Below, in pieces: positions 1-64,000 of a stretch of DNA of 64,000 nt. The position numbers and the translations under genes were made by a program. Origin of the DNA: Rhizobiales bacterium PAR1 (lineage in GTDB: Bacteria > Pseudomonadota > Alphaproteobacteria > Rhizobiales > Beijerinckiaceae); the NCBI GenBank assembly GCA_002256205.1, contig NKIW01000002.1, positions 248,001-312,000 on the forward strand, written 5' to 3'. How positions within the stretch are numbered: the first letter of the stretch is position 1; each line of letters begins with the position of its first letter. The notes beneath the pieces were generated by a model. It ran no database searches, was not told where the DNA came from, and was given only the letters and a program-made list of their open reading frames with translations.

Positions 1-501
1 CATGGCGAGGCCCATCATCACGGGCACCATAGCGAGCAGCACGAGATACATTGGCAGGATATCGAGAAAAGTCGGCGTGAAGCTGAGCGTCATGAGCTTC
101 AGAAGCCCTTCACCGGCATGGGCAAAGAACCACTCGAGGCCGATCGCCCTGGGGTAATCGTTGCCGGTGATGTTCAACCCGATGACGCTGACCGTGATCA
201 GCACCAGCGCAAGCCCGATGTGAGCCCAGTAAACCTGCCAGATCCGGTAGAGAATGCGGCGCGTGCCGGCGAGCCAGCCTTCCTTGATGAAAACGCGACC
301 GAAGGCGAAGGACGAGGCAAGACCGGAGCAGAAAACGAAAAGTTCCCCCGCCGAGGAAAAGCCGAAGCGTGCTGGAATGAAAAGGAACCACGAGTTTGCC
401 GGCATATGCGCGATGAATATGATGAACATCGCGAGGCCACGAAAAAAATCGAGCCGCACATCCCGGCCCGGTTTTGACATGGCTGAAGCGCTGTCCGACA
501 T
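1..501 (-). CDS. OpgC-like membrane protein, N-terminal part
   Basis: The visible 167 codons run off the left edge, so only the N-terminal part is present. The family (OpgC) covers polytopic inner-membrane proteins linked to succinylation of periplasmic glucans, related to acyltransferase-3 proteins. Visible hallmarks are RLDFFRGLAMFIIFIAHMP near residues 16-34, then RFGFSSAGELFVFCSGLASS, and at least three hydrophobic segments before the edge. The ATG at 501 is preceded by AAGAGGAG six bases upstream; a second in-frame ATG lies at 480. It is divergent from the isomerase gene at 630. The succinylation role is family knowledge; the exact substrate cannot be told from half a protein. Confidence 0.8.
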   Translation of the reverse strand, partial: MSDSASAMSKPGRDVRLDFFRGLAMFIIFIAHMPANSWFLFIPARFGFSSAGELFVFCSGLASSFAFGRVFIKEGWLAGTRRILYRIWQVYWAHIGLALVLITVSVIGLNITGNDYPRAIGLEWFFAHAGEGLLKLMTLSFTPTFLDILPMYLVLLAMVPVMMGLAM

Positions 502-629
502 CCGATTCTCCTCTTTGTCCCATCCTTGCCTCAGCCGCGCTTCAAGCGCATGTCGCATTTGTGTGATCAGCGATTGCGCATCGGGAAAGAACGGGGGAAA
601 ACACCGGAACGCCTTTTCCGGAGTTTGCC

Positions 630-1403
630 ATGCCGCGCTTTGCCGCCAACCTGTCGATGATGTTCAACGAAGTGCCCTTCCTCGATCGGTTCGAGGCAGC
701 GGCCAAGGCCGGTTTCAAGGCGGTTGAATTCCTGTTTCCCTATGATTTTCCGGTCGAGGAGATCGCCGCGCGATTGAAACAATTCGGGCTGACGCAGGCG
801 CTGTTCAACCTGCCGCCCGGCGACTGGACCAAGGGTGAGCGTGGCATTGCCGCTCTCGCGGGTCGCGAAGCCGAATTTCGCCAGAGCCTTGAGATCGCCA
901 AACCCTATGCGCTCGCAACCGGCGTCAAGCGCCTTCACCTGATGGCCGGCTCGGTCAGCCGCAGCGAAACCGCTGCACTTACCCGCTACAAGGACGCGAT
1001 CCGCCATGCGGCGGAAACCTTCGCCCCGCACGGTATCGATATCCTGCTCGAACCGCTCAATACCCGCGACATGCCGGGCTACCTGCTTGACAGCTACGAT
1101 TATGCGGCGGAGCTGATCACCGGGCTCGGCATCGCCAACGTGAAGCTGCAATTCGACATCTACCACTGCCAGATCCTGCATGGTGATGTGACGATGCGGA
1201 TGCGCGCGATGTTCCCGATCATCGGCCATGTGCAGGTCGCCTCGATCCCATCACGGCATGAGCCGATGAGCGAGGAGCTGAACGACGCTTTCCTTTTCGC
1301 CGAACTCGATCGGCTCGGCTATCAGGGCTTCATCGGCGGCGAATATCGCCCGAAGGCTGGTACAGAAGCAGGCCTCGGCTGGTTCGCACCCTACCGGGCA
1401 TGA
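630..1403 (+). CDS. hyi: hydroxypyruvate isomerase
   Basis: 257-residue TIM-barrel protein of the xylose-isomerase-like/Hyi family, the usual size. It interconverts hydroxypyruvate and tartronate semialdehyde in the cytoplasm, in glyoxylate and glycerate metabolism. The start FAANLSMMFNEVPFLDRF is typical. Likely metal-binding acids are the Glu of LLEPLN (about 141), the Asp of FDIYH (about 176) and the Glu of GGEYRPK near the C-terminus. GGAG lies eight bases before the ATG. It ends four bases from a convergent solute-binding protein gene. No glyoxylate carboligase or tartronate semialdehyde reductase is nearby, so the pathway partners are elsewhere or the enzyme serves a related sugar isomerisation. 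Confidence 0.85.
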   Translation: MPRFAANLSMMFNEVPFLDRFEAAAKAGFKAVEFLFPYDFPVEEIAARLKQFGLTQALFNLPPGDWTKGERGIAALAGREAEFRQSLEIAKPYALATGVKRLHLMAGSVSRSETAALTRYKDAIRHAAETFAPHGIDILLEPLNTRDMPGYLLDSYDYAAELITGLGIANVKLQFDIYHCQILHGDVTMRMRAMFPIIGHVQVASIPSRHEPMSEELNDAFLFAELDRLGYQGFIGGEYRPKAGTEAGLGWFAPYRA

Positions 1404-1406
1404 TCA

Positions 1407-2693
1407 CTATTTGAAGATCACGCCAAGGCGCTTGGTCATGTCCGTCAGCGCCGCATCGGCATTCTTGGTGCCGGCAAGAAACGCGCTGACATTGGTGCGG
1501 ATGATCTCGGAGACCTCGCCATAACGCGGCGTCGCCGGGCGCAACTTGCCCGCTTGCAGCGCCGGGAGCGCATCCCTGAACCACGGCTGAGCCTTGAGAA
1601 CCTCCTCATCCGCATAGAGCGGCTCGAAGACCGGCAACCAGCCCGCCTGAAGCGCCAGCAGCTTTGCCGTCTCGGGCGAGGAAAGGAAACGCGCGAATTT
1701 CACCGCTTCGGGCTTGTTTTTCGAGAACGCCGTCACCGCGACCTGCCAGCCGCCGATGCACCCGACCTGATGGTCAGGCGAAAAACCCGGCAGGCGCGCA
1801 AGCCCGATCTTGTCTTTCACGAGCGTGCCCGCATCGCTCTGGAGGCGCGGGAAAGCATAGGCCCATGCGCTGCCGAACAGCAGCGTGCCAGCCTGTAAAT
1901 CCTGCCGTACCCGATCGGTGGAAACCTCGGCAGGGTTCGTCGCCAGCAGCTTGGCGGTTTTCATGTCACCCCACAGCTGGAAAGGCTTTTTTGCGCCCTC
2001 CCCATCCAGCGTCAGCTTGCCGGATCTGGTCATCTCCTCGCCCGCGCCCCAAAGGCCGGTAAGATAGGAGCATACCGTCGCTTCCACCGGCGCGCCGCTC
2101 ATTTCAAAACCGCGCAACGCAGGCGTTTTTTCGACCTCCAGCACCTTCTGAGCGGAGCTTTTCAACTCGTCCCATGTTTTCGGCGCGGAAAGTCCATGCT
2201 TTTCGAGTAGATCCTTGCGGAAGTAGAGCATCTGCACATCGGCACTGATCGGTAGTGCGACGACCTTGCCACCAACGCTCATCGTGGCGCGATAAGGCGC
2301 GAGGTAGCGCGCCACCGTCGCATCCCGCTCGGCACCGAGAAAGGCATCGAGCGGTTCGATCACCTGCCCGGCACCCCACTGCGGCGGTCGCAGCACATCA
2401 ATCAGCACCAGATCGAGCGTAGCGTCCTTCGAGGAAATGGCGGTGGCGAGCGCACGTTGCTGGAGCTCCGGCGTAGCTCCACCGGTCTCGACCTCCACGC
2501 TGACCTCCGGATTGGCACGAGCATAGGCCTCACCGATCTGGCGGAAAAGATCCGGTCGCAGGAGACCGCCGGTGAAAATCTTGAGGCTGGTCTGTGCCAG
2601 AGCTGCGGCGGGCGCGAAAAGGACAAGGCCGAGCAGCACCAGCATCGCAAAGCGCGTGCGGACCCTAGGCCAATTTTCCTTCAAGAATTCCAT
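1407..2693 (-). CDS. ABC transporter solute-binding protein (sugar type, orphan)
   Basis: 428-residue periplasmic binding protein of extracellular family 1 (carbohydrate type). The N-terminus MEFLKENW is followed by a hydrophobic stretch and a signal-peptidase-like AAALAQ site near residue 34. The mature protein shows family features such as SAPKTWDELKSSAQ and a C-terminal AVKFARFLSSPETAK repeat region. The ATG at 2693 is chosen because it begins the signal peptide; the open frame continues further upstream but without any such signal and would run into the divergent kinase gene. No permease or ATPase gene is adjacent, so its transporter partners must be encoded elsewhere. The substrate is not predictable. 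Confidence 0.8.
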   Translation of the reverse strand: MEFLKENWPRVRTRFAMLVLLGLVLFAPAAALAQTSLKIFTGGLLRPDLFRQIGEAYARANPEVSVEVETGGATPELQQRALATAISSKDATLDLVLIDVLRPPQWGAGQVIEPLDAFLGAERDATVARYLAPYRATMSVGGKVVALPISADVQMLYFRKDLLEKHGLSAPKTWDELKSSAQKVLEVEKTPALRGFEMSGAPVEATVCSYLTGLWGAGEEMTRSGKLTLDGEGAKKPFQLWGDMKTAKLLATNPAEVSTDRVRQDLQAGTLLFGSAWAYAFPRLQSDAGTLVKDKIGLARLPGFSPDHQVGCIGGWQVAVTAFSKNKPEAVKFARFLSSPETAKLLALQAGWLPVFEPLYADEEVLKAQPWFRDALPALQAGKLRPATPRYGEVSEIIRTNVSAFLAGTKNADAALTDMTKRLGVIFK

Positions 2694-2859
2694 GGCTAAC
2701 CCGCCCACTAGAGCCCGCGTCAAGCCAATTTCTTCACCCCTCAAGGCGCAAAGATCAAGCCGTTCGCGCCGGTGTTCCACGCCTCTCCCGTGCCTCTGGC
2801 TTGCCAACCCGCCGCGAGACGATAGGATCACGCCTCCTTTCCCCGCCGGATGACGCTGG

Positions 2860-3768
2860 ATGATCAAGGTTTTCGCGATCGGCATTGCCGTTCTCGACGA
2901 TATTTTCGTGCTGCACGAACCACTGGTTCCGGGCGTGAAGCATCGTACGCCGGAGCTGAAATCCGTGCTCGGCGGCAACGCGGCCAATGCCGCGATGGCG
3001 GTGGCACATCTCGGCGGCAAGGCCAGCCTGATCGCCCGCCTCGGGCAGGATTTCGCCGAAGGCACGATCCGCGCGCTGATCCGCGAGCAGGGGATCGAGA
3101 CCGATTTTGTGCGCGCCATTCCCGGTCGCCGCTCCTCACGCTCCTCGATCATCCTCGAACCCGGCGGCGAGCGCACGGTCATCAACTTCGCAGACCCAGA
3201 CATGCCGGATGGATCGGACTGGCTCCCCACGACATTGCCACCAGACACCGGTGCCGTGACCGGCGACACGCGTTGGGAATCGGGTTCGCGTCGCCTGTTC
3301 GAACTGGCACGTAAGAAAGGTATTCCTGCGATTTTCGATGGTGATCGCCAGTTGATCGATGCGAGCCTTCTGGATCTTGCGACCCATGTCGGCTTTTCAG
3401 CGCAGGGCCTCAGGGAAATGAGCGGCACGGAGGATCTCGCTGAAGGTCTCCGTCGCATCGCCGGGCGACACACTGCGTTTCTTGCCGTCACCAACGGCGA
3501 AAACGGCGTTTATGCGCTGGAGAATGGTCAAATCCGGCATTATCCGGCCTTTCCGGTCAAGGCGGTGGATACCCTCGGTGCCGGCGATGTCTGGCACGGA
3601 GCGCTAGCCTATGCGCTTGGCACGAAGATGCCGATAGAACGCGCGATCCCCTTTGCCAGCGCCGCCTCCGCGATCAAATGTACCCGTATCGGCGGTGGGG
3701 CCGGGGCACCAAGCCTCGCCGAAGTCGAAACCTTGCTCGCCGGCCACGGGATCATCCAGACATCATGA
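2860..3768 (+). CDS. PfkB-family sugar kinase
   Basis: 302-residue ribokinase/PfkB-fold kinase that transfers phosphate from ATP to a sugar or nucleoside in the cytoplasm. The N-terminal PfkB signature region GGNAANAAMAVAHLGG lies at about 38-53. The C-terminal signature DTLGAGD at 237-243 contains the anion hole and the catalytic Asp (243). The protein sits in the ribokinase/fructokinase/sulfofructose kinase branch; the exact sugar cannot be assigned from sequence alone. The stop codon overlaps the ATG of the following permease gene by the ATGA arrangement, so the two are likely translated together. The ATG is preceded by a weak GGATGACGCTGG region. Confidence 0.8.
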   Translation: MIKVFAIGIAVLDDIFVLHEPLVPGVKHRTPELKSVLGGNAANAAMAVAHLGGKASLIARLGQDFAEGTIRALIREQGIETDFVRAIPGRRSSRSSIILEPGGERTVINFADPDMPDGSDWLPTTLPPDTGAVTGDTRWESGSRRLFELARKKGIPAIFDGDRQLIDASLLDLATHVGFSAQGLREMSGTEDLAEGLRRIAGRHTAFLAVTNGENGVYALENGQIRHYPAFPVKAVDTLGAGDVWHGALAYALGTKMPIERAIPFASAASAIKCTRIGGGAGAPSLAEVETLLAGHGIIQTS

Positions 3769-4802
3769 AGCAGACCGTGATGCGCCTTCTGCCCGGTTTG
3801 GGGCTCGCGCTTGGCGTTGCGCTGGCCGCCCTCGCCTGCGAGCCGCTGGTGCGTCTGGCAAGTGGCGGCAAACTCGCGCTCCCCGCGATGGTCATCGCGC
3901 TGGTGATCGGTATTCTCCTCAACAGCCTCGCAATTCGCCCCGTTTTCGAACCCGGCATCACCTACGCGGTGAAAAAGCTGCTGCGCTATGCGATTGCGCT
4001 TCTGGGGCTTCGGATCGCCTTCGCTGACCTCGTTGCCCTGGGCTTTGGCACGGCAGCGCTGGTCCTGTTCGCCATGTTCCTGACGATCCTGACAGGCTTC
4101 GCACTTGCCAAAGCGCTGGGACGCTCCGAGGGCTATGGCGCGCTGGCCGGCGCGGCAACCGCCGTATGCGGCGCATCCGCCACCCTCGCCACGGCCACCG
4201 TCGTACCGGATTACAAAGGAAAAAGCGCGGACATTGCCTTCACGGTGGTGATGGCGAACGGCATCTCGACGCTGGTGATGCTGGCCTACCCCCCCCTCTG
4301 CGTGATGCTCGGCCTGACGCCGGGCGAAACGGGCGTGATGCTGGGTCTGACCATCCACGACATGGCGCAGGTGGTGGGCGCGGGCTACGCGGTTTCGGAG
4401 CCGGTCGGCAATATCGCGGTGGTGGTGAAGCTGTTCCGCGTGTTCTTACTGCTGCCGATGGTGCTAATGATTGGCTACTGGTTCGTGCGGCGTGCCACCT
4501 CGAAAGCAGGGGATACCCCTCACGCGAATGTCCCCGTGCCGGTTTTTGCGCTGGTGTTCCTTGGGCTCGCGGTGATTAATTCCATCTTGCCTTCGACCCC
4601 GCTGGCAAGTCTTTATGCGCCGGCAAAGCAGATGCTTTCCACGCTCTCGAACTGGGGGCTGCTGCTCTCTATTGCCGCGCTCGGGCTCGGCACCTCGGTC
4701 AGCGCGGTGCTGACGATTGGCTGGCGCCATGTCGCCGTCTTTGCCGGCACGACATTGCTGTTGCTCGGCGTCACGCTCGCAGGGCTGTTCCTGCTGAGAT
4801 GA
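3765..4802 (+). CDS. YeiH-family putative sulfate exporter (UPF0324)
   Basis: 345-residue polytopic inner-membrane protein with about ten hydrophobic segments. It matches the YeiH/UPF0324 family, whose members have been proposed to export sulfate or sulfur compounds; direct evidence is thin. Family-like motifs are the GILLNSLAIRP loop near residue 50, the GAATAVCGASATLATATVV segment mid-protein and the HDMAQVVGAGYAVS segment. The start at 3765 overlaps the kinase stop (ATGA) and gives a first hydrophobic helix from residue 6; an earlier in-frame start would lie deep inside the kinase. Coupling to a PfkB kinase hints at sulfo-sugar or sulfonate metabolism, which is inference only. Confidence 0.75.
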   Translation: MKQTVMRLLPGLGLALGVALAALACEPLVRLASGGKLALPAMVIALVIGILLNSLAIRPVFEPGITYAVKKLLRYAIALLGLRIAFADLVALGFGTAALVLFAMFLTILTGFALAKALGRSEGYGALAGAATAVCGASATLATATVVPDYKGKSADIAFTVVMANGISTLVMLAYPPLCVMLGLTPGETGVMLGLTIHDMAQVVGAGYAVSEPVGNIAVVVKLFRVFLLLPMVLMIGYWFVRRATSKAGDTPHANVPVPVFALVFLGLAVINSILPSTPLASLYAPAKQMLSTLSNWGLLLSIAALGLGTSVSAVLTIGWRHVAVFAGTTLLLLGVTLAGLFLLR

Positions 4803-4918
4803 GAATTTGCGGACACGGGACGCTCAAACCGTCTCGTCCTTGCGAGCAAAGCGCGCTAAGACACCCGCACGAGGGGACGACCGGCCAAGCCGCGCGGCGG
4901 CGGCCAGAAGAGGCGGAT

Positions 4919-6367
4919 ATGCTGACGAAGACCGACTTCAAAAAGGAAGCCAGCCTGATTAATGGCACCTGGGTTCAGGCGGATTCGGGCAAGACGCTCG
5001 ATGTCACCGATCCCGCGACCGGCGCGAAAATCGGCGTGATCCCCAACTGCGGCAAGGCCGAAACCAAGCGCGCGATTGACGCCGCACACGCCGCCTTCCC
5101 GGCATGGCGCAAGAAGACCGCCGCCGAGCGTGCCGGTATGCTCCATAAACTCGCGGACCTCATCCGCCAGAATTCGGAAGCCCTTGCGCATCTCCTGACG
5201 CTGGAACAGGGCAAGCCGCTCGCGGAAGCGCGCGGCGAGGTTGGTTCCTCTGCCGCCTACGTTCAGTGGTTCGCGGAAGAAGCGCGCCGCGCCTATGGCG
5301 AAATCATTCCTTCCCCGTGGGCGGATCGCCGCCTGCTGGTGACGAAAGAGCCGGTCGGCGTTGTCGGCGCGATCACGCCTTGGAACTTCCCCTCCTCGAT
5401 GATCGCCCGCAAGCTCGGCGCGGCGCTCGCGGCGGGTTGCACCATCGTCATCAAGCCGGCGGACCTCACACCCTACTCCGGTCTCGCGTGGGGCACGCTC
5501 TGCGCCGATGCCGGCATTCCTGCTGGTGTCGTCAATATCGTGACCGGCGAAGCGGCGGAAATCGGCGCGGAGCTGACCGCGAACCCGCTCGTGCGCAAGA
5601 TCACCTTCACCGGCTCGACCCCGGTCGGAAAGTTGCTTGCGACCCAGAGCGCTGCGACCATGAAGCGCATCTCGATGGAACTCGGCGGCAATGCGCCCTT
5701 CATCGTTTTCGATGATGCCGATCTTGAACGCGCAGTCGCTGGTGCGATGATGGCGAAATACCGCAACGCCGGGCAGACCTGCGTCTGCACCAACCGCTTC
5801 TATGTGCAGGCCGGCATCCATGATGCCTTCGCCAAGCGCCTCGCGGAAGAAGTAGCCAAGGTGAAGGTCGGCAACGGCTTCGACGCCGGCGTGCAGATCG
5901 GCCCGCTGATCAACACCCGCGCCATGGCCAAGGTCGAGGCCCATCTCGCCGATGCGCTCGCCAAGGGCGGCGAGGTCGTCACCGGCGGTCATCGCCATGC
6001 GCTCGGCGGCAACTTCTTCCAGCCGACAGTGATCAAGGGCGTGACGCAGAAGATGACGGTTGCGACGGAAGAAACCTTCGGCCCGCTCGCACCGGTCTTC
6101 AAGTTCGAGACCGAGGAGCAGGCGATCGAGATGGCAAATGCCACCGAATATGGCCTCGCTGCCTATTTCTACTCGAAGGATCTCGCCCGTGCCTTCCGCG
6201 TCTCGGAAGCGCTGAAATACGGCATGGTCGGCGTCAATGAGGGCATCATCACCACCGAGGTCGCCCCCTTCGGCGGCGTTAAGGAAAGCGGCATGGGCCG
6301 TGAAGGTTCGCACCACGGGCTCGATGATTATCTCGACATGAAATACATCAGCCTCGGCGGGCTCTGA
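4919..6367 (+). CDS. gabD: succinate-semialdehyde dehydrogenase [NAD(P)+]
   Basis: 482-residue aldehyde dehydrogenase of the GabD subgroup, the typical length. It oxidises succinate semialdehyde to succinate at the end of the GABA shunt. The nucleotide-binding region contains GAITPWNFPSSMIARKLG; the catalytic Glu is E254 in MELGG and the catalytic Cys is C288 in GQTCVCTNR, where the paired CVC pattern is characteristic of GabD. The ATG at 4919 has AGAAGAGG upstream; the open frame starts earlier but without family homology. It is followed after three bases by a YitT-type membrane protein gene. No GABA transaminase is nearby. Confidence 0.92.
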   Translation: MLTKTDFKKEASLINGTWVQADSGKTLDVTDPATGAKIGVIPNCGKAETKRAIDAAHAAFPAWRKKTAAERAGMLHKLADLIRQNSEALAHLLTLEQGKPLAEARGEVGSSAAYVQWFAEEARRAYGEIIPSPWADRRLLVTKEPVGVVGAITPWNFPSSMIARKLGAALAAGCTIVIKPADLTPYSGLAWGTLCADAGIPAGVVNIVTGEAAEIGAELTANPLVRKITFTGSTPVGKLLATQSAATMKRISMELGGNAPFIVFDDADLERAVAGAMMAKYRNAGQTCVCTNRFYVQAGIHDAFAKRLAEEVAKVKVGNGFDAGVQIGPLINTRAMAKVEAHLADALAKGGEVVTGGHRHALGGNFFQPTVIKGVTQKMTVATEETFGPLAPVFKFETEEQAIEMANATEYGLAAYFYSKDLARAFRVSEALKYGMVGVNEGIITTEVAPFGGVKESGMGREGSHHGLDDYLDMKYISLGGL

Positions 6368-6370
6368 GCC

Positions 6371-6994
6371 ATGGCGACAACGGAAGGGGCGGCGCCGGTC
6401 AGCCGGCACGCCCTTTACGAGGATGCCCTCGCAATCCTGATGGCGACGCTCTTCGTGGCGATGGGCGTCGCGCTTTACAGCCGCGCCGCGCTGGTGACGG
6501 GGGGCACGGCAGGCCTTGGCCTGCTGGTCCACCATGCGACCGGCCTGGGTTTCTGGCTGGTATTCTCCGCGCTCAATCTGCCATTCTATGTGCTTGCAAT
6601 CATCCGTATCGGCTGGATGTTTGCGCTGCGCACCTTTGCGGCGGTAACGCTGGTCGCGCTGTTCACGCGCTTCATGCCGGGCTGGATCGAGATCGGCCAC
6701 CTCAACCCGATCTTTGCCAGCATTCTTGGCGGTGGATTGATGGGCACAGGGCTTTTGATGCTGTTCCGCCATCGCTCGGCGCTCGGCGGCATCAATATTC
6801 TCGCCATGTTGCTCGAAGAAAAATCGGGCATCCGCGCGGGTTATTTCCAGCTCGGCGTGGATCTCGCGATCCTCCTTGCCTCATTTCTGGTGTTAAAGCC
6901 GGAGGGACTGCTGCTTTCGGCCCTCGGCGCGATCGTTGTGAACATGATTCTCGCGATCAATCATCGTCCTGGACGCTATCTCGGCATGTCATAG
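6371..6994 (+). CDS. YitT-family membrane protein
   Basis: 207-residue integral membrane protein with about five to six hydrophobic helices, of the YitT/DUF161 type (first half), as in short proteobacterial members that lack the C-terminal DUF2179 domain. Recognisable features are the first helix followed by GGTAGLGLLVHHATG, the NPIFASILGGGLMGTGLGL-like central loop, and GGINILAMLLEEKSGIRAGYFQ. Function is unknown for the family. It begins three bases after gabD, so it is probably cotranscribed with it, but this does not tell what it transports. Confidence 0.7.
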   Translation: MATTEGAAPVSRHALYEDALAILMATLFVAMGVALYSRAALVTGGTAGLGLLVHHATGLGFWLVFSALNLPFYVLAIIRIGWMFALRTFAAVTLVALFTRFMPGWIEIGHLNPIFASILGGGLMGTGLLMLFRHRSALGGINILAMLLEEKSGIRAGYFQLGVDLAILLASFLVLKPEGLLLSALGAIVVNMILAINHRPGRYLGMS

Positions 6995-7074
6995 GGCTGA
7001 ATTGCCTCAAACCGGCACTTGAAGTTTCTGTAAACCCGGAGAACCATGGGTCACGCCGCTTCGCTTGGCGGCAA

Positions 7075-7098
7075 ATGACTTCAGGGCATGACTTCAGG
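7075..7098 (+). repeat. 11-base tandem repeat at the xdhA start
   Basis: ATGACTTCAGG occurs at 7075-7085 and again at 7088-7098, separated by two bases. The second copy contains an in-frame ATG for xdhA and supplies the AGGA that can serve as ribosome binding site for the ATG at 7106. A ten-codon frame starting at 7046 (after GGAG) ends with the TGA inside the first copy. Confidence 0.8.
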
Positions 7099-7105
7099 AA
7101 TGGCG

Positions 7106-8584
7106 ATGCGCCGATCACTTCGTTTCATCTTCCGCGGCCGTGTTCGCGAACTTGCCGCCTTCGACCCGTCGCTGACGCTGCTCGAATGGCTGCGCGAGGA
7201 CATGCACGCCACTGGAACCAAGGAAGGCTGCAACGAGGGCGATTGCGGCGCCTGCACCGTTGTGCTGGCCCGTGCCGAAGCCGGGCGCATCCAGTATTCA
7301 CCGGTCAATGCGTGCATCCTGCTTCTGGGGCAGGTCGATGGCGCGGAAATCCTGACCATCGAGGATCTCGCGGCGTCCGGCACGCTCCACCCGATCCAGC
7401 AGGCCATGGTGGATCAGCACGCCTCGCAATGCGGTTTCTGCACGCCGGGTATCGTGATGAGCCTGTTCGCCGCCTACCATGAGGCCGAACGCCCGGTAAC
7501 GCGTGAGGCCCTCGGCGATTGCCTCTCTGGCAATCTCTGCCGCTGCACCGGGTATCGCCCGATCCTCGACGCCGCGACCCAAGCGCTCGCCGGCCCGGCG
7601 GATGATGCCTTTTCTCGCGCCACTGGCGTCCGCTACGAAACTCTCGCGGCGCTGGCGGATTCGCGCGATGTCGTCATCGGCAGCGAGGAACGCTTCTTCG
7701 CGATCCCCGCCAAGCTCGAAACCCTGACCGCGCTCACCACCACCCATCCTGATGCAACCCTGATCGCCGGCGCGACCGACGCTGGGCTCTGGGTGACGAA
7801 AAAGCTCGCCGACCTGCCCCGCATCATCGCGCTCGGGCGTGTCCATGCCCTGCGCGAGGTCGTCGATTCCGAAACCGCGCTCTTCCTCGGCGCCAGTGTG
7901 ACGCACGCGGAAGCCCTGCCCTATCTCGCCAGGATCGATCCCGACCTTGAAACCCTGATGCGTCGCTTCGCCTCAAAGCAGGTGCGCGCCTCGGGCACGG
8001 TCGGCGGCAACATCGCCAACGGGTCGCCCATCGGTGATCTCGCACCGGCGCTGATCGCGCTGGGGGCCACGCTCCATCTGCGCCAGAGCGACACGGATCG
8101 CGATCTGCCACTGGAAGAGTTCTTTATCGAATACGGCAAGCAGGATCGTGCGCCGGGTGAGATCGTCACCGGCCTCACTATTCCGCGATTGGCTGCACAC
8201 CAGCACTTCAGGGTCTTCAAGATTTCGAAGCGCTTTGACGAAGATATCTCGGCTGTCCTCGGCGCGTTTTGCGTTTCACTCGAGGGGCGCATCATCACTG
8301 AAGCGCGTATCGCCTTTGGCGGCATGGCGGGAATACCCAAGCGCGCCAGTGCAGCGGAGGCGGCACTTGTCGGTGCATCGCTCGATACTCCCCACGACTG
8401 GATGGCCGCGATCAAGGCGCTCGACGCCGATTACCAACCCATCAGCGACATGCGCGCTTCCGCGACCTATCGCGCCCGCATCGCCCGCGCACTGATCGGC
8501 AAGGCCTTGACCGAAATCGCCGGCGCGCGATCACAGACGCGGATCACCTCGCGGAAAACCAAGGAGGCGGCTCATGGCGGATGA
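7106..8584 (+). CDS. xdhA: xanthine dehydrogenase small subunit (FeS/FAD)
   Basis: 492-residue XdhA carrying both 2Fe-2S clusters and FAD. The plant-type ferredoxin domain shows CNEGDCGACTVV; the second cluster is in CGFCTPGIVMS and CLSGNLCRCTGYRPI. The FAD domain follows (ATLIAGATDAGLWVTKK) and then the CO-dehydrogenase flavoprotein C-terminal domain. With XdhB it oxidises hypoxanthine to xanthine and uric acid using NAD+. I chose ATG 7106 because AGGA lies six bases upstream and MRRSLRFIFRG is the normal beginning; ATGs at 7088 and 7100 are possible. The end overlaps xdhB by 11 bases. Confidence 0.92.
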   Translation: MRRSLRFIFRGRVRELAAFDPSLTLLEWLREDMHATGTKEGCNEGDCGACTVVLARAEAGRIQYSPVNACILLLGQVDGAEILTIEDLAASGTLHPIQQAMVDQHASQCGFCTPGIVMSLFAAYHEAERPVTREALGDCLSGNLCRCTGYRPILDAATQALAGPADDAFSRATGVRYETLAALADSRDVVIGSEERFFAIPAKLETLTALTTTHPDATLIAGATDAGLWVTKKLADLPRIIALGRVHALREVVDSETALFLGASVTHAEALPYLARIDPDLETLMRRFASKQVRASGTVGGNIANGSPIGDLAPALIALGATLHLRQSDTDRDLPLEEFFIEYGKQDRAPGEIVTGLTIPRLAAHQHFRVFKISKRFDEDISAVLGAFCVSLEGRIITEARIAFGGMAGIPKRASAAEAALVGASLDTPHDWMAAIKALDADYQPISDMRASATYRARIARALIGKALTEIAGARSQTRITSRKTKEAAHGG

Positions 8585-10910
8585 TGCCCCCCACGACAAT
8601 GTCACTTTGGCTTCTGTCCACCAGTCGGTCCCGCATGACAGCGCGATCCGCCATGTCACCGGCTCGGCGCCCTATATCGACGATCTGCCGGAGCCGCGTG
8701 GCACATTGCACATCGCGCTCGGCCTCGCACCCGTTGCGCGCGGTCAGCTCGTCGAACTCGATCTCGCCGCCGTCCGTGCCAAGAAGGGCGTGATCGCGGT
8801 TCTGACCGCTACCGATATTCCGGGCAAGAATGACGTCTCGCCAAGCCTTGGCGATGAACCGATGCTGGTCTCGGATGAGATCAGCTTCCACGCCCAGCCG
8901 GTTTTTGTCGTGATCGCGGAGACGCGGAAAATCGCCCGCAAGGCCGCCCGGCGCGGTCGCATCGAGGCCATTCCCGAGGCACCTGCCATCGACGTCGCAG
9001 ATGCACTGGAGACCGGTGAGACCGTCCTGCCGGATTATGCCTTTCAGCGCGGCGACATCGAAGCCGCGATGCGGGCCGCACCACAAACCCTTGATGGTGA
9101 GATCGATATCGGGGGACAGGAGCATTTCTACCTTGAAGGGCAGATCGCTCTCGCAATCCCCGGCGAAGGCGTGGATATGCACATCCATTCCTCGACCCAG
9201 CACCCAAGCGAGGTGCAACACATCGTCGCCCGCGTGCTCGGCGTGCCGGATCATGCCGTCTCAGTCGAGTGCCGCCGGATGGGCGGCGGTTTTGGCGGCA
9301 AGGAAAGTCAGGCGAGCCATTGGGCGGCGATTGCCGCCGTTGCCGCGCGCCTCACCGGGCGCCCCTGCAAGCTCCGTCTCGACCGCGACGACGACTTCAT
9401 CCTGACCGGCAAGCGTCATGACATGCGGACGGCTTATGAGGTCGGCTTTGACGATGCGGGCGTCATCGCTGCGCTCGACATGGAACACCTCGTGCGTTGC
9501 GGCTATTCTGCCGATCTCAGCCTTGGCGTCGTGGACCGGACGATGTTCCACTCGGATAACGCCTATTACCTCCCAAACGCGGCGATTGCCTCGCGCCGCC
9601 TCAAGACCAATACGGTCTCGAACACCGCGTTTCGCGGTTTTGGCGGCCCGCAAGGCATTCTCGCCATCGAAAACGTGATCGATGCCATCGCCCGCACCAC
9701 GGGGCGCGATCCGCTCGATGTGCGCAAGGCGAACCTCTACCGCACCGGGCGCGACATCACGCCCTATGGTATGGAAGTCTTCGACTGTGAAACCCTGCCG
9801 CCGCTGATCGAACGACTGGAAGAGACCTCGCGCTACCGCGAACGGCGCGCCGAAATTGCAGAATTCAACGCCAACTCGCGGATCATCAAGCGCGGCCTCG
9901 CGCTGACACCGATCAAATTCGGCATTTCCTTCACGCTGAAACACCTCAATCAGGCGGGTGCTCTGGTACATGTCTATTCCGATGGCTCGGTGATGCTAAA
10001 TCACGGCGGCACCGAGATGGGTCAGGGCCTCAACACCAAGGTCGCACAGGTCGTCGCGGATGAATTCGGCGTGCCGCTGGCGCGGGTGAAGATTACTGCG
10101 ACCCATACCGCCAAGGTACCCAACACCGCCCCCACCGCCGCCTCCTCGGGCTCGGATCTCAACGCCATGGCGGCGAAAATCGCCGCTCGCACCATCCGGG
10201 ATCGCATGGCGGCGGAGGCGGCGCGACGTTTCGGCGTAGAGCCGGACGAAATCCGCTTCGCAGGCGGGCAGGTGAGCGCGGGGAGCAGCATCATGCCCTT
10301 CAACGAGCTGGCGAAAACCTGCTTCCTCGAACGAATCGCTCTCTCTTCGACCGGCTACTACCGCACCCCGAACATCACCTGGGACAGAGCAAGCAAAACA
10401 GGTCGCCCGTTCTTCTATTTCGCCTATGGCGCCGCCTGCTCGGAGGTCATGATCGACACCATGACCGGAGAGATGAAGCTGGTCGCGGTCGATATCCTGC
10501 ACGATTGTGGCATCTCGCTGAACCCGGCCCTCGATATCGGCCAGATCGAAGGCGCCTTCGTCCAAGGCCTCGGCTGGCTCACCACCGAGGAACTGGTGTT
10601 CTCCCCTGATGGACGGCTGAGAACCCACGCACCCTCGACCTACAAAATCCCGCTCGCTTCGGATATTCCCGAGCACTTCCGGGTTGACCTCTGGGACGAA
10701 CCCAACCGGGAAGATGCGATTTACCGCTCAAAGGCTGTGGGCGAACCACCGTTGATGCACGGGGTTTCCACCTTTTCAGCCATCGCGGATGCCATCCATT
10801 CTGTCGCACCGGGGCATCCGGTTAAGCTGCGCGCCCCGGCAACGCCGGAAGCCATTCTCGACGCGCTCGACCTTCAGCGCGGACATGGTCAGCACAGGCC
10901 CGGCGGATGA
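8574..10910 (+). CDS. xdhB: xanthine dehydrogenase large (molybdopterin) subunit
   Basis: 778-residue molybdenum hydroxylase subunit, full length. Molybdopterin-binding segments include GGGFGGKESQASHWA, NTAFRGFGGPQG and GGTEMGQGLNTKVAQ; the catalytic base Glu is in KAVGEPPLMHG near the C-terminus. It forms the active XDH with the XdhA product. AAGGAGG stands six bases before the ATG, which lies inside the end of xdhA, and its own stop overlaps xdhC (ATGA), so the three subunit and maturation genes form one translationally linked unit. Confidence 0.94.
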   Translation: MADDAPHDNVTLASVHQSVPHDSAIRHVTGSAPYIDDLPEPRGTLHIALGLAPVARGQLVELDLAAVRAKKGVIAVLTATDIPGKNDVSPSLGDEPMLVSDEISFHAQPVFVVIAETRKIARKAARRGRIEAIPEAPAIDVADALETGETVLPDYAFQRGDIEAAMRAAPQTLDGEIDIGGQEHFYLEGQIALAIPGEGVDMHIHSSTQHPSEVQHIVARVLGVPDHAVSVECRRMGGGFGGKESQASHWAAIAAVAARLTGRPCKLRLDRDDDFILTGKRHDMRTAYEVGFDDAGVIAALDMEHLVRCGYSADLSLGVVDRTMFHSDNAYYLPNAAIASRRLKTNTVSNTAFRGFGGPQGILAIENVIDAIARTTGRDPLDVRKANLYRTGRDITPYGMEVFDCETLPPLIERLEETSRYRERRAEIAEFNANSRIIKRGLALTPIKFGISFTLKHLNQAGALVHVYSDGSVMLNHGGTEMGQGLNTKVAQVVADEFGVPLARVKITATHTAKVPNTAPTAASSGSDLNAMAAKIAARTIRDRMAAEAARRFGVEPDEIRFAGGQVSAGSSIMPFNELAKTCFLERIALSSTGYYRTPNITWDRASKTGRPFFYFAYGAACSEVMIDTMTGEMKLVAVDILHDCGISLNPALDIGQIEGAFVQGLGWLTTEELVFSPDGRLRTHAPSTYKIPLASDIPEHFRVDLWDEPNREDAIYRSKAVGEPPLMHGVSTFSAIADAIHSVAPGHPVKLRAPATPEAILDALDLQRGHGQHRPGG

Positions 10911-11932
10911 GCCTCTGGCAGCGCCTCGATGCGGCACTGGCGGAAAAGCGTCGGGGCTGCCTGATCACGCTTGCCTCAGTGGAAGGCTCCAGCCCGCGCG
11001 AGACAGGCACGCGGATGCTCCTCATCGATGGTGGAGGCTACTCCGGCACCATCGGCGGCGGCGCACTCGAATGGCAGGCGCTGGCCTTTGCCCAGAGCCT
11101 CCTTGCGGAAGCGCCGGACGGCAAGGGCGTCTTTCGCAGCTTTTCGCTGGGGCCAGACCTTGGGCAATGCTGTGGCGGGCGCGTCCAGGTTTTGTTCGAA
11201 GCCTTGTCGGTCGCGGATCGCACATGGGTCACACCGCTCGCAATAGCCGAGACGCTCGGCCCGTTCGCGACGAGGGGGCACCGCGATGCGCGCAGCATCT
11301 TTCCGCGCGAGGTGGCCGAAGCCCGCCCATCTCTCGCGCTCACCTTTGCGGGTGACACGACACTCATCGAACGCCACGGCGAGCCTCGCACCCCGCTGCT
11401 GCTCTTCGGCGCGGGCCATGTCGGCCGGGCACTGGTACTGGCGCTGGCACCGCTTCCCTTCGCGGTGCGCTGGATCGACACGCGACCTGATGCCTTTCCC
11501 GGTGTTCAGCCGGCAAACGTGATGCCCATTCTGGCGCGCGACCCGCTTGCCGAACTCGCGACCGCCCTGCCCGGCACGCTCCTGCTTGCCATGACCCATA
11601 GCCACGCACTGGATTTCGATTTGATCGCGGCAGGGCTTGCAAACCCGGCGGTCACGCTGGTCGGCGTCATTGGCAGCGCAACGAAACGCGCGCGTTTCGC
11701 CTCGCGTCTCTCGGCCCTCGGCCTGTCGCCGAACACCATCGACCGCATGATCTGTCCCATCGGCCTGCCCGCGCTGCGGGACAAGGCCCCGGCGGTGATC
11801 GCTGCCGGCATCGTTGTGCAACTTCTCGAAGCGCGCGACGAGGCTGCAAGGCAGGGCGCTATGCCCGCGAGCGCTGCAGCGCGCATGAAATCCGGGCAAT
11901 CCACGGGGCAAAACCGCAGCGCCCTTGTCTAA
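10907..11932 (+). CDS. xdhC: xanthine dehydrogenase accessory protein XdhC
   Basis: 341-residue XdhC, the chaperone that binds molybdenum cofactor, promotes its sulfuration and inserts it into XdhB. The N-terminal XdhC domain contains the LGQCCGGRVQVLFE region with the conserved Cys pair; the C-terminal Rossmann domain begins with LLLFGAGHVGRAL. The start overlaps the xdhB stop. The last 20 residues are low-complexity. Third gene of the purine oxidation unit, just upstream of a purine permease. Confidence 0.92.
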   Translation: MSLWQRLDAALAEKRRGCLITLASVEGSSPRETGTRMLLIDGGGYSGTIGGGALEWQALAFAQSLLAEAPDGKGVFRSFSLGPDLGQCCGGRVQVLFEALSVADRTWVTPLAIAETLGPFATRGHRDARSIFPREVAEARPSLALTFAGDTTLIERHGEPRTPLLLFGAGHVGRALVLALAPLPFAVRWIDTRPDAFPGVQPANVMPILARDPLAELATALPGTLLLAMTHSHALDFDLIAAGLANPAVTLVGVIGSATKRARFASRLSALGLSPNTIDRMICPIGLPALRDKAPAVIAAGIVVQLLEARDEAARQGAMPASAAARMKSGQSTGQNRSALV

Positions 11933-11989
11933 TCCAGCGGCATGGTCTTTGCTGGAGAAAACAGCATCAAGGTCATAGAACCTTGATGC
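11933..11989 (+). promoter_or_regulatory. two stem-loops before the purine permease
   Basis: Stem 1 pairs TCCAGC (11933-11938) with GCTGGA (11951-11956). Stem 2 is a perfect 10-base stem, GCATCAAGGT (11964-11973) with ACCTTGATGC (11980-11989), and a six-base loop. No T-run follows, so it is not an ordinary intrinsic terminator. The ribosome binding site GGGGGAA of the permease gene starts a few bases later. It could be a small riboswitch, an operator or an mRNA stability element; I could not match it to a known class. Confidence 0.5.
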
Positions 11990-12006
11990 AATTGCCGGGG
12001 GAAATC

Positions 12007-13377
12007 ATGTCGCAAACCGTTCATCCTGTTGACGAGAAGCTGCCAGCGTCAAGGCTTGCCGCGCTCGGGCTTCAGCACGTCCTTGTGATGTATGCGGGCG
12101 CCGTTGCTGTACCGCTGATCGTCGGGCGGGCGCTGAAACTCCCCCCTGAACAGGTCGCGCTTCTGATCAGCGCCGATCTCTTCGCTTGCGGGATCGCGAC
12201 CCTCATCCAGTCGCTCGGGATCAGCGGCATCGGCATTCGCTTGCCGGTGATGATGGGCGTGACGTTTGCCTCCGTCGCGCCGATGGTGGTGATGGCGGGC
12301 AATCCGGCCATTGGCATTCTCGGCATTTTCGGCGCGGTGATCGCCTCGGGCATATTCGGGCTGCTGATTGCGCCGTTTGTCAGCCGCCTCCTGCCGTATT
12401 TCCCGGCTGTTGTGACAGGCACAATCATCCTCGTCATCGGCATTTCGCTGATGCGCATCGGCATTGGCTGGGCGGCGGGCGGTTTGCCGGTCATCAATGG
12501 ACAGCCGAACCCGGCTTATGGTGCGCTCGATGGCCTCGGCATCGCGCTTTTCGTGATGCTCATGATCCTGGGAATTCAGAAATACGCCAGAGGCTTCGTG
12601 CAGAATATCGCCGTGCTACTCGGGGTGATCGCGGGCTGCGTCGTCGCGGGTATTCTCGGCAAGATGAGCCTTGCGAAGGTCGGCACCGCGAGCTGGTTCG
12701 GGCTCGTGCTGCCGTTCCAGTTCGGCATCCCGACCTTTGACCCAGTGGCCTGCGTGACCATGTGCCTTGTCATGATTGTCGTGATGATCGAATCGACCGG
12801 CATGTTTCTCGCGTTGGGCGAGATGACCGGCAAGCCAGTCTCGACCACGGACCTCACGCGCGGCCTCAGGGCCGATGGTCTCGGCACGCTGATCGGCGGC
12901 ATTTTCAACACCTTCCCCTACACCTCGTTCTCGCAGAACGTGGGCCTCGTCGGTGTCACGGGCGTGCGCTCGCGCTTTGTCTGCGTCGCAGGTGGGCTGA
13001 TCCTTCTGGTGATGGGCCTTGTTCCGAAGCTTGGCGCACTGGTGGAGGCCGTGCCGACCGTGGTGCTTGGCGGCGCCGGAATCGTTATGTTCGGTATGGT
13101 CGCGGCGACCGGTGTGCGGATTCTTCAGGGCGTTGATTTCAAGGCCAACCGAAACAATCTCTTCATCGTCGCGATTTCGCTCGGCTTCGGGATGATCCCA
13201 CTGGTGGCACCAACCTTCTTCAACAAATTCCCCGAAGAGCTGAAACCCTTGCTGGAATCCGGCATCCTGCTCGCGACCATCGCCTCTGTCGCGTTGAACC
13301 TCTATTTCAACGGCGCCGGAAACGCCGAAACGGCGCGTACCGATGCGGCCAATGCGGCTGCGAAAGCGGATCACTAG
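12007..13377 (+). CDS. NCS2-family purine (xanthine/uric acid) permease
   Basis: 456-residue nucleobase:cation symporter-2 with about 12-14 membrane segments. The NCS2 signature is seen in SQNVGLVGVTGVRSR about two thirds along, and the transport-core acidic residue in VMIESTGMFLALGEMTG. Members import xanthine, uric acid or uracil with protons. Location right after xdhABC argues for xanthine or urate. The ATG at 12007 follows GGGGGAA five bases away and is preferred over an ATG at 11983 that lies within stem 2 and has no such site. Confidence 0.88.
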   Translation: MSQTVHPVDEKLPASRLAALGLQHVLVMYAGAVAVPLIVGRALKLPPEQVALLISADLFACGIATLIQSLGISGIGIRLPVMMGVTFASVAPMVVMAGNPAIGILGIFGAVIASGIFGLLIAPFVSRLLPYFPAVVTGTIILVIGISLMRIGIGWAAGGLPVINGQPNPAYGALDGLGIALFVMLMILGIQKYARGFVQNIAVLLGVIAGCVVAGILGKMSLAKVGTASWFGLVLPFQFGIPTFDPVACVTMCLVMIVVMIESTGMFLALGEMTGKPVSTTDLTRGLRADGLGTLIGGIFNTFPYTSFSQNVGLVGVTGVRSRFVCVAGGLILLVMGLVPKLGALVEAVPTVVLGGAGIVMFGMVAATGVRILQGVDFKANRNNLFIVAISLGFGMIPLVAPTFFNKFPEELKPLLESGILLATIASVALNLYFNGAGNAETARTDAANAAAKADH

Positions 13378-13380
13378 AAA

Positions 13381-13424
13381 GCATTTTCAAGCGAAGTGGA
13401 CACCGGTTCGCGTGAAGAAAATGC
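13381..13424. repeat. Rhizobiales-type palindromic repeat element
   Basis: An imperfect palindrome of 44 bases: GCATTTTC (13381-13388) pairs with GAAAATGC (13417-13424), with AAGCGAAGTGGACACCGG and TTCGCGTG between. Very similar short palindromes, with the GAAGTGGACACCGGTTCGCGTGAA-like core, are scattered between genes of many Rhizobiales; that similarity is from memory and not checked. It lies four bases after the permease stop, between convergent genes. Confidence 0.65.
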
Positions 13425-13443
13425 ACAAGAATAAATAAGAGAA

Positions 13444-14892
13444 TCAATATCCTGGCTTGAACATCGGCAGGCTGTCCCCGATCCGGACGACCTTGCCGGG
13501 GTTGAGGATATTCTGCGGATCGAGCGCCTGCTTGATCCGCCCCATTAACGCGAGCGCGACAGGGTCCTTGTAGGCCAGGAGCTCATCGCGCTTGTTGAGC
13601 CCGACACCGTGCTCCGCCGCGATGGAACCGTTCCGCCGCTTCACGGCATCATGAACGATGGTATTGAGCCGATGCCACTCGCCCAGAAACGCCTGCTTCT
13701 CCATACCCACCGGCTGCGTCAGGTTGAAGTGCAGGTTGCCGTCTCCGATATGTCCGAAGGCGCAGACACGGATACCCGGCATCGCTGCAACACAAGCCGC
13801 GCTCGTTTCTACGATAAACTCGGCAATCGCACTGATCGGCACCGAAACATCGTGCTTGATCGAACCACCCTCGAATTTCTGCGTTTCTGCCAGCAACTCG
13901 CGCAGGCGCCAGAAGGTGTCAGATTGCGCTTCGCTAGTCGCAACCACAGCATCCTCGATCACTTCGGCTTCCAGCGCCGCGCCCAGAACGCCTTCCAGCA
14001 AAGCCTCCATCGGCGCATCGGCCTCCGGTGAGGTCAGTTCGACCAGCGCATAGGAAAGATGCGGTTGCGCTAAAGGATCACGCGTGTTCGCTCCATGGCG
14101 CAACACGATTTCCAGCCCAAAGCGCGGGATGATCTCGAAAGCACTGAGGCGTTCGCCGGCTTTCTCCCGCAGGCGCCCGAAAAGATCGACAATATGCGCC
14201 GCCGAAGCCGCCCCCACAAAGGCGGTCAGACGGGTTCTCGGTTTGGGGAAGAGCTTGAGCACCGCCGCAGTTACAATTCCGAGCGTGCCTTCCGAGCCGA
14301 TGAAGAGATGCTTGAGGTCATAGCCGGCGTTATCCTTGCGGAGCGCGCTCAGGCCGTTGAAAACCTGACCATCCGGCAGCACGGCTTCAACCCCGAGAAC
14401 AAGATCGCGCATGTTGCCATAGCGCAAAACACCTGTGCCGCCTGCGTTGGTCGCGATGTTTCCGCCGATGGTGCAGGAGCCTTCCGAGCCAAGCGAAAGC
14501 GGAAACAACAGCCCCGCCACATCGGCGGCCTCTTGCACGTTTTGCAGAACCGCGCCGGCCTCAGCGACGAGCGCGGCATTGGCGGCATCCACGATGCGGA
14601 TGCGGTTCATCTTAGCCAGAGAGAGAACGATGCCACCAAACGCAACCCCGCCCCCAACAAGACCGGTATTGCCGCCCAGCGCCACCACAGGAACCTTGAA
14701 TTGCGCCGCAAGCGCCACAAGGCGGGCTACCGCTGCCGTATCACGCGGCTGGAACACGGCTTCCGCAGTACCGCGATGCAGCCCGCGCTGCTCGATCAGA
14801 AACGGCGCCACGGCCTCCGGATCGAGCAGAAGGTCGCTCTCGGCAAGGCAGGTGCGCGCGGCTTCGAGAAAGCCGGCAGGAAGATCGGACAT
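13444..14892 (-). CDS. FAD-binding D-2-hydroxyacid dehydrogenase (D2HGDH/GlcD type)
   Basis: 482-residue flavoprotein of the PCMH FAD family, grouped with D-2-hydroxyglutarate and D-lactate dehydrogenases. The FAD domain contains VPVVALGGNTGLVGGGV and SLGSEGSCTIGGNIATNAGG; the C-terminal substrate/metal domain has FGHIGDGNLHFN and the conserved AAEHGVG, ending with LDPQNILNPGKV. It oxidises a D-2-hydroxyacid to the 2-oxoacid, feeding electrons to a carrier. D-2-hydroxyglutarate is the most likely substrate because D-3-phosphoglycerate dehydrogenase makes it in serine synthesis, but glycolate or D-lactate are possible. No neighbour settles it. Confidence 0.85.
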   Translation of the reverse strand: MSDLPAGFLEAARTCLAESDLLLDPEAVAPFLIEQRGLHRGTAEAVFQPRDTAAVARLVALAAQFKVPVVALGGNTGLVGGGVAFGGIVLSLAKMNRIRIVDAANAALVAEAGAVLQNVQEAADVAGLLFPLSLGSEGSCTIGGNIATNAGGTGVLRYGNMRDLVLGVEAVLPDGQVFNGLSALRKDNAGYDLKHLFIGSEGTLGIVTAAVLKLFPKPRTRLTAFVGAASAAHIVDLFGRLREKAGERLSAFEIIPRFGLEIVLRHGANTRDPLAQPHLSYALVELTSPEADAPMEALLEGVLGAALEAEVIEDAVVATSEAQSDTFWRLRELLAETQKFEGGSIKHDVSVPISAIAEFIVETSAACVAAMPGIRVCAFGHIGDGNLHFNLTQPVGMEKQAFLGEWHRLNTIVHDAVKRRNGSIAAEHGVGLNKRDELLAYKDPVALALMGRIKQALDPQNILNPGKVVRIGDSLPMFKPGY

Positions 14893-14980
14893 CGGCAGGC
14901 TCCGGGAGGGTCAGCGCATCACGCGAACTCTTTATCCCAGCTTGCAGCGAGAATTCCAACCCTTCAGGACCAGACGCGCT

Positions 14981-15289
14981 TCAGCGCTTGGGCAAGGGGT
15001 AGACCTGACGAACAACACGTGACGCGGCTGGAGCCTGGACCACAGGCGCTTCCTGCGCAGGAAAGAGGGTCGCTTCGGCCACAGGTTCAGCCGGCGCACG
15101 GACCGGGCGCAAAGGCGCCCTCGGGCCATTGTTCCACTGTTCCCGTTCCATGATTTCTCCCAGCGTCAGCGAGCCGGGGACCGGGTCGATTGGTGCATTT
15201 GCGGCGTTGACCGCCATGGAAGAAGCGTCAATCAACGCAAGGATCGCAACAAAACCCGCAGCGCAGGCCGTAGAAAACTTTGGACGCAT
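14981..15289 (-). CDS. small exported protein of unknown function
   Basis: 102 residues. The N-terminus has two charges, a hydrophobic stretch (about 10-22) and a possible cleavage after VNAANA near 31, so export is likely. The rest is rich in Pro, Ala and Val (RAPLRPVRAPAEPVAEA; VVQAPAASRVVRQVYPLP) with no recognised domain. The gene lies between the hydroxyacid dehydrogenase and a LuxR-type regulator, all leftward. There is no strong ribosome binding site. It could be a small envelope protein or, less likely, a chance frame. Confidence 0.5.
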   Translation of the reverse strand: MRPKFSTACAAGFVAILALIDASSMAVNAANAPIDPVPGSLTLGEIMEREQWNNGPRAPLRPVRAPAEPVAEATLFPAQEAPVVQAPAASRVVRQVYPLPKR

Positions 15290-15440
15290 GAACGCTACTC
15301 ACAGGGTACGTCGCCGCGCAAAAGACGCGGCATCTGGAAACCTGTGCCATCATGCAGCAGAGGGCTTCACAAACCCTTATCGCCAGCAATCTGCGTGCGA
15401 GCAGGTTGCACGCGTCCGTCAGCCGAAAAACGAGGCAGCG

Positions 15441-16118
15441 TCAATCTTCGTGAAAACCCGACGCTGCCGGCCGCCGGGCCAGAGGCTTTCGGAAACCGTA
15501 TTCCTCACCCATCAGGCCAAGCTTCTCGGCAATGTTTGCGAGCGAGCGCCGGTTGCGGGCGCCGGTCTTCTTGCGGATATTCATACGATGCGTCTCGACC
15601 GTCCGGACGCTGAGATCCAGTTTCCGCGCAATATCCTTGTTGCTCATGTTGACGGCCAGCAACTGCATGATTTCCTGCTCACGCGGCGTGAGACCAAGCC
15701 CGGCCGCCGTCTGGCCGGAACTGGAAAACAGCGCCGCTGCAATCGCCTTCGAGAAATAAACACCACCGGCCTTAACGACAGTAAAGCTCGCCTTCAGCTC
15801 ATCAACACTGGCGGCGGGGTGAATAAAGGCAACAACGCCGCTCTGGAAGAGAGAAGGAATACTTTCCGCTTCCTGTTCGCCAAGAACAGCAAAAAGGCAC
15901 ATGCCAGAACAGACATTCTGCCAATTTCGCACAGTTTCAGCCACGGCCTGCACAAGATCGGCGGGACGAAAAATCAGAATATCTGTTTTATTTCGGATAT
16001 TTGGCTGAAAATTGGCCGCGATGGTCACATCAGAATCGGTAAGAGCCAACCGTTCTGCTAAAAAGTCATTCTTGGCCTCATCAGGCAAGATACATACGAT
16101 ACTCAACGGGTCGGACAT
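15441..16118 (-). CDS. LuxR-family regulator with degenerate receiver domain
   Basis: 225 residues: an N-terminal receiver-like domain (about 1-125) and a C-terminal LuxR/NarL helix-turn-helix (about 145-205; LTPREQEIMQLLAVNMSNKD, then ARKLDLSVRTVETHR). The receiver lacks its key residues: where the phospho-accepting Asp is expected the sequence reads DILIFRP, and the conserved Lys position is a His in AFIHPAAS. It therefore probably works without phosphorylation. The start at 16118 has GGGAGAG about seven bases upstream; an ATG at 16136 is the alternative. No histidine kinase is adjacent. Targets are unknown. Confidence 0.8.
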   Translation of the reverse strand: MSDPLSIVCILPDEAKNDFLAERLALTDSDVTIAANFQPNIRNKTDILIFRPADLVQAVAETVRNWQNVCSGMCLFAVLGEQEAESIPSLFQSGVVAFIHPAASVDELKASFTVVKAGGVYFSKAIAAALFSSSGQTAAGLGLTPREQEIMQLLAVNMSNKDIARKLDLSVRTVETHRMNIRKKTGARNRRSLANIAEKLGLMGEEYGFRKPLARRPAASGFHED

Positions 16119-16537
16119 TACAAAACTCTCCCTCACGCTTTCAAGATCACGACCGTGAGTGAAATTCTGTCAGCCGGAGACGACGTTCCCCTTGTGCACG
16201 CGACCGGAATCCGGCCGTGACGACCATGTCAAAGACATCAGGACAGGATCGTTGCACGAAGAGCGTCATCTGTTTTCCCGCAGTGCCGTTTCTGGTCAGT
16301 TGCTAGGTCGCCCCGCTTGCGTGTCAATTGTCATGCCAGCAGGATGGGCTACCGCGCGCCACGCGATCCCCACAGCCCAAACGTTTGAAAGCACGGTGAA
16401 AACGCGATCGGAATCGGTAACCAATTCTTAATGAATGTTAGTTATTGGTTACGAGACCCCCCGTTCTATGTCTCATTTCGAAACAGGCGGCAACATTCGA
16501 TTCTACGTAGTTTACCCCTGAACCAGAGCTCTGCCGG
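16119..16537. other. gene-free stretch between divergent genes, with inverted repeat
   Basis: This 419-base gap separates the LuxR-type gene from the HAD hydrolase gene. I see no RNA gene. One notable item is a perfect 9-base inverted repeat, GTAACCAAT (16417-16425) and ATTGGTTAC (16444-16452), spaced 18 bases apart in an AT-rich patch about 90 bases before the HAD start. It may be an operator. The rest looks unstructured to me. Confidence 0.5.
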
Positions 16538-17143
16538 ATGCCTAAAACACTTGTTTTCGATATCGGAAACGTCCTGATCGAATGGGACCCGGACCGTCTG
16601 TTTTCGGAATTGATTCCTGACCCTGTCAAAAAAGCGGATTTCATGCGGCGCGTGTTGCCGCCGGAATGGAACATGGAGCAGGATAGAGGCCGCCCATGGG
16701 CCGAAGCGGAGGCCGAGCGCATTGCGCTGTTTCCCGAACACGCCGATCTCATCCGCGCCTTCCGCGCCCGCTGGCATGACATGGTGCCAGGGCCGATCGA
16801 GAAGAATGTGGCAGTGCTCGAGGCCGCCCGTGCAGCCGGCATTCCCTGCTATGCGATCACGAATTTCGCCTCGGACACCCTGATCGAGGCGCAGGAGCGC
16901 TTCAGCTTCCTGAATGGTTTCGAGGGAATCGTGGTCTCGGCCGCCGAGCAGCTCTTAAAGCCCGACCCCGCGATTTTTCATGTCTTTCTCACGCGCTACG
17001 GCCAGCGCGCAGACGACTGTCTCTTCATGGATGACAGCGCAGCCAATATCGCCACTGCGCAGCAGCTCGGCTTTGCCACGATCCACGTAACGCCGGAGAC
17101 TGACCTGCGCCATGACGTCACGGCGCAGGGATTTTCGCTTTAA
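16538..17143 (+). CDS. HAD-superfamily hydrolase
   Basis: 201 residues with the haloacid dehalogenase fold: motif I FDIGNVLIEWDP (the second acid replaced by Asn, as in YihX-like phosphatases), motif II in CYAITNFAS, motif III Lys in LLKPDPAIF and motif IV in CLFMDDSAANI. Such proteins are cytoplasmic sugar-phosphate or nucleotide phosphatases. Asn in place of the general acid Asp resembles alpha-D-glucose-1-phosphate phosphatases of the YihX type, so sugar-phosphate is a reasonable guess, in keeping with the phosphohexomutase gene that ends three bases away on the other strand. The substrate is not proven. Confidence 0.8.
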   Translation: MPKTLVFDIGNVLIEWDPDRLFSELIPDPVKKADFMRRVLPPEWNMEQDRGRPWAEAEAERIALFPEHADLIRAFRARWHDMVPGPIEKNVAVLEAARAAGIPCYAITNFASDTLIEAQERFSFLNGFEGIVVSAAEQLLKPDPAIFHVFLTRYGQRADDCLFMDDSAANIATAQQLGFATIHVTPETDLRHDVTAQGFSL

Positions 17144-17146
17144 AGC

Positions 17147-18676
17147 TCAGATCGTCTGGTTGTAGGCGCCAACTTCCGGGTTTTCCCGGAGGATGGCATC
17201 AATCGCCTTGAACATCTCGCGCATCCGCGCTTCCGATACCGGGCTCTCCACCACAACGACAAGCTCGGGCTTGTTGGAGGAGGCACGAATCAGCCCCCAG
17301 GTGCCATCTTCCGCCGTGACGCGGACGCCATTGACGGTCACGACATCGCGGATTTTCTGCCCCGTGATCATTTCACCGGCCTTGGCCATGGCTTCAATGC
17401 GCTTCACGCAGCGGACGACAACCTCATACTTGATCTCGTCATCGCAATGCGGAGACATCGTCGGCGAGCCCCAGGTCTTGGGCACATCGCGGTAGAGGTC
17501 GGCCATCGACTTGGTCGGGCTGCGATCCAGCATATCAAGAACGGCGATCGCCGTGACGATGCCGTCATCATAACCCTTGCCCACCGGCGGATTGAAAAAG
17601 AAGTGACCCGATTTCTCGAAACCCGCGAGCGCGCCAAGCTCCGCGACGCGCTTCTTGATGTGCGAATGGCCGGTCTTCCAGTAATCGGCCTTGGCGCCGA
17701 GGCGGAGAAGCTCCGGATCGGTCGCAAAGAGGCCCGTGGACTTCACATCAACCACGAAGGTCGAATTGGGGTGCAACTTCGAGAGGTCGCGCGCCAGCAT
17801 CACGCCAATCTTGTCGGCGAAAATCTCGTTACCCTCGTTGTCGACAACGCCGCAACGATCACCATCACCGTCAAAGCCGAGGCCGACATCCGCGCCATGT
17901 TCCTTCACCGCATGGGCGATGGCATGGAGCATTTCCATGTCTTCCGGATTCGGGTTGTAGCGCGGGAAGGTGTGGTCGAGCGTCACATCAAGCGGAATGA
18001 CCTCGCACCCAAGCGCTTCGAGAATCTGCGGAGCAAAAGCCCCTGCCGTGCCGTTGCCACAGGCCGCAACGACCTTGAGCTTGCGCTTGAGCTTCGGGCG
18101 ATCCGTCAGATCCTTGTAGTAGAGGTCATAAAGGTTGTCGCAGAAGGTATAGCCCCCACCGGAATCGAGCGTGAAATTCCCGCCAAGGACGATCTCCTTG
18201 AGCCGGTTCATCTCGTCCGGTCCGAAGGTCACCGGGCGGTTGCAGCCCATCTTCACGCCGGTCCAGCCGTTGTCGTTGTGGGAGGCCGTGACCATCGCGA
18301 CCGCCGGCACATCGAGCGCGAACTGCGCGAAATACGCCATCGGCGAGAGCGCGAGACCGATATCGACCACCTTGCAGCCCGACGCCATCAGGCCAGCGAT
18401 CAGCGCGAGTTTGATCGAGGAGGAATAGGAGCGAAAATCATGGCCGACGACAATCCGCCGCTCGACGCCGCGTTCCTTGAGATAGGTGCCGATGCCGAGA
18501 CCGAGGGCCTGAATGCCCATCAGGTTGATTTCCGGCGCCTTGTCCGAGGCGGGATGGCCGAACCACCAGCGCGCGTCATATTCGCGAAAGCCGGTCGCCT
18601 TGACGAGCGCGTTGGATTCAAATTCGCGCGTGTTGGGCGCAACAGCAGTCAGCGGCTTGGGAAAGAACGGGGACAT
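17147..18676 (-). CDS. phosphomannomutase/phosphoglucomutase
   Basis: 509-residue alpha-D-phosphohexomutase of the bifunctional ManB/AlgC type. It interconverts hexose 1- and 6-phosphates for nucleotide-sugar synthesis and surface polysaccharides. Visible are the phosphoserine loop TASHNDNGWTGVK, the metal-binding loop GFDGDGDRCGVVD, the substrate loop GFEKSGHFFF and the C-terminal phosphate loop with RASSNKPELVV. The start MSPFFPKPLTAV is slightly longer than in AlgC. It is convergent with the HAD hydrolase gene. Confidence 0.9.
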   Translation of the reverse strand: MSPFFPKPLTAVAPNTREFESNALVKATGFREYDARWWFGHPASDKAPEINLMGIQALGLGIGTYLKERGVERRIVVGHDFRSYSSSIKLALIAGLMASGCKVVDIGLALSPMAYFAQFALDVPAVAMVTASHNDNGWTGVKMGCNRPVTFGPDEMNRLKEIVLGGNFTLDSGGGYTFCDNLYDLYYKDLTDRPKLKRKLKVVAACGNGTAGAFAPQILEALGCEVIPLDVTLDHTFPRYNPNPEDMEMLHAIAHAVKEHGADVGLGFDGDGDRCGVVDNEGNEIFADKIGVMLARDLSKLHPNSTFVVDVKSTGLFATDPELLRLGAKADYWKTGHSHIKKRVAELGALAGFEKSGHFFFNPPVGKGYDDGIVTAIAVLDMLDRSPTKSMADLYRDVPKTWGSPTMSPHCDDEIKYEVVVRCVKRIEAMAKAGEMITGQKIRDVVTVNGVRVTAEDGTWGLIRASSNKPELVVVVESPVSEARMREMFKAIDAILRENPEVGAYNQTI

Positions 18677-18821
18677 CGAATGCTCCGAATGGAAAAACGC
18701 CTTTCGGTGCTAATGCCTCACGCATGAATATTTCGCAACAAATCGCGGGGGCGCGACGAATTTTTCCGATTTGAGCCAACATGAAGCGCCGGCAAACAAG
18801 CTAAACGATGCAAGCCTCGGC

Positions 18822-19385
18822 TTATTGCTTCAGCACCAGCGTCGCGCCGCTCATCTCGAAGCTGCCGAGGCGCTTCAGGAAGCTCATGCCGAGCAGCGTC
18901 GTCTGCAGGGCACCGGGTGGCATCACCGCCGCCTCGACATCACGCACGACAAGCGACTGCAAACGCAACTCGGGGATACGCACACGCGCAGCATGGGCAA
19001 GACCATTCGCGGTCTGCACCGGCATCGTGTAATCCTTCTTCGCCGGAACGATACCGGCCTTCTTCGCATCCTCGGCGGACATTGCGACGATCGAAGCACC
19101 GGTATCGATCAAAGCCGTGATGAATTGGCCGTTGATCTGGATATCATTATGAAAATGGCCGCGTGAATCGCCCTTGAGCGCCACAACGCGCGGACCGGAG
19201 GCCGTAGCTGCGGCGACCTTGACCGGCGCATTGGCGCTTTCTGCCGCGCCCGCCTGCTTGGCCTGAAACTGGCTGGTGGCCTGAACGACAAACACCAGCG
19301 CACCAATCGCAACGATATATTTGAACACAAGACCCCGCCCGGCGCTGAGACCGCCTTTCCCGTGATGGCGAGAGAACTGTGACAC
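18822..19385 (-). CDS. retropepsin-like aspartic protease (TIGR02281 type)
   Basis: 187 residues: an N-terminal membrane anchor (about 20-40, VFKYIVAIGALVFVVQ), a linker, then a clan AA aspartic protease domain with the active-site motif TALIDTGASIVAMS and the C-terminal LLGMSFLKRLGSFEMSG flap/dimer region, matching the alphaproteobacterial single-domain retropepsin-like family. The active site would face the periplasm. A single catalytic Asp implies a homodimer. The start is a GTG; a second GTG just before the anchor is possible. The physiological substrate is unknown. Confidence 0.82.
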   Translation of the reverse strand: MSQFSRHHGKGGLSAGRGLVFKYIVAIGALVFVVQATSQFQAKQAGAAESANAPVKVAAATASGPRVVALKGDSRGHFHNDIQINGQFITALIDTGASIVAMSAEDAKKAGIVPAKKDYTMPVQTANGLAHAARVRIPELRLQSLVVRDVEAAVMPPGALQTTLLGMSFLKRLGSFEMSGATLVLKQ

Positions 19386-19471
19386 AGGTCTTTTGAGATT
19401 TACGCAAAAGCCTATCGAAAAAACCGGTCAAGATCGTGAGATTTTCTTCACGATCTTCGAAAAAACCGGGT

Positions 19472-21112
19472 TCAGATGCCCTGCTCTACGTGAAAGGCCG
19501 CGTTGAACAGCTCACGCGTATAGGCCTGTCCCGGACTGGCAAAGAGACGCGCCGCCGGCCCCTCCTCGACGATCTTGCCATTGCGCATCACCAGCACATG
19601 GCTCGCCAGTGCCCGCACCACCTTGAGATCATGGCTGATGAAGAGGTACGCGAGGTTCCGCTTCACCTGCAAGGCCCGCAGAAGGTCGACGATCTGCGCC
19701 TGCACGCTCATGTCCAGCGCCGAAGTGGGTTCGTCCAGCACGATGAACTTCGGATCAAGCGCCATGGCGCGCGCTATCGCAATGCGTTGGCGCTGGCCGC
19801 CGGAGAATTCATGCGGGTAGCGATCCATCGCCGAAGGATCAAGCCCGACATCATGCAGCGCTTCGGCGACAATCTGGCGCGCCGCCTCGGTCGTGAGTTT
19901 CGGCTGCTGGATGTAGAGCCCTTCGGCAACAATCTCCGCAACAGACATGCGTGGCGAGAGCGAGCCATAGGGGTCCTGAAACACGATCTGCATATCCCGG
20001 CGCATCGGGCGCAGAGCATCATGGCCGACGCCCTGAATATCCCGCCCGAGCACCATGATCGGTCCCTCGGAGCGGATCAGCCGCAAAATAGCTTGCCCGA
20101 GCGTGGTTTTACCGGACCCCGATTCGCCGACAACGCCCAGCGTCTCGCCAGCACGGATGGAGAGCGAAATCCCGTCCACCGCCTTCACCGAGCCGGTGAC
20201 GCGCTTGAACAGCCCGGAACGGATCGGGAAATGCACCTTGAGATCACGCACATCGACCACAACAGGTGCCTCGGCATGCGGCATTGCCGGCTCACCTTTG
20301 GGCTCGGCGGCAAGCAGCGCCTGCGTATAGGCATGCTGCGGGTAGGCGAACACCTCACCGACGGCCCCTGCCTCGACGATCTCGCCGCGCCGCATGATCG
20401 CGACGCGATGCGCGATGCGTCGCACGATACCGAGATCATGCGTGATGAACAGCATCGCCATGCCGGTCTCACGTTGGAGATTCCGCAGGAGATCAAGGAT
20501 TTTGACCTGCACCGTGACATCAAGCGCAGTCGTGGGTTCATCCGCAATCAAGAGATCCGGCTCATTGGCCAGTGCCATCGCAATCATCACACGCTGGCGC
20601 TGTCCGCCCGAGAGCTGATGCGGATAGGCGCCGAGACGCGTCTCGGGATCGCGAATGCCAACCTTGGTCAGGAGTTCGAGGACGCGTCTGCGCGCCGCCT
20701 CACCCGAAAGCCCGCGATGCAGCCCGAGAATTTCGCCAATTTGCCGCTCGATGGTGTGGAGCGGATTGAGCGAGGTCATCGGCTCCTGAAACACCATGGA
20801 AATCCGGTTGCCCCGGATCGAACGCAGCACATCATCCGGTGCCGTCAGCAGATCAACCTGCCCGCCGTCCTTCTCGAACAGGATTTCACCCGAAGGGTGT
20901 GACGCCGCCGGATAATTCAGCAGTTTCACCACCGAAAGCGCCGAAACTGATTTCCCCGAACCGGATTCGCCAACCACCGCCAGCGTTTCGCCCCGGTTGA
21001 TCTCGAATGAGACATGGTTGACGGCAACGCTCGTCCGCCCGCCCTGCCGGAAGGCAACGGACAGATCGCGGACGGAAAGAAGCGGCGAGGAGGTTTTCAC
21101 CGGCGCACTCAT
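19472..21112 (-). CDS. yejF: microcin C/peptide ABC transporter ATP-binding protein YejF
   Basis: 546 residues with two fused ABC ATPase domains, as in YejF. Domain 1 has Walker A GESGSGKS, signature LSGGQRQR and Walker [13 protein letters not shown]; domain 2 has [17 protein letters not shown] and [12 protein letters not shown]. Each domain is followed by an oligopeptide-type linker. It powers import of oligopeptides (and microcin C-like compounds) through YejB and YejE. Its ATG overlaps the yejE stop. Last gene of yejA-yejB-yejE-yejF. Confidence 0.93.
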
Positions 21113-22275
21113 GTGAAGCTCTTCCGGGGATCAAACGCGTCGCGAACGGCTTCGCCGATGAAGATCAGCAGTGAGAGCATCGCGGCGATCACCACGAAGC
21201 CCGAGAGACCGAGCCAGGGTGCCTGCAGATTCGCCTTGCCTTGCTGGAGGAGTTCGCCGAGCGAAGGCGAGCCTGGCGGCAGGCCGAAGCCGAGAAAATC
21301 AAGCGAGGTCAGCGTCGTGATCGAGGCATTGAGCACGAACGGCAGATAGGTCAGCGTCGCGACCATCGCGTTGGGGAGCATATGGCGGATCATGATCTGC
21401 CGGTCGCTGAGGCCGAGCGCACGGGCCGCATTGACGTATTCGAAATTGCGCGCGCGCAGAAACTCGGCACGCACCACGCCCACCAGCACCGTCCATTTGA
21501 ACAGCATCAGAATGCCAAGCAGCACGAGAAAGCTGGGCGTGATCACCGCCGAAAGGATGATCAGCAGGAACAGGAGCGGCATCGAGGTCCAGATCTCGAT
21601 GAAGCGCTGGAAAAAGAGATCGACCTTGCCGCCAAAGTAGCCTTGAACCGCCCCCGCCGCGACACCGATGAACGAGGAGGCGATGGTGAGTATAAGCCCG
21701 AAGAGCACCGAGATGCGGAAGCCGTAAAGGAGCCGCGCGGCCACATCCCGCCCGCGATCATCGGTGCCGAGCCAGTTCCATTCGATATCCCGACAGCCCG
21801 TCCCGCCGCGCTTCTGGGCAACCCCGGCACATTGCGCATCGCTCAGCCGCCAAGTCGGCGGCGCGGGGGCAGGCACCGGCAAATCACGCTGGATCGTTCG
21901 ATGATGGAAGCGGATTGGCGGGAAGACCATGAAGCCGTTGGCGTTGATTTCCTGCGCAATCACCGGGTCGCGGTAATCCGTCACCGCAAGAAAACCGCCG
22001 AATTTCTCCTCCGGATAGTCAACCAGCGTCGGGAACAGCCACTCGCCCTTGTAGCGCGCCAAAATCGGACGATCATTCGCGAGAAACTCAGCAAAGAGGC
22101 TCAGGATAAAGACAACCGTGAAAATCCAGAACGACCAGTAGCCGCGTCGGTTCGCCTTGAAGTTCGCGAGCCGGCGCGCATTGAGCGGCGAGAGGCGGAT
22201 GAAGCCTTTCTGCGGCGGCAGCGGCGGCGCAAGCGGCGCGCGATCATCCGCGCTCAGGATCGAAGCGTCAGACAT
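21109..22275 (-). CDS. yejE: peptide ABC transporter permease YejE
   Basis: 388-residue inner-membrane permease. A long N-terminal region precedes the first helix (about 45-65), then a large periplasmic insert (about 70-170, containing [14 protein letters not shown]-like [15 protein letters not shown]) typical of YejE/DppC proteins, then five helices with the ABC-facing EAA loop in the [19 protein letters not shown] region. It overlaps yejB by eight bases and yejF by four, so translation is coupled. Confidence 0.92.
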
Positions 22276-23371
22276 CGCGGGCCTCGAAATCGATCCGGGG
22301 GTCGATGAAGGTATAGGTGAGATCGGTCACCAGCGTCACGACGAGCCCCATCAGCGAGAAGATGAAGAGGCTCCCGAACACCACGGGATAATCCCGGTCG
22401 AGCGTCGCCGAATAGGCGAGATAGCCGAGGCCATCGAGGCTGAAAATCGTCTCGATCAAGAGTGAACCAGTGAAAAACGCATGCACAAAGGCGCCGGGAA
22501 ACCCGGCGATGACGATTAGCATCGCATTGCGGAAGACATGACCATAGAGCACGCGGTTTTCGCTCAGCCCCTTCATCCGCGCAGTCAGGACGTACTGCTT
22601 GCGGATTTCATCGAGGAAGGAATTCTTGGTCAGCAGCGTCAACGTCGCGAACTGCGAGATCACCATCGCCGAGAGCGGCAGCGCGATATGCCAGAGATAA
22701 TCGATCACTTTGCCGGCAAGGCTCAACTCGTCAAAATTAGATGAGGTCAGCCCCCGAAGCGGGAAAATCTGCCAGAACGAGCCGCCCGCGAACAACACCA
22801 CCAAGAGGACCGCGAAGAGAAAACTCGGGATCGCATAGCCGACCACAATCACCGCGCTGGTCCAGATATCGAAGGCCGAGCCATCGTGCAGCGCCTTGCG
22901 GATACCCAGCGGAATCGAGATCGCATAGGCGATCAGCGTCATCCAGAGGCCGAGCGAAATCGAAACCGGCAGCTTCTCCTTGATCAGCGAGACAACACTC
23001 GCATCGCGGAAGAAGCTGCGCCCGAAATCGAAACGCGCATAATCCGTGATCATCTTGAAGAAGCGCTCATGCGCCGGCTTGTCGAAGCCGAACTGGCGCT
23101 CCAGCTCCTTGATGAAGGCTGGGTCGAGCCCCTGCGCCCCACGATAGGTCGAGGAAGCATCCCCTGCCGCCACGGCAGCGTTGGCGCCGATATCCCCGCC
23201 AGAGCCGCCACCGACGCGGCTGGCCGCACCCGAATCCTGGCCCTGCAGCTGCGCGATGATCTTCTCGACCGGGCCGCCAGGCGCGAACTGGATGATCACG
23301 AAGGAAAGCGCCATGATGCCGAGCAATGTCGGCACCATCAGGAAAATCCGTCGAATGAAATAGGCGAGCAT
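22268..23371 (-). CDS. yejB: peptide ABC transporter permease YejB
   Basis: 367-residue permease. The first helix ([20 protein letters not shown]) is followed by a periplasmic insert rich in Gly, Ala and Ser (about 45-75, [13 protein letters not shown]), the YejB-type [14 protein letters not shown] loop and the EAA loop near [20 protein letters not shown]. The ATG at 23371 was chosen because it starts the conserved [15 protein letters not shown]; the frame continues upstream without homology. It starts 16 bases after yejA. Confidence 0.92.
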
Positions 23372-23387
23372 CAGGCCTGATCCCCGC

Positions 23388-25307
23388 TCATTTCTCGTTC
23401 CGCTTCGCTTTTTCAGCGTCGATCCACCAAGTCGAAGCCGCCGCGCCCTCAGCGGAGCCGGCCATCGGCGGAATGGGACCGGGCATGCCAAACCTGTCCC
23501 ACCACGCAAGCTTGTGTTCAGCGCCATACCACGCCGAGACCCAGTAGCGCCCGGCGCGCAGGAGACGGTCGAGCACGCGGGTCGCTGTCGTGAGTTCGCC
23601 GCGCGTTTTCGCGGCGATGATCGTCTCGATGATGGAATCAATCGCGGGGTCCGCAACGCCCGAGAGATTGCGTGAACCCATGAGCTTGGCAGTTTCCGAG
23701 CCGAAAATCTGCCGCAGCGATTCACCCGGCGTGAGCGACATCGTGTAACGCTGCATCACGAGATCGAAATCGAATTCCTGCCGTCGGCGGGCGAATTGCG
23801 CCGGATCGATCACCCGGATCGTAGCGGAAATGCCGATAAGCCGGAGATTGTTGACGAAGCCGGTCGTGTGCTTGTTGAGGCTCGGATCATCTTCGAGAAA
23901 TTCAACCGTCAGCGGCGTGCCATCGGCAAGACGCATCTGGCCGTCCGCACCCTTTTTCGCGCCCGCCTCGGCGAGGAGCTGGACGGCGCGGCGCAGGATC
24001 GCGCGGTCCTGGCCTGTGCCATCTGAAATCGGCGCGGTGAAAGGCTCGCCAAACACTTCCGCAGGGACCTTGGTGCGCAGCGGTTCAAGCAGTGCCAATT
24101 CTTCCGGGCCGGGTTTGCCCTCGGCCTTGAGCGGTGAATTCTCGAAATAGGAATTCGTCCGCTTGTAGAGGCCATACATCAGGTTCTTGTTGGTCCATTC
24201 GAAATCGAACGCGAGTGCAATCGCCTCCCGGACCCGCGGGTCACGGAATTGCGGACGGCGCGTATTGATGAACCAGCCCTGCGTGCCCGAGGGGCGGCCG
24301 TCCGGCACGACCTCACGGCGCACCCGGCCATCCTTCACCGCCGGAAAATCATAGCGCGTGGCCCAGATCACCGAGGTGAATTCCTCGCGGAAGGAGAAAG
24401 CGCCCGCTGTAAACGCCTGAAACGCCGCCTCGCGATCGCGAAAATATTCATAGCGAATGCGGTCGAAATTCCCCTGCCCAATCGCAACCGGCAGATCCCT
24501 ACCCCAGTAATCCGCGACACGACGGAAAACGATGGAACGCCCCTGATCGAGCTTCTCGACCTTGTAACCGCCCGACCCCAACGGCGATTCCAGCGTCGCC
24601 GTCTCGAAATCGCGCGTCGCGTAATAAGCCTTGGAGAAAATCGGCAATCCCGCCACGAAGAGCGGCAATTCCCGGCTTCGGCCCGCCTTGAAGCGCACCT
24701 CCAGCGTCAGCGGATCGAGCGCCTTTGCGCTCTCCACCCAGCGCAGCACCTGCCGATAGGTGACATGCGCCTTCGGGCCTTGCAGCGTTTCAATCGTGAA
24801 GACGACATCCTCGGCACGGAGCGGCGAGCCATCATGAAAGCGCGCCTCGGGCCTCAGGGCAAAGCGATAGACAAGGCCATCCGCGCTCGCCTGAACGGTT
24901 TTCGCCACGAGACCGTAGAGCGAATCAGCTTCATCGCCGGAACCGGACATGAGCGAATCGAAGATCAACCCCATCCCTGCCGCGCCATTGCCCTTCTGCG
25001 AGAACATGTTGAGCGTATCGAACGTGGAGAAGGTCTGGTTGCCGCCCGCGCTTGAAACCTGCAACGCGATCTCGCCGCCCTTCGGCGCTTTCGGGTTCAC
25101 ATACGAGAAATGCGGGAAATCCGCGGGATATTTGAGATCGCCAAAGATCGACATGCCATGGCTCGGCGGACCGAAATCGGAAGTCTGTGCGGACGAAAGG
25201 CCAGGTGGCAGGAGCGTTGCAACGCCGAGGCTCGCACCCATCGCAAGGGCAGAGCGTCGTGTCAGCCTGTTCTCGTTGCCATCCTGTCGCCCGTCGCACG
25301 TCTGCAT
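23388..25307 (-). CDS. yejA: peptide ABC transporter solute-binding protein YejA
   Basis: 639-residue periplasmic binding protein of family 5 (oligopeptide type), slightly longer than typical. The N-terminus has a twin-arginine-like signal, [11 protein letters not shown] then a hydrophobic segment and SSAQT, so Tat export is likely. Family sequence follows: [34 protein letters not shown], and TSYFENSPL-like [14 protein letters not shown] 25307 is preceded by GAGAGGG. It delivers peptides to YejBEF. First gene of the operon; a terminator of the upstream cytochrome gene lies at 25423. Confidence 0.92.
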
Positions 25308-25422
25308 CCGGTCATCCCTCTCGTGCCGCGAATCATCTGCACCGCGTCTTTTTGCACTATGCCGCGAAGCGCTGCGAAGGCCAGAACCCCGCATCGTCCA
25401 AACCATGACAATAAAAAGAAAA

Positions 25423-25441
25423 GGGGCCGAAATTCGGCCCC
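25423..25441 (-). terminator. intrinsic terminator of the cytochrome c gene
   Basis: Perfect 9-base stem GGGGCCGAA (25423-25431) and TTCGGCCCC (25433-25441). Read leftward it is followed by TTTTCTTTTTA. It lies 27 bases after the cytochrome c stop and before yejA, so the two are separate transcription units. Confidence 0.85.
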
Positions 25442-25467
25442 TTGATATTCACATCAGGAAAGATCGC

Positions 25468-26019
25468 TTACTGCGGCATCGGCGCCGGCGTATCCGCCAT
25501 CGTGCGGAGATAGGCGATGATGTTGGCGCGCTCATCAGCACGCGCCACGCCAGCAAAGCCCATCGTCGTGCCCGCGACATAGGCCTTCGGGTTAGCGAGG
25601 AACTCGTCGAGCGCGGCGTAATCCCAGTTGCCGCCCTTGCCCGAGAGACCCGCGGAATACTTGAACGCCGGAGCAGCGCCCTTGGCACGCATCAGCACGC
25701 CATAAAGCAACGGGCCGGTGCCGTTCTTGCCATCTTTGGTGAACTGATGGCAGCTCACGCACTTCTTGGCCGAAGCTTCACCTTTCGCGACGTCCGCCGT
25801 GGCCATGCGCTTGGCAATCGGCTCGGCCTTTTCAGCCGCAGCCGGCGCAGCACCCGCGCCACCGCCATGATCGCCACCGGTGTTATCCGGCAGCTCATAG
25901 CCCGCCTTTACCAGCGGCTTCGGCGAAACAAGCGCGCCCGAAAAAAAGCCGATACCCATCGCGAGGGTCAGCATGCCGAGAACGGCACCGGCCACCTTGT
26001 TGACTTCATTCGCATCCAT
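25468..26019 (-). CDS. membrane-anchored cytochrome c (CycM type)
   Basis: 183 residues. An uncleaved N-terminal anchor (about 8-32, VAGAVLGMLTLAMGIGFFSG) is followed by a Gly/Ala/Pro-rich spacer and a class I cytochrome c domain with heme motif CVSCH (about 88-92), FKYSAGLSG and the axial Met in GTTMGFAG. This is the arrangement of CycM/cytochrome c552, which carries electrons from the bc1 complex to the aa3 oxidase at the membrane. I chose ATG 26019, with AGAGG eight bases upstream, over a GTG at 26028. Confidence 0.88.
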   Translation of the reverse strand: MDANEVNKVAGAVLGMLTLAMGIGFFSGALVSPKPLVKAGYELPDNTGGDHGGGAGAAPAAAEKAEPIAKRMATADVAKGEASAKKCVSCHQFTKDGKNGTGPLLYGVLMRAKGAAPAFKYSAGLSGKGGNWDYAALDEFLANPKAYVAGTTMGFAGVARADERANIIAYLRTMADTPAPMPQ

Positions 26020-26211
26020 GCCCTGCACCTCTGCTCGTCACGGCTGGCGCTGCATGCCGTGTCCGGCGCAGCAACCCCATCAAATTCATTCGGCTGATTA
26101 CCCGCTTTCAATAGTGAAAGGCAACCCGTATAAGCGCGCCGCACTTGCTACTTTTTGCCTGATGATTTCAGCGCAATCAACCCGATGGACAAAACAAGAG
26201 CGGATGCGCCC

Positions 26212-26946
26212 ATGTCGGACCCTGTCGTCGTCATTCCCGCGCGCATGGCCGCGCAGCGCCTGCCGGGCAAACCCATGGCCGATATCCATGGTCAGCCGAT
26301 GATCGTCCATGTCTGGCGACGGGCCATCGAGGCCGGGATCGGCCCGGTGATTGTCGCAACCGACGCGCCGGAAATTGCTGCTGCTATCAAACTTGCGGGC
26401 GGTATCGCCGTGATGACACGCTCGGATCACCCCTCAGGGTCGGACCGGATTTTTGAAGCCGTTGAGGTTTTTGACCCAGAAGGACGCCATGATGTGGTGG
26501 TCAACGTGCAGGGAGATCTTCCGACGATCGATCCGAAAATCATCGCCGATTCCATGCTTCCTCTGGCCGATCCTTCTGTGGATATCGCGACGCTCGTCGC
26601 CGTGATCACCCGCGAGGAAGAGAAAACCGCGATGCAGGTGGTTAAAGCCGTCGCTTCGCCGATCTCGGGCCGCCATTACCGCGCACTCTACTTCACGCGC
26701 GCAACCGCGCCCTGGGGCGAGGGTGACCTCTTCCACCACATCGGGCTCTATGCCTATCGCCGCAAAGCACTGGCGCGGTTCGTTTCACTGCCGCCCTCGC
26801 CGCTCGAGAAGCGCGAGAAGCTGGAGCAGTTGCGCGCCCTCGAAGCTGGCATGCGGATCGACATCATCAGGGTCGATACCGTACCGCACGGCGTCGACAC
26901 ACCCGAGGATTTGGAGCGGGCGCGGCAGCTTCTTGCGGCAAAATAG
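26212..26946 (+). CDS. kdsB: 3-deoxy-manno-octulosonate cytidylyltransferase
   Basis: 244-residue KdsB that activates Kdo with CTP to CMP-Kdo for lipopolysaccharide inner core synthesis in the cytoplasm. The N-terminus [20 protein letters not shown] is the nucleotide-binding signature; [24 protein letters not shown] and [12 protein letters not shown] are further family motifs. The start at 26212 begins this core and has AAGAGCGG upstream; earlier in-frame starts (26155 TTG, 26185 ATG) add residues outside the family. About 250 residues is the usual length. Confidence 0.92.
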
Positions 26947-27026
26947 AACACCAAAGGCCCTAGGGCATTCGGCAAGCGCAACGGCGCGCCCGAGCGGATG
27001 CGAGGGAACAAAAAAGGAAAAGCAAT

Positions 27027-27881
27027 ATGGGCAAGGTCATTTCATTTCAGGGCGAACGCGGCGCGAATTCCGAAATCGCCTGCCACGAGGTCTTCCCGGA
27101 TTGGCAGGCCCTGCCTTGCGCGACCTTCGAGGATGCCTTTGCCGCGCTTGCCGATGGCACCGCTGATCTTGCGATGATCCCGATCGACAACTCGATCGCG
27201 GGCCGTGTGGCAGATATCCACCACCTCCTGCCGGCCTCGGGCTTCCACATCATCGGCGAGCATTTCCTCCCGATTCATTTCCACCTCATGGCGATCAAGG
27301 GCGCGAGCCTTGCGACGTTGAAGGTGGCGCAGAGCCATGTCCATGCGCTTGGCCAGTGCCGCAAGCTTTTGAAAAAACTCGGTCTCAAGGCCGAGGTCGC
27401 CGCCGATACCGCCGGTTCAGCGCGTCAGGTCGCCGAACTCGGCGATGCCACCCGGGCCGCCATTGCGCCCCGTCTGGCCGCCGCGGTCTATGGCCTCGAA
27501 ATCCTCGCAGAGGACATTCAGGATGAAGACCATAACACCACCCGTTTCGTCATTCTCAGCCGTGAGCCGAAGAATGCAGCGGTGAATTCCGGCCCTGTCA
27601 TGACGAGCTTCGTCTTCCGCGTCCGCAACGTGCCCGCCGCCTTGTACAAGGCGATGGGCGGTTTTGCGACCAACGGCGTCAACATGGTCAAGCTTGAGAG
27701 CTATATGGTCGGCGGCCAGTTCACGGCGACTGAATTCTATGCCGAGGTTGAAGGACACCCCGAGGATCGCCCGGTACAGCTGGCGCTGGAGGAGCTCGCG
27801 TTCTTCTCAAAGGAGTTGCGTGTTCTCGGCACCTACCCGGCGCACCCCTACCGGAAGAAGGTTCTCACGCCGGCGGAGTGA
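27027..27881 (+). CDS. pheA: prephenate dehydratase
   Basis: 284-residue monofunctional PheA that converts prephenate to phenylpyruvate in phenylalanine synthesis. The catalytic domain (about 3-180) carries the NTTRFVILS motif with the conserved TRF; the C-terminal ACT domain (about 200-275) has KLESYMVGGQFTATEFYAEV, where Phe normally binds and inhibits. No chorismate mutase domain is fused. AAAGGAAA precedes the ATG. It is four bases from the convergent nudC stop; the palindrome GTGAGGCCTCAC at 27878-27889 contains both stop codons. Confidence 0.94.
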   Translation: MGKVISFQGERGANSEIACHEVFPDWQALPCATFEDAFAALADGTADLAMIPIDNSIAGRVADIHHLLPASGFHIIGEHFLPIHFHLMAIKGASLATLKVAQSHVHALGQCRKLLKKLGLKAEVAADTAGSARQVAELGDATRAAIAPRLAAAVYGLEILAEDIQDEDHNTTRFVILSREPKNAAVNSGPVMTSFVFRVRNVPAALYKAMGGFATNGVNMVKLESYMVGGQFTATEFYAEVEGHPEDRPVQLALEELAFFSKELRVLGTYPAHPYRKKVLTPAE

Positions 27882-27885
27882 GGCC

Positions 27886-28863
27886 TCACCCCTCGCCCAC
27901 GAAGTGCCGGATGAGATGGGACGCAATCGACATTTTCGCCGGCACGCCAAGGCCCTCGGGATGCGTGCCAGCGAGCATCTGCTTCACCTCCTCGCGGGTG
28001 AACCAGCGGCAGTCCTCGAGTTCGTCATAGTCGACCGCCAGCGCGGTTGATTTCGCCTCGACGTAGGCGCCGATCATCAGGCTGGCCGGAAACGGCCAGG
28101 GCTGGTTCGCCATGATGGTGACCCGCCCGCCGACAACCCCCGCTTCCTCGAAGGTTTCGCGCCGCACAGCATCCTCGATGGTTTCGCCCGGTTCGACAAA
28201 CCCGGCGAGCGTCGAGAACCAGCCCGGCGGAAAGCGCGGCGAGCGTCCAAGCAGGCAGCGATCCCCATCCACCGTGAGCATGATCACCACGGGGTCCGTG
28301 CGCGGGAAATGCTCGGCAGCACAGGCCGTGCACACCCGCTTCCAGCCCGCTTCCGCAACGTCCGAAGGCTGGCCACACTTGGCACAGAAGCGATGCGTCG
28401 CATGCCAGTGCAGCATCGCCTTGCCTTGCGCGATAGCACCGAGATCTGGCGCACTGGTGCGCCCGTCCAGCGCCAGCGCCCGAAGTCCGACCAGCGCCAG
28501 CCCGGCATCCGCCTTGAGCGACTCTTCCTGTTCCGGCGCGATCAGCACCGCAAAACGCCCGGCCTCATCGTCGCGGCCAAGGAAAATCACCTCGCCGTGG
28601 TGCGCCTTTGCCGGCAGGTCACCGAGGGTGAACATTGGCGAGGTTTGCTCGTCCGTCTTTTTCAAGACGGCATTGTCGCCGCAAAAGGCATAGAAGCGCG
28701 TATCGGGCGCGCGGCGCAGAGCGTCGATCACATCCGCCTTGCCACGCAAATGCGCCGAGCGATCCAGCGCGCCATGCGCGAAACCGAGGCCGGGCGGTGG
28801 TGTGACTTCCATCATCGGGGTGAACAGCGCGTCGATCCCGGCGTTCGTCGTAGCCTTGCTCAT
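27886..28863 (-). CDS. nudC: NAD(+) diphosphatase (Nudix) NudC
   Basis: 325-residue Nudix enzyme that hydrolyses NADH/NAD to NMN and AMP and can decap NAD-capped RNA. Parts in order: an N-terminal NUDIX-like domain, a zinc ribbon (CAKCGQ and CTAC spaced 18 residues), and the Nudix box GFVEPGETIEDAVRRETFEE with AGV, then the NudC-specific QPWPFPASLM. ATG 28863 sits seven bases after AAGGGG; the ATG three bases before it is closer to that site. It begins 11 bases after the HIT gene and is probably cotranscribed. Confidence 0.93.
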   Translation of the reverse strand: MSKATTNAGIDALFTPMMEVTPPPGLGFAHGALDRSAHLRGKADVIDALRRAPDTRFYAFCGDNAVLKKTDEQTSPMFTLGDLPAKAHHGEVIFLGRDDEAGRFAVLIAPEQEESLKADAGLALVGLRALALDGRTSAPDLGAIAQGKAMLHWHATHRFCAKCGQPSDVAEAGWKRVCTACAAEHFPRTDPVVIMLTVDGDRCLLGRSPRFPPGWFSTLAGFVEPGETIEDAVRRETFEEAGVVGGRVTIMANQPWPFPASLMIGAYVEAKSTALAVDYDELEDCRWFTREEVKQMLAGTHPEGLGVPAKMSIASHLIRHFVGEG

Positions 28864-28874
28864 CATCCCGCCCC

Positions 28875-29291
28875 TTAGAACCCGAGTGCCTTGGCAAGCT
28901 TGTCCATCATCGGCCCTGCCATATGAGCGGGGTAAGAAACCCGCTCGCCGTGCCCCCAGACCGGCCCCGGCCATGCGGGATCGGATTCGAACCGTCCGAT
29001 GATATGGACATGAAGCTGGCGAACGATATTGCCGAGCGCGCCGATGTTGAGCTTTTCAGGCTTGGCAACGCTGCGCAATGCCTCGGCGGCCTGCATCGTT
29101 TCGGCAAAAAGCTGCTGGCGATCTGCCTCGTTGAGATCAAGAATTTCGCTAATATTCGCCCGGCGCGGCACCAGCATCAGCCACGGGAAACGCGCATCAT
29201 CGAAAAAGAACACATGGCTCAGTGGAAAATTCCCTAAGTGATGCCCCACCTCGGCAAGGCGAGGGTCGAGCACAAAACCGGTCTCGGGCAT
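28875..29291 (-). CDS. HIT-domain protein
   Basis: 138-residue histidine-triad protein, a nucleotide phosphoryl hydrolase/transferase fold. The triad region reads QLHVHIIGRFESDPAWPGPVW, with Gln in place of the first His but the following two His present, as in the common alphaproteobacterial HIT subfamily. Substrates are unknown. AAGGA lies nine bases before ATG 29291; ATG 29300 directly abuts that site and is less likely. It is followed by nudC, which also acts on nucleotides. Confidence 0.85.
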   Translation of the reverse strand: MPETGFVLDPRLAEVGHHLGNFPLSHVFFFDDARFPWLMLVPRRANISEILDLNEADRQQLFAETMQAAEALRSVAKPEKLNIGALGNIVRQLHVHIIGRFESDPAWPGPVWGHGERVSYPAHMAGPMMDKLAKALGF

Positions 29292-29414
29292 AGCGGGCAT
29301 TCCTTCCAGAAGCGATGTGTTGCCTCCTTTCTAGACGCGAGGCGCGCGAGTGGCGAGCACGAAAACGGCGTTTCAAGAGCACTTGTTTTCAGGCTCAAGA
29401 TGCCCGATATAGCG

Positions 29415-29515
29415 AGCGGGAGGTTGGCGATGGACGCATCCCTCGCCAACCGGGTCAGGTCCGGAAGGAAGCAGCCCTAACGAGACCGGGCGGGTCATTG
29501 TTCCAGCCTCCCACC
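29415..29515 (+). ncRNA. ffs: signal recognition particle 4.5S RNA
   Basis: The hallmark apical loop GGTCAGGTCCGGAAGGAAGC at 29453-29472, followed by AGCCCTAA, is the SRP domain IV sequence that binds Ffh. The outer helix closes with GGGAGGTTGG (29418-29427) pairing with CCAGCCTCCC (29503-29512). Length about 100 bases as in small bacterial SRP RNAs. It lies upstream of dnaX, the usual place in alphaproteobacteria. Ends are approximate. Confidence 0.93.
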
Positions 29516-29600
29516 TCGAATTTCGCGCTCGTCCGGCGCGATATTCATATTTCTGGCCGCGCAGATCTCCAGCGGCGCGTGCAAAAAGGCCGCTCCAGGG

Positions 29601-31382
29601 ATGGCATCCAGCGAGGAAAATCCGGCAGCATCAGGGGCGTATCGCGTCCTTGCCCGGAAATATCGCCCGCAGAGCTTTGCCGATCTCATTGGCCAGCAGG
29701 CCATGGTGCGCACGCTCTCGAATGCCTTTGCGACCAACCGCATCCATCAGGCCTATATTTTTACCGGCGTCCGCGGCGTCGGCAAAACCACAACCGCGCG
29801 CATCCTCGCCCGCGCGCTGAATTATGAAACCGCCGATATCCACGCCCCGCAGATCGAGATGCCGGAACTCGGCATCCATTGTCAGGCGATCATCGAGAGC
29901 CGCCATGTCGATGTGATCGAGATGGACGCGGCCTCGAACACCTCCATTACCAATATCCGCGAGATCATCGAGGCGGCGCGCTACAAGCCGGTGTCGGCGC
30001 GCACAAAGGTCTACATCATCGACGAAGTGCACATGCTCTCGAACGCGGCCTTCAACGGCCTGTTGAAAACGCTCGAAGAGCCGCCGCCACACGTCAAGTT
30101 CCTGTTCGCGACGACGGAAATCCGCAAGGTGCCGGTGACGGTGCTCTCGCGCTGCCAGCGCTTTGATCTCCGCCGCATCGAGATCCCGGATATGGTCGCC
30201 TACCTCGACGGCATCGTCGCCAAGGAAGGCGTCAAGGTCGATGCCGAAGCGATGGCCCTGATCGCCCGCGCCTCGGAAGGCTCGATGCGTGACGCGCTTT
30301 CGCTCCTCGATCAGGCGATTGCCCACGGCGGCGGACATGTGAACGCGGAAGAAGTCCGCGCCTCGCTCGGCCTCGCTGACCGCACGCGCGTCATTGACCT
30401 CTTCGAAGCCGTCATGAGCGGCGAGATCGCGACCGCGCTGACCCAGTTCGACGGCCAGCATCACGAGGGCGCCGATCCGCTGGCGATCCTCACCGATCTC
30501 GGTGAATTCGTGCATGTCGTCACGCGTTTGAAGCTCGTGCCGGATGCGGTGAAAGATCCTGGCCTGAGCCAGACCGAACGTGAGCGCGGCGCGGCATTCG
30601 CCAAGATCATCCCGATCCGCGCATTGACCATGGCGTGGCAGATCATCCTCAAGGGTCTCGCCGAAGTGCAGGGCGCCGCACGGCCCAAAATCGCCGCCGA
30701 GATGGTACTGGTACGTCTTGCCTATGCGGCGGATCTGCCGAGCCCGGGCGATATTATCCGCGACATCAAATCCGGGGCAATTGCTGCCGGCGCGCCGGTC
30801 TCTTCCGGCACGCCCGCGCCTTCCGGGCCACAGGCCAGCGCCAACCCGAACATGCCGCGCCTCGTTTCGGATCGCGGCTCGGGCTTCGCGCAGGCCCGCG
30901 CGCCCGAACCCCTGCCCGATGCGGACGCCGAAACGGCTGTCATGCCGAAATCGCTACCCGAACTCGTCGCGTTGGCGATGGAAAAGCGCGATATTCGTCT
31001 GAAAACGGCGCTTGAACGCGATATCCGGCTGGTAAATTTCGAAGTCGGCAAAATCGAGATCGTGTTGTTGCCGAACGCCGAATCCGATCTGCCCAACCGC
31101 CTGCATAAGGCGCTGCTCGATTGGACGGGCAAGCGCTGGGGCATTTCTATCGCTCGTGATGTCCAACCCGAGATCATCGCGCCAACGCTGCACGAAGCCG
31201 CCGAGCAGGCGCGCGAGGAAGACCGGCGCGGCGTGCGCGCCAACCCGGCGATCCGCGCCATTCTGGAGAAATTCCCCGGTGCTGAAATCGTCGAGGTTCG
31301 CGTTGCGACCGAGAGCACAACGGGGGATAGCGACGCCACGGGGATGGACGAACCCGCCGCCATCACCGATGACGATCTCTGA
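29601..31382 (+). CDS. dnaX: DNA polymerase III subunits gamma/tau
   Basis: 593-residue DnaX, the ATPase of the clamp loader. The AAA+ domain has Walker A GVRGVGKTT, the EMDAASNTSI segment, Walker B YIIDEVHML and the sensor/SRC region. Of the four zinc-binding Cys of the E. coli protein only the one in GIHCQAI remains. After about residue 380 comes a Pro/Ala-rich linker, then the tau C-terminal alpha-binding domain. No programmed frameshift slippery run is obvious, so a separate gamma form is uncertain. Followed by ybaB and recR in the classic recombination-replication order. Confidence 0.94.
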   Translation: MASSEENPAASGAYRVLARKYRPQSFADLIGQQAMVRTLSNAFATNRIHQAYIFTGVRGVGKTTTARILARALNYETADIHAPQIEMPELGIHCQAIIESRHVDVIEMDAASNTSITNIREIIEAARYKPVSARTKVYIIDEVHMLSNAAFNGLLKTLEEPPPHVKFLFATTEIRKVPVTVLSRCQRFDLRRIEIPDMVAYLDGIVAKEGVKVDAEAMALIARASEGSMRDALSLLDQAIAHGGGHVNAEEVRASLGLADRTRVIDLFEAVMSGEIATALTQFDGQHHEGADPLAILTDLGEFVHVVTRLKLVPDAVKDPGLSQTERERGAAFAKIIPIRALTMAWQIILKGLAEVQGAARPKIAAEMVLVRLAYAADLPSPGDIIRDIKSGAIAAGAPVSSGTPAPSGPQASANPNMPRLVSDRGSGFAQARAPEPLPDADAETAVMPKSLPELVALAMEKRDIRLKTALERDIRLVNFEVGKIEIVLLPNAESDLPNRLHKALLDWTGKRWGISIARDVQPEIIAPTLHEAAEQAREEDRRGVRANPAIRAILEKFPGAEIVEVRVATESTTGDSDATGMDEPAAITDDDL

Positions 31383-31421
31383 TCCCAATTTCTGCCGAAC
31401 CTCTGCTGACAGGAGCACCCC

Positions 31422-31745
31422 ATGCGCGACATGATGGGCATGATGAAGGAAATGGCCGGTCTCAAGGCCAAGATGGAGACCATGCAGAACGAGCTGGAGA
31501 CGACCTTCGTGGAAGGGCGCTCCGGCGGCGGCATGGTCACGGTCACGCTCAATGCCAAGGGCGGCATGAAGGGTCTCTCGATCGATCCCTCGCTGATGAA
31601 TGCTGACGAGAAGGAAATCCTCGAAGATCTGATCGTCGCGGCCCATGCCGATGCCCGCGCCAAGATCGAGGGTGTCGTAGCCGAGAAGACGCAAGGGTTG
31701 ATGGGTGGATTGCCACTCCCGCCCGGCTTCAAGCTGCCCTTCTGA
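31422..31745 (+). CDS. YbaB/EbfC nucleoid-associated protein
   Basis: 107-residue DNA-binding protein of the YbaB/EbfC family. The N-terminal helix is Met-rich ([19 protein letters not shown]), followed by the strand region [24 protein letters not shown] and the C-terminal helix, ending in a Pro-rich [13 protein letters not shown] tail. It forms tweezer-like dimers that bind DNA and are often encoded between dnaX and recR, as here. CAGGAG precedes the ATG. Confidence 0.93.
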
Positions 31746-31759
31746 GCCCTTAAGTTTCC

Positions 31760-32365
31760 ATGGCACAATCGCTCGCCGGCCCTGAAATCGAACGTCTGAT
31801 CCAGCTTCTGGCACGCCTGCCAGGGCTTGGACCCCGTTCGGCACGGCGTGCAGTGCTGCATCTGATGCGCAAGCGCGAGGAACTCTTGTCCCCCCTTGCC
31901 GATGCGATGCGCGTCGCAGCGGACAGGATCATCACCTGCACGTCCTGCGGCAATCTTGATACTGCCGATCCCTGCACGCTCTGCCGCGATGTGCGACGTG
32001 ACCGTTCGATCATCGTGGTGGTTGAAAGCGTCGGCGATCTCTGGGCGCTCGAACGCGCCGGGGCCATCCGCGCGAGTTATCACGTTCTTGGCGCAACGCT
32101 CTCGCCCTTCGATGGCGTTGGACCGGAAGATCTGGCGTTGCCGCAGCTTGTGGATCGCGCCACAGCGCCGGAAGTGCGTGAAGTCATCCTCGCCCTCAAC
32201 GCCACAGTCGAGGGCCAGACAACAGCGCATTACATTACCGATCTGCTCTCCGAAGCGGGCGTAAAAGTGACCCGCCTTGCGCATGGCGTTCCCGTAGGCG
32301 GTGAGCTAGATTACCTCGACGAGGGCACGCTTTCCGCCGCCTTGCTCAGCCGCACAACGATCTGA
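31760..32365 (+). CDS. recR: recombination protein RecR
   Basis: 201-residue RecR, which with RecF and RecO loads RecA at gaps. The N-terminal helix-hairpin-helix region ([17 protein letters not shown]), a four-Cys zinc finger ([16 protein letters not shown]), the Toprim domain ([15 protein letters not shown]) and the C-terminal Walker-B-like segment with THRLAHGVP-like [10 protein letters not shown] are all present. Usual size. It starts 14 bases after ybaB without a clear ribosome binding site. Confidence 0.94.
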
Positions 32366-32378
32366 CCGGGAACCGCCG

Positions 32379-33110
32379 ATGCCCGTGAAACACGCTCACC
32401 GCTTCTATGGCGTCAAAACCTGGATCTTTGATCTCGATAACACGCTCTATCCGCCCCACGCCGATCTCTGGCCCAAGGTGGATGAGAAGATCACCGCCTA
32501 TATCTCGAACTTTCTCGGCGTTGACGGCCTGACCGCACGCGCAATCCAGAAATATTACTACCAGACCCATGGCACCACGCTGAACGGGCTGATGCAAGAA
32601 CACGGGATCGATCCGCACGCCTTCCTCGATTTCGTCCACGACATCGACCGCTCGAACCTGCCGCCCGATGCGCGCCTTGCGGGCGCCATCGAGACGCTGC
32701 CGGGGCGCAAATTCGTCTTTACCAACGGATCGCGTCGCCATGCCGAGGATACGATGCGCCAACTCGGCATCGACCATCTCTTCGAGGATGTCTTCGATAT
32801 TGTCGCGAGCGAATTCATCCCCAAGCCCGCCCGTCGCCCCTACGAGCGTTTCCTTGAACAACACAGTATTTCGCCGGTGACCTCGGCGATGTTTGAGGAT
32901 ATTCCGCGCAACCTTGAAGTGCCGGCTCAGCTCGGGATGCGCACCGTGCTGGTGGTGCCGGATGATCGCGGCGACCACAAGGAAGACTGGGAACGTTTTG
33001 TGGAGCACGGCCCCGGCGCCGATGGCGTGCGCTTCGACGCCGTGACGCATGACCTGCCGCTCTTCCTTGACGTGCTCGCGAACCATCTCAAGGATCGCGC
33101 CGGCGCTTGA
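32379..33110 (+). CDS. pyrimidine 5'-nucleotidase (HAD family)
   Basis: 243-residue HAD-type hydrolase of the SDT1/PYNE group, which dephosphorylates UMP, CMP and related nucleotides. Motif I is FDLDNTLYPP, where the Asp pair is complete; motif II lies in FVFTNGSRRHAED, motif III is the Lys of FIPKPARRPY and motif IV the DIPRNLEV segment (FEDIPRN). It follows recR by 13 bases and precedes dapD. Assignment rests on overall similarity, so a broader phosphatase role cannot be excluded. Confidence 0.85.
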   Translation: MPVKHAHRFYGVKTWIFDLDNTLYPPHADLWPKVDEKITAYISNFLGVDGLTARAIQKYYYQTHGTTLNGLMQEHGIDPHAFLDFVHDIDRSNLPPDARLAGAIETLPGRKFVFTNGSRRHAEDTMRQLGIDHLFEDVFDIVASEFIPKPARRPYERFLEQHSISPVTSAMFEDIPRNLEVPAQLGMRTVLVVPDDRGDHKEDWERFVEHGPGADGVRFDAVTHDLPLFLDVLANHLKDRAGA

Positions 33111-33176
33111 CAAGCGAGGCGTGATTTCCGACCAGAAATTCAGTCCCTTTTCCGATCTTTCATCACAGGAAACACC

Positions 33177-34040
<864 letters not shown>

Positions 34041-34148
34041 TATTGCAAGCGGCGCATCATTTTTTTGCGCCGTCATGCTCTTGCCACAAGGGAGCGCGAT
34101 GGGCAGGGTCTCTTCATTGCCCATCATCCCTCACGCCGGAGTTTTCTT

Positions 34149-35000
34149 ATGTTCGACGCCAAGAAATTGCTTGATCTCCTCGTTCAGTCTGGGTCCGGCA
34201 CGCAGGTCGGCGGCAAGGACCTCGGCTCCGTGATCGGCCAGGTCGGCTCGATGGTCGGTTCGGTGCTGGGGCAGGCAAGCTCCGGTGTTCAGCAGGCCGC
34301 AGGCCAGATCAACGCCAACACCGGCATCACGGGCAAGGCGAGCGATATGCTGCGCCAGGCCACCGGCAAATCGCCGACCGATTTCATGACGCAGGCAAAG
34401 GAACTGGCCAGCAAGAACCAGCTTGCGACCGGCGCCGCGCTGGGCGGCCTCGCGGCGATCCTCCTCGGCACCGGCGCAGGCCGCGCCATTACCGGCACCG
34501 CTGCGCGCATGGGCGGCATGGCGCTGATCGGCGGGCTCGCCTATAAGGCACTCCAGAATTATCAGGCCGGCAAGCCACTGCTCGACCTTCAGTCCGCTGC
34601 AAACGAGATCACCGGCCCGCAGGCGTTGCCCGCGCCGGCGAATGAGCAGAACCATGCCACGCGTCTCGTCCGTGCGATGATCGCGGCGGCCTCGGCGGAT
34701 GGCATCATCGACGATACCGAGCGTGCGGCGATCACCGGCAACCTCAAGGCCGCCGGCCTTGATGCCGAAGCCGCGAGCTTCCTCGAGAACGAATTTGCCA
34801 ACCCGGCCGATATCGCGGCCCTCGCAGAGGGCATCACCACGCCGGAAGAAGGCGCGCAGGTCTATGCCGCTGCCCGCCTCGCGATCGACCCCGATACGCA
34901 GGAGGAAAAGGAATTCCTCGCTGCGCTCGCTGAAACGCTGAACCTCGAGCCGGGCCTCATCGCCCATATCGACGCGGCGGCGCATTCCGCCAAGGGCTGA
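34149..35000 (+). CDS. DUF533/TerB-like protein (YebE type)
   Basis: 283 residues. The N-terminus begins FDAKKLLDLLVQSGSG, followed by a Gly/Ala/Gln-rich region (QVGSMVGSVLGQASSGVQQA), one hydrophobic stretch near 95-140 (ATGAALGGLAAILLGTGAGR) and a C-terminal helical TerB-like domain (AMIAAASADGIIDDTERAAI; ARLAIDPDTQEEKEFLAALA), in which acidic residues may bind metal. Matches the DUF533 family of presumed inner-membrane proteins of unknown function. Single-gene transcription looks likely: the upstream gap of 108 bases has a stem-loop with a T-rich loop. Confidence 0.82.
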   Translation: MFDAKKLLDLLVQSGSGTQVGGKDLGSVIGQVGSMVGSVLGQASSGVQQAAGQINANTGITGKASDMLRQATGKSPTDFMTQAKELASKNQLATGAALGGLAAILLGTGAGRAITGTAARMGGMALIGGLAYKALQNYQAGKPLLDLQSAANEITGPQALPAPANEQNHATRLVRAMIAAASADGIIDDTERAAITGNLKAAGLDAEAASFLENEFANPADIAALAEGITTPEEGAQVYAAARLAIDPDTQEEKEFLAALAETLNLEPGLIAHIDAAAHSAKG

Positions 35001-35016
35001 GAGGGGCGCACTCCCT

Positions 35017-35604
35017 TTGTCCTCAGCCCCGCAAACCTCGAAAGGCCGGCTGATCGCCTATCTCAAGCGGGTTGATTGGGGTTTGCTCATCGTCGCGAGT
35101 CTTTCATTCGGAGCAGCGCTTCATGTGCTGCTCCACGAAGGGCTTCAGGTCTGGACCGAAATCTTCGCCGACGATTTCTGGCTGTTTCTCTCGATCCTCC
35201 CCAAGGTCGCGCTGGGCTGCCTGATCGGTTCGCTCGTCCGCCTCCTGATCGCACGCGAGACCATCGAGCGGTTCATTGGGGAAGGCTCCGGTCTGATGGG
35301 CCTGCTGCTGGCGGGCCTGATCGGGATGCTGTTCCCGGCAGGCCCTTTCACGATTTTTCCGCTCGCGGTGGTGTTGATGGCGAGCGGCGCGGACAGAGGC
35401 GCGGCAATTGCCTTTATCTCGGCGTGGCTCCTCGTCGGCGTGAACCGCGCGATCATCTGGGAAATGCCGTTCTTCGGCACCGGATTTGTGCTGTTCCGGT
35501 TCCTGATTTCGCTCCCGATGCCGATCCTGCTGGGTCTCTTTGCGCGGCTGCCGGTTTTCGACCGGATCTGTCCGCCCGGCAGCCTGCGCGAGGATGAGCC
35601 ATGA
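35017..35604 (+). CDS. half-size permease, COG0701-like (first of a pair)
   Basis: 195-residue membrane protein with about five hydrophobic segments. It resembles one half of the two-repeat COG0701 (YraQ/ArsP-like) permeases: the glycine-rich segment GLLLAGLIGMLFPAGPFTIF and the second VNRAIIWEMPFFG are similar to those of its neighbour. The start is a TTG with GAGGGG ten bases upstream; no ATG is available near it. The stop overlaps the ATG of the next gene (ATGA). Substrate is unknown. Confidence 0.65.
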   Translation: MSSAPQTSKGRLIAYLKRVDWGLLIVASLSFGAALHVLLHEGLQVWTEIFADDFWLFLSILPKVALGCLIGSLVRLLIARETIERFIGEGSGLMGLLLAGLIGMLFPAGPFTIFPLAVVLMASGADRGAAIAFISAWLLVGVNRAIIWEMPFFGTGFVLFRFLISLPMPILLGLFARLPVFDRICPPGSLREDEP

Positions 35605-36095
35605 TCGTGCTGTTTTTCACGATCCTGCTGGCGGGCATCGCCTCCGTGTTGTCATGGATGGCCTACCGACGCGGCGGCGCAACGTTCAGCAAGGCGCTCA
35701 ACGATGCGCGTGGGCAATTCATGCACCTGCTGCCCCGCCTGCTGATCGGCATTCTCGGCTCGGGCTTTCTCGCGCACCTCATGCCGAAGGAAACCGTGCT
35801 CGCGTGGTTCGGTCCGAATTCCGGCATCAGCGGCACCATGCTCGCCACCCTCGCCGGCGCGCTGACGCCCGGCGGTCCCGTAGTCGGCTACGCCCTTGGC
35901 GCCGCCGCGATCAAGGCCGGCGCGGACCTCTCACAGGTCATGGCGTATGTCACAGCCTGGTCTCTCCTCACCTTCAACCGGATGATCACCTGGGAAATTC
36001 CCTCGATGCCCGGAAGACTGGTGCTGGTGCGCGTCATCGTCTCGCTGCCATTTCCGTTTCTCGCGGCATGGCTGACGGTACTGTTCAGAGGGTGA
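35601..36095 (+). CDS. half-size permease, COG0701-like (second of a pair)
   Basis: 164-residue membrane protein with about four to five helices. GTMLATLAGALTPGGPVVGY and TFNRMITWEIPSMPGRL line up with PAGPFTIF and NRAIIWEMPFFG of the preceding protein, suggesting two halves of a permease that is a single chain in many bacteria. ArsP-like and related COG0701 permeases export organoarsenicals or other compounds; there is no arsenic gene nearby. Its stop directly abuts the convergent LivF stop with no gap. Confidence 0.65.
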   Translation: MIVLFFTILLAGIASVLSWMAYRRGGATFSKALNDARGQFMHLLPRLLIGILGSGFLAHLMPKETVLAWFGPNSGISGTMLATLAGALTPGGPVVGYALGAAAIKAGADLSQVMAYVTAWSLLTFNRMITWEIPSMPGRLVLVRVIVSLPFPFLAAWLTVLFRG

Positions 36096-36941
36096 TCAGG
36101 CCAGCCAGCGCTTGCGGCGCTTGTAGCTCTTGACCTCGCGGAAGGACTTCTTGTCACCTTCCGATACGCCGAGATAGAACTCCTTGACGTCCTCGTTTTC
36201 ACGCAGGGACTGGGCCGAACCATCCATCACGATGCGCCCGGTTTCCATGATGTAACCATAGGTCGCATATTTCAGCGCCATGTTGGTATTCTGCTCGGCG
36301 AGCAGGAAGGACACGCCTTCCTTGGCGTTGAGGTCCTTCACGATCTCAAAGATTTCCTCGATGACCTGCGGCGCAAGCCCCATCGAAGGCTCATCGAGCA
36401 GGATCATCTTCGGGCGGCTCATCAGCGCGCGACCGATGGCACACATCTGCTGCTCGCCGCCGGAGGTGTAACCGGCCTGCGACTTCATCCGCTGCCTAAG
36501 GCGCGGGAAATAATTGTAGACCATCTCCATGTCGCGCTTGATGGCCGCGCCGCCGTCGCGCCGGGTGAAGGCGCCGGTCAGAAGATTTTCCTCGATGGTG
36601 AGATGACCAAAGCAATGCCGGCCTTCCATCACCTGAATGCAACCACGCTTGACGAGATCCGCTGGTGACAGCTGATCCACGCGCTCGCCCTCGAAAATGA
36701 TCGAGCCCTTGGTGACATCGCCGCGCTCGGCTTTGAGTAGATTCGACACCGCCTTCAGCGTCGTCGTCTTGCCCGCACCATTAGCGCCAAGCAGTGCTAC
36801 GATGCCACCGCGCTGCACGGTGAGCGAAACGCCCTTCAACACGAGGATCACGTGATCGTAGATCACCTCGATATTGTTGACGCTGAGGATCGGCGGAGCG
36901 GTCTCGGACGCCGGCGTTCCTTGGGTGACCTCAGACTGCAT
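36096..36941 (-). CDS. branched-chain-type amino acid ABC transporter ATPase LivF
   Basis: 281-residue LivF-type ATPase: Walker A GANGAGKTT, Q-loop EGRHCFGHLTIEENL, signature YTSGGEQQMCAIGRALM, Walker B MILLDEPSMGLAP and H-loop replaced by the usual LLAEQNTN. A C-terminal extension (about 30 residues, KKSFREVKSYKRRKRWLA) is basic and unusual in length. ATG 36941 follows GGAG. It is the last gene of a leftward unit (acyl-CoA ligase, LivG, LivH, LivM, binding protein, LivF). Confidence 0.85.
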   Translation of the reverse strand: MQSEVTQGTPASETAPPILSVNNIEVIYDHVILVLKGVSLTVQRGGIVALLGANGAGKTTTLKAVSNLLKAERGDVTKGSIIFEGERVDQLSPADLVKRGCIQVMEGRHCFGHLTIEENLLTGAFTRRDGGAAIKRDMEMVYNYFPRLRQRMKSQAGYTSGGEQQMCAIGRALMSRPKMILLDEPSMGLAPQVIEEIFEIVKDLNAKEGVSFLLAEQNTNMALKYATYGYIMETGRIVMDGSAQSLRENEDVKEFYLGVSEGDKKSFREVKSYKRRKRWLA

Positions 36942-37042
36942 GGGAAGCTCCAACACTCGGGACAGGCGGGACGATAACAAAGGGGGGTGCCATCAAAGGC
37001 GCCATCGGGCGAGCCAAAGGCCCGCCCGGAGCGTTGTTTAAA

Positions 37043-38368
37043 TTACGAGGCCTTTTCGCAGGCAACCGCACGCTTCGGCCAGCCGGCGTCCTTGGAGACA
37101 TACTCCTTGGCTTCCGCTTCGATCAGCGGGCGAACCACGTCCTTGATCGGATCCATCCAGTCCGAGGCCTTCACGTACTTCGTTCCATCCCACTGCGAGA
37201 CGAACACCTTGTTCTGGCCAGAATGGTCCTCACAGGTGATCTTCATCGGGTTGGCGAAGCCTTCCATGCCCATTTCCTTGAGGCGCGCTTCAGTGATGTT
37301 GAGCGCTTCAAAGCCACGGCGTACGTCTTCGCCGTTCACAGCCTTCTTGCCGGTGATCTTCTGGGCGGTGCGGATCGCCTCGGCGATCAGCATCGAGTTG
37401 TAGACACCACGGTTATAGAGGTTCTCACCGACCTGCTCGCGCTTGGCTTGGCTGAGGTTCTTGTCGATGACGTGCTTGAGGATGTCTTGCATCACCGGGA
37501 AAGTGTTGCCGGTATTGTGGAAGTTGAGGGTCTTGTAGCCCTTGGCGCCAGCTTCACCCGCACGGGCGTCGTCATCACCACCGGCCCACCAGACGCCAAC
37601 GAGCTTGTCCATCGGGAAGTTGTTCTTGACCGCTTCCTTGACCGCCGTCGGGTTCATCGCGCCCCAACCCTGATTGTAGATCCAGTCCACGCGGTCGCGG
37701 CGGATCGAAAGCCAGACCGAGCCCTGATTCTGCATCTGTGCCGCCGGAACCGGGTAGAGCTTCAGGGTGAATTCGTATTTCTTCGCCATGGCTTCGAGAA
37801 CCGGGATCGGCTCCTTGCCGAACGGCGCATCGAGATGCACGAGGCCGATGGTCTTGCCCCTGAGCTTCTCGAGGCCGCCTTCAACCGCAGCAACGTGCTT
37901 GATAAACACCGAAGCACCGTCCCAGTAGGTCGCCGGCGGATTGAAAATCCACGGGAAGTTGGTGCCATCCGCCGCCGCCGAGAGGCCATAGGCCATCGAG
38001 AGCACGGGAACCTTGTCCACTGCTGCCTTGGGGATGAGCTGGAGCGTGATGCCGGTGGAATAGGGGTTGTAGACGACCGGGTTCTTGCCCTTGGTCGACT
38101 CATAGCATTCAACACCCTTCTTGGTGTCGTAGCCGGTTTCGCATTCCTCGATGGCGATCTTGACGCCACCGATGCCACCATCGCGCTGGTTCAGCATCTG
38201 GAGGTAATCGTGCATGCCATTGGCGATATGGATGCCCGAGCCAGCAAACGGGCCGGTGCGATAGGTCAGCAGCGGCACATAGATGCTGTCCTGCGCCTGA
38301 GCCGGCATCGCCGTCGCAGCAAGAGTGGTGACAGCAGCGAGCGCCGTCATTGTCAGATATTTTTTCAT
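37043..38368 (-). CDS. ABC transporter solute-binding protein (LivJ/HAAT type)
   Basis: 441-residue periplasmic binding protein of the Leu/Ile/Val (peripla_BP_6) class. A signal peptide (MKKYLTMTALAAVTTLAATA, cleaved after AQA) precedes SIYVPLLTYRTGPFAGSG and the ligand domain; DGGIGGVKIAIEECETGYD is typical. This branch often binds aromatic or other carboxylic acids rather than branched-chain amino acids, as the genes around suggest; the ligand is unknown. AGGAAG precedes the ATG. Two strong stem-loops (38390-38438) lie in the gap to livM, as often seen before highly expressed binding proteins. Confidence 0.85.
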   Translation of the reverse strand: MKKYLTMTALAAVTTLAATAMPAQAQDSIYVPLLTYRTGPFAGSGIHIANGMHDYLQMLNQRDGGIGGVKIAIEECETGYDTKKGVECYESTKGKNPVVYNPYSTGITLQLIPKAAVDKVPVLSMAYGLSAAADGTNFPWIFNPPATYWDGASVFIKHVAAVEGGLEKLRGKTIGLVHLDAPFGKEPIPVLEAMAKKYEFTLKLYPVPAAQMQNQGSVWLSIRRDRVDWIYNQGWGAMNPTAVKEAVKNNFPMDKLVGVWWAGGDDDARAGEAGAKGYKTLNFHNTGNTFPVMQDILKHVIDKNLSQAKREQVGENLYNRGVYNSMLIAEAIRTAQKITGKKAVNGEDVRRGFEALNITEARLKEMGMEGFANPMKITCEDHSGQNKVFVSQWDGTKYVKASDWMDPIKDVVRPLIEAEAKEYVSKDAGWPKRAVACEKAS

Positions 38369-38389
38369 GAGCACTTCCTCCTTGGCTCG

Positions 38390-38438
38390 GGCCCTTTTCG
38401 GGCCTTTCGGTTCGGCCTGTCGCGCGGCGCGCGGCAGG
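38390..38438 (-). other. stem-loops between livM and the binding-protein gene
   Basis: Reading leftward, a GC-rich stem of ten pairs with one mismatch (38416-38438, CCTGCCGCGCG and CGCGCGACAGG) is followed by GGCCC-GAAAA-GGGCC (38390-38404). No T-run follows. Such intercistronic hairpins commonly protect mRNA ends or lower read-through, raising binding-protein expression relative to permeases; that role is inference. Confidence 0.5.
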
Positions 38439-38472
38439 CAATGGTTTAAATCTTGTCCGGAGCCTGTCGTTC

Positions 38473-39552
38473 TCAATAGGGGAACGGCCAGGTTCTGAGT
38501 TTCTGCTTCGTGATCTGCCAGAGCCGCGCAAGACCGTGCGGCTCAACGATCAGGAAGAAAATGATGAGTCCACCCACCAGCAGGTGGTTGAGATGTTCCG
38601 CCGTCTCCGACGCTACCGCGATGCCGATCGCCGGCAGGCCGAACTTCAGGATGATCGGCACGATGTTCAGCAGTGCCGCGCCCATGAAGCAGCCGATGAG
38701 ACTGCCGAGCCCACCGATGATGACCATGAACAGGATATTGAAGCTCTGGCGGATGTTGAAGGCGTCCGCCGCCTCACCACCGCCGTACCAGAGGAACATC
38801 ATCACCGCGCCCGCGACACCGCAGTAAAATGACGAGAGCGCGAAGGCGAGAAGCTTGGCTGGCAAAAGACGGATACCCATCAGCTCCGCAGCGATATCCA
38901 TGTCGCGCACTGCCATGAAGGTGCGGCCGACGCGGCCATGCAGGATGTTTGACGCAACCCACGTCAGCAGGACCACAACCCCGAGCAACACCATGTAGCG
39001 CGTCGTCGGCGAGGCATTCGCCCCGGTGATCACAACGCCGAACAGCGTGCGCTGCGGCACCTGAATCGCGCCCGAAGCCGAGTAATTATAGAGCCACGGC
39101 ACGCGCACGAAGCACCATTCGAGGAAGAATTGCGCCGCAAGCGTTGCCACCGCGAGGTAAAACCCCTTGATCCGAAGGCTCGGTAGACCAAACGCCGCGC
39201 CGATAGCCGCCGAGAAGGCGCCCGAAGCGATGATCCAGATGATGATGTTCACGTTCGGGAAAATAGTCGTCAGCTTGTAGCAGGCAAAGGCGCCGACGCC
39301 CATGAAGGCGCCCGTGCCCAGCGAGATCAGCCCGGTGTAACCCGTGACGATGTTGAGCCCCATCGCCGCGAGGGAGAACACCAGAAACGGGATCATCACC
39401 GAGGAGATGAAGAAGGTCGAGCCCGTGAGCGGGATCACCACCGCCGCAATGAACAGGATGACGGCAATGCCGATCCGGTCCTGCAGGATCGGGAACACCG
39501 CCATATCGGCTGCGTAGGACTTCTTGAATTGGCCGGCTTCACGATAAAACAT
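38473..39552 (-). CDS. branched-chain-type amino acid ABC permease LivM
   Basis: 359-residue permease with about eight to ten helices. After an N-terminal extension of about 20 residues come the first helices, then TGYTGLISLGTGAFMGVGAF, SLRIKGFYLAVATLAAQFF, the EAA-like cytoplasmic loop near GRTFMAVRDMDIAAELMGIR, and NIRQSFNILFMVIIGGLGS. All are LivM features. It ends 104 bases before the binding-protein gene and starts 18 bases after livH. Confidence 0.88.
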   Translation of the reverse strand: MFYREAGQFKKSYAADMAVFPILQDRIGIAVILFIAAVVIPLTGSTFFISSVMIPFLVFSLAAMGLNIVTGYTGLISLGTGAFMGVGAFACYKLTTIFPNVNIIIWIIASGAFSAAIGAAFGLPSLRIKGFYLAVATLAAQFFLEWCFVRVPWLYNYSASGAIQVPQRTLFGVVITGANASPTTRYMVLLGVVVLLTWVASNILHGRVGRTFMAVRDMDIAAELMGIRLLPAKLLAFALSSFYCGVAGAVMMFLWYGGGEAADAFNIRQSFNILFMVIIGGLGSLIGCFMGAALLNIVPIILKFGLPAIGIAVASETAEHLNHLLVGGLIIFFLIVEPHGLARLWQITKQKLRTWPFPY

Positions 39553-39570
39553 GGTTCCGCACTCTTCTTC

Positions 39571-40521
39571 TTAAATCCGCTCGATGATCTTGTCGCCGAA
39601 GAGGCCCTGCGGACGCACCATCAGGAAGCCGAGCGCGATCACATAGGCGATCCAGTTCTCGATGCCGCCGCCGACGAGCGGCCCCCAGTAAAACTCCGCG
39701 ATCTTCTCACCGATGCCGATGATCAGCCCGCCAACAATCGCGCCAGGAATGGAGGTGAACCCGCCAAGGATCAGCACCGGCAACGCTTTCAGCGCAATGA
39801 TATCGAGGCCGAAGGAAACCTCCGAGCGCGCACCCCACATCACGCCGGTGATCAGCGCGACGATGCCCGCCGCAAACCACACGATGGCCCAGATCTGGTT
39901 GAGCGAAATGCCGACCGAAAGCGCCGCCTTGTGGCTATCCGCCACCGCACGCAGCGCCCGCCCGATGCGGGTGTATTGGAAGAAGGCCGCCAGTGCGCCG
40001 ATCATCACCGTCGCGATCACCGCCGCCGCGATATCGAGCTTCTGGAAGGTTACGCGCCCGCCCAGCATTTTGACGTCGATGGCGCCGCGCGGCAGGAAAA
40101 GCTGCTCGGTGATCATCTGCTTGGGTTCACCACCGAAGATGAATTCGCCAATGCCGATCAGCACATAGGTGAGGCCGAAGGTCGCCATGAAGAGGATGAT
40201 ATCGGGCTGGTTGACGAGCGGGCGCAGCACCACCCGTTCCACCGCCAGCGCGAGCACATACATCACGCCGAGGGTGAGGATGACGGCAATCCAGGCCGGC
40301 ACGCCCTTCTCATGGAAGCCCACCAGCGTGAGCGCCGCGAACACCACCATGATGCCCTGTGCGAAGTTGAAAACGCCCGAGGCCTTGAAGATCAGCACGA
40401 AGCCAAGTGCGATCAGCGCATAGAGCACGCCTGAGACGAGCCCCTCCCAGAGCGTCTGCACCAGAAGATCTGGCGCGCCACCCATCTGCATGAACGGGTC
40501 GATGAAGATATTGTACAGCAT
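39571..40521 (-). CDS. branched-chain-type amino acid ABC permease LivH
   Basis: 316-residue LivH-type permease with eight predicted helices. Typical are GLVSGVLYALIALGFVLIFK, GVFNFAQGIMVVFAALTLVG near the N-terminus, the EAA-like loop TRIGRALRAVADSHKAALSVG, and KALPVLILGGFTSIPGAIVGG. It forms the membrane channel with LivM. It starts 15 bases after livG. Confidence 0.9.
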   Translation of the reverse strand: MLYNIFIDPFMQMGGAPDLLVQTLWEGLVSGVLYALIALGFVLIFKASGVFNFAQGIMVVFAALTLVGFHEKGVPAWIAVILTLGVMYVLALAVERVVLRPLVNQPDIILFMATFGLTYVLIGIGEFIFGGEPKQMITEQLFLPRGAIDVKMLGGRVTFQKLDIAAAVIATVMIGALAAFFQYTRIGRALRAVADSHKAALSVGISLNQIWAIVWFAAGIVALITGVMWGARSEVSFGLDIIALKALPVLILGGFTSIPGAIVGGLIIGIGEKIAEFYWGPLVGGGIENWIAYVIALGFLMVRPQGLFGDKIIERI

Positions 40522-40536
40522 CGTTTTTCCCCGCCC

Positions 40537-41331
40537 TTAATGTGCAACGCCGAGATAGGCGTCGATCACCTTCTGGTTCGCCTTGACTTCCTCGGGCGTG
40601 CCATCGGCGATCTTGATGCCGTATTCGAGCACCACCACCCGGTCCGAAAGGTCCATCACGACGCCCATATCGTGCTCGATCAGCGCGATCGTGGTGCCGT
40701 ATTGCTCCTTGGTGTCGAGGATGAAGCGGCACATGTCCTCTTTTTCCTCAAGATTCATGCCGGCCATCGGTTCGTCGAGCAACAGGAGTTCCGGCTGCAT
40801 CGCGAGCGCACGACCGAGCTCGACGCGCTTCTGCAAGCCATAGGGCAGCTTGCCGACGGGGACTTTGCGGATATGCTCGATCTCGAGGAAGTCGATGATT
40901 TCCTCGACGAATTTGCGATGCTCGATTTCCTCGTTCATCGCCGGGCCATGACGGAAAAGCTGCCAGAAGAAGCTCTTCTGCATCTTCAGCGTGCGGCCCA
41001 CCATGATGTTGTCGAGCGTCGTCATGCCCTTGAAGAGCGCGACGTTCTGGAAGGTGCGGGCGATGCCCTGCGTCGCAGCCACATGCGGCCGCATCCGGGC
41101 GCGCGCCTCACCGCGATAGGTGATCTGGCCTTCCTGCGGGTGGTAAAACCCGTTGATGACATTGAGCATCGAGGTCTTGCCGGCACCATTCGGGCCAATG
41201 ATAGCGCGCACTTCACCCTTTTTGATGTCGAAGGAGACATCGGTGATCGCCTTCACCCCGCCAAAGCGCAAGGAAACATTCTCGACGTTGAGGAGCTGTT
41301 GGCCCGGTTCGATTGATCGCATGGTTTGCAT
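40537..41331 (-). CDS. branched-chain-type amino acid ABC transporter ATPase LivG
   Basis: 264-residue LivG-type ATPase: Walker A GPNGAGKTS, MRPHVAATQGIARTFQN (Q-loop), a signature region with LPYGLQKRVELGRALAMQPE in place of a strict LSGGQ, Walker B LLLLDEPMAGMN and LIEHDMGVVMD. N-terminus MQTMRSIEPGQQ; an ATG three codons later is possible. Cotranscribed with the acyl-CoA ligase gene 23 bases upstream. Confidence 0.88.
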   Translation of the reverse strand: MQTMRSIEPGQQLLNVENVSLRFGGVKAITDVSFDIKKGEVRAIIGPNGAGKTSMLNVINGFYHPQEGQITYRGEARARMRPHVAATQGIARTFQNVALFKGMTTLDNIMVGRTLKMQKSFFWQLFRHGPAMNEEIEHRKFVEEIIDFLEIEHIRKVPVGKLPYGLQKRVELGRALAMQPELLLLDEPMAGMNLEEKEDMCRFILDTKEQYGTTIALIEHDMGVVMDLSDRVVVLEYGIKIADGTPEEVKANQKVIDAYLGVAH

Positions 41332-41354
41332 GGTTCTGCCCGCTTTTCCGGTTC

Positions 41355-43328
41355 TTACGCCGCCTGCGACGGGGTCGCGGGCACGGGATAGGTCTTCGCG
41401 TCCATGACCTTGACGCGGGCGGAAATCACGCCCTTGCGCCCGTCCTCGAAGGTGACCTCGGTGGAAATCGCCGCCTCTGGAGAGCCGTCATAAAGGGCTT
41501 TCACCAGCGGCGCATAGCGCTCGGCGATGAAGCCGCGCCGCACCTTCTGCGTGCGGGTGAGCTCGCCATCGTCCGCGTCGAGTTCCTTGTGCAGAATCAG
41601 GAAGCGGGAGATCTGGCTGCGCGCCATCATCGGCTCTTCGGAAAGCTGGCGATTCACCTCGGCGACATGCCCGGCGATGATGTCATAGACCTGCGGATTG
41701 CCCGCGAGTTCCTGATACGAACCGTAAGAAACATTGTTGCGCTCGGCCCAGTTACCCACCGCCGTCAGATCGATGTTGATGAACACCGTGACGCTGTCCT
41801 CGCCCTGCCCGAAGGCCACGACCTCGCGGATATTCGGGAAGAACTTGAGCTTGTTCTCGATGTATTTCGGCGCATAGAGGGCACCGTTGTTGAGTTTGCC
41901 GACGTCTTTCGCGCGATCGATGATGCGCAATTGGCCGTCCTTCTCGAAGAACCCGGCGTCGCCCGTACGGACATAGCCATCCGGCGTCATCGCCTCGGCA
42001 GTCTTCTCAGGTTCCTTGAAGTAGCCGACAAACTGACCGGGCGATTTGTAGAGCACCTCGCCATCATCTGCGATCTTGATCTGAACGTTCGGCGTCGCAG
42101 GGCCGACGCAATCGGTGCGGACGTGCCCGTCGGTCTGTGCCGTGACGTAAAGGAACGCCTCCGTCTGGCCGTAGAGCTGTTTCAAGTTGAGGCCGATCGA
42201 GCGGTAGAAGGCAAAAAGCTCCGGCCCGATCGCTTCACCGGCAGTGTAGGCGATGCGTACGGTCGTCATGCCGAGCACATTCTTGAGCGGGCCATAGACC
42301 AGCATCTCGCCGAGCGCATAGTTCAGCCGCGCCAGGGTCGGCACGCTCTCGCCGTTGAGGATTTTCTCGCCCCATTTCTTGGCGTGGGCGATGTAGTAGT
42401 GGAACATCTTCCGCTTAAGCCAGCCGGCATCTTCCATGCGGATCATGATGCGGGTGAGCATGCCCTCGTAGACGCGAGGGGGCGCGAACGCGAAGGTCGT
42501 GCCGATCTCACGGCGATCTTCCACCGCCGTATCCGGGCTTTCCGGGCAGTTGATGGTGAAGCCCGCAACCAGCGCCTGCGCGTAGTTGAGATAATGATCG
42601 CCGACCCATGCGAGCGGCAGGTAGGCGATGACCTGATCGTTCTCGTCGATCCTGTCGAAAGCGACTGTATCCTTGGCGGCATTGATGCAGCCGCCCGCCG
42701 AGAGCATGACTCCCTTGGAACGCCCGGTCGTACCGGACGTGTAGAGCATCACCGAAAGATCGCTGCCCTGACCACGCGCGATCTCCTGTTCGAGACGCGT
42801 CACCGCCGCCGGATCGGAGAACAGCATGCCCTCGCCCTGGCTGATGACCTCATCGATGGCTTGCAGGCGCGAGTGATCATAGTCACGCAACCCGCGTGGC
42901 TCATCGTAGAACACCATCTCGATCCGCGAGAGGCGCTCGGCGACGGAGAGGATCTTGTCGACCTGCTCCTGATCCTGCACGCAGGCGAAGCGCACCTCGG
43001 CATGGTCGAGCACATAGGCCATCTCGTCCGCGACGGAGTCGGCATAGACCGGCACCGGAACAGCGCCGATCGACTGCGCCGCCATCATCGACCAGTAGAG
43101 CTTGGGCCGGTTGGTCCCGATAATCGCGATCTTGTCGCCCCGCTGGAGACCATGGGCCATCAGGCCGAGCGCATAATCGCGGACAATGCGGGCAACCTGC
43201 CCCCAGGTCCACTCGCGCCAGATGCCGAGATCCTTGTGTCGCATGGCCGGGCGATCCGGCCGCACGACGGCATGATGCGCGATCCATTTCGGGAATGTAT
43301 CAAGATGGGCCGTGGCGTTTGCCGTCAC
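41355..43328 (-). CDS. AMP-dependent acyl-CoA synthetase (FadD-like)
   Basis: 657-residue adenylate-forming ligase, about the size of long-chain acyl-CoA ligases. Motifs: ATP-binding P-loop MLYTSGTTGRSKGVMLS, YGQTEAF, the GYVRTGD aspartate and hinge, DRAKDVGKLNNG, and a C-terminal Lys in LTRTQKVRRGF. It makes an acyl-CoA from a carboxylic acid, ATP and CoA. The operon with a Liv-type importer suggests that the imported substrate, or a product of it, is activated; fatty, phenylacetic or other aromatic acids are candidates. The start is a GTG with GGGGAGAG six bases upstream. Confidence 0.85.
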   Translation of the reverse strand: MTANATAHLDTFPKWIAHHAVVRPDRPAMRHKDLGIWREWTWGQVARIVRDYALGLMAHGLQRGDKIAIIGTNRPKLYWSMMAAQSIGAVPVPVYADSVADEMAYVLDHAEVRFACVQDQEQVDKILSVAERLSRIEMVFYDEPRGLRDYDHSRLQAIDEVISQGEGMLFSDPAAVTRLEQEIARGQGSDLSVMLYTSGTTGRSKGVMLSAGGCINAAKDTVAFDRIDENDQVIAYLPLAWVGDHYLNYAQALVAGFTINCPESPDTAVEDRREIGTTFAFAPPRVYEGMLTRIMIRMEDAGWLKRKMFHYYIAHAKKWGEKILNGESVPTLARLNYALGEMLVYGPLKNVLGMTTVRIAYTAGEAIGPELFAFYRSIGLNLKQLYGQTEAFLYVTAQTDGHVRTDCVGPATPNVQIKIADDGEVLYKSPGQFVGYFKEPEKTAEAMTPDGYVRTGDAGFFEKDGQLRIIDRAKDVGKLNNGALYAPKYIENKLKFFPNIREVVAFGQGEDSVTVFINIDLTAVGNWAERNNVSYGSYQELAGNPQVYDIIAGHVAEVNRQLSEEPMMARSQISRFLILHKELDADDGELTRTQKVRRGFIAERYAPLVKALYDGSPEAAISTEVTFEDGRKGVISARVKVMDAKTYPVPATPSQAA

Positions 43329-43595
43329 GCGCGCTCTCCCCAGATCAAGTTTCCACCAGCGCGACGATCCCTTGAGGGGTGCCGCTTATCATTGAAACCA
43401 CGTTCGCAGGAGCGCCAGCTTTTCGCAAGACCAGCCTTGACAGACATGGGAGAGATTTGCTTATAAGCTGCCAGACCTGCGCATGAATTGCCGCAGGTTT
43501 TTGTGTTTTTCGGGCATGCAGTGTACTTTTCGGGGTATTCAGGCGCAATTGAGCGCATGATCGCCACGCCCCTACGACGAAGTAGCTAGAGAAGC
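43329..43595. other. promoter region of the ligase-liv unit
   Basis: This 267-base gap lies between the Crp-type regulator and the acyl-CoA ligase gene. It holds a 10-base palindrome GCTTATAAGC (43459-43468) and a stem ACCTGCG/CGCAGGT (43475-43498) followed rightward by a T-rich stretch, although no rightward gene ends here. A promoter for the leftward ligase gene must lie in this gap, but I could not place it with confidence. Confidence 0.4.
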
Positions 43596-44279
43596 TTAGC
43601 CTGCCATGGTGCCGTATTTGGCGAGATCACGCCAGTCGCGGATCGCGATGCCGCCACGTTCAGCCCGAAGCACGCCTGCCGTCTCCAGAACTTTGAGCGA
43701 CTGGTTCGTCACCTGCCGCGACAAGCCCGAAAGAAGCCCGACCTCCTCCTGCGTGATGGCAAGATGGCAACCGACGCCCGGATTGGTCATTGGGTTGAAA
43801 AGGTACGCCAGCGCCCGCGCTACCCGGCCCGTGGCATCCAGCATGCGGTCATTTTCGACCTGCCCGATGAACTGGCCGAGACGCTCGTTGAACTGACGGA
43901 CAAGAAACCGGTTGAAGCCCACGGAATGCTCGAAAAGCCAGTTGAAGGTCGAGAGGTCCATCATCGCCAGCCGCGTCTCGCGCAGGGCGACAATATCGTA
44001 GCGCCGGGGCTCGTTCTTGAGGATAGAACCTTCCCCGAACCAAGCACCTGTCGTCAGGCCGGCGAGACTGACCTGCTTGCCGGAATCCGAAACCGTCGAA
44101 AGTTTCACAAGCCCAGAGGTCACACCGGCCCAGACATCGAAACGATCTCCCTGATGGCTGACATAGGCCCCCTTGCCGAAGGTCTTCTCGGAGACCCCCC
44201 GGCGAGCCCGCTCAGCCTCGTCCGGCGTCAATTCCTTTGACCAGACCGCAACCTGCTTGAGCGTTTCGAGCGAAATCAT
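43596..44279 (-). CDS. Crp/Fnr-family transcriptional regulator
   Basis: 227 residues: an N-terminal cyclic-nucleotide-binding fold (about 20-130, KGAYVSHQGDRFDVWAGVTS; WFGEGSILKNEPRRYDIVAL) and a C-terminal winged helix (about 150-225; ITQEEVGLLSGLSRQVTNQS, KVLETAGVLRAERGG). The cysteines that hold the FNR iron-sulfur cluster are missing, so it is not an oxygen-sensing FNR of that kind. The effector is unknown. It stands between the oxidoreductase gene and the ligase-liv unit, and is a candidate regulator of both. Confidence 0.87.
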   Translation of the reverse strand: MISLETLKQVAVWSKELTPDEAERARRGVSEKTFGKGAYVSHQGDRFDVWAGVTSGLVKLSTVSDSGKQVSLAGLTTGAWFGEGSILKNEPRRYDIVALRETRLAMMDLSTFNWLFEHSVGFNRFLVRQFNERLGQFIGQVENDRMLDATGRVARALAYLFNPMTNPGVGCHLAITQEEVGLLSGLSRQVTNQSLKVLETAGVLRAERGGIAIRDWRDLAKYGTMAG

Positions 44280-44313
44280 GCGTGGACCCTGCCGCCAACA
44301 CCGCGACAGGGGC

Positions 44314-44342
44314 AATATTGCGCCAGACCATCCGGCATGCAA
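44314..44342 (-). promoter_or_regulatory. candidate promoter of the Crp-type regulator gene
   Basis: Reading leftward, TTGCAT (44342-44337) is followed after 17 bases by AATATT (44319-44314). The start codon is 35 bases further, leaving a leader of roughly 28 bases. Predicted by eye only. Confidence 0.4.
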
Positions 44343-44372
44343 GCCGAATGCGGGCGCTTTAGCCGATGGTCT

Positions 44373-47300
44373 CTATTCGGCAGCCTTCGTTAAAGTGCCC
44401 AGCGGCGCAGTGTAACGCGCAACCAGCGCGGCCTCCTGTCGATCAACCTCAACCGCATTTTTCGCCCTGACGTGCCCATAACCCCGGATGCGCTCCGGCA
44501 AGCTGGCGATCTCGACCGCGAGCGGCAGGCGCCCGGCATCAAGATCGGCGAGCAGGCTCTCGATGCGGCTGCGATAGGCTTCGATCCGCGCGCGCTCGTC
44601 CTTTCGTTCGGCTGTGCGTCCGAAGGGATCGAAGGCGGTGCCGCGCAGCCGCTTGCCATGCTGGAGCAGGCCGAATGCCTTCATCATCCACGGGCCGAAC
44701 GTGGTCTTTTTCGGCTTGCCGGAAGCTGGATCAATCTTCGCCATCATCGGCGGGGCGAGATGGAACGAGAGTTTGATATTCTCGCCCTCAAAAGCCTCGG
44801 AGAGCTGCTTGCGGAAGGCAGAGCCGGCATAAAGACGCGCGACCTCGTATTCGTCCTTGTAGGCCATCAGCTTGAAGAGGCTTGTCGCCACCGCCTCGCT
44901 CAACGCCGTCGAGCCCGACTGCACCACGGTTTCCCGCGCACGAACCTTTTCGACAAAGGCGCGGTAGCGGCCAGCATAGGCACTATCCTGATAGTCCGCG
45001 AGGAAGCTTGCGCGGCGCGCAATGACCTCGTCGAGCGTCGCCACCACAGGCGCAGCCGGACCGCCGGCAATCTCACGCGCAAGCTCGGGCTGATGCGCGA
45101 CAGCACGGCCCCAGCGGAAGGCCTCGCGATTCATCGCCACTGCTTCGCCATTCATCTCGATGGCGCGTTCCAGCGCCTCGGCATGAAGCGGCACGCCGCC
45201 CTTCTGGTAGGCATAGCCGAGAAGGAACATGTTGGCCGCGATGGATTGGCCGAACAGCGCGGTCGCAATCTTTGTCGCATCGAGGAACCAGACGTGATCC
45301 GCCCCCGCCGCGGCGTTGATGCCGCGCTTGAGACGTTCCGCCGGCAGCGCATAGTTCGGATTGCGGGTAAAATCCCCCGGCATCACTTCCGCCGTATTGA
45401 CGACAAAGGTCGTAGCATTCGGCTTGACCGAGGCGAGCACCTTCTTCGACCCCGAGACGATGAGATCGCACCCGAGCACAAGGTCCGCCATGCCGGCCGA
45501 AACGCGGATGGCGTGGATATCCTCCGGCCGTTTGGCAAGGCGGATATGCGAGTAGACCGCGCCGCCCTTCTGCGCGAGGCCGGCCATGTCGATCATGCCA
45601 CAGCCACGCCCCTCAAGGTGCGCCGCCATGCCGAGAATCGCACCGATGGTGACAACACCCGTGCCGCCAACGCCGGTGATGATTGCTGCCCATGCGGCGT
45701 CATCGAGGTTCGGGATGGCGGGTTCGGGGAGCTTTGGCAGCGTCAGCGCCTTCGCCGAACCTGATATGCGGCGCGGTTTGGCCCCAGAAACCGTCACGAA
45801 GCTAGGACAGAAGCCATCAAGGCACGAGAAATCCTTGTTGCAGGAGGATTGGTCGATCTTCCGCTTGCGCCCGAATTCGGTCTCGATGGGCTGCACGGAA
45901 ACGCAGTTCGACGCCGTGCCGCAGTCACCACACCCCTCGCAGACGAGTTCGTTGATCAGGACGCGCTTGTCCGGGTCCGGATAGAGCCCGCGCTTCCTGC
46001 GGCGGCGTTTTTCTGCGGCGCAGGTCTGATCGTAGACCATCACCGAGACGCCTTCGATTTGCGCCAATTCCTGCTGCACCGGCATCAGCTCGGAGCGGTG
46101 ATGAAAACTCACACCCGCGGGCCAAGTGTATTCCGGGCCGTATTTATCCGGCTCATCCGAAACGATCGCAATGCGCGAGACACCTTCCGCGCGCACCTGC
46201 CGGGCAATCATATCCGGTGTGAGATTGCCCTCGTGATGCTGCCCGCCGGTCATCGCCACGGCATCGTTGAAGAGGATCTTGTAAGTGATGTGCGTCTTGG
46301 TCGCGATCGCCCAGCGCAGCGCGAGAATGCCGGAATGGTTGTAAGTGCCATCGCCGAGGTTCTGGAATACATGACCGCGCGAGGAAAAGGGCGCTTCGCC
46401 GATCCAGTTCGCGCCCTCGCCGCCCATCTGGGTGAAGCCCTCGGTCTTCCGGTCCATCCACTGCACCATGTAATGGCAGCCGATACCGGCATAGGCGCGA
46501 GAGCCGTCCGGCACCTTGGTCGAGGAATTATGGGGGCAGCCCGAGCAGAAATAGGGGATGCGGGTCGCTAGATCGACCACTTCCCCGAGGTTCGCCTGCG
46601 CCTTGCGGATGGGTTCGAGCTTAGTGGCAAGGTCCGTGTCTGGGACTTTGGAAAGCAGCCGTGTCGCAATGGCAATCGCGATATCGTTGGGGTCGAGCGC
46701 GCCCTTGACCGGGAACAGCCATTCGCCGTTCTCGTCTTTCTTGCCGACGACAACCGGCTGATGCGCCGAGCCATAGAGTTCCTCACGTACCTGCACTTCA
46801 ATGAGGCTGCGCTTCTCCTCGACGACCATCAGGAGATCGACGTCGCGCGCGAAATCCTTGAGATGATCAGGGTCCACCGGCCATGGCGAGGCGAGCTTAA
46901 GAAGCTTGATGCCGAGCGCATCGGCGCGTGCCTCGTCGATACCGAGAAGATCAAGCGCCTGCATGACGTCGAGGTAGTTCTTCCCAACGGTGATGATGCC
47001 AAGACGCGGCGCTTTGCCGCCCGAATACACCAGCTTGTCGAGCTGATTGGCGCGGAAATAGGCCAGCACCGCTGCCCGCTTGAATTCGTGGAGCCGCGCT
47101 TCTTGCTCAAGGAAATTATCATTCGGGCGGATATTGAGCCCGCCAGCCGGCATCGTAAAATCATTGGGAATGGCGATCGAAACCCGGTCGAGCCGGCCAT
47201 CGACCGAAGCGGTCGATTCGACGTTATCCTTCACGCCCTTGAGCGCAACCCAGACACCGGCATAGCGCGAGAGCGCGAAGGCATGGAGTCCGAAATCCAG

Positions 47301-47864
47301 CATCTCCTGCACCCCGGCAGGGTTGAGGATGGGGATCATCGTATCGACGAAGTTGAACTCGGTCTGATGCGCGTTGGTGGAGCTTTCCGCCGTGTGGTCA
47401 TCGCCCGAAAGGCAGACGACGCCGCCGAACTTCGAGGTTCCCGCCATATTGGCGTGGCGGAACACGTCGCCCGTACGATCAACGCCCGGCCCTTTGCCGT
47501 ACCAGAGCGCGAACACGCCCTGGAACTTGCCTTCGCCGCGCATCTCGGCTTGCTGCGTCCCCCAGCACGCCGTCGCCGCGAGGTCCTCGTTGAGGCCGGG
47601 CTGGAAAACGATCTCGTGCTGCTTGAGCTTCTTGCCCGCCTTGAACATCTGCTGGTCGAGTCCACCAAGGGGCGAGCCGCGATAGCCCGAGACGAAGCCA
47701 GCGGTGTTGAGCCCGGCGCGGCGATCGCGCTCCTGCTGCATCAGCAGGAGCCGCACGACGGCCTGTGTGCCGGAGAGAAAAACCTGCTCGGCCGCGAGGT
47801 CATACTTGTCCTCGAGCGATACATCCCTGAGCGGCGCGGTCTTCAGCGAAACGGAAGCACTCAT
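44373..47864 (-). CDS. fused indolepyruvate ferredoxin oxidoreductase-type protein
   Basis: 1163 residues, a single-chain member of the indolepyruvate:ferredoxin oxidoreductase family, which oxidatively decarboxylates 2-oxoacids (aryl pyruvates in characterised cases) to acyl-CoA. Order: a pyruvate-oxidoreductase-like N-terminal region, a thiamin-diphosphate domain (GDGTYNHSG, about 504), a Cys cluster CEGCGDCGTASNCVSVQP (about 641) and a second in CNKDFSCLDGFCPS, the gamma domain (AIITGVGGTGVVTIGAILGM) and a C-terminal DUF6537-like domain. GGGAGAAG precedes the ATG. In this locus it may handle 2-oxoacids from amino acid transamination. The acceptor is not encoded nearby. Confidence 0.88.
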   Translation of the reverse strand: MSASVSLKTAPLRDVSLEDKYDLAAEQVFLSGTQAVVRLLLMQQERDRRAGLNTAGFVSGYRGSPLGGLDQQMFKAGKKLKQHEIVFQPGLNEDLAATACWGTQQAEMRGEGKFQGVFALWYGKGPGVDRTGDVFRHANMAGTSKFGGVVCLSGDDHTAESSTNAHQTEFNFVDTMIPILNPAGVQEMLDFGLHAFALSRYAGVWVALKGVKDNVESTASVDGRLDRVSIAIPNDFTMPAGGLNIRPNDNFLEQEARLHEFKRAAVLAYFRANQLDKLVYSGGKAPRLGIITVGKNYLDVMQALDLLGIDEARADALGIKLLKLASPWPVDPDHLKDFARDVDLLMVVEEKRSLIEVQVREELYGSAHQPVVVGKKDENGEWLFPVKGALDPNDIAIAIATRLLSKVPDTDLATKLEPIRKAQANLGEVVDLATRIPYFCSGCPHNSSTKVPDGSRAYAGIGCHYMVQWMDRKTEGFTQMGGEGANWIGEAPFSSRGHVFQNLGDGTYNHSGILALRWAIATKTHITYKILFNDAVAMTGGQHHEGNLTPDMIARQVRAEGVSRIAIVSDEPDKYGPEYTWPAGVSFHHRSELMPVQQELAQIEGVSVMVYDQTCAAEKRRRRKRGLYPDPDKRVLINELVCEGCGDCGTASNCVSVQPIETEFGRKRKIDQSSCNKDFSCLDGFCPSFVTVSGAKPRRISGSAKALTLPKLPEPAIPNLDDAAWAAIITGVGGTGVVTIGAILGMAAHLEGRGCGMIDMAGLAQKGGAVYSHIRLAKRPEDIHAIRVSAGMADLVLGCDLIVSGSKKVLASVKPNATTFVVNTAEVMPGDFTRNPNYALPAERLKRGINAAAGADHVWFLDATKIATALFGQSIAANMFLLGYAYQKGGVPLHAEALERAIEMNGEAVAMNREAFRWGRAVAHQPELAREIAGGPAAPVVATLDEVIARRASFLADYQDSAYAGRYRAFVEKVRARETVVQSGSTALSEAVATSLFKLMAYKDEYEVARLYAGSAFRKQLSEAFEGENIKLSFHLAPPMMAKIDPASGKPKKTTFGPWMMKAFGLLQHGKRLRGTAFDPFGRTAERKDERARIEAYRSRIESLLADLDAGRLPLAVEIASLPERIRGYGHVRAKNAVEVDRQEAALVARYTAPLGTLTKAAE

Positions 47865-47935
47865 GATCTTCTCCCTGTTCGTTTGACGCGTCTTGTCACC
47901 GATTCAACGATCAGTCTGCGCGTTTCTCGATCTTT

Positions 47936-47957
47936 AGTATACGTCAGCATTGCTGAC
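47936..47957 (-). promoter_or_regulatory. palindromic operator candidate at the oxidoreductase promoter
   Basis: A perfect palindrome GTCAGCA-T-TGCTGAC occupies 47943-47957. Reading leftward it is directly followed by TATACT (47941-47936), a good -10 box, so a regulator bound there would sit in the promoter spacer, about 75 bases before the oxidoreductase start codon. No -35 box is obvious, as expected for an activated promoter. The regulator is unknown. Confidence 0.5.
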
Positions 47958-48126
47958 ATTTATAGCCGTATCAACATGCCATTTTGTGCAATAAAATATC
48001 AGGAAATGCCGAAAGTACGTCATTGCCTTCGTATCGCCACGGATTGCGCTTCTCCTTGAAATCCGGTCGATTACGCACGACCTGAAGTCTCGAAGCCGAA
48101 TCACCCGCATCGCAGGAAACCTGACC

Positions 48127-48765
48127 ATGTCCCCGCTTCTGCGCCCCTTCGCTGTGCTTCTGGCCCTCGGCCTGTCCGGGATCGGCGCGCTCGCCCATCC
48201 GCATGTGCAGGTGAGCGTGAAGATGGATGTGGTACTCGACGATTCCGGCGCGATCACCGCCGTCCGCCACCACTGGACATTCGATGAGGCCTATTCCGCC
48301 TTTGCCTCCAACGGGCTCGATGCCAACAAGGATGGCAAGCTCGACCGGCAGGAACTCGCCGCTCTGGCGAAGGAAAACGTCGAATCTCTCGGCGAATTCG
48401 GCTTTTTCACCTTCATCCGCAAGGGCAAGGAGACTTCCGGCTTCGGTGCACCGGCGGATTATTTCCTAGACCACGACGGTAAGGTGCTCACCTTGCATTT
48501 CCTCCTGCCCATCGAAAAGCAGCGTCTCCAGGCGAAGGAGGCGCGGCTGGAGGTCTATGATCCGAGCTATTTCGTCGCCTTCGAATTCGACAAGAACAAG
48601 CCGGTGAGCGTGGAAGGCGGCAAGCTCGCCTGCGTGGCGAAGGTCATGGCGCCGCCCGCCTCAGTTACTGCGCGGCTCTCGCAGATGAGCGAAACCTTTT
48701 TTCAGGGCATGAAAGGTTCGGAGAGTTCGGAATGGTCGATCCCGGTGAAATTCGATTGCAAATGA
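48127..48765 (+). CDS. DUF1007-family periplasmic protein with EF-hand-like loop
   Basis: 212 residues. A signal peptide (about 1-23, cleavage before HPHVQVSVKMDV) precedes a DUF1007 domain. The mature N-terminus HPHV carries a pair of His that could bind metal. A calcium-type loop DANKDGKLDRQEL is embedded near residue 65. DUF1007 proteins usually accompany nickel/cobalt or zinc transporters, here the NicO-type gene 13 bases downstream, and are thought to act as periplasmic metal-handling partners. CAGGAAACC precedes the ATG. Confidence 0.83.
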   Translation: MSPLLRPFAVLLALGLSGIGALAHPHVQVSVKMDVVLDDSGAITAVRHHWTFDEAYSAFASNGLDANKDGKLDRQELAALAKENVESLGEFGFFTFIRKGKETSGFGAPADYFLDHDGKVLTLHFLLPIEKQRLQAKEARLEVYDPSYFVAFEFDKNKPVSVEGGKLACVAKVMAPPASVTARLSQMSETFFQGMKGSESSEWSIPVKFDCK

Positions 48766-48778
48766 CACCGGGCTGCCT

Positions 48779-49720
48779 GTGAATTTCGTCTTCAACCTCA
48801 CCTCTCGTCGCGCCTTCGGAGCCTTACTGGCCTTGCTTGGGCTGACGGCCAGCGCCTTCGCGCAGACCAACCCCTTCGGGCAGCGCACACCTGTCGGCCC
48901 GGCGATTGAACCGGCAAGCGGCATCGCGCTCTGGTTCCTCCAGCAGCAGGCGGCTTTTCACAAGGCCCTAACAACCAGCATCGGCGCAGTTGCCACCGAT
49001 CCCGCCGCGCTCTGGGGCCTGATCGGGCTCGCATTCGCCTATGGTGTGCTCCACGCCATCGGTCCCGGCCACGGCAAGGCCGTGATCGCGAGTTATCTCG
49101 TCGCCAATGAAAGCGCGATGAAGCGCGGCATTGGTCTCGCCTTCGGCGCGGCACTGACGCAGGCGGTGATTGCCATTGGCGTCGTGGCGCTTGTCGCGGG
49201 CCTGATGAACGGCACCGCAGCAACGATGAACCGCACGGTCGATATCGTTGAAAAGGCCGGCTTCGGCATCATCCTAGCAATGGGGCTGTGGATCGCGTGG
49301 CGGAAAGCGCGCGCGCTGTTATCCCCCAAAGAGGCTCTCGCTTGCGAGCCCGATTGTGGCCACGATCACGGCGGCGATCCGCGCCTGCTCGTCAAAGCGG
49401 GCACACGCGAACTGGTGCTGACGGCCATCGGTGCGGGCATTCGTCCTTGTTCAGGTGCGATCATCCTTCTGGTTTTCGCATTGGCCAAGGGACTGTTTCT
49501 TGCCGGCGCGCTGTCCGTCGGCGCAATGGCAGTGGGCACAGCGCTCGGAACCAGTCTTTTCACCCTCCTCGCCGTGAAGGCCAAGGTACTGGCACTCAAC
49601 TTGATTTCCGGCAGCGGCACCTTCAGGCGCGTAGGGCTCATCCTTGAGCTCCTCGCCGGGCTGGCGCTCGCCGCTTTCGGTCTTGCACTGCTGCTGGGCG
49701 CGATGAGCGGCGGGAGTTAA
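48779..49720 (+). CDS. NicO-family nickel/cobalt(-like) transporter
   Basis: 313-residue membrane protein with a signal-like first helix and about six further helices. The family metal motif is in HAIGPGHGKAVIASYL (helix 2) and a second in GAGIRPCSGAIILLVFALA. A cytoplasmic loop carries CEPDCGHDHGGDP, a Cys/His patch that may bind metal. RcnA-like members export Ni or Co; others import. The start is a GTG 13 bases after the DUF1007 stop. The nearby zinc genes make zinc a possibility. Direction and metal are not proven. Confidence 0.83.
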   Translation: MNFVFNLTSRRAFGALLALLGLTASAFAQTNPFGQRTPVGPAIEPASGIALWFLQQQAAFHKALTTSIGAVATDPAALWGLIGLAFAYGVLHAIGPGHGKAVIASYLVANESAMKRGIGLAFGAALTQAVIAIGVVALVAGLMNGTAATMNRTVDIVEKAGFGIILAMGLWIAWRKARALLSPKEALACEPDCGHDHGGDPRLLVKAGTRELVLTAIGAGIRPCSGAIILLVFALAKGLFLAGALSVGAMAVGTALGTSLFTLLAVKAKVLALNLISGSGTFRRVGLILELLAGLALAAFGLALLLGAMSGGS

Positions 49721-49734
49721 CCCCCCGCAACGCC

Positions 49735-51330
49735 CTACAGACCCAACGTTCCGCCATCCGAGCGCGGGTCATGCACCGCTTCGATCCCGCCTTTCGGCTT
49801 CGAGACCAACATGCCCGCATGGCCGAACATATCGGCATAAGGCTTGTCAACGATCTCGATCTGATGCCCAGCCCGGTCGAGTTTCTCGATGAGATGGCCA
49901 TCGAAGCGATTTTCGAGCTTCAGCGTCGCGGAAGCCTTGCCCCAGGTCTTGCCGAACAGGAAGCGCGGGCGATCAATCGCCTCGGCAAGGTTCTGGCCGT
50001 ATTTCATCGCGCGGAAGAAGATCTGCGCCTGGAACTGCGGCTGTCCATCCCCGCCCATCGAGCCGTACGACATCACGCGGCCATCATCGAATACCGCCAT
50101 CGGCGTGTTGAGCGTGTGGAAGGGGCGGCGTCCCGGCTGAAGCGGGTTGAGTGCCTTCGGGTTGAGCGAAAACGCCATACCCCGGTTCTGCCAAAGGATG
50201 CCGGTCTGCGGCAGCACCAGTCCGGAGCCATATTCCCAATAAATCGACTGGATGAAGGAAATCGAGGTGCCGGCAGAATCCATCGCCCCCATCCAGATCG
50301 TATCGCCATCGGCGGAAGCAAACGGCCAGGCCGCCGCGCGATCCATTTTGATCGCGCCTGCCTCGCGCTCAAAGCGCGCCGGGGTGAGATAGTCCTTGGG
50401 GTCCACGGCCATCTCGTCAAAGTCCGTGACCACACGGTCGCGGATCGCATAGGCGCGCTTGGCGCTCTCGATCAGGCCGTGGATATGCGCGAAGCCCTCG
50501 GCTTCTTTCGCTTCGAGCTGGTCGAAAACGCCGTGCATAATGAGCGAGCAGAGCCCCTGCGTCGGCGGCGGGTTATTGTAAAGCGTCGCGTCGGAGATGC
50601 GCGTCGCCAGCGGCTCACGCCAGCGTGCTTCGTAACGCTTCAGGTCGTCGCGCGTGACCGGTGAACCTGCCTTTTCAAGGTCTGCCGCGATCTCGCGGGC
50701 GATATCACCACGATAGAAATCGTCGAGACCGGCATTGGCCAACTGGTTGAACACCGCAGCGAGTTTCGGCTGCTTGCGGATGGAACCCGCCTTGGGTTGA
50801 TCACCGTTTTCGCCCATGAAATGCGCTGCAAAACCCGGAACGCCGAGAATTTCCTCGCGCTCCTTGACCGAATAGCGCCCCTCGCTCAGGCTGATCGGAG
50901 TCCCCGCTGAGGCATGCGCCTCGGCGCGACGCAGCAACTCCCCGACCGGGATTTTCCCGCCGAGCGATGCCGAGAGCTTCAACGCCTCGATCCAGCCACC
51001 GATGGCGCCGGCAACCGTCAGCGCGGCATCCGGCCCGCGAACGGGGATCGCATCATACCCCTTGTCGAGATAGCGCTGGATCGTTGCCTTTGCACCGGCA
51101 AAACCACAGGCTTCGATGGACCGCACCTTGCCATCCGGCGTGCGGATGACCCAGAAACCATCTCCGCCGATGGCGTTCATGTGCGGGTAGACGACGGCAA
51201 TCACCGCCGCCATCGCGATCATCGCCTCGATGGCATTGCCACCTTCGACGAGAATATCGCGCCCGGCTTCAGCGGCGAGAAAATGCGGCGCGACCACAGC
51301 CGCATGACCAAAAGTGGGGGTATCGTTCAC
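49735..51330 (-). CDS. gamma-glutamyltransferase-family protein
   Basis: 531-residue Ntn-hydrolase of the gamma-glutamyltranspeptidase family. Order: an N-terminal subunit region with VEGGNAIEAMIAMAAVIAVV and MNAIGGDGFWVI; the likely autocleavage Thr in DGDTIWMGAMD, where the usual TTH-type motif is altered; then a C-terminal small-subunit region with GSMGGDGQPQFQAQIF. There is no signal peptide, so it is cytoplasmic, like YwrD-type members acting on gamma-glutamyl or cephalosporin-like amides. The start is a GTG. It runs opposite to its neighbours. Confidence 0.83.
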   Translation of the reverse strand: MNDTPTFGHAAVVAPHFLAAEAGRDILVEGGNAIEAMIAMAAVIAVVYPHMNAIGGDGFWVIRTPDGKVRSIEACGFAGAKATIQRYLDKGYDAIPVRGPDAALTVAGAIGGWIEALKLSASLGGKIPVGELLRRAEAHASAGTPISLSEGRYSVKEREEILGVPGFAAHFMGENGDQPKAGSIRKQPKLAAVFNQLANAGLDDFYRGDIAREIAADLEKAGSPVTRDDLKRYEARWREPLATRISDATLYNNPPPTQGLCSLIMHGVFDQLEAKEAEGFAHIHGLIESAKRAYAIRDRVVTDFDEMAVDPKDYLTPARFEREAGAIKMDRAAAWPFASADGDTIWMGAMDSAGTSISFIQSIYWEYGSGLVLPQTGILWQNRGMAFSLNPKALNPLQPGRRPFHTLNTPMAVFDDGRVMSYGSMGGDGQPQFQAQIFFRAMKYGQNLAEAIDRPRFLFGKTWGKASATLKLENRFDGHLIEKLDRAGHQIEIVDKPYADMFGHAGMLVSKPKGGIEAVHDPRSDGGTLGL

Positions 51331-51404
51331 GGGAATCTCGGAAATTTAGCGGCGGGAAGGGCGAGGCAATGATCAGCAGATTGCACTGATGCGAAAAAGG
51401 TTAT

Positions 51405-51431
51405 AGCGCTTTTCCGCAGCGCGAAAGCGCT
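51405..51431. repeat. inverted repeat between divergent genes
   Basis: AGCGCTTT (51405-51412) and AAAGCGCT (51424-51431) form an 8-base stem around an 11-base loop, about 75 bases from the gamma-glutamyltransferase start on one side and 30 bases before the ribosome binding site of the small membrane protein on the other. It may be an operator for either or a short dispersed palindrome. Confidence 0.5.
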
Positions 51432-51460
51432 TCGACGACGCACCCTAAGGAGATCTCGCC

Positions 51461-51694
51461 ATGGCCGAAAAGCGCCTCAACCGTCAGAACGCTGTCACGG
51501 TGATTTGCGCTGCCATTCTCGTCGGCACCGAGATCATCGCCGCTGCGCTGGCGCTCGGCTGGGCGCTTGGCGGCCTTACTGGCTGGGGCAAGGAATTCAC
51601 CATGGGGCTCATTGCCGTGTGCCTCGCAGCGGGTTGCTACATGACCTACCGCTTCGTCGTTGGCGCGATCAAAGTCGAACCCATCTTCGAATAA
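51461..51694 (+). CDS. small membrane protein of unknown function
   Basis: 77 residues with a strong ribosome binding site (AAGGAG nine bases before the ATG). Two hydrophobic helices (about 11-37 and 47-70) are separated by a short Gly-rich loop GGLTGWGKE, and the tail is acidic. The family is common in alphaproteobacteria as an unnamed protein; I do not recognise a function. It lies just before the Zur-type operator and runs in the same direction as the zinc genes, but the operator and promoter come after its stop, so it is not clearly part of that unit. Confidence 0.7.
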   Translation: MAEKRLNRQNAVTVICAAILVGTEIIAAALALGWALGGLTGWGKEFTMGLIAVCLAAGCYMTYRFVVGAIKVEPIFE

Positions 51695-51719
51695 TCTGGA
51701 AAAAGCATCAGGCCATGTC

Positions 51720-51749
51720 TTGCCGTCGCGATTGTGTTATATTATAACA
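51720..51749 (+). promoter_or_regulatory. Zur-type operator over a sigma-70-like promoter
   Basis: A perfect palindrome TGTTATA-T-TATAACA lies at 51735-51749, identical to the core of the proteobacterial Zur consensus (zinc uptake regulator, a Fur-family repressor). A promoter can be read as TTGCCG (51720-51725), 17 bases, TATAAC (51743-51748), so the operator covers the -10 box and zinc-bound Zur would block transcription of the genes after it. No zur gene was found in the window. Confidence 0.85.
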
Positions 51750-51755
51750 TATCTC

Positions 51756-51998
51756 ATGGTTGCCTCGCACAAACACTCAGTTGAACTGTCGCCCATTGCC
51801 GAGGCACACGAGCATCATGCCCATGCTCATCACGGGCATCGGCATGACCATCTCCACCAGGCAACGCACGAGCACCGGGCTACTTCCGAACCCCGCTTCT
51901 CATTGATCGCCTTGTCCGCTCTGCAACGGCTGGCGCTTGTGGCGCCAGCGATCCTTGCGCTGGGCCTGCTGGCACTATGGGCGACGAAAAATGGCTGA
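51756..51998 (+). CDS. His-rich small membrane protein, first gene of the zinc operon
   Basis: 80 residues. The first 40 hold 14 His (motif HEHHAHAHHGHRHDHLH at 18-34), then a Pro/Ser linker and one hydrophobic helix (about 50-76) near the C-terminus, giving a tail-anchored metal-binding topology. The ATG is six bases after the Zur palindrome and coincides with the predicted transcription start, so the mRNA may be leaderless; there is no ribosome binding site. The stop overlaps the znuC start by eight bases. It may buffer or hand over zinc. I know of no named family; a purely regulatory role of the frame is possible. Confidence 0.7.
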   Translation: MVASHKHSVELSPIAEAHEHHAHAHHGHRHDHLHQATHEHRATSEPRFSLIALSALQRLALVAPAILALGLLALWATKNG

Positions 51999-52725
51999 CC
52001 CCGCGCTGCACTTTCACGATCTGACGCTCGGGTATGACCGGCACCCCGCCGTGCACCACCTTGAAGGCACCGTAGCGCGCGGCGATTTGCTGGCGATTGT
52101 CGGCCCGAACGGCGGTGGGAAGTCCACGTTGCTTAAAAGCCTCGCAGGGCGCCTGAAGCCACTCGGCGGCACCATACACAATACGTTTCCAAGCCTCGCC
52201 TATATGCCGCAAATCGGCGATCTCAACCGCGATTTCCCGGTTTCAGTGCTAGATCTCGCGCTCACCGGCCTTTGTGGCAAGCGCGGCATGTTCGGCTGGA
52301 TCAGCCGCGAGGAACGCAGCCGCGCGCAAGAGGCGCTGACATCGGTGGGGCTCAACGGCTTCGAAAACCGCTCGATCCGCACGCTCTCAGGCGGGCAATT
52401 GCAGCGCCTGCTTTTCGCGCGGCTGATGCTGCAGGATGCCGATCTGATCCTGCTCGACGAACCCTTCACCGCCATCGATTCCCGCACTATCGAGGATCTG
52501 ATGATGATCGTGCAGCGCTGGCATGCGGAAGGACGGACCGTGCTCGCCGTACTGCACGACCTTGATCTCGTACGCGCCGAGTTCCCGCAGACGCTGCTCC
52601 TGGCGCGCGACCCGCTCGGCTGGGGCCCAACAGCAACCGTGCTGACCGAGCCCAAACTCTCCGCCGCGCGCCGAATGGCGGAAGCTTTCGATCGCAACGC
52701 CGCAGAATGCGTGAGAGCCGCCTGA
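51991..52725 (+). CDS. znuC: zinc ABC transporter ATP-binding protein ZnuC
   Basis: 244-residue ATPase of the zinc/manganese importer class. Walker A GPNGGGKST, signature LSGGQLQRLLFARLML, Walker B LILLDEPFTAID and H-loop in VLAVLHDLDLV. The start overlaps the His-rich frame and the stop overlaps znuB. The ribosome binding site is weak (GGGCGACG), so translation probably depends on the upstream frame. It powers ZnuB for high-affinity zinc uptake when Zur is released. The metal could be manganese in related systems, but the Zur box and the COG0523 gene favour zinc. Confidence 0.9.
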   Translation: MADPALHFHDLTLGYDRHPAVHHLEGTVARGDLLAIVGPNGGGKSTLLKSLAGRLKPLGGTIHNTFPSLAYMPQIGDLNRDFPVSVLDLALTGLCGKRGMFGWISREERSRAQEALTSVGLNGFENRSIRTLSGGQLQRLLFARLMLQDADLILLDEPFTAIDSRTIEDLMMIVQRWHAEGRTVLAVLHDLDLVRAEFPQTLLLARDPLGWGPTATVLTEPKLSAARRMAEAFDRNAAECVRAA

Positions 52726-53591
52726 TGCTCTACGATCTTCTCATCGCCCCCTTCGTCGAATTCCCCTTTATGAAGCGTGCGCTCGTCGGCGGCATCGCGA
52801 TCTCGCTCGGCGCTGCCCCCATCGGCGTCTTCCTGATGCTCCGGCGGATGAGCCTCATCGGCGACGCGATGGCGCATGCAATCCTGCCCGGAGCGGCCAT
52901 CGGTTTCCTGATCGGCGGTCTCTCGCTGGGCGCGATGACCCTTGGCGGGCTTGTCGCAGGCCTCGGCGTGGCGCTGGCCTCCGGCCTCGTCTCCCGCTCG
53001 ACACTGGTGAAGGAGGATATGGCCCTCGCTGCCTTCTACCTGATGTCGCTGGCCCTTGGCGTAACGCTGGTGTCGGCGAACCGCTCTAATGTTGATGTAC
53101 TCTCCTTCCTCTTCGGCTCGATCCTCGCCCTCGACGACCCGACATTGTGGCTCATCGTGTCGATCGCCAGCACCACCCTCATCGCGCTGGCGGTGGGGTA
53201 TCGCGGCATCTTGATGGAATGTCTCGACCCCGGCTTTGCCGCCGGCGTCAGTCGATTCGGTTCAGTGTTTCACCTTGGTTTTCTGGTTTTCGCAGTGCTG
53301 AACCTTGTCGCGGGCTTTCATGCGCTCGGAACGCTGCTCGTCGTCGGCATCATGATGCTGCCAGCGGGCACCGCACGGCTCTGGAGTGATGATGTCGGCG
53401 CGATGGTCCTGATCGCGATTCCCGTCGCAATGGTCGCTAACATCGTCGGCCTGCTGATTTCTTATCATGCTGGCCTTGCCTCGGGCCCGGCGATTATCCT
53501 TGTCGCAGGCGGGCTCTATACTGCCTCGCTGATCTTCGCACCGCATGGGCTGTTGCGCCAGTTTATGCCTAAACGCCACCTCGAAGCCTGA
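52725..53591 (+). CDS. znuB: zinc ABC transporter permease ZnuB
   Basis: 288-residue ABC-3 family permease with about eight helices. Family sequence includes the N-terminal EFPFMKRALVGGIAISLG, then RMSLIGDAMAHAILPGAAIG, FLFGSILALDD and the C-terminal YHAGLASGPAIILVAGGLY. The chosen ATG overlaps the znuC stop (TGATG) and has GAGAG eight bases upstream; an ATG at 52707 is possible. It forms the zinc channel across the inner membrane. Confidence 0.9.
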   Translation: MLYDLLIAPFVEFPFMKRALVGGIAISLGAAPIGVFLMLRRMSLIGDAMAHAILPGAAIGFLIGGLSLGAMTLGGLVAGLGVALASGLVSRSTLVKEDMALAAFYLMSLALGVTLVSANRSNVDVLSFLFGSILALDDPTLWLIVSIASTTLIALAVGYRGILMECLDPGFAAGVSRFGSVFHLGFLVFAVLNLVAGFHALGTLLVVGIMMLPAGTARLWSDDVGAMVLIAIPVAMVANIVGLLISYHAGLASGPAIILVAGGLYTASLIFAPHGLLRQFMPKRHLEA

Positions 53592-53608
53592 ACCGGAGGA
53601 CCATCATC

Positions 53609-54556
53609 ATGATCCAGCTTCTGCGCCGCATCACAAAAATTGTAACGTTATACCGTTTTATTCCAATTTGCCTCGGACTGGCGGTTTCTCTCCCTGTTCA
53701 GGCCCAATCCCCGGTGAAACCGCTGGAAGTCGTTGTCTCTTTCTCGATCCTTGCAGACCTTACACAACAGGTCGCGAAGGAACGCGCCCATGTCGTCGCG
53801 CTCGTCGGCCCCAACAGTGACGCGCATGTCTACCGTGCGACGCCGGCGGACGCGAAGGCGCTGAAGGAAGCCGGGCTGATCATCGTCAATGGTCTCGGCT
53901 TTGAAGGCTTCATGCCCCGGCTGATCAAGAGCTCGGGCACGAAAGCAACGGTGGTGGTGGCCTCTACCGGCGTCAAGACAATCGAAGCCGAGGAGGATCA
54001 CGGCGGCAAAGGCGGGCACAGCCACGGCAAGATCGACCCTCACGCATGGCAATCAATCGAGGCCGCGAAGACCTACATCGCCAATATCCGCGACGGGCTT
54101 TCAAAAGCCGATCCCGCTGGCGCCGAGGTCTACGCGAAAAACGCCGCCGCCTACCTTGCCGAGTTGACCGCTCTGAAGGCCGACCTCGACAAAATGTATG
54201 GCATCATCCCGCCGCCGCAGCGCATCATTGTGACGAGCCACGACGCCCTCGCCTATTTCGGGCGTGAAAACCTTTTCACCCTCGAAGCCGTGCAGGGCGT
54301 ATCAACCGACAATGAACCGTCGGCAAAAGATGTCGCACGTATCATCCGCACTGCACGTGAGAAAAAGGCCCGCGCGATCTTCATCGAAAACATGACCAAC
54401 CCCAAGATCGCCGAGCAAATCGCTCGCGAATCCGGCGCCAAGATTGGCGGCACACTGTTTTCTGATGCGCTCTCCGATGAAAAAGGCCCCGCGCCCACCT
54501 ATATCGCGATGATGCGACATAACGCGAAAATGCTTGTCGAGGCCCTCCGGGACTAG
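53609..54556 (+). CDS. znuA: zinc ABC transporter solute-binding protein ZnuA
   Basis: 315-residue periplasmic zinc-binding protein (cluster A-I). After a signal peptide (cleaved near VQAQS) come the ligands expected for this class: His in NSDAHVYRATP, His in DPHAWQS, His in VTSHDALAYF and the Asp of LFSDALSDE. The His-rich loop (EEDHGGKGGHSHGK) between the first two ligands is typical but short. It follows znuB by 17 bases. The start of the coding region (about 53630-53665) is AT-rich and contains an imperfect Zur-like sequence, which may be chance. Confidence 0.9.
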   Translation: MIQLLRRITKIVTLYRFIPICLGLAVSLPVQAQSPVKPLEVVVSFSILADLTQQVAKERAHVVALVGPNSDAHVYRATPADAKALKEAGLIIVNGLGFEGFMPRLIKSSGTKATVVVASTGVKTIEAEEDHGGKGGHSHGKIDPHAWQSIEAAKTYIANIRDGLSKADPAGAEVYAKNAAAYLAELTALKADLDKMYGIIPPPQRIIVTSHDALAYFGRENLFTLEAVQGVSTDNEPSAKDVARIIRTAREKKARAIFIENMTNPKIAEQIARESGAKIGGTLFSDALSDEKGPAPTYIAMMRHNAKMLVEALRD

Positions 54557-54640
54557 GAAGGGCTTGAAGGTTGCGCCGCTTTTCGCTTGAACGGGAAACA
54601 ACAGGGCATCGCGACCGACGCGGTGCCGGAAGGATCTGAT

Positions 54641-55711
54641 ATGGCTGACAAGACCCCCGCCGAGAAAATCCCTGTAACAGTGCTGACCGGCTATCTCGGT
54701 GCCGGCAAGACAACACTGCTCAACCGCATCCTCTCCGAGCCGCATGGGAAGAAATACGCCGTTATCGTCAACGAATTTGGCGAAATCGGCATTGATAACG
54801 ATCTCGTCGTCGGGGCAGACGAAGAAGTCTTCGAAATGAACAACGGGTGCATCTGCTGCACCGTGCGCGGGGATCTCATACGAATCATCGAGAACCTGAT
54901 GAAGCGCAAGGGCCGCTTCGACGCCATCATCGTCGAAACCACAGGCCTCGCTGATCCTGCCCCCGTCGCGCAGACCTTCTTTGTCGATCAGGATGTGCAG
55001 GACAAGGCACGGCTCGATGCCGTCGTGACCGTGGCGGACGCCAAATGGCTCGCCGCGCGCCTCAAAGACGCGCCGGAAGCCAAGAACCAGATCGCTTTCG
55101 CCGATGTGATCCTGCTCAACAAATCAGACCTTGTGACCCCGGCGGAACTGCGCGAGGTCGAGGCTCGCATTCGCGGCATCAACCCTTATGCGACGCTGCA
55201 TAAAACCGTAAAATGCGCCGTTCCACTGGATGCCGTCCTCGGGCGTGGCGCCTTCGATCTCGAGCGTATCCTCGAATTCGAACCGGCCTTCCTTGAGAGC
55301 GATGATCATAACCATCATCACGACCATGATCACGAATGCGGGCCGGGCTGCACGCACGGCCACCACGATCACAGCCATGATCATCATCACGGCGGCTTGA
55401 AGCATTATCACGACGAGGAGATGCAGTCGGTCTCGGTCGCGCATGAGGGCGATATCAACCCCGAGAAATTCATGCCGTGGATCAACGATCTGGTGCAGGT
55501 CGAGGGACCGAACATCCTGCGCTCCAAGGGCATCCTCTCCTTCACGAACGAGCCGCGCCGCTTCGTATTTCAGGGCGTTCACATGATCTTGGATGGCGAT
55601 CTCCAGCGCGACTGGAAGCCAGACGAGAAGCGCGTGAGCCGCATCGTCTTCATCGGCCGCAAGCTCAATCCCGAAGCGCTGCGTTCAGGGTTCCTTGCCT
55701 GTGTCGCGTGA
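54641..55711 (+). CDS. COG0523 (CobW-like) zinc-related GTPase with His-rich loop
   Basis: 356-residue G3E GTPase. Motifs: P-loop [13 protein letters not shown] (about 17-25), the metal-binding CxCC in [12 protein letters not shown] (about 73), VETTGLADP and NKSD for guanine. A very His-rich loop ([19 protein letters not shown], then [12 protein letters not shown], near 220-260) precedes the C-terminal CobW-C domain. Zur-controlled members (ZigA, ZagA type) deliver zinc to proteins under zinc limitation, which fits the location after znuA. AAGGA stands nine bases before the ATG at 54641. A distant metal such as cobalt is less likely here. Confidence 0.9.
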
Positions 55712-55712
55712 G

Positions 55713-56705
55713 ATGCCGAACGCCCAGATCCAGACGCTGACGGACCGCGTCACCACGCTCGCCTTTGATCAGCACGTGCTCAAGGCCGGGTTCTTCGGCG
55801 ACAAGCCATGGTTCGTGCTCGCCGATGGCGCTGTTCAGATCGGCCGCGAAGCCCCGGCATTGCGCCCGCACGGCGATTCGATCCTCGTCGCGGTCGCGGA
55901 TCAGACGCGGATCGTCACCGGCGGCGACGATGGCAAGGTCATCGAGACCAAGCCGGATGGCACGACGCTAGTTCTCGGCGACGAGAAGGGCAAATGGATC
56001 ACCGCCATTGCGCTCGGCCCCGATGGCACCACCGCGTGGAGCGCGGGCAAGACCGTGCGCATCAGAGACGCCAAAGGAAAGATCAAGGAGCGCATCGCAC
56101 CCTCGACCTCGCAAGGCCTAGCCTTCGCGCCGAAGGGCCTGCGGCTGGCCATCGCGCATATCGACGGCGCGACGCTCTGGTTCCCGAACATGGATGCGGA
56201 GCCGGAAAAGTTCGAGTGGAAGGGCCCGCATCTCGACGTCACCTTCTCACCCGATAACCGCTTTCTTGTGACCTCGATGCAGGAAAACCAGCTTCACGGC
56301 TGGCGCCTTGCGGACAAGGGGCACATGCGGATGTCGGGCTATCCGTCGAAGACGCGCTCTTTTGCGTGGTCACACGATGGGCTCTGGCTTGCGACCTCTG
56401 GCGCGGAAGGCGCCATCGTCTGGCCCTTTGCGAAGGACGGCCCGACCGGAAAAGCGCCGAGGGAATGCGGTATCCGCCCGGCGAAGGTCTCTCAGGTCGC
56501 CTTCCACCCCAAGGCGCTGGTGCTGGCCATCGGCTTCGAGGACGGCTGGGTGATCCTCGTCCGCTTCACTGACGCGGCCGAACTTCTGGTTCGCGCGGGC
56601 GGCGATGGCTCGGCGATCACGGCACTCGCGTGGAACAGGGACGGCAAGCAGCTCGTGTTCGGCTCCGAGAGTGGTGGCGGCGGGCTGCTCACGCTGCCGG
56701 TTTAG
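55713..56705 (+). CDS. WD40-repeat protein
   Basis: 330 residues made of WD40-like repeats, a seven-bladed propeller in all likelihood; blades show repeated units such as DQTRIVTGGDDGKVIE, LDVTFSPDNRFLVTS and ALAWNRDGKQLVFGSESG. There is no signal peptide, so it is cytoplasmic. It starts one base after the COG0523 stop (a TTG inside that gene is a weaker alternative) and is thus coupled to it. WD40 genes next to COG0523 genes recur in alphaproteobacteria. It may be a scaffold for a metallochaperone; no experimental function is known to me. Confidence 0.82.
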   Translation: MPNAQIQTLTDRVTTLAFDQHVLKAGFFGDKPWFVLADGAVQIGREAPALRPHGDSILVAVADQTRIVTGGDDGKVIETKPDGTTLVLGDEKGKWITAIALGPDGTTAWSAGKTVRIRDAKGKIKERIAPSTSQGLAFAPKGLRLAIAHIDGATLWFPNMDAEPEKFEWKGPHLDVTFSPDNRFLVTSMQENQLHGWRLADKGHMRMSGYPSKTRSFAWSHDGLWLATSGAEGAIVWPFAKDGPTGKAPRECGIRPAKVSQVAFHPKALVLAIGFEDGWVILVRFTDAAELLVRAGGDGSAITALAWNRDGKQLVFGSESGGGGLLTLPV

Positions 56706-56716
56706 GAAACACGCCC

Positions 56717-56989
56717 GTGGCGCTCTTCGGAAAGCTTTTCGGCAAGAAGCCGCAGCGAGATGAGGTCGCGCTGGCAAATATCCGGCAATGGGTAGCAACG
56801 GCGCTCGGCGATTCCGCCGGGCTGGACCTGACGATCTCCGAAATCGAATGTCCTGATCCCTCCTGCCCCGGTCTTGAAACCTTCATCCTTGTGATGCGCG
56901 AGGGCGAGGCCACGCAAGCCGCCAAGGTACGCAAGCCCATCGCCGAAATCACTGAGGCGGATGTGGCAGAGGCGGTGCAATACCTCTAG
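56717..56989 (+). CDS. small conserved protein of unknown function
   Basis: 90 residues starting at a GTG with AGGAAA eight bases upstream and 11 bases after the WD40 stop. The sequence has an N-terminal basic part (FGKLFGKKPQRDE) and a segment with two cysteines, ISEIECPDPSCPGLETFILV, where IECPDPSCPG could bind a metal. I do not recognise a named domain. The position at the end of the zinc-linked unit, with a Cys pair, makes it a candidate minor component. Confidence 0.65.
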   Translation: MALFGKLFGKKPQRDEVALANIRQWVATALGDSAGLDLTISEIECPDPSCPGLETFILVMREGEATQAAKVRKPIAEITEADVAEAVQYL

Positions 56990-57040
56990 CGCCACTTGTC
57001 GTTCCCGACCGAGCAACGCGAGGAGCGGGAATTAAAAAAA

Positions 57041-57061
57041 TCGCCGGGACAAGCCCGGCGA
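57041..57061 (-). terminator. intrinsic terminator of homospermidine synthase gene
   Basis: Stem TCGCCGGG (57041-57048) and CCCGGCGA (57054-57061), loop of five bases. Read leftward it is followed by seven T (57040-57034). It lies 64 bases after the hss stop and also between convergent genes. Confidence 0.9.
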
Positions 57062-57124
57062 CGTGTTGCCCAAATGCAAGATGCCCCCCTTTGCCGCTCT
57101 GCGTCGTCGGGGATGACAGGCACG

Positions 57125-58558
57125 TTATCGCACCAGTACGTTGCGGAACTGCCAGGGGTCGGAATAATCGACATCCTCCGGGAAGAGCTTCTCGCGATCC
57201 TTGATCGGGTTCCAATCGGTGTAGAAGCCCTGCACCGGGCCGAGATAGGGAAGCTGGACCTCAAGGCAGCGCTTGTAATCCATCTCATCCGCTTCAACGA
57301 TGCCGGCATTCGGGTTCTCGAGCGCCCAGACCATGCCGGCGAGCACGGCCGAGGTCACCTGCATGCCGGTCGCGTTCTGGTAGGGCGCGATGCGGCGGGT
57401 CTCTTCAACCGAGAGCTGTGAGCCATACCAGTAAGCGTTATTCTCATGCCCGAAGAGCAGCACGCCGAGTTCGTCGATACCGTCGACAATCTCATTCTCG
57501 CCAAGAATGTGATGCTCGGGCTGCATAGTGCCGCCATTGCCGAAGAGTTCGTGCAGGCTGAGCACCGCATCGTTCGCCGGATGATAGGCGTAATGGCACG
57601 TCGGGCGAAAGACTGCTTTGCCGCTCGCATCGCGCACGGTGTAGTAATCCGCGATCGAGATGCTCTCGTTATGCGTGACGAGGAAGCCGTACTGCGGGCC
57701 GGGTGTGGGGCACCACGAGCGCACGCGGGTATTTGCGCCAGGCTGGAGGAGATAGATCGCCGCGCCGCAGCCCGATTCATGGGTGCGGCCATTCTCCGGC
57801 ATCCACTTCTCATGTGTGCCCCAGCCAAGTTCCGCCGGCTGCATGCCTTCCGAAAGAAAGCCCTCAACAGACCAGGTGTTGACAAAGACATTGGCCGGCT
57901 TTGGCTTCTTGGCGCGCTGCGTATCGCGCTCGGCGATATGCACACCCTTGACGCCGGCATCCGCCATCAACTGCGCCCAGCCCTCACGGGTGGTCGGGAC
58001 GTTGAACTGCATCCCGAGATCCGAGGCGATGTTCAGGAGCGCCTGCTTGACGAACCACGAAACCATGCCGGGGTTGGCGCCGCAGGTCGAAACCGCCGTC
58101 GTGCCGCCCGGATTGCGACGCTTCTCCGCCAGCATCGTTTCGCGCAGCGCGTAGTTCGAGCGCGCGGCAGCACCACCGGAATTGTCCCAGTAAAACCCGA
58201 GCCACGGCTCAACAACAGTGTCGATGTAAAGCACGCCGAGCTCGCGGCAAAACGCCATCAGGTCCACCGAGCCGGTATCAACCGAGAGATTGACGCAGAA
58301 GCCCTGCCCCGAGCCAGCCTTCAGTAGCGGCTCGAGCAGGTGGCGATAATTGTCGCGCGTTACCGAGGCCTGCATATATCGAATGCCGCGCTCATCGAGC
58401 AGCGCACGATCCGCATCATCAGGATCGATCACCACGAAACGGGACTTGTCGAACTTGAAATGCCGTTCGATCAGCGGCAGCGTGCCGCGCCCGATCGAGC
58501 CGAAGCCGATCATGACGATGGGGCCGGAAATAGTGCCGTGGATGGGCCAATCGGTCAT
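57125..58558 (-). CDS. hss: homospermidine synthase
   Basis: 477-residue NAD-dependent homospermidine synthase, the length of the bacterial enzyme. It makes sym-homospermidine from two putrescines in the cytoplasm. The Rossmann motif GFGSIGRGTLPLIE stands at about 18-31, followed by DPDDADRALLDE; TGMQVTSAVLAGMVW and GFYTDWNPIKDRE mark the C-terminal part. The ATG at 58558 begins the conserved MTDWPIHG; an earlier ATG at 58633 adds a basic extension. Ends at an intrinsic terminator. It belongs with the ornithine decarboxylase upstream. Confidence 0.94.
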   Translation of the reverse strand: MTDWPIHGTISGPIVMIGFGSIGRGTLPLIERHFKFDKSRFVVIDPDDADRALLDERGIRYMQASVTRDNYRHLLEPLLKAGSGQGFCVNLSVDTGSVDLMAFCRELGVLYIDTVVEPWLGFYWDNSGGAAARSNYALRETMLAEKRRNPGGTTAVSTCGANPGMVSWFVKQALLNIASDLGMQFNVPTTREGWAQLMADAGVKGVHIAERDTQRAKKPKPANVFVNTWSVEGFLSEGMQPAELGWGTHEKWMPENGRTHESGCGAAIYLLQPGANTRVRSWCPTPGPQYGFLVTHNESISIADYYTVRDASGKAVFRPTCHYAYHPANDAVLSLHELFGNGGTMQPEHHILGENEIVDGIDELGVLLFGHENNAYWYGSQLSVEETRRIAPYQNATGMQVTSAVLAGMVWALENPNAGIVEADEMDYKRCLEVQLPYLGPVQGFYTDWNPIKDREKLFPEDVDYSDPWQFRNVLVR

Positions 58559-58673
58559 CGGAACTGCTTTCTTCAGGAAGGGAATAAGAGAGGTTTTCGC
58601 GCGCTTCTTGGAAGGCGCGCGATCCCGCGTCAAGTCCGAATTGGGCGCTTTTACGCCTGTTTAGCGAGGGAAA

Positions 58674-59213
58674 TTACGCTGCAAGTCGTCGGTCACAGCC
58701 CCCGAGGGTGCTTTCGACGGTGAACTTGCCGGTGGCGATCACCGCGCCTTGCGCTTCTGCCAACGCGCCCGGCTCGAATTCAAGCCCGAGAAAACGCGCG
58801 CGATCCACCGGACCGGGCATCACAAGACCTTGGACCGGCGATTTTGAAAAGCCGAAGCGGGTGTAATAAGGCTCATCGCCCACAAGCAGCACGCCCTTGT
58901 GGCCAAGCTCCGCAGCGCGCGCCAACCCCACACGGATCAGCGTGGCACCAATGCCGAAAGTGCGATGCGTTTCCTCGACCGCAAGCGGGCCGAGCATCAA
59001 GGCATCGCGTCCACCTGCCTGCAACGACCAGAAGCGCAGCGTACCGACGAGCACACCGGCATGGTAGGCGCCGAAGGAAAGCCCTTCCGCCGGCTCGCGC
59101 CCATCCCGCAGACGCTGGCAGGTCTTCGCATGGCGGCCCGGCCCGAACGCGCGATCAAGCAGCGCGTCCCGCACGAGTTCATCCTGCGGCTTTTCAGCAT
59201 CGATATGGATCAT
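58674..59213 (-). CDS. GNAT-family N-acetyltransferase
   Basis: 179-residue acetyltransferase. Motif A is LAVEETHRTFGIGATLIRVG, with the acetyl-CoA loop, and the start reads IDAEKPQDELVRDALLDRAF. GNAT proteins acetylate amines; placement between ornithine decarboxylase and homospermidine synthase suggests a polyamine or ornithine-derived amine, but many YhbS-type members like this one have other roles. GAGGA precedes the ATG. Gaps to both neighbours exceed 100 bases, so it may have its own promoter. Confidence 0.82.
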   Translation of the reverse strand: MIHIDAEKPQDELVRDALLDRAFGPGRHAKTCQRLRDGREPAEGLSFGAYHAGVLVGTLRFWSLQAGGRDALMLGPLAVEETHRTFGIGATLIRVGLARAAELGHKGVLLVGDEPYYTRFGFSKSPVQGLVMPGPVDRARFLGLEFEPGALAEAQGAVIATGKFTVESTLGGCDRRLAA

Positions 59214-59370
59214 AGCAGTCCTCCCGGCACAGCGCGGCGCACAGATCCCCCCGCGGGGGTTCCCCGGCGCGAACGCGCAGCATGCTCTTGGTCATTTTTG
59301 AGAGAACCCTCGCACCTCGCGCGCGAAAACCGCGCGCACGCCGGACGGGGTGAAGCGTGGAGCCGGATCG

Positions 59371-60504
59371 TCAGATGACGATCTGGCGCAGGCCGGTCAT
59401 GCCATTGAAGTTCTGTGACGAATAGGTCGTCGTATAGGCGCCGGTTCCTTCGATCAGCACTTTGTCGCCAATCTCGAGGCTGAACGGCAGCCAGTACGGG
59501 TCCTTCTCGTACATCACATCGACCGAATCGCAGGTCGGACCAGCGAGAACGCAAGGAATCGTCTCGTCACCATCGCGCGGGGTGCGGATCGGGTAACGAA
59601 TCGCCTCGTCCATCGTCTCGGCGAGACCGTGGAACTTGCCGATATCGAGATAGACCCATCGGATATCCGCCGGATCATCCGACTTCTTCGACACCAGCAC
59701 GACCTCGGCCTCGATGATGCCGGCATTGCCGACCATGCCGCGGCCCGGCTCGATAATCGTCTCAGGGATGCGGTTGCCGAAATGCGCGCGCAGCGAGGAA
59801 GAGATCGCCTGCCCGTAAGCCTGCACCGCCGGAATGTCCTTCAGGTACTTCGTCGGGAAACCACCGCCGAGGTTGACCATCGAAAGCACAATGCCGCGTT
59901 CGGCCATCTCGCGGAAGATCGACGCCGCCGAAGCGAGCGCGGTATTCCAGACGAGCGGGTTGCGCTGCTGCGAGCCGACATGGAACGACACGCCATGCGC
60001 GACGAGCCCGAGGCGATGCGCGAGTTCAAGCACGCGCGGCGCCATTTCCGGCACGCAGCCGAACTTGCGCGAGAGCGGCCATTCGGCTTCCGCGCCATCG
60101 CAGAGAATGCGGCAGAACACCTTCGAGCCCGGCGCCGAACGGCCGATCTTCTCGACTTCGGCTTCGCAATCGACCGCGAAGAGGCGCACGCCACGCTCAT
60201 AAGCGCGGGCGATATCCCGTTCCTTCTTGATCGTATTGCCGAAGGAGATGCGATCAGAGGTCGCGCCGGCAGCCAGAACCATTTCGATCTCGCCAATCGA
60301 GGCGCAATCGAAGCACGAGCCGAGCTTGGTGAGAAGCTCGAGCACTTCCGGGGCCGGGTTCGCCTTCACGGCGTAGAACACGCGGCTATCCGGCATCGCC
60401 TTGGTGAAGCCGATGTAATTGTCGCGAACGACATCGAGGTCGATGATCAGACGGGGCCCCTCGTCGCGGCGCGAGCGGAGGAATTCACGGATACGATCAG
60501 TCAT
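59371..60504 (-). CDS. speF: ornithine (lysine/ornithine) decarboxylase, type III PLP
   Basis: 377-residue fold-III decarboxylase of the eukaryote-like/alphaproteobacterial group. PLP-binding Lys is in FYAVKANPAPEV; HVGSQQRNP, SMVNLGGGFP and IIEPGRGMVG bind the cofactor; the active-site Cys is in GPTCDSVDV. It decarboxylates ornithine (often also lysine) to putrescine, the substrate of homospermidine synthase two genes downstream. ATG 60504 begins the usual MTDRI sequence. A very long leader precedes it. No antizyme-like gene is seen. Confidence 0.92.
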   Translation of the reverse strand: MTDRIREFLRSRRDEGPRLIIDLDVVRDNYIGFTKAMPDSRVFYAVKANPAPEVLELLTKLGSCFDCASIGEIEMVLAAGATSDRISFGNTIKKERDIARAYERGVRLFAVDCEAEVEKIGRSAPGSKVFCRILCDGAEAEWPLSRKFGCVPEMAPRVLELAHRLGLVAHGVSFHVGSQQRNPLVWNTALASAASIFREMAERGIVLSMVNLGGGFPTKYLKDIPAVQAYGQAISSSLRAHFGNRIPETIIEPGRGMVGNAGIIEAEVVLVSKKSDDPADIRWVYLDIGKFHGLAETMDEAIRYPIRTPRDGDETIPCVLAGPTCDSVDVMYEKDPYWLPFSLEIGDKVLIEGTGAYTTTYSSQNFNGMTGLRQIVI

Positions 60505-61004
60505 GGCAGCATCCCTTCTGCGGACTTTCCGCAGTGGCGATGGACACAAGGGATCAGTCATAACCTCGCCCCGCACGGTGGAGGTGCGGAAACGCGTTAA
60601 AACTCATCCCGTGCCGCAAAGGATCGGAGAGACCCCGTTGCGGCGGTGACGCTGCGCCGTTGACGACTTTTCGCAGCCAACATCGCCAAAAGCGACACTG
60701 ACCGTTCAAAGAAGCCATCGTTTGGAAGGGAAATTCCCGACCGCACGCCCGGCAAGATGGACAAGCCTCTTTAGTTCGCCGGACTTGGAACCCGGCTGAG
60801 ACCAAAAAAGCCCGCTCCGTCGTTGCTTTGAGCTGCGTCACCCGCTTCGGGCGGGGCCGCCGGTTCGCCTCCGGCTACTGGTCCGTTCTTCAGAGAGCTT
60901 GACTTACGTCTCACCCCCCAACGACTGGCGTTTTTCCGGCCTCTTGTCCGGAGATCCGCCGACCAGCACGCAACCACAGGCACGTGCGAAATTGGGCAAG
61001 GCGG
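60505..61004 (-). promoter_or_regulatory. long leader of ornithine decarboxylase, candidate speF RNA
   Basis: Leaders of ornithine decarboxylase genes in alphaproteobacteria carry the speF RNA motif, and this roughly 490-base gap fits in place and size, although I could not align it to that consensus. Features, read leftward: stem GCCGG/CCGGC then CCCGC/GCGGG around 60845-60870, and GCCCG (60852-60848) able to pair with CGGGC (60814-60810), which is followed by six T (60809-60804), an attenuator-like arrangement. An in-frame small frame at 60718-60554 may act as leader peptide. The control signal is probably polyamine or ornithine. Confidence 0.55.
60554..60718 (-). CDS. possible leader peptide of the decarboxylase
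   Basis: 54 codons, beginning ATG GCT TCT, reading MASLNGQCRFWRCWLRKV and ending 49 bases before the decarboxylase start. It is rich in Arg, Trp and Cys early on. No ribosome binding site is visible. It lies wholly inside the presumed regulatory leader, so a coding role is a suggestion based on position only. Confidence 0.25.
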   Translation of the reverse strand: MASLNGQCRFWRCWLRKVVNGAASPPQRGLSDPLRHGMSFNAFPHLHRAGRGYD

Positions 61005-61033
61005 TGTATATGCGCATCCCCCCGGCGATGCAA
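61005..61033 (-). promoter_or_regulatory. candidate promoter of the decarboxylase leader
   Basis: Reading leftward, TTGCAT (61033-61028), 17 bases, TATACA (61010-61005). A start near 60997 would give a leader of about 490 bases. Confidence 0.6.
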
Positions 61034-61094
61034 GAAAAACCGGAGCCAAAATCACAAAAAAAAATTCGTGAAATTACTGTGACTTTCCCATGCG

Positions 61095-63311
61095 TTAACG
61101 CACAAAATGCGAGAGCCTTAAAGCGTTGCCGGCAACAGAGATTGAGGAGAGCGCCATCGCGGCTCCAGCGACCGCCGGCGAGAGCATTCCGGCCACCGCC
61201 AGCGGCACAGCGATCCCATTGAAGAGGAACGCCAGCGCGAGGTTTTCACGGATGCCAGCGCGGGTGCGGCGCGCTACGCGGATGAAATCCGCCACAAGGC
61301 GTGGATCAGGCCGTGCGAGCACTACGGAGGCCGCGCTTTTCGCAACCTCGGTTCCCGTGCCCATCGCGATACCGACGTGCGCGATCCGGAGCGCCGGACC
61401 ATCGTTGAGGCCATCGCCGACAAAGGCGAGCTTGGTGCCGCCTTCGGCCAGCGCCTTGAGTGCCGCGAGCTTGTCTTCCGGCTTGAGACCGCCGCGCGCA
61501 TCATCAATGCCGAGCCCTGCCGCGACCGGGTCGACAACCTCCTGCCGATCCCCCGAGAGCATGATCGAACGGATACCCAGACTGCGAAGATCGGCAATCG
61601 CCGCGCGGGCATCAGGGCGCACCGGATCACCCACCACGAGAATCGCGCGGATGGCACCATCGACCGAGAGATAGCTCGCGGGCAGGCACCGCTCGACCGG
61701 ATCAAGCCGGGTCTCCAGCATCGCAATATCGCTTGCCTGCTGGCCATCGGGATCAAGGAAGGCTTTGGAGCCGAGTTGCAGGCGCTGCCCTTCGAAAACG
61801 CCGGAAAGCCCGCTGCCAGCCTTCGCCGAAAATTGCTCGACATCTTCCCGGAAAACGCCTTGCGTTCGCGCGCCAGCGACAATCGCCGCATCAATCGGGT
61901 GATCCGAGAGATGCGCGAGCCGCGCGGCGGCCTGAAGCGCTGCATCTTCGCCGCCCTCCGAGGCCACCACGCGCACCAGCGTCGGCTTGCCAGCTGTCAA
62001 CGTCCCGGTCTTGTCGAAGGCCACCGCCGTGATATCGGCCCCCGCTTCGAGCGCTGCATGATCGGCAAGGATCAGCCCGCGCCGCGCTGCCGCGCTCGCT
62101 CCGGCGACCAGCGCAATCGGCGTCGCAAGCCCAAGCGCGCAAGGACAGGCGACCACAAGCACAGAGGTCGCAATGAGGAGCGCACGTTCAAGCCCGGCCC
62201 CTGCCAGAAGCCAGCCCAGTGCAGTCAGCACGGCGATGCCGACGATAGTGGGCACGAATATCTGTGAGATCCGGTCTACGAGCGAGAGCGAGGGTGCATC
62301 GGCAAGCCCGGCATCCTCGATCAGGCGGGCAAGACGTGCGAGCCGCGTCTCGTCCTGAACTGCCCTGACCTCGACCAGCAAAGCCCCGCCCGAAACCCCG
62401 GACCCGGCCTGGACGGCGTGACCGATACCGCGAGAGACCGGCAGGCTTTCGCCTGTAAGGCTCGATTCGTCGAGAAATGCGTGTCCCTCCACCACGAGGC
62501 CGTCGACGGGGAGAATTGCACCGGGCCGCGCCACAACCTGCATCCCCGGCTGAAGCGGCTCGCGCAGAACCTGCCGCTCAATCGCCCCCTCGCGGATCGT
62601 CACTTGATCCGGCAGCATCTCTGCAAGCGCGGTCAGTGCAGCCCCCGCTTCGTGCTTCGCTGCGCGTTCGATCACCTTGCCGACGAGCACAAAGGCGATC
62701 ACCGCGACCGAACCCTCGAAATAGAGCGGTGCGCCGTGATGCGCCGAGCCGTCCCAGAGGTGGCGGAGGCTCAGAATGAAGGCTGTCGTCGTGCCGAGCA
62801 CCACGAGCACATCCATGTTCGACGTGCCGGACCGTAAGGCGGCATAGGCCCGGTGATAGAACGGCCAGGCGCAGAAGGTCTGCGCGATCAGCGCCAGAGC
62901 GAACTGCACCTCCGGCGGAATGACATGACCATGGGCGCTCTGGAAAACCTCGATCCCCATCGCGACCAGGAACGGCAAGGCGATCAGCATGGCCACAAAG
63001 GCTCGCAGGTGCAGCCAGCGGCTCTCCGTCCGCAGCGCAGCATCACGCCGGGCGCGGGTCTCGCGGCGCTCCGCAAGCGTGCCACCGCGCGCAAACCCCT
63101 GATAACCGGCGGAAGCGATCGCAGCGAGTGCAGCGGCAACCGCGACCTTCTCGCCTTGCCCTTCCGGCAGGGTGATCACCGCCCTGTCCTGTGCAAGGTC
63201 AACGACAGCCTGCTCGATATCGGGCACACGCGAAAGCACGCGCTCAATCCGCTGCGCGCAGGCAGCGCAGGTCATTCCTGAGATATCGATCGAAATGCGG
63301 GTCGTTGTCAT
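61095..63311 (-). CDS. copA: copper-translocating P-type ATPase CopA
   Basis: 738-residue P1B-type ATPase exporting Cu(I) from the cytoplasm. One N-terminal metal domain has GMTCAAC (12-18). Helices follow, then TGES (SSLTGESLP), the membrane Cys motif VVACPCALGLATP (about 388), the phosphorylated Asp in DKTGTLT (about 432), HP in LSDHPIDAA and GDGLNDGPAL (canonical GDGINDAPAL, so Gly replaces Ala). The chosen ATG starts the metal domain; an earlier in-frame extension has no family match. No copper chaperone gene is near. Divergent from a MarR regulator gene. Confidence 0.93.
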   Translation of the reverse strand: MTTTRISIDISGMTCAACAQRIERVLSRVPDIEQAVVDLAQDRAVITLPEGQGEKVAVAAALAAIASAGYQGFARGGTLAERRETRARRDAALRTESRWLHLRAFVAMLIALPFLVAMGIEVFQSAHGHVIPPEVQFALALIAQTFCAWPFYHRAYAALRSGTSNMDVLVVLGTTTAFILSLRHLWDGSAHHGAPLYFEGSVAVIAFVLVGKVIERAAKHEAGAALTALAEMLPDQVTIREGAIERQVLREPLQPGMQVVARPGAILPVDGLVVEGHAFLDESSLTGESLPVSRGIGHAVQAGSGVSGGALLVEVRAVQDETRLARLARLIEDAGLADAPSLSLVDRISQIFVPTIVGIAVLTALGWLLAGAGLERALLIATSVLVVACPCALGLATPIALVAGASAAARRGLILADHAALEAGADITAVAFDKTGTLTAGKPTLVRVVASEGGEDAALQAAARLAHLSDHPIDAAIVAGARTQGVFREDVEQFSAKAGSGLSGVFEGQRLQLGSKAFLDPDGQQASDIAMLETRLDPVERCLPASYLSVDGAIRAILVVGDPVRPDARAAIADLRSLGIRSIMLSGDRQEVVDPVAAGLGIDDARGGLKPEDKLAALKALAEGGTKLAFVGDGLNDGPALRIAHVGIAMGTGTEVAKSAASVVLARPDPRLVADFIRVARRTRAGIRENLALAFLFNGIAVPLAVAGMLSPAVAGAAMALSSISVAGNALRLSHFVR

Positions 63312-63493
63312 TGTCTTGTCATGGAACTGTGACGAACAAGCAGGAGTTGATGTGAGGAACTGTATGGCACTCCTGCAAGAGAGTGCTGCAAGTGCATCCG
63401 CCACATCGGAAGATGCAAGAAAAAAGGGTTGTTGCCATCGGGTCCTTGTGGCCTCCTGAAGAAGGCGCATCCCCTGTTGCCGGGAGATAAGGC
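63312..63493. promoter_or_regulatory. divergent control region of copA and the MarR gene
   Basis: Contains inverted repeats CAGGAGT (63341-63347) with ACTCCTG (63369-63375), and GCACTC (63367-63372) with GAGTGC (63381-63386), plus GGAACTGT repeated at 63323-63330 and 63356-63363. These are candidate regulator sites, not verified. No CueR-type box was recognised. Confidence 0.4.
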
Positions 63494-63985
63494 ATGAAAC
63501 ATCCAGGACGCAAATCCATCGCATTCCAGCTCATGCTGGCTGCGCGCCTTCACCGGACGCGGACGGCGATCATGCTGGCCGAAATCGGCCTCTTTCCAGG
63601 GCAGGAGCAGGCCCTACAGGTGCTCGCACAGCACGCCGATGGCATGACCATGGGGGAACTCTCGCGCACCCTGCACGTCCGGCCGCCTACGGCCTCCAAG
63701 ACCATTGCCCGCCTCACCGCCCAGAACCTTGTCGAACGCGAGAGCAATACGCCGGACGGGCGCGTCGTTCGTGTCGCACTGACGGATCTGGGCAAGGAAA
63801 AGCTCGCCCGGATCGACGCGATGACCGAGGAACTCGAAGAGGAACTCAACGACCTCTTTGATACCAAGGATGCCAAGCGGCTGCGCAAGGCTCTGCGCCG
63901 TATCGTCAAGCATCTTGGTGGCCAGCAAGACCCCGACAGCGTCGCCGCCACGCTCGGCGATGATGAGGCCGACGACGAGGAATAA
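63494..63985 (+). CDS. MarR-family transcriptional regulator
   Basis: 163 residues with an N-terminal helix, a winged-helix domain (MGELSRTLHVRPPTASKTIA, RLTAQNLVERESNTPDGR) and an acidic C-terminal tail (GDDEADDEE). MarR proteins are dimeric repressors or activators that respond to small ligands or oxidation. The gene diverges from copA, which suggests control of copA, though copper exporters more often use CueR or CsoR. GGGAGATAAGG precedes the ATG. The small adjacent 3' end of the window holds nothing further. Confidence 0.87.
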   Translation: MKHPGRKSIAFQLMLAARLHRTRTAIMLAEIGLFPGQEQALQVLAQHADGMTMGELSRTLHVRPPTASKTIARLTAQNLVERESNTPDGRVVRVALTDLGKEKLARIDAMTEELEEELNDLFDTKDAKRLRKALRRIVKHLGGQQDPDSVAATLGDDEADDEE

Positions 63986-64000
63986 CGCTGGATGATAAAT

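Follow-up and report, generated by a model that had tools for sequence, protein, structure and literature searches.

Does a histidine-rich frame of 80 codons, placed directly upstream of zinc-importer genes, encode a protein, to which family would this protein belong, and what could it do beside the importer? The question arises in a stretch of 64,000 nucleotides from Rhizobiales bacterium PAR1, analyzed here as a whole and referred to as the window. An earlier note, made from the sequence alone, had described the frame as a Zur-controlled, His-rich small membrane protein at the head of a znu operon and had not recognised its family.

The microprotein frame, its operon and its promoter

The frame (positions 51756..51998, forward strand; 80 codons and a stop) comes first in the operon and was listed as a microprotein gene on the basis of its conserved position, its conserved core and a dN/dS below 1. 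The sequence bears out the description of its product in the earlier note: the 80-residue protein contains 14 His, every one of them in residues 1-40, followed by one hydrophobic segment. It can be divided into a His-rich arm (residues 1-46, with the 14 His; 51756..51893, forward strand), which in the genus varies in length and stays His-rich, and a conserved core (residues 47-80; 51894..51995, forward strand), which holds an SL..S...RL motif and a transmembrane helix at residues 50-79 (alignment A3). AlphaFold2 predicted a single helix at residues 50-79 (block pLDDT 93-97) and modeled residues 1-49 without a helix and at low confidence. The stop codon (51996-51998) overlaps the start of the ATPase gene at 51991 (ATGGCTGA), so that the frame does end inside the downstream gene, which the earlier note had called znuC.

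The genes behind it encode an AztA/ZniC-type ATPase (51991..52725; PF00005), an AztB/ZniB-type permease (52725..53591; PF00950), and an AztC/ZniA-type zinc-binding protein with a short His loop (53609..54556; PF01297), all on the forward strand. Their best NCBIfam matches were AztA, AztB, and AztC, each below the cut-off of the equivalog model (206.9 of 220 bits for NF040873, 249 of 280 for NF040871, and 284.8 of 350 for NF040870). The permease scored 249 bits with AztB versus 67.5 with ZnuB, and the binding protein 284.8 bits with AztC versus 67.4 with ZnuA. With an ATPase, an ABC-3 permease and a ZnuA-type protein nearer to the Azt than to the Znu models, the locus was assigned to the Azt/Zni-type importers in a broad sense, and the name znu was dropped since by NCBIfam scores the importer is nearer to Azt/Zni than to classical ZnuABC. 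With 82% identity in AztB, the nearest named record is L087, a Beijerinckiaceae metagenome assembly. A COG0523 (CobW-type) GTPase gene with a His stretch (54587..55711, forward strand; PF02492, PF07683) is a possible further member of the operon, and judging from its position it may be co-transcribed with the importer genes. The region 3' of the importer genes (54587-56705) comprises this GTPase, with a long His/Cys stretch, and then a WD40 protein. Elsewhere in the window (48127-49720), a DUF1007 protein adjoins a NicO-type metal transporter, and in Paracoccus versutus, too, the azt operon has a DUF1007 gene next to it.

The promoter described in the earlier note, with a -35 element TTGCCG (51720..51725, forward strand) separated by 17 bases from a -10 element TATAAC (51743..51748, forward strand) and overlapping a perfect Zur palindrome, is present in the sequence exactly as stated, upstream of the ATG at 51756. 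All 17 genus members keep TATAAC, 5-7 nt ahead of the ATG, and 16/17 keep TTGC at the 17-base spacing; the 17th member has TTGATA at 19 bases. A strict sigma-70 scan of the region, which requires a T at position 6 of the -10 element, did not list this promoter, and its assignment therefore rests on conservation across the genus. Just 5' of the promoter there is a 77-residue frame with hydrophobic segments (51461-51694), for which no family match was obtained.

The Zur-type palindrome TGTTATATTATAACA (51735..51749, forward strand) lies over the -10 box, within the promoter. It is an exact match and the sole match in the window at ≤3 mismatches, where 0.07 would be expected. At ≤1 mismatch, the core Zur pattern was found genome-wide at the present locus and in one other place. 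This near-copy (L348; G000:C5 near 47615), the only other one in the genome, has a Fur-family gene on one side and a second COG0523 GTPase gene on the other, and is likely to mark a zur/COG0523 divergon. Genome-wide counts of the pattern at ≤1 mismatch were no higher than those of a reversed control (3 vs 6 hits), so the weight of the palindrome lies in its exactness and its neighbours and not in its count. Among the genus members the palindrome matches 12 to 15 of 16 defined bases, and the exact form is not found in all 17. The Zur control put forward in the earlier note is thus supported by the exact palindrome and by the near-copy beside Fur-family and COG0523 genes, but not by the rarity of the pattern, and the position over the -10 box together with the neighbours of the second copy supports putative control of the operon by Zur.

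We also surveyed 183 microprotein loci for the distance between palindrome and start codon. Among the 129 whose palindrome matched 12 or more of the 16 bases, the first in-frame ATG or GTG stood 4-10 nt behind the palindrome in 60, compared with 5.9 expected from shuffling, and the remaining 69 did not fit such a leaderless layout. By group, the layout was seen in 17/17 genus members, in 21/25 named Nitrobacteraceae (chiefly Bradyrhizobium), and in 2/24 loci outside the class. Leaderlessness is therefore not general across the microprotein family. Within the genus of the window a leaderless message is likely, because TATAAC stands 5-7 nt before the ATG throughout. In the main-text part of the Bradyrhizobium start-site paper (PMC4842269), zinc, zur, and znu are not mentioned. 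With repressor site, promoter and start codon within about 40 bases in the genus, the locus offers a compact case of regulation.

Distribution of the microprotein and its linkage to aztA

Relatives of the microprotein occupy the same place in 17/17 same-genus genomes searched (PAR1 included) and in further loci beyond the genus, so that the conservation which the earlier note had proposed to look for is there. What is conserved is the C-terminal core of about 30 residues, made up of SL..S...RL, one transmembrane helix, and LW...WA. At E≤0.001, a 21-row profile matched 236/298 family genomes, most of them a single time, and 41/289 genomes of the class. When 56 newly fetched loci were inspected (best matches only), znuC/aztA adjoined the match in 45. 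Ten matches without znuC were His-driven and were rejected (L066, L068, L069, L071, L072, L078-L080, L084, and L085); they start at profile positions 7-23 within long frames of their own, and that of L084 extends to position 80. Another locus (L077) matched in the core but is cut by the end of its contig. Likewise, 9 of the first 30 loci retrieved with the 80-residue query were without znuC. A definition of the family by His-richness was discarded, as many members have no His arm. The earlier view of a His-rich membrane protein as the first gene thus stands as regards a real and conserved gene, but not as regards His-richness as its defining trait. The shortest members, of 32-35 residues, come from Klebsiella, Neisseria, and Gemmobacter.

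Linkage to aztA was assessed on a held-out set of 80 named loci (the best 80 of 568), selected by AztB and not by the microprotein, of which 78 have aztA. A core model built from 27 seeds (loci L001-L086) was searched against 13,678 six-frame fragments. Directly upstream of aztA, the core was found in 45 of the 78 at E≤0.001, in 68 at E≤1, and in 72 at E≤10, and elsewhere in these loci there were 0, 0, and 7 matches at the same thresholds. In one of the 78, merely 26 nt upstream of aztA were available. Two importer loci (L152 and L166) had no microprotein on inspection.

Two broader sets were searched with a model that shares seeds or lineages with them, and seven genomes of the class-wide set had earlier given seeds or loci. 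The phylum-wide set of 83 loci, made up of 82 of the 85 AztB genomes of the draw (window included) and one added genus member, had the core upstream of aztA in 63 at E≤1; away from that place there were 0 matches at this threshold and 15 at E≤10. The remaining 20 were ten loci of one family (f24), seven of another (f213), L245, L248, and L227, the last with a weak match (E 6.1). No core was found in this set in the ten f24 loci or in the seven f213 loci, and the upstream region of the latter differs. In the class-wide set of 85 loci (83 with aztA), the core was detected in 69 at E≤1 and in 72 at E≤5, and 7 of the 11 misses show a short hydrophobic frame by eye.

Among 12 annotated records of a plasmid collection, the core was found upstream of aztA in 8, from Klebsiella, Neorhizobium, Methylobacterium, Gemmobacter, Enterobacter, Skermanella, Bartonella, and Neisseria. 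It was not found there in two Paracoccus records, in Mesorhizobium, or in Bradyrhizobium sp. 172, whose permease is just 45% identical; the latter record has an off-position core match in an unrelated gene (L261, E 6.5e-5). Both Paracoccus loci (L251 and L252) are aztABCD operons without the microprotein, and the AztA of L252 has a mild His tail. The gene is listed only in the Skermanella record among the 8 positives, as a hypothetical protein; the gene table is by its own account incomplete, and for two of the 8 records no gene at all is given in this stretch. Annotation looks to have mostly passed over this family, and a search of the open-licence literature returned no paper on the small protein. 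Judged by the loci at hand, the microprotein is not indispensable, because some importers of this type lack the gene.

The family, which the earlier note did not recognise, also has no counterpart in the databases searched: no Pfam or NCBIfam family matches the members consistently. Neither the 21 full members nor the 39 cores searched matched the Pfam families of KdpF, CydX or AcrZ-like proteins at E≤0.1. The weak Pfam matches that did occur, such as YkpC at 0.045, each concerned no more than two members. ZrgA (PF10986) was rejected as well, with 12.1 bits against a cut-off of 27.4 (E 0.19) over residues 6-41 only. The structure search yielded no solved relative and one chance match at E 1.8. 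By the shared core alignment (A3), in which SL..S...RL and a single span occur directly upstream of aztA, the proteins form a microprotein family that is undescribed in the databases and open-licence literature searched; both its existence and its linkage to Azt/Zni-type importers are strongly supported.

Selection, topology and the histidine arm

The earlier note had proposed a codon substitution test of coding constraint, and the outcome was positive in both sets analyzed. Among 16 Bradyrhizobium-type loci, dN/dS was 0.23 in the core and 0.14 in the arm, with 307, 204, and 867 changes in the core at the first, second, and third codon positions. Among the 17 genus members, it was 0.39 in the core and 0.28 in the arm, whose alignment is rough. 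Aligned His codons of the Bradyrhizobium-type loci formed 1211 identical pairs, 488 CAT/CAC swaps, and 287 pairs with a non-His partner, and those of the genus set 765, 532, and 871, respectively, in pairs that are not independent. In the genus the arm stays His-rich while single His positions shift. The frame at 51756-51998 is a real gene under selection, and conservation together with the codon test rules out a spurious frame.

The orientation of the protein was estimated from its charges. Of 246 members, 214 had a higher net charge ahead of the most hydrophobic 19-residue window than after it, 7 a lower one, and 25 an equal one, with a mean of +1.71 before the span (15 residues) and of +0.15 behind it. 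By the positive-inside rule, the more positive flank is cytosolic. This charge distribution thus points to an N-terminus, and with it an arm, located in the cytosol.

A His-rich segment is found in some loci on AztA instead. An arm was scored when the 60 residues preceding the core contained at least 4 His, and a tail when AztA had at least 8 His after residue 200. In 281 distinct loci there were 114 with a microprotein arm, 23 with an AztA tail, and none with both. Tails were present in 0/114 arm-bearing and 23/167 arm-less loci, a difference (Fisher's P 6e-6) that is not significant once ancestry is counted (P = 0.26 for no overlap), and an independent-pairs test on a smaller locus set was without power. 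Parsimony placed six tail gains on the AztA tree, in which arm-bearing branches make up 20% of the length, and for the arm 13 gains and 3 losses on what is a quick tree with many weak branches. AztA proteins bearing tails of 8-16 His were observed in L194, L203, L206, L207, L213, L255, L067, L307, and L336, among others. These patterns hint at a His module able to ride either on the microprotein or on AztA. Since AztA is cytosolic by family, they would fit a cytosolic module.

Possible roles and comparison with known systems

Starting from a gene whose conservation, linkage and selection were computed and from a helix that was predicted, we propose with moderate confidence that the microprotein is a small, single-pass, N-in subunit of the Azt/Zni-type importer, and that its cytosolic arm catches or senses zinc. 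When zinc is scarce, Zur would leave the palindrome over the -10 box and the microprotein would be made, in the genus from a message that probably starts at the ATG or within a base or two of it. Translation would then run on into the overlapping aztA start. From the geometry of the locus and the charges we infer this control, the leaderless start, the translational coupling and the topology, in which the product would sit as a single-pass protein in the inner membrane with its N-terminus in the cytosol. As a conjecture, the core helix (SL..S...RL, then the span) might pack against the permease AztB or against the interface of permease and ATPase, stabilising or tuning the importer as MgtU, MgtS, and AcrZ do with their partners. 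Equally conjectural, the arm at the cytosolic mouth might catch incoming zinc and buffer it, pass it on, or slow the loaded importer. If the subunit reading were true, three-gene work on Azt/Zni-type importers would have omitted a component, which would bear on symbionts, free-living and some human-associated bacteria. It would also offer a way to approach what becomes of zinc as it leaves an ABC importer on the cytosolic side, through natural paired systems in which the small protein or the ATPase carries the His module, or neither does.

A wider form of this proposal would be a general fourth subunit (about 30-100 residues) of Azt/Zni importers, in which a cytosolic His arm or AztA tail brakes the importer by trans-inhibition; we hold this for a tentative idea, doubtful at present. 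To our knowledge, no trans-inhibition device of that kind is known for zinc ABC importers. Slightly more doubtful still is a turnover or feedback adaptor: upon the return of zinc, the loaded arm would cause the helix to inhibit the importer or to target it for proteolysis, and the protein would act as a brake. For magnesium and manganese transport, small proteins with inhibiting, stabilising or proteolysis-targeting effects on the transporters are on record (PMC10710835), and an optional arm on a common helix is what would be expected of a sensor added to a general partner; yet many members are without a His arm, and a helper fits the data as well as a brake does.

The subunit reading also has to be set against a free-standing, membrane-tethered zinc buffer that is co-regulated with the importer without being part of it. 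Such a role would suit a protein with so many His in its first 40 residues, a Zur-type box, and a His-rich COG0523 protein in the cluster, but we consider it improbable, as the arm-less members keep their place beside aztA and the core occurs almost only beside aztA in the tested loci. Somewhat more improbable is an arm on the periplasmic side (N-out), from which AztC or AztB would receive zinc. AztD, ZinT, and the His-rich domains of binding proteins are periplasmic precedents for zinc, but the charges favour N-in in 214/246 members against 7 with the reverse, by eye the protein in the window has its sole hydrophobic segment at the C-terminal end, and AztA, with comparable tails, is cytosolic by family. 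Very improbable, finally, is a frame translated merely to start aztA, with an irrelevant peptide: the closeness of its stop to the aztA start, only a few bases in the genus and in many others, and the lack of a clear ribosome site seen by eye before aztA in the genus, agree with it, but there is constraint on core and arm at the amino-acid level, the helix motif can be made out in genomes as far apart as Klebsiella and the small AT-rich ones of the class, and in several loci a gap of about 40-160 nt separates the frame from aztA.

Among importers, the closest comparison for the proposed subunit is with ZniCBA. In PMC10797113, the system of Klebsiella pneumoniae is a locus of binding protein, permease and ATPase flanked by mltB and pncC and is described with three genes; the Klebsiella record analyzed here differs in that a member of 35 residues follows mltB and precedes the ATPase frame. 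For Rhizobium leguminosarum, PMC12183173 describes three genes, with the Zur motif lying 153 bp ahead of zniC. This resembles the 150-152 nt that separate the best box match from aztA, with the microprotein within, in three f24 loci (L182, L186, and L187), where these matches cover only 11-13 of 16 bases and a second palindrome adjoins. The ZniCBA of PMC11647595 is unrelated.

With ZrgA, a His-rich zinc uptake protein, the microprotein has a His-rich stretch in common. We know of no His-rich arm in MgtS, MgtU, MgtR, MntS, AcrZ, LucB or KdpF. In size, in its single helix and in its tie to one transporter, the microprotein is like the first six of these proteins as presented in PMC10710835, and KdpF, named in PMC10903887, is likewise a small single-span partner of a transporter. 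According to PMC2770081, UreG bears a His stretch in most genomes without UreE, and such a stretch carried by either of two partners resembles the pattern of microprotein arm and AztA tail. The G3E metallochaperone systems (UreG/UreE, HypB, and COG0523) differ from the microprotein, which is without a GTPase domain, is predicted to be membrane-anchored, and lies in the operon of an importer.
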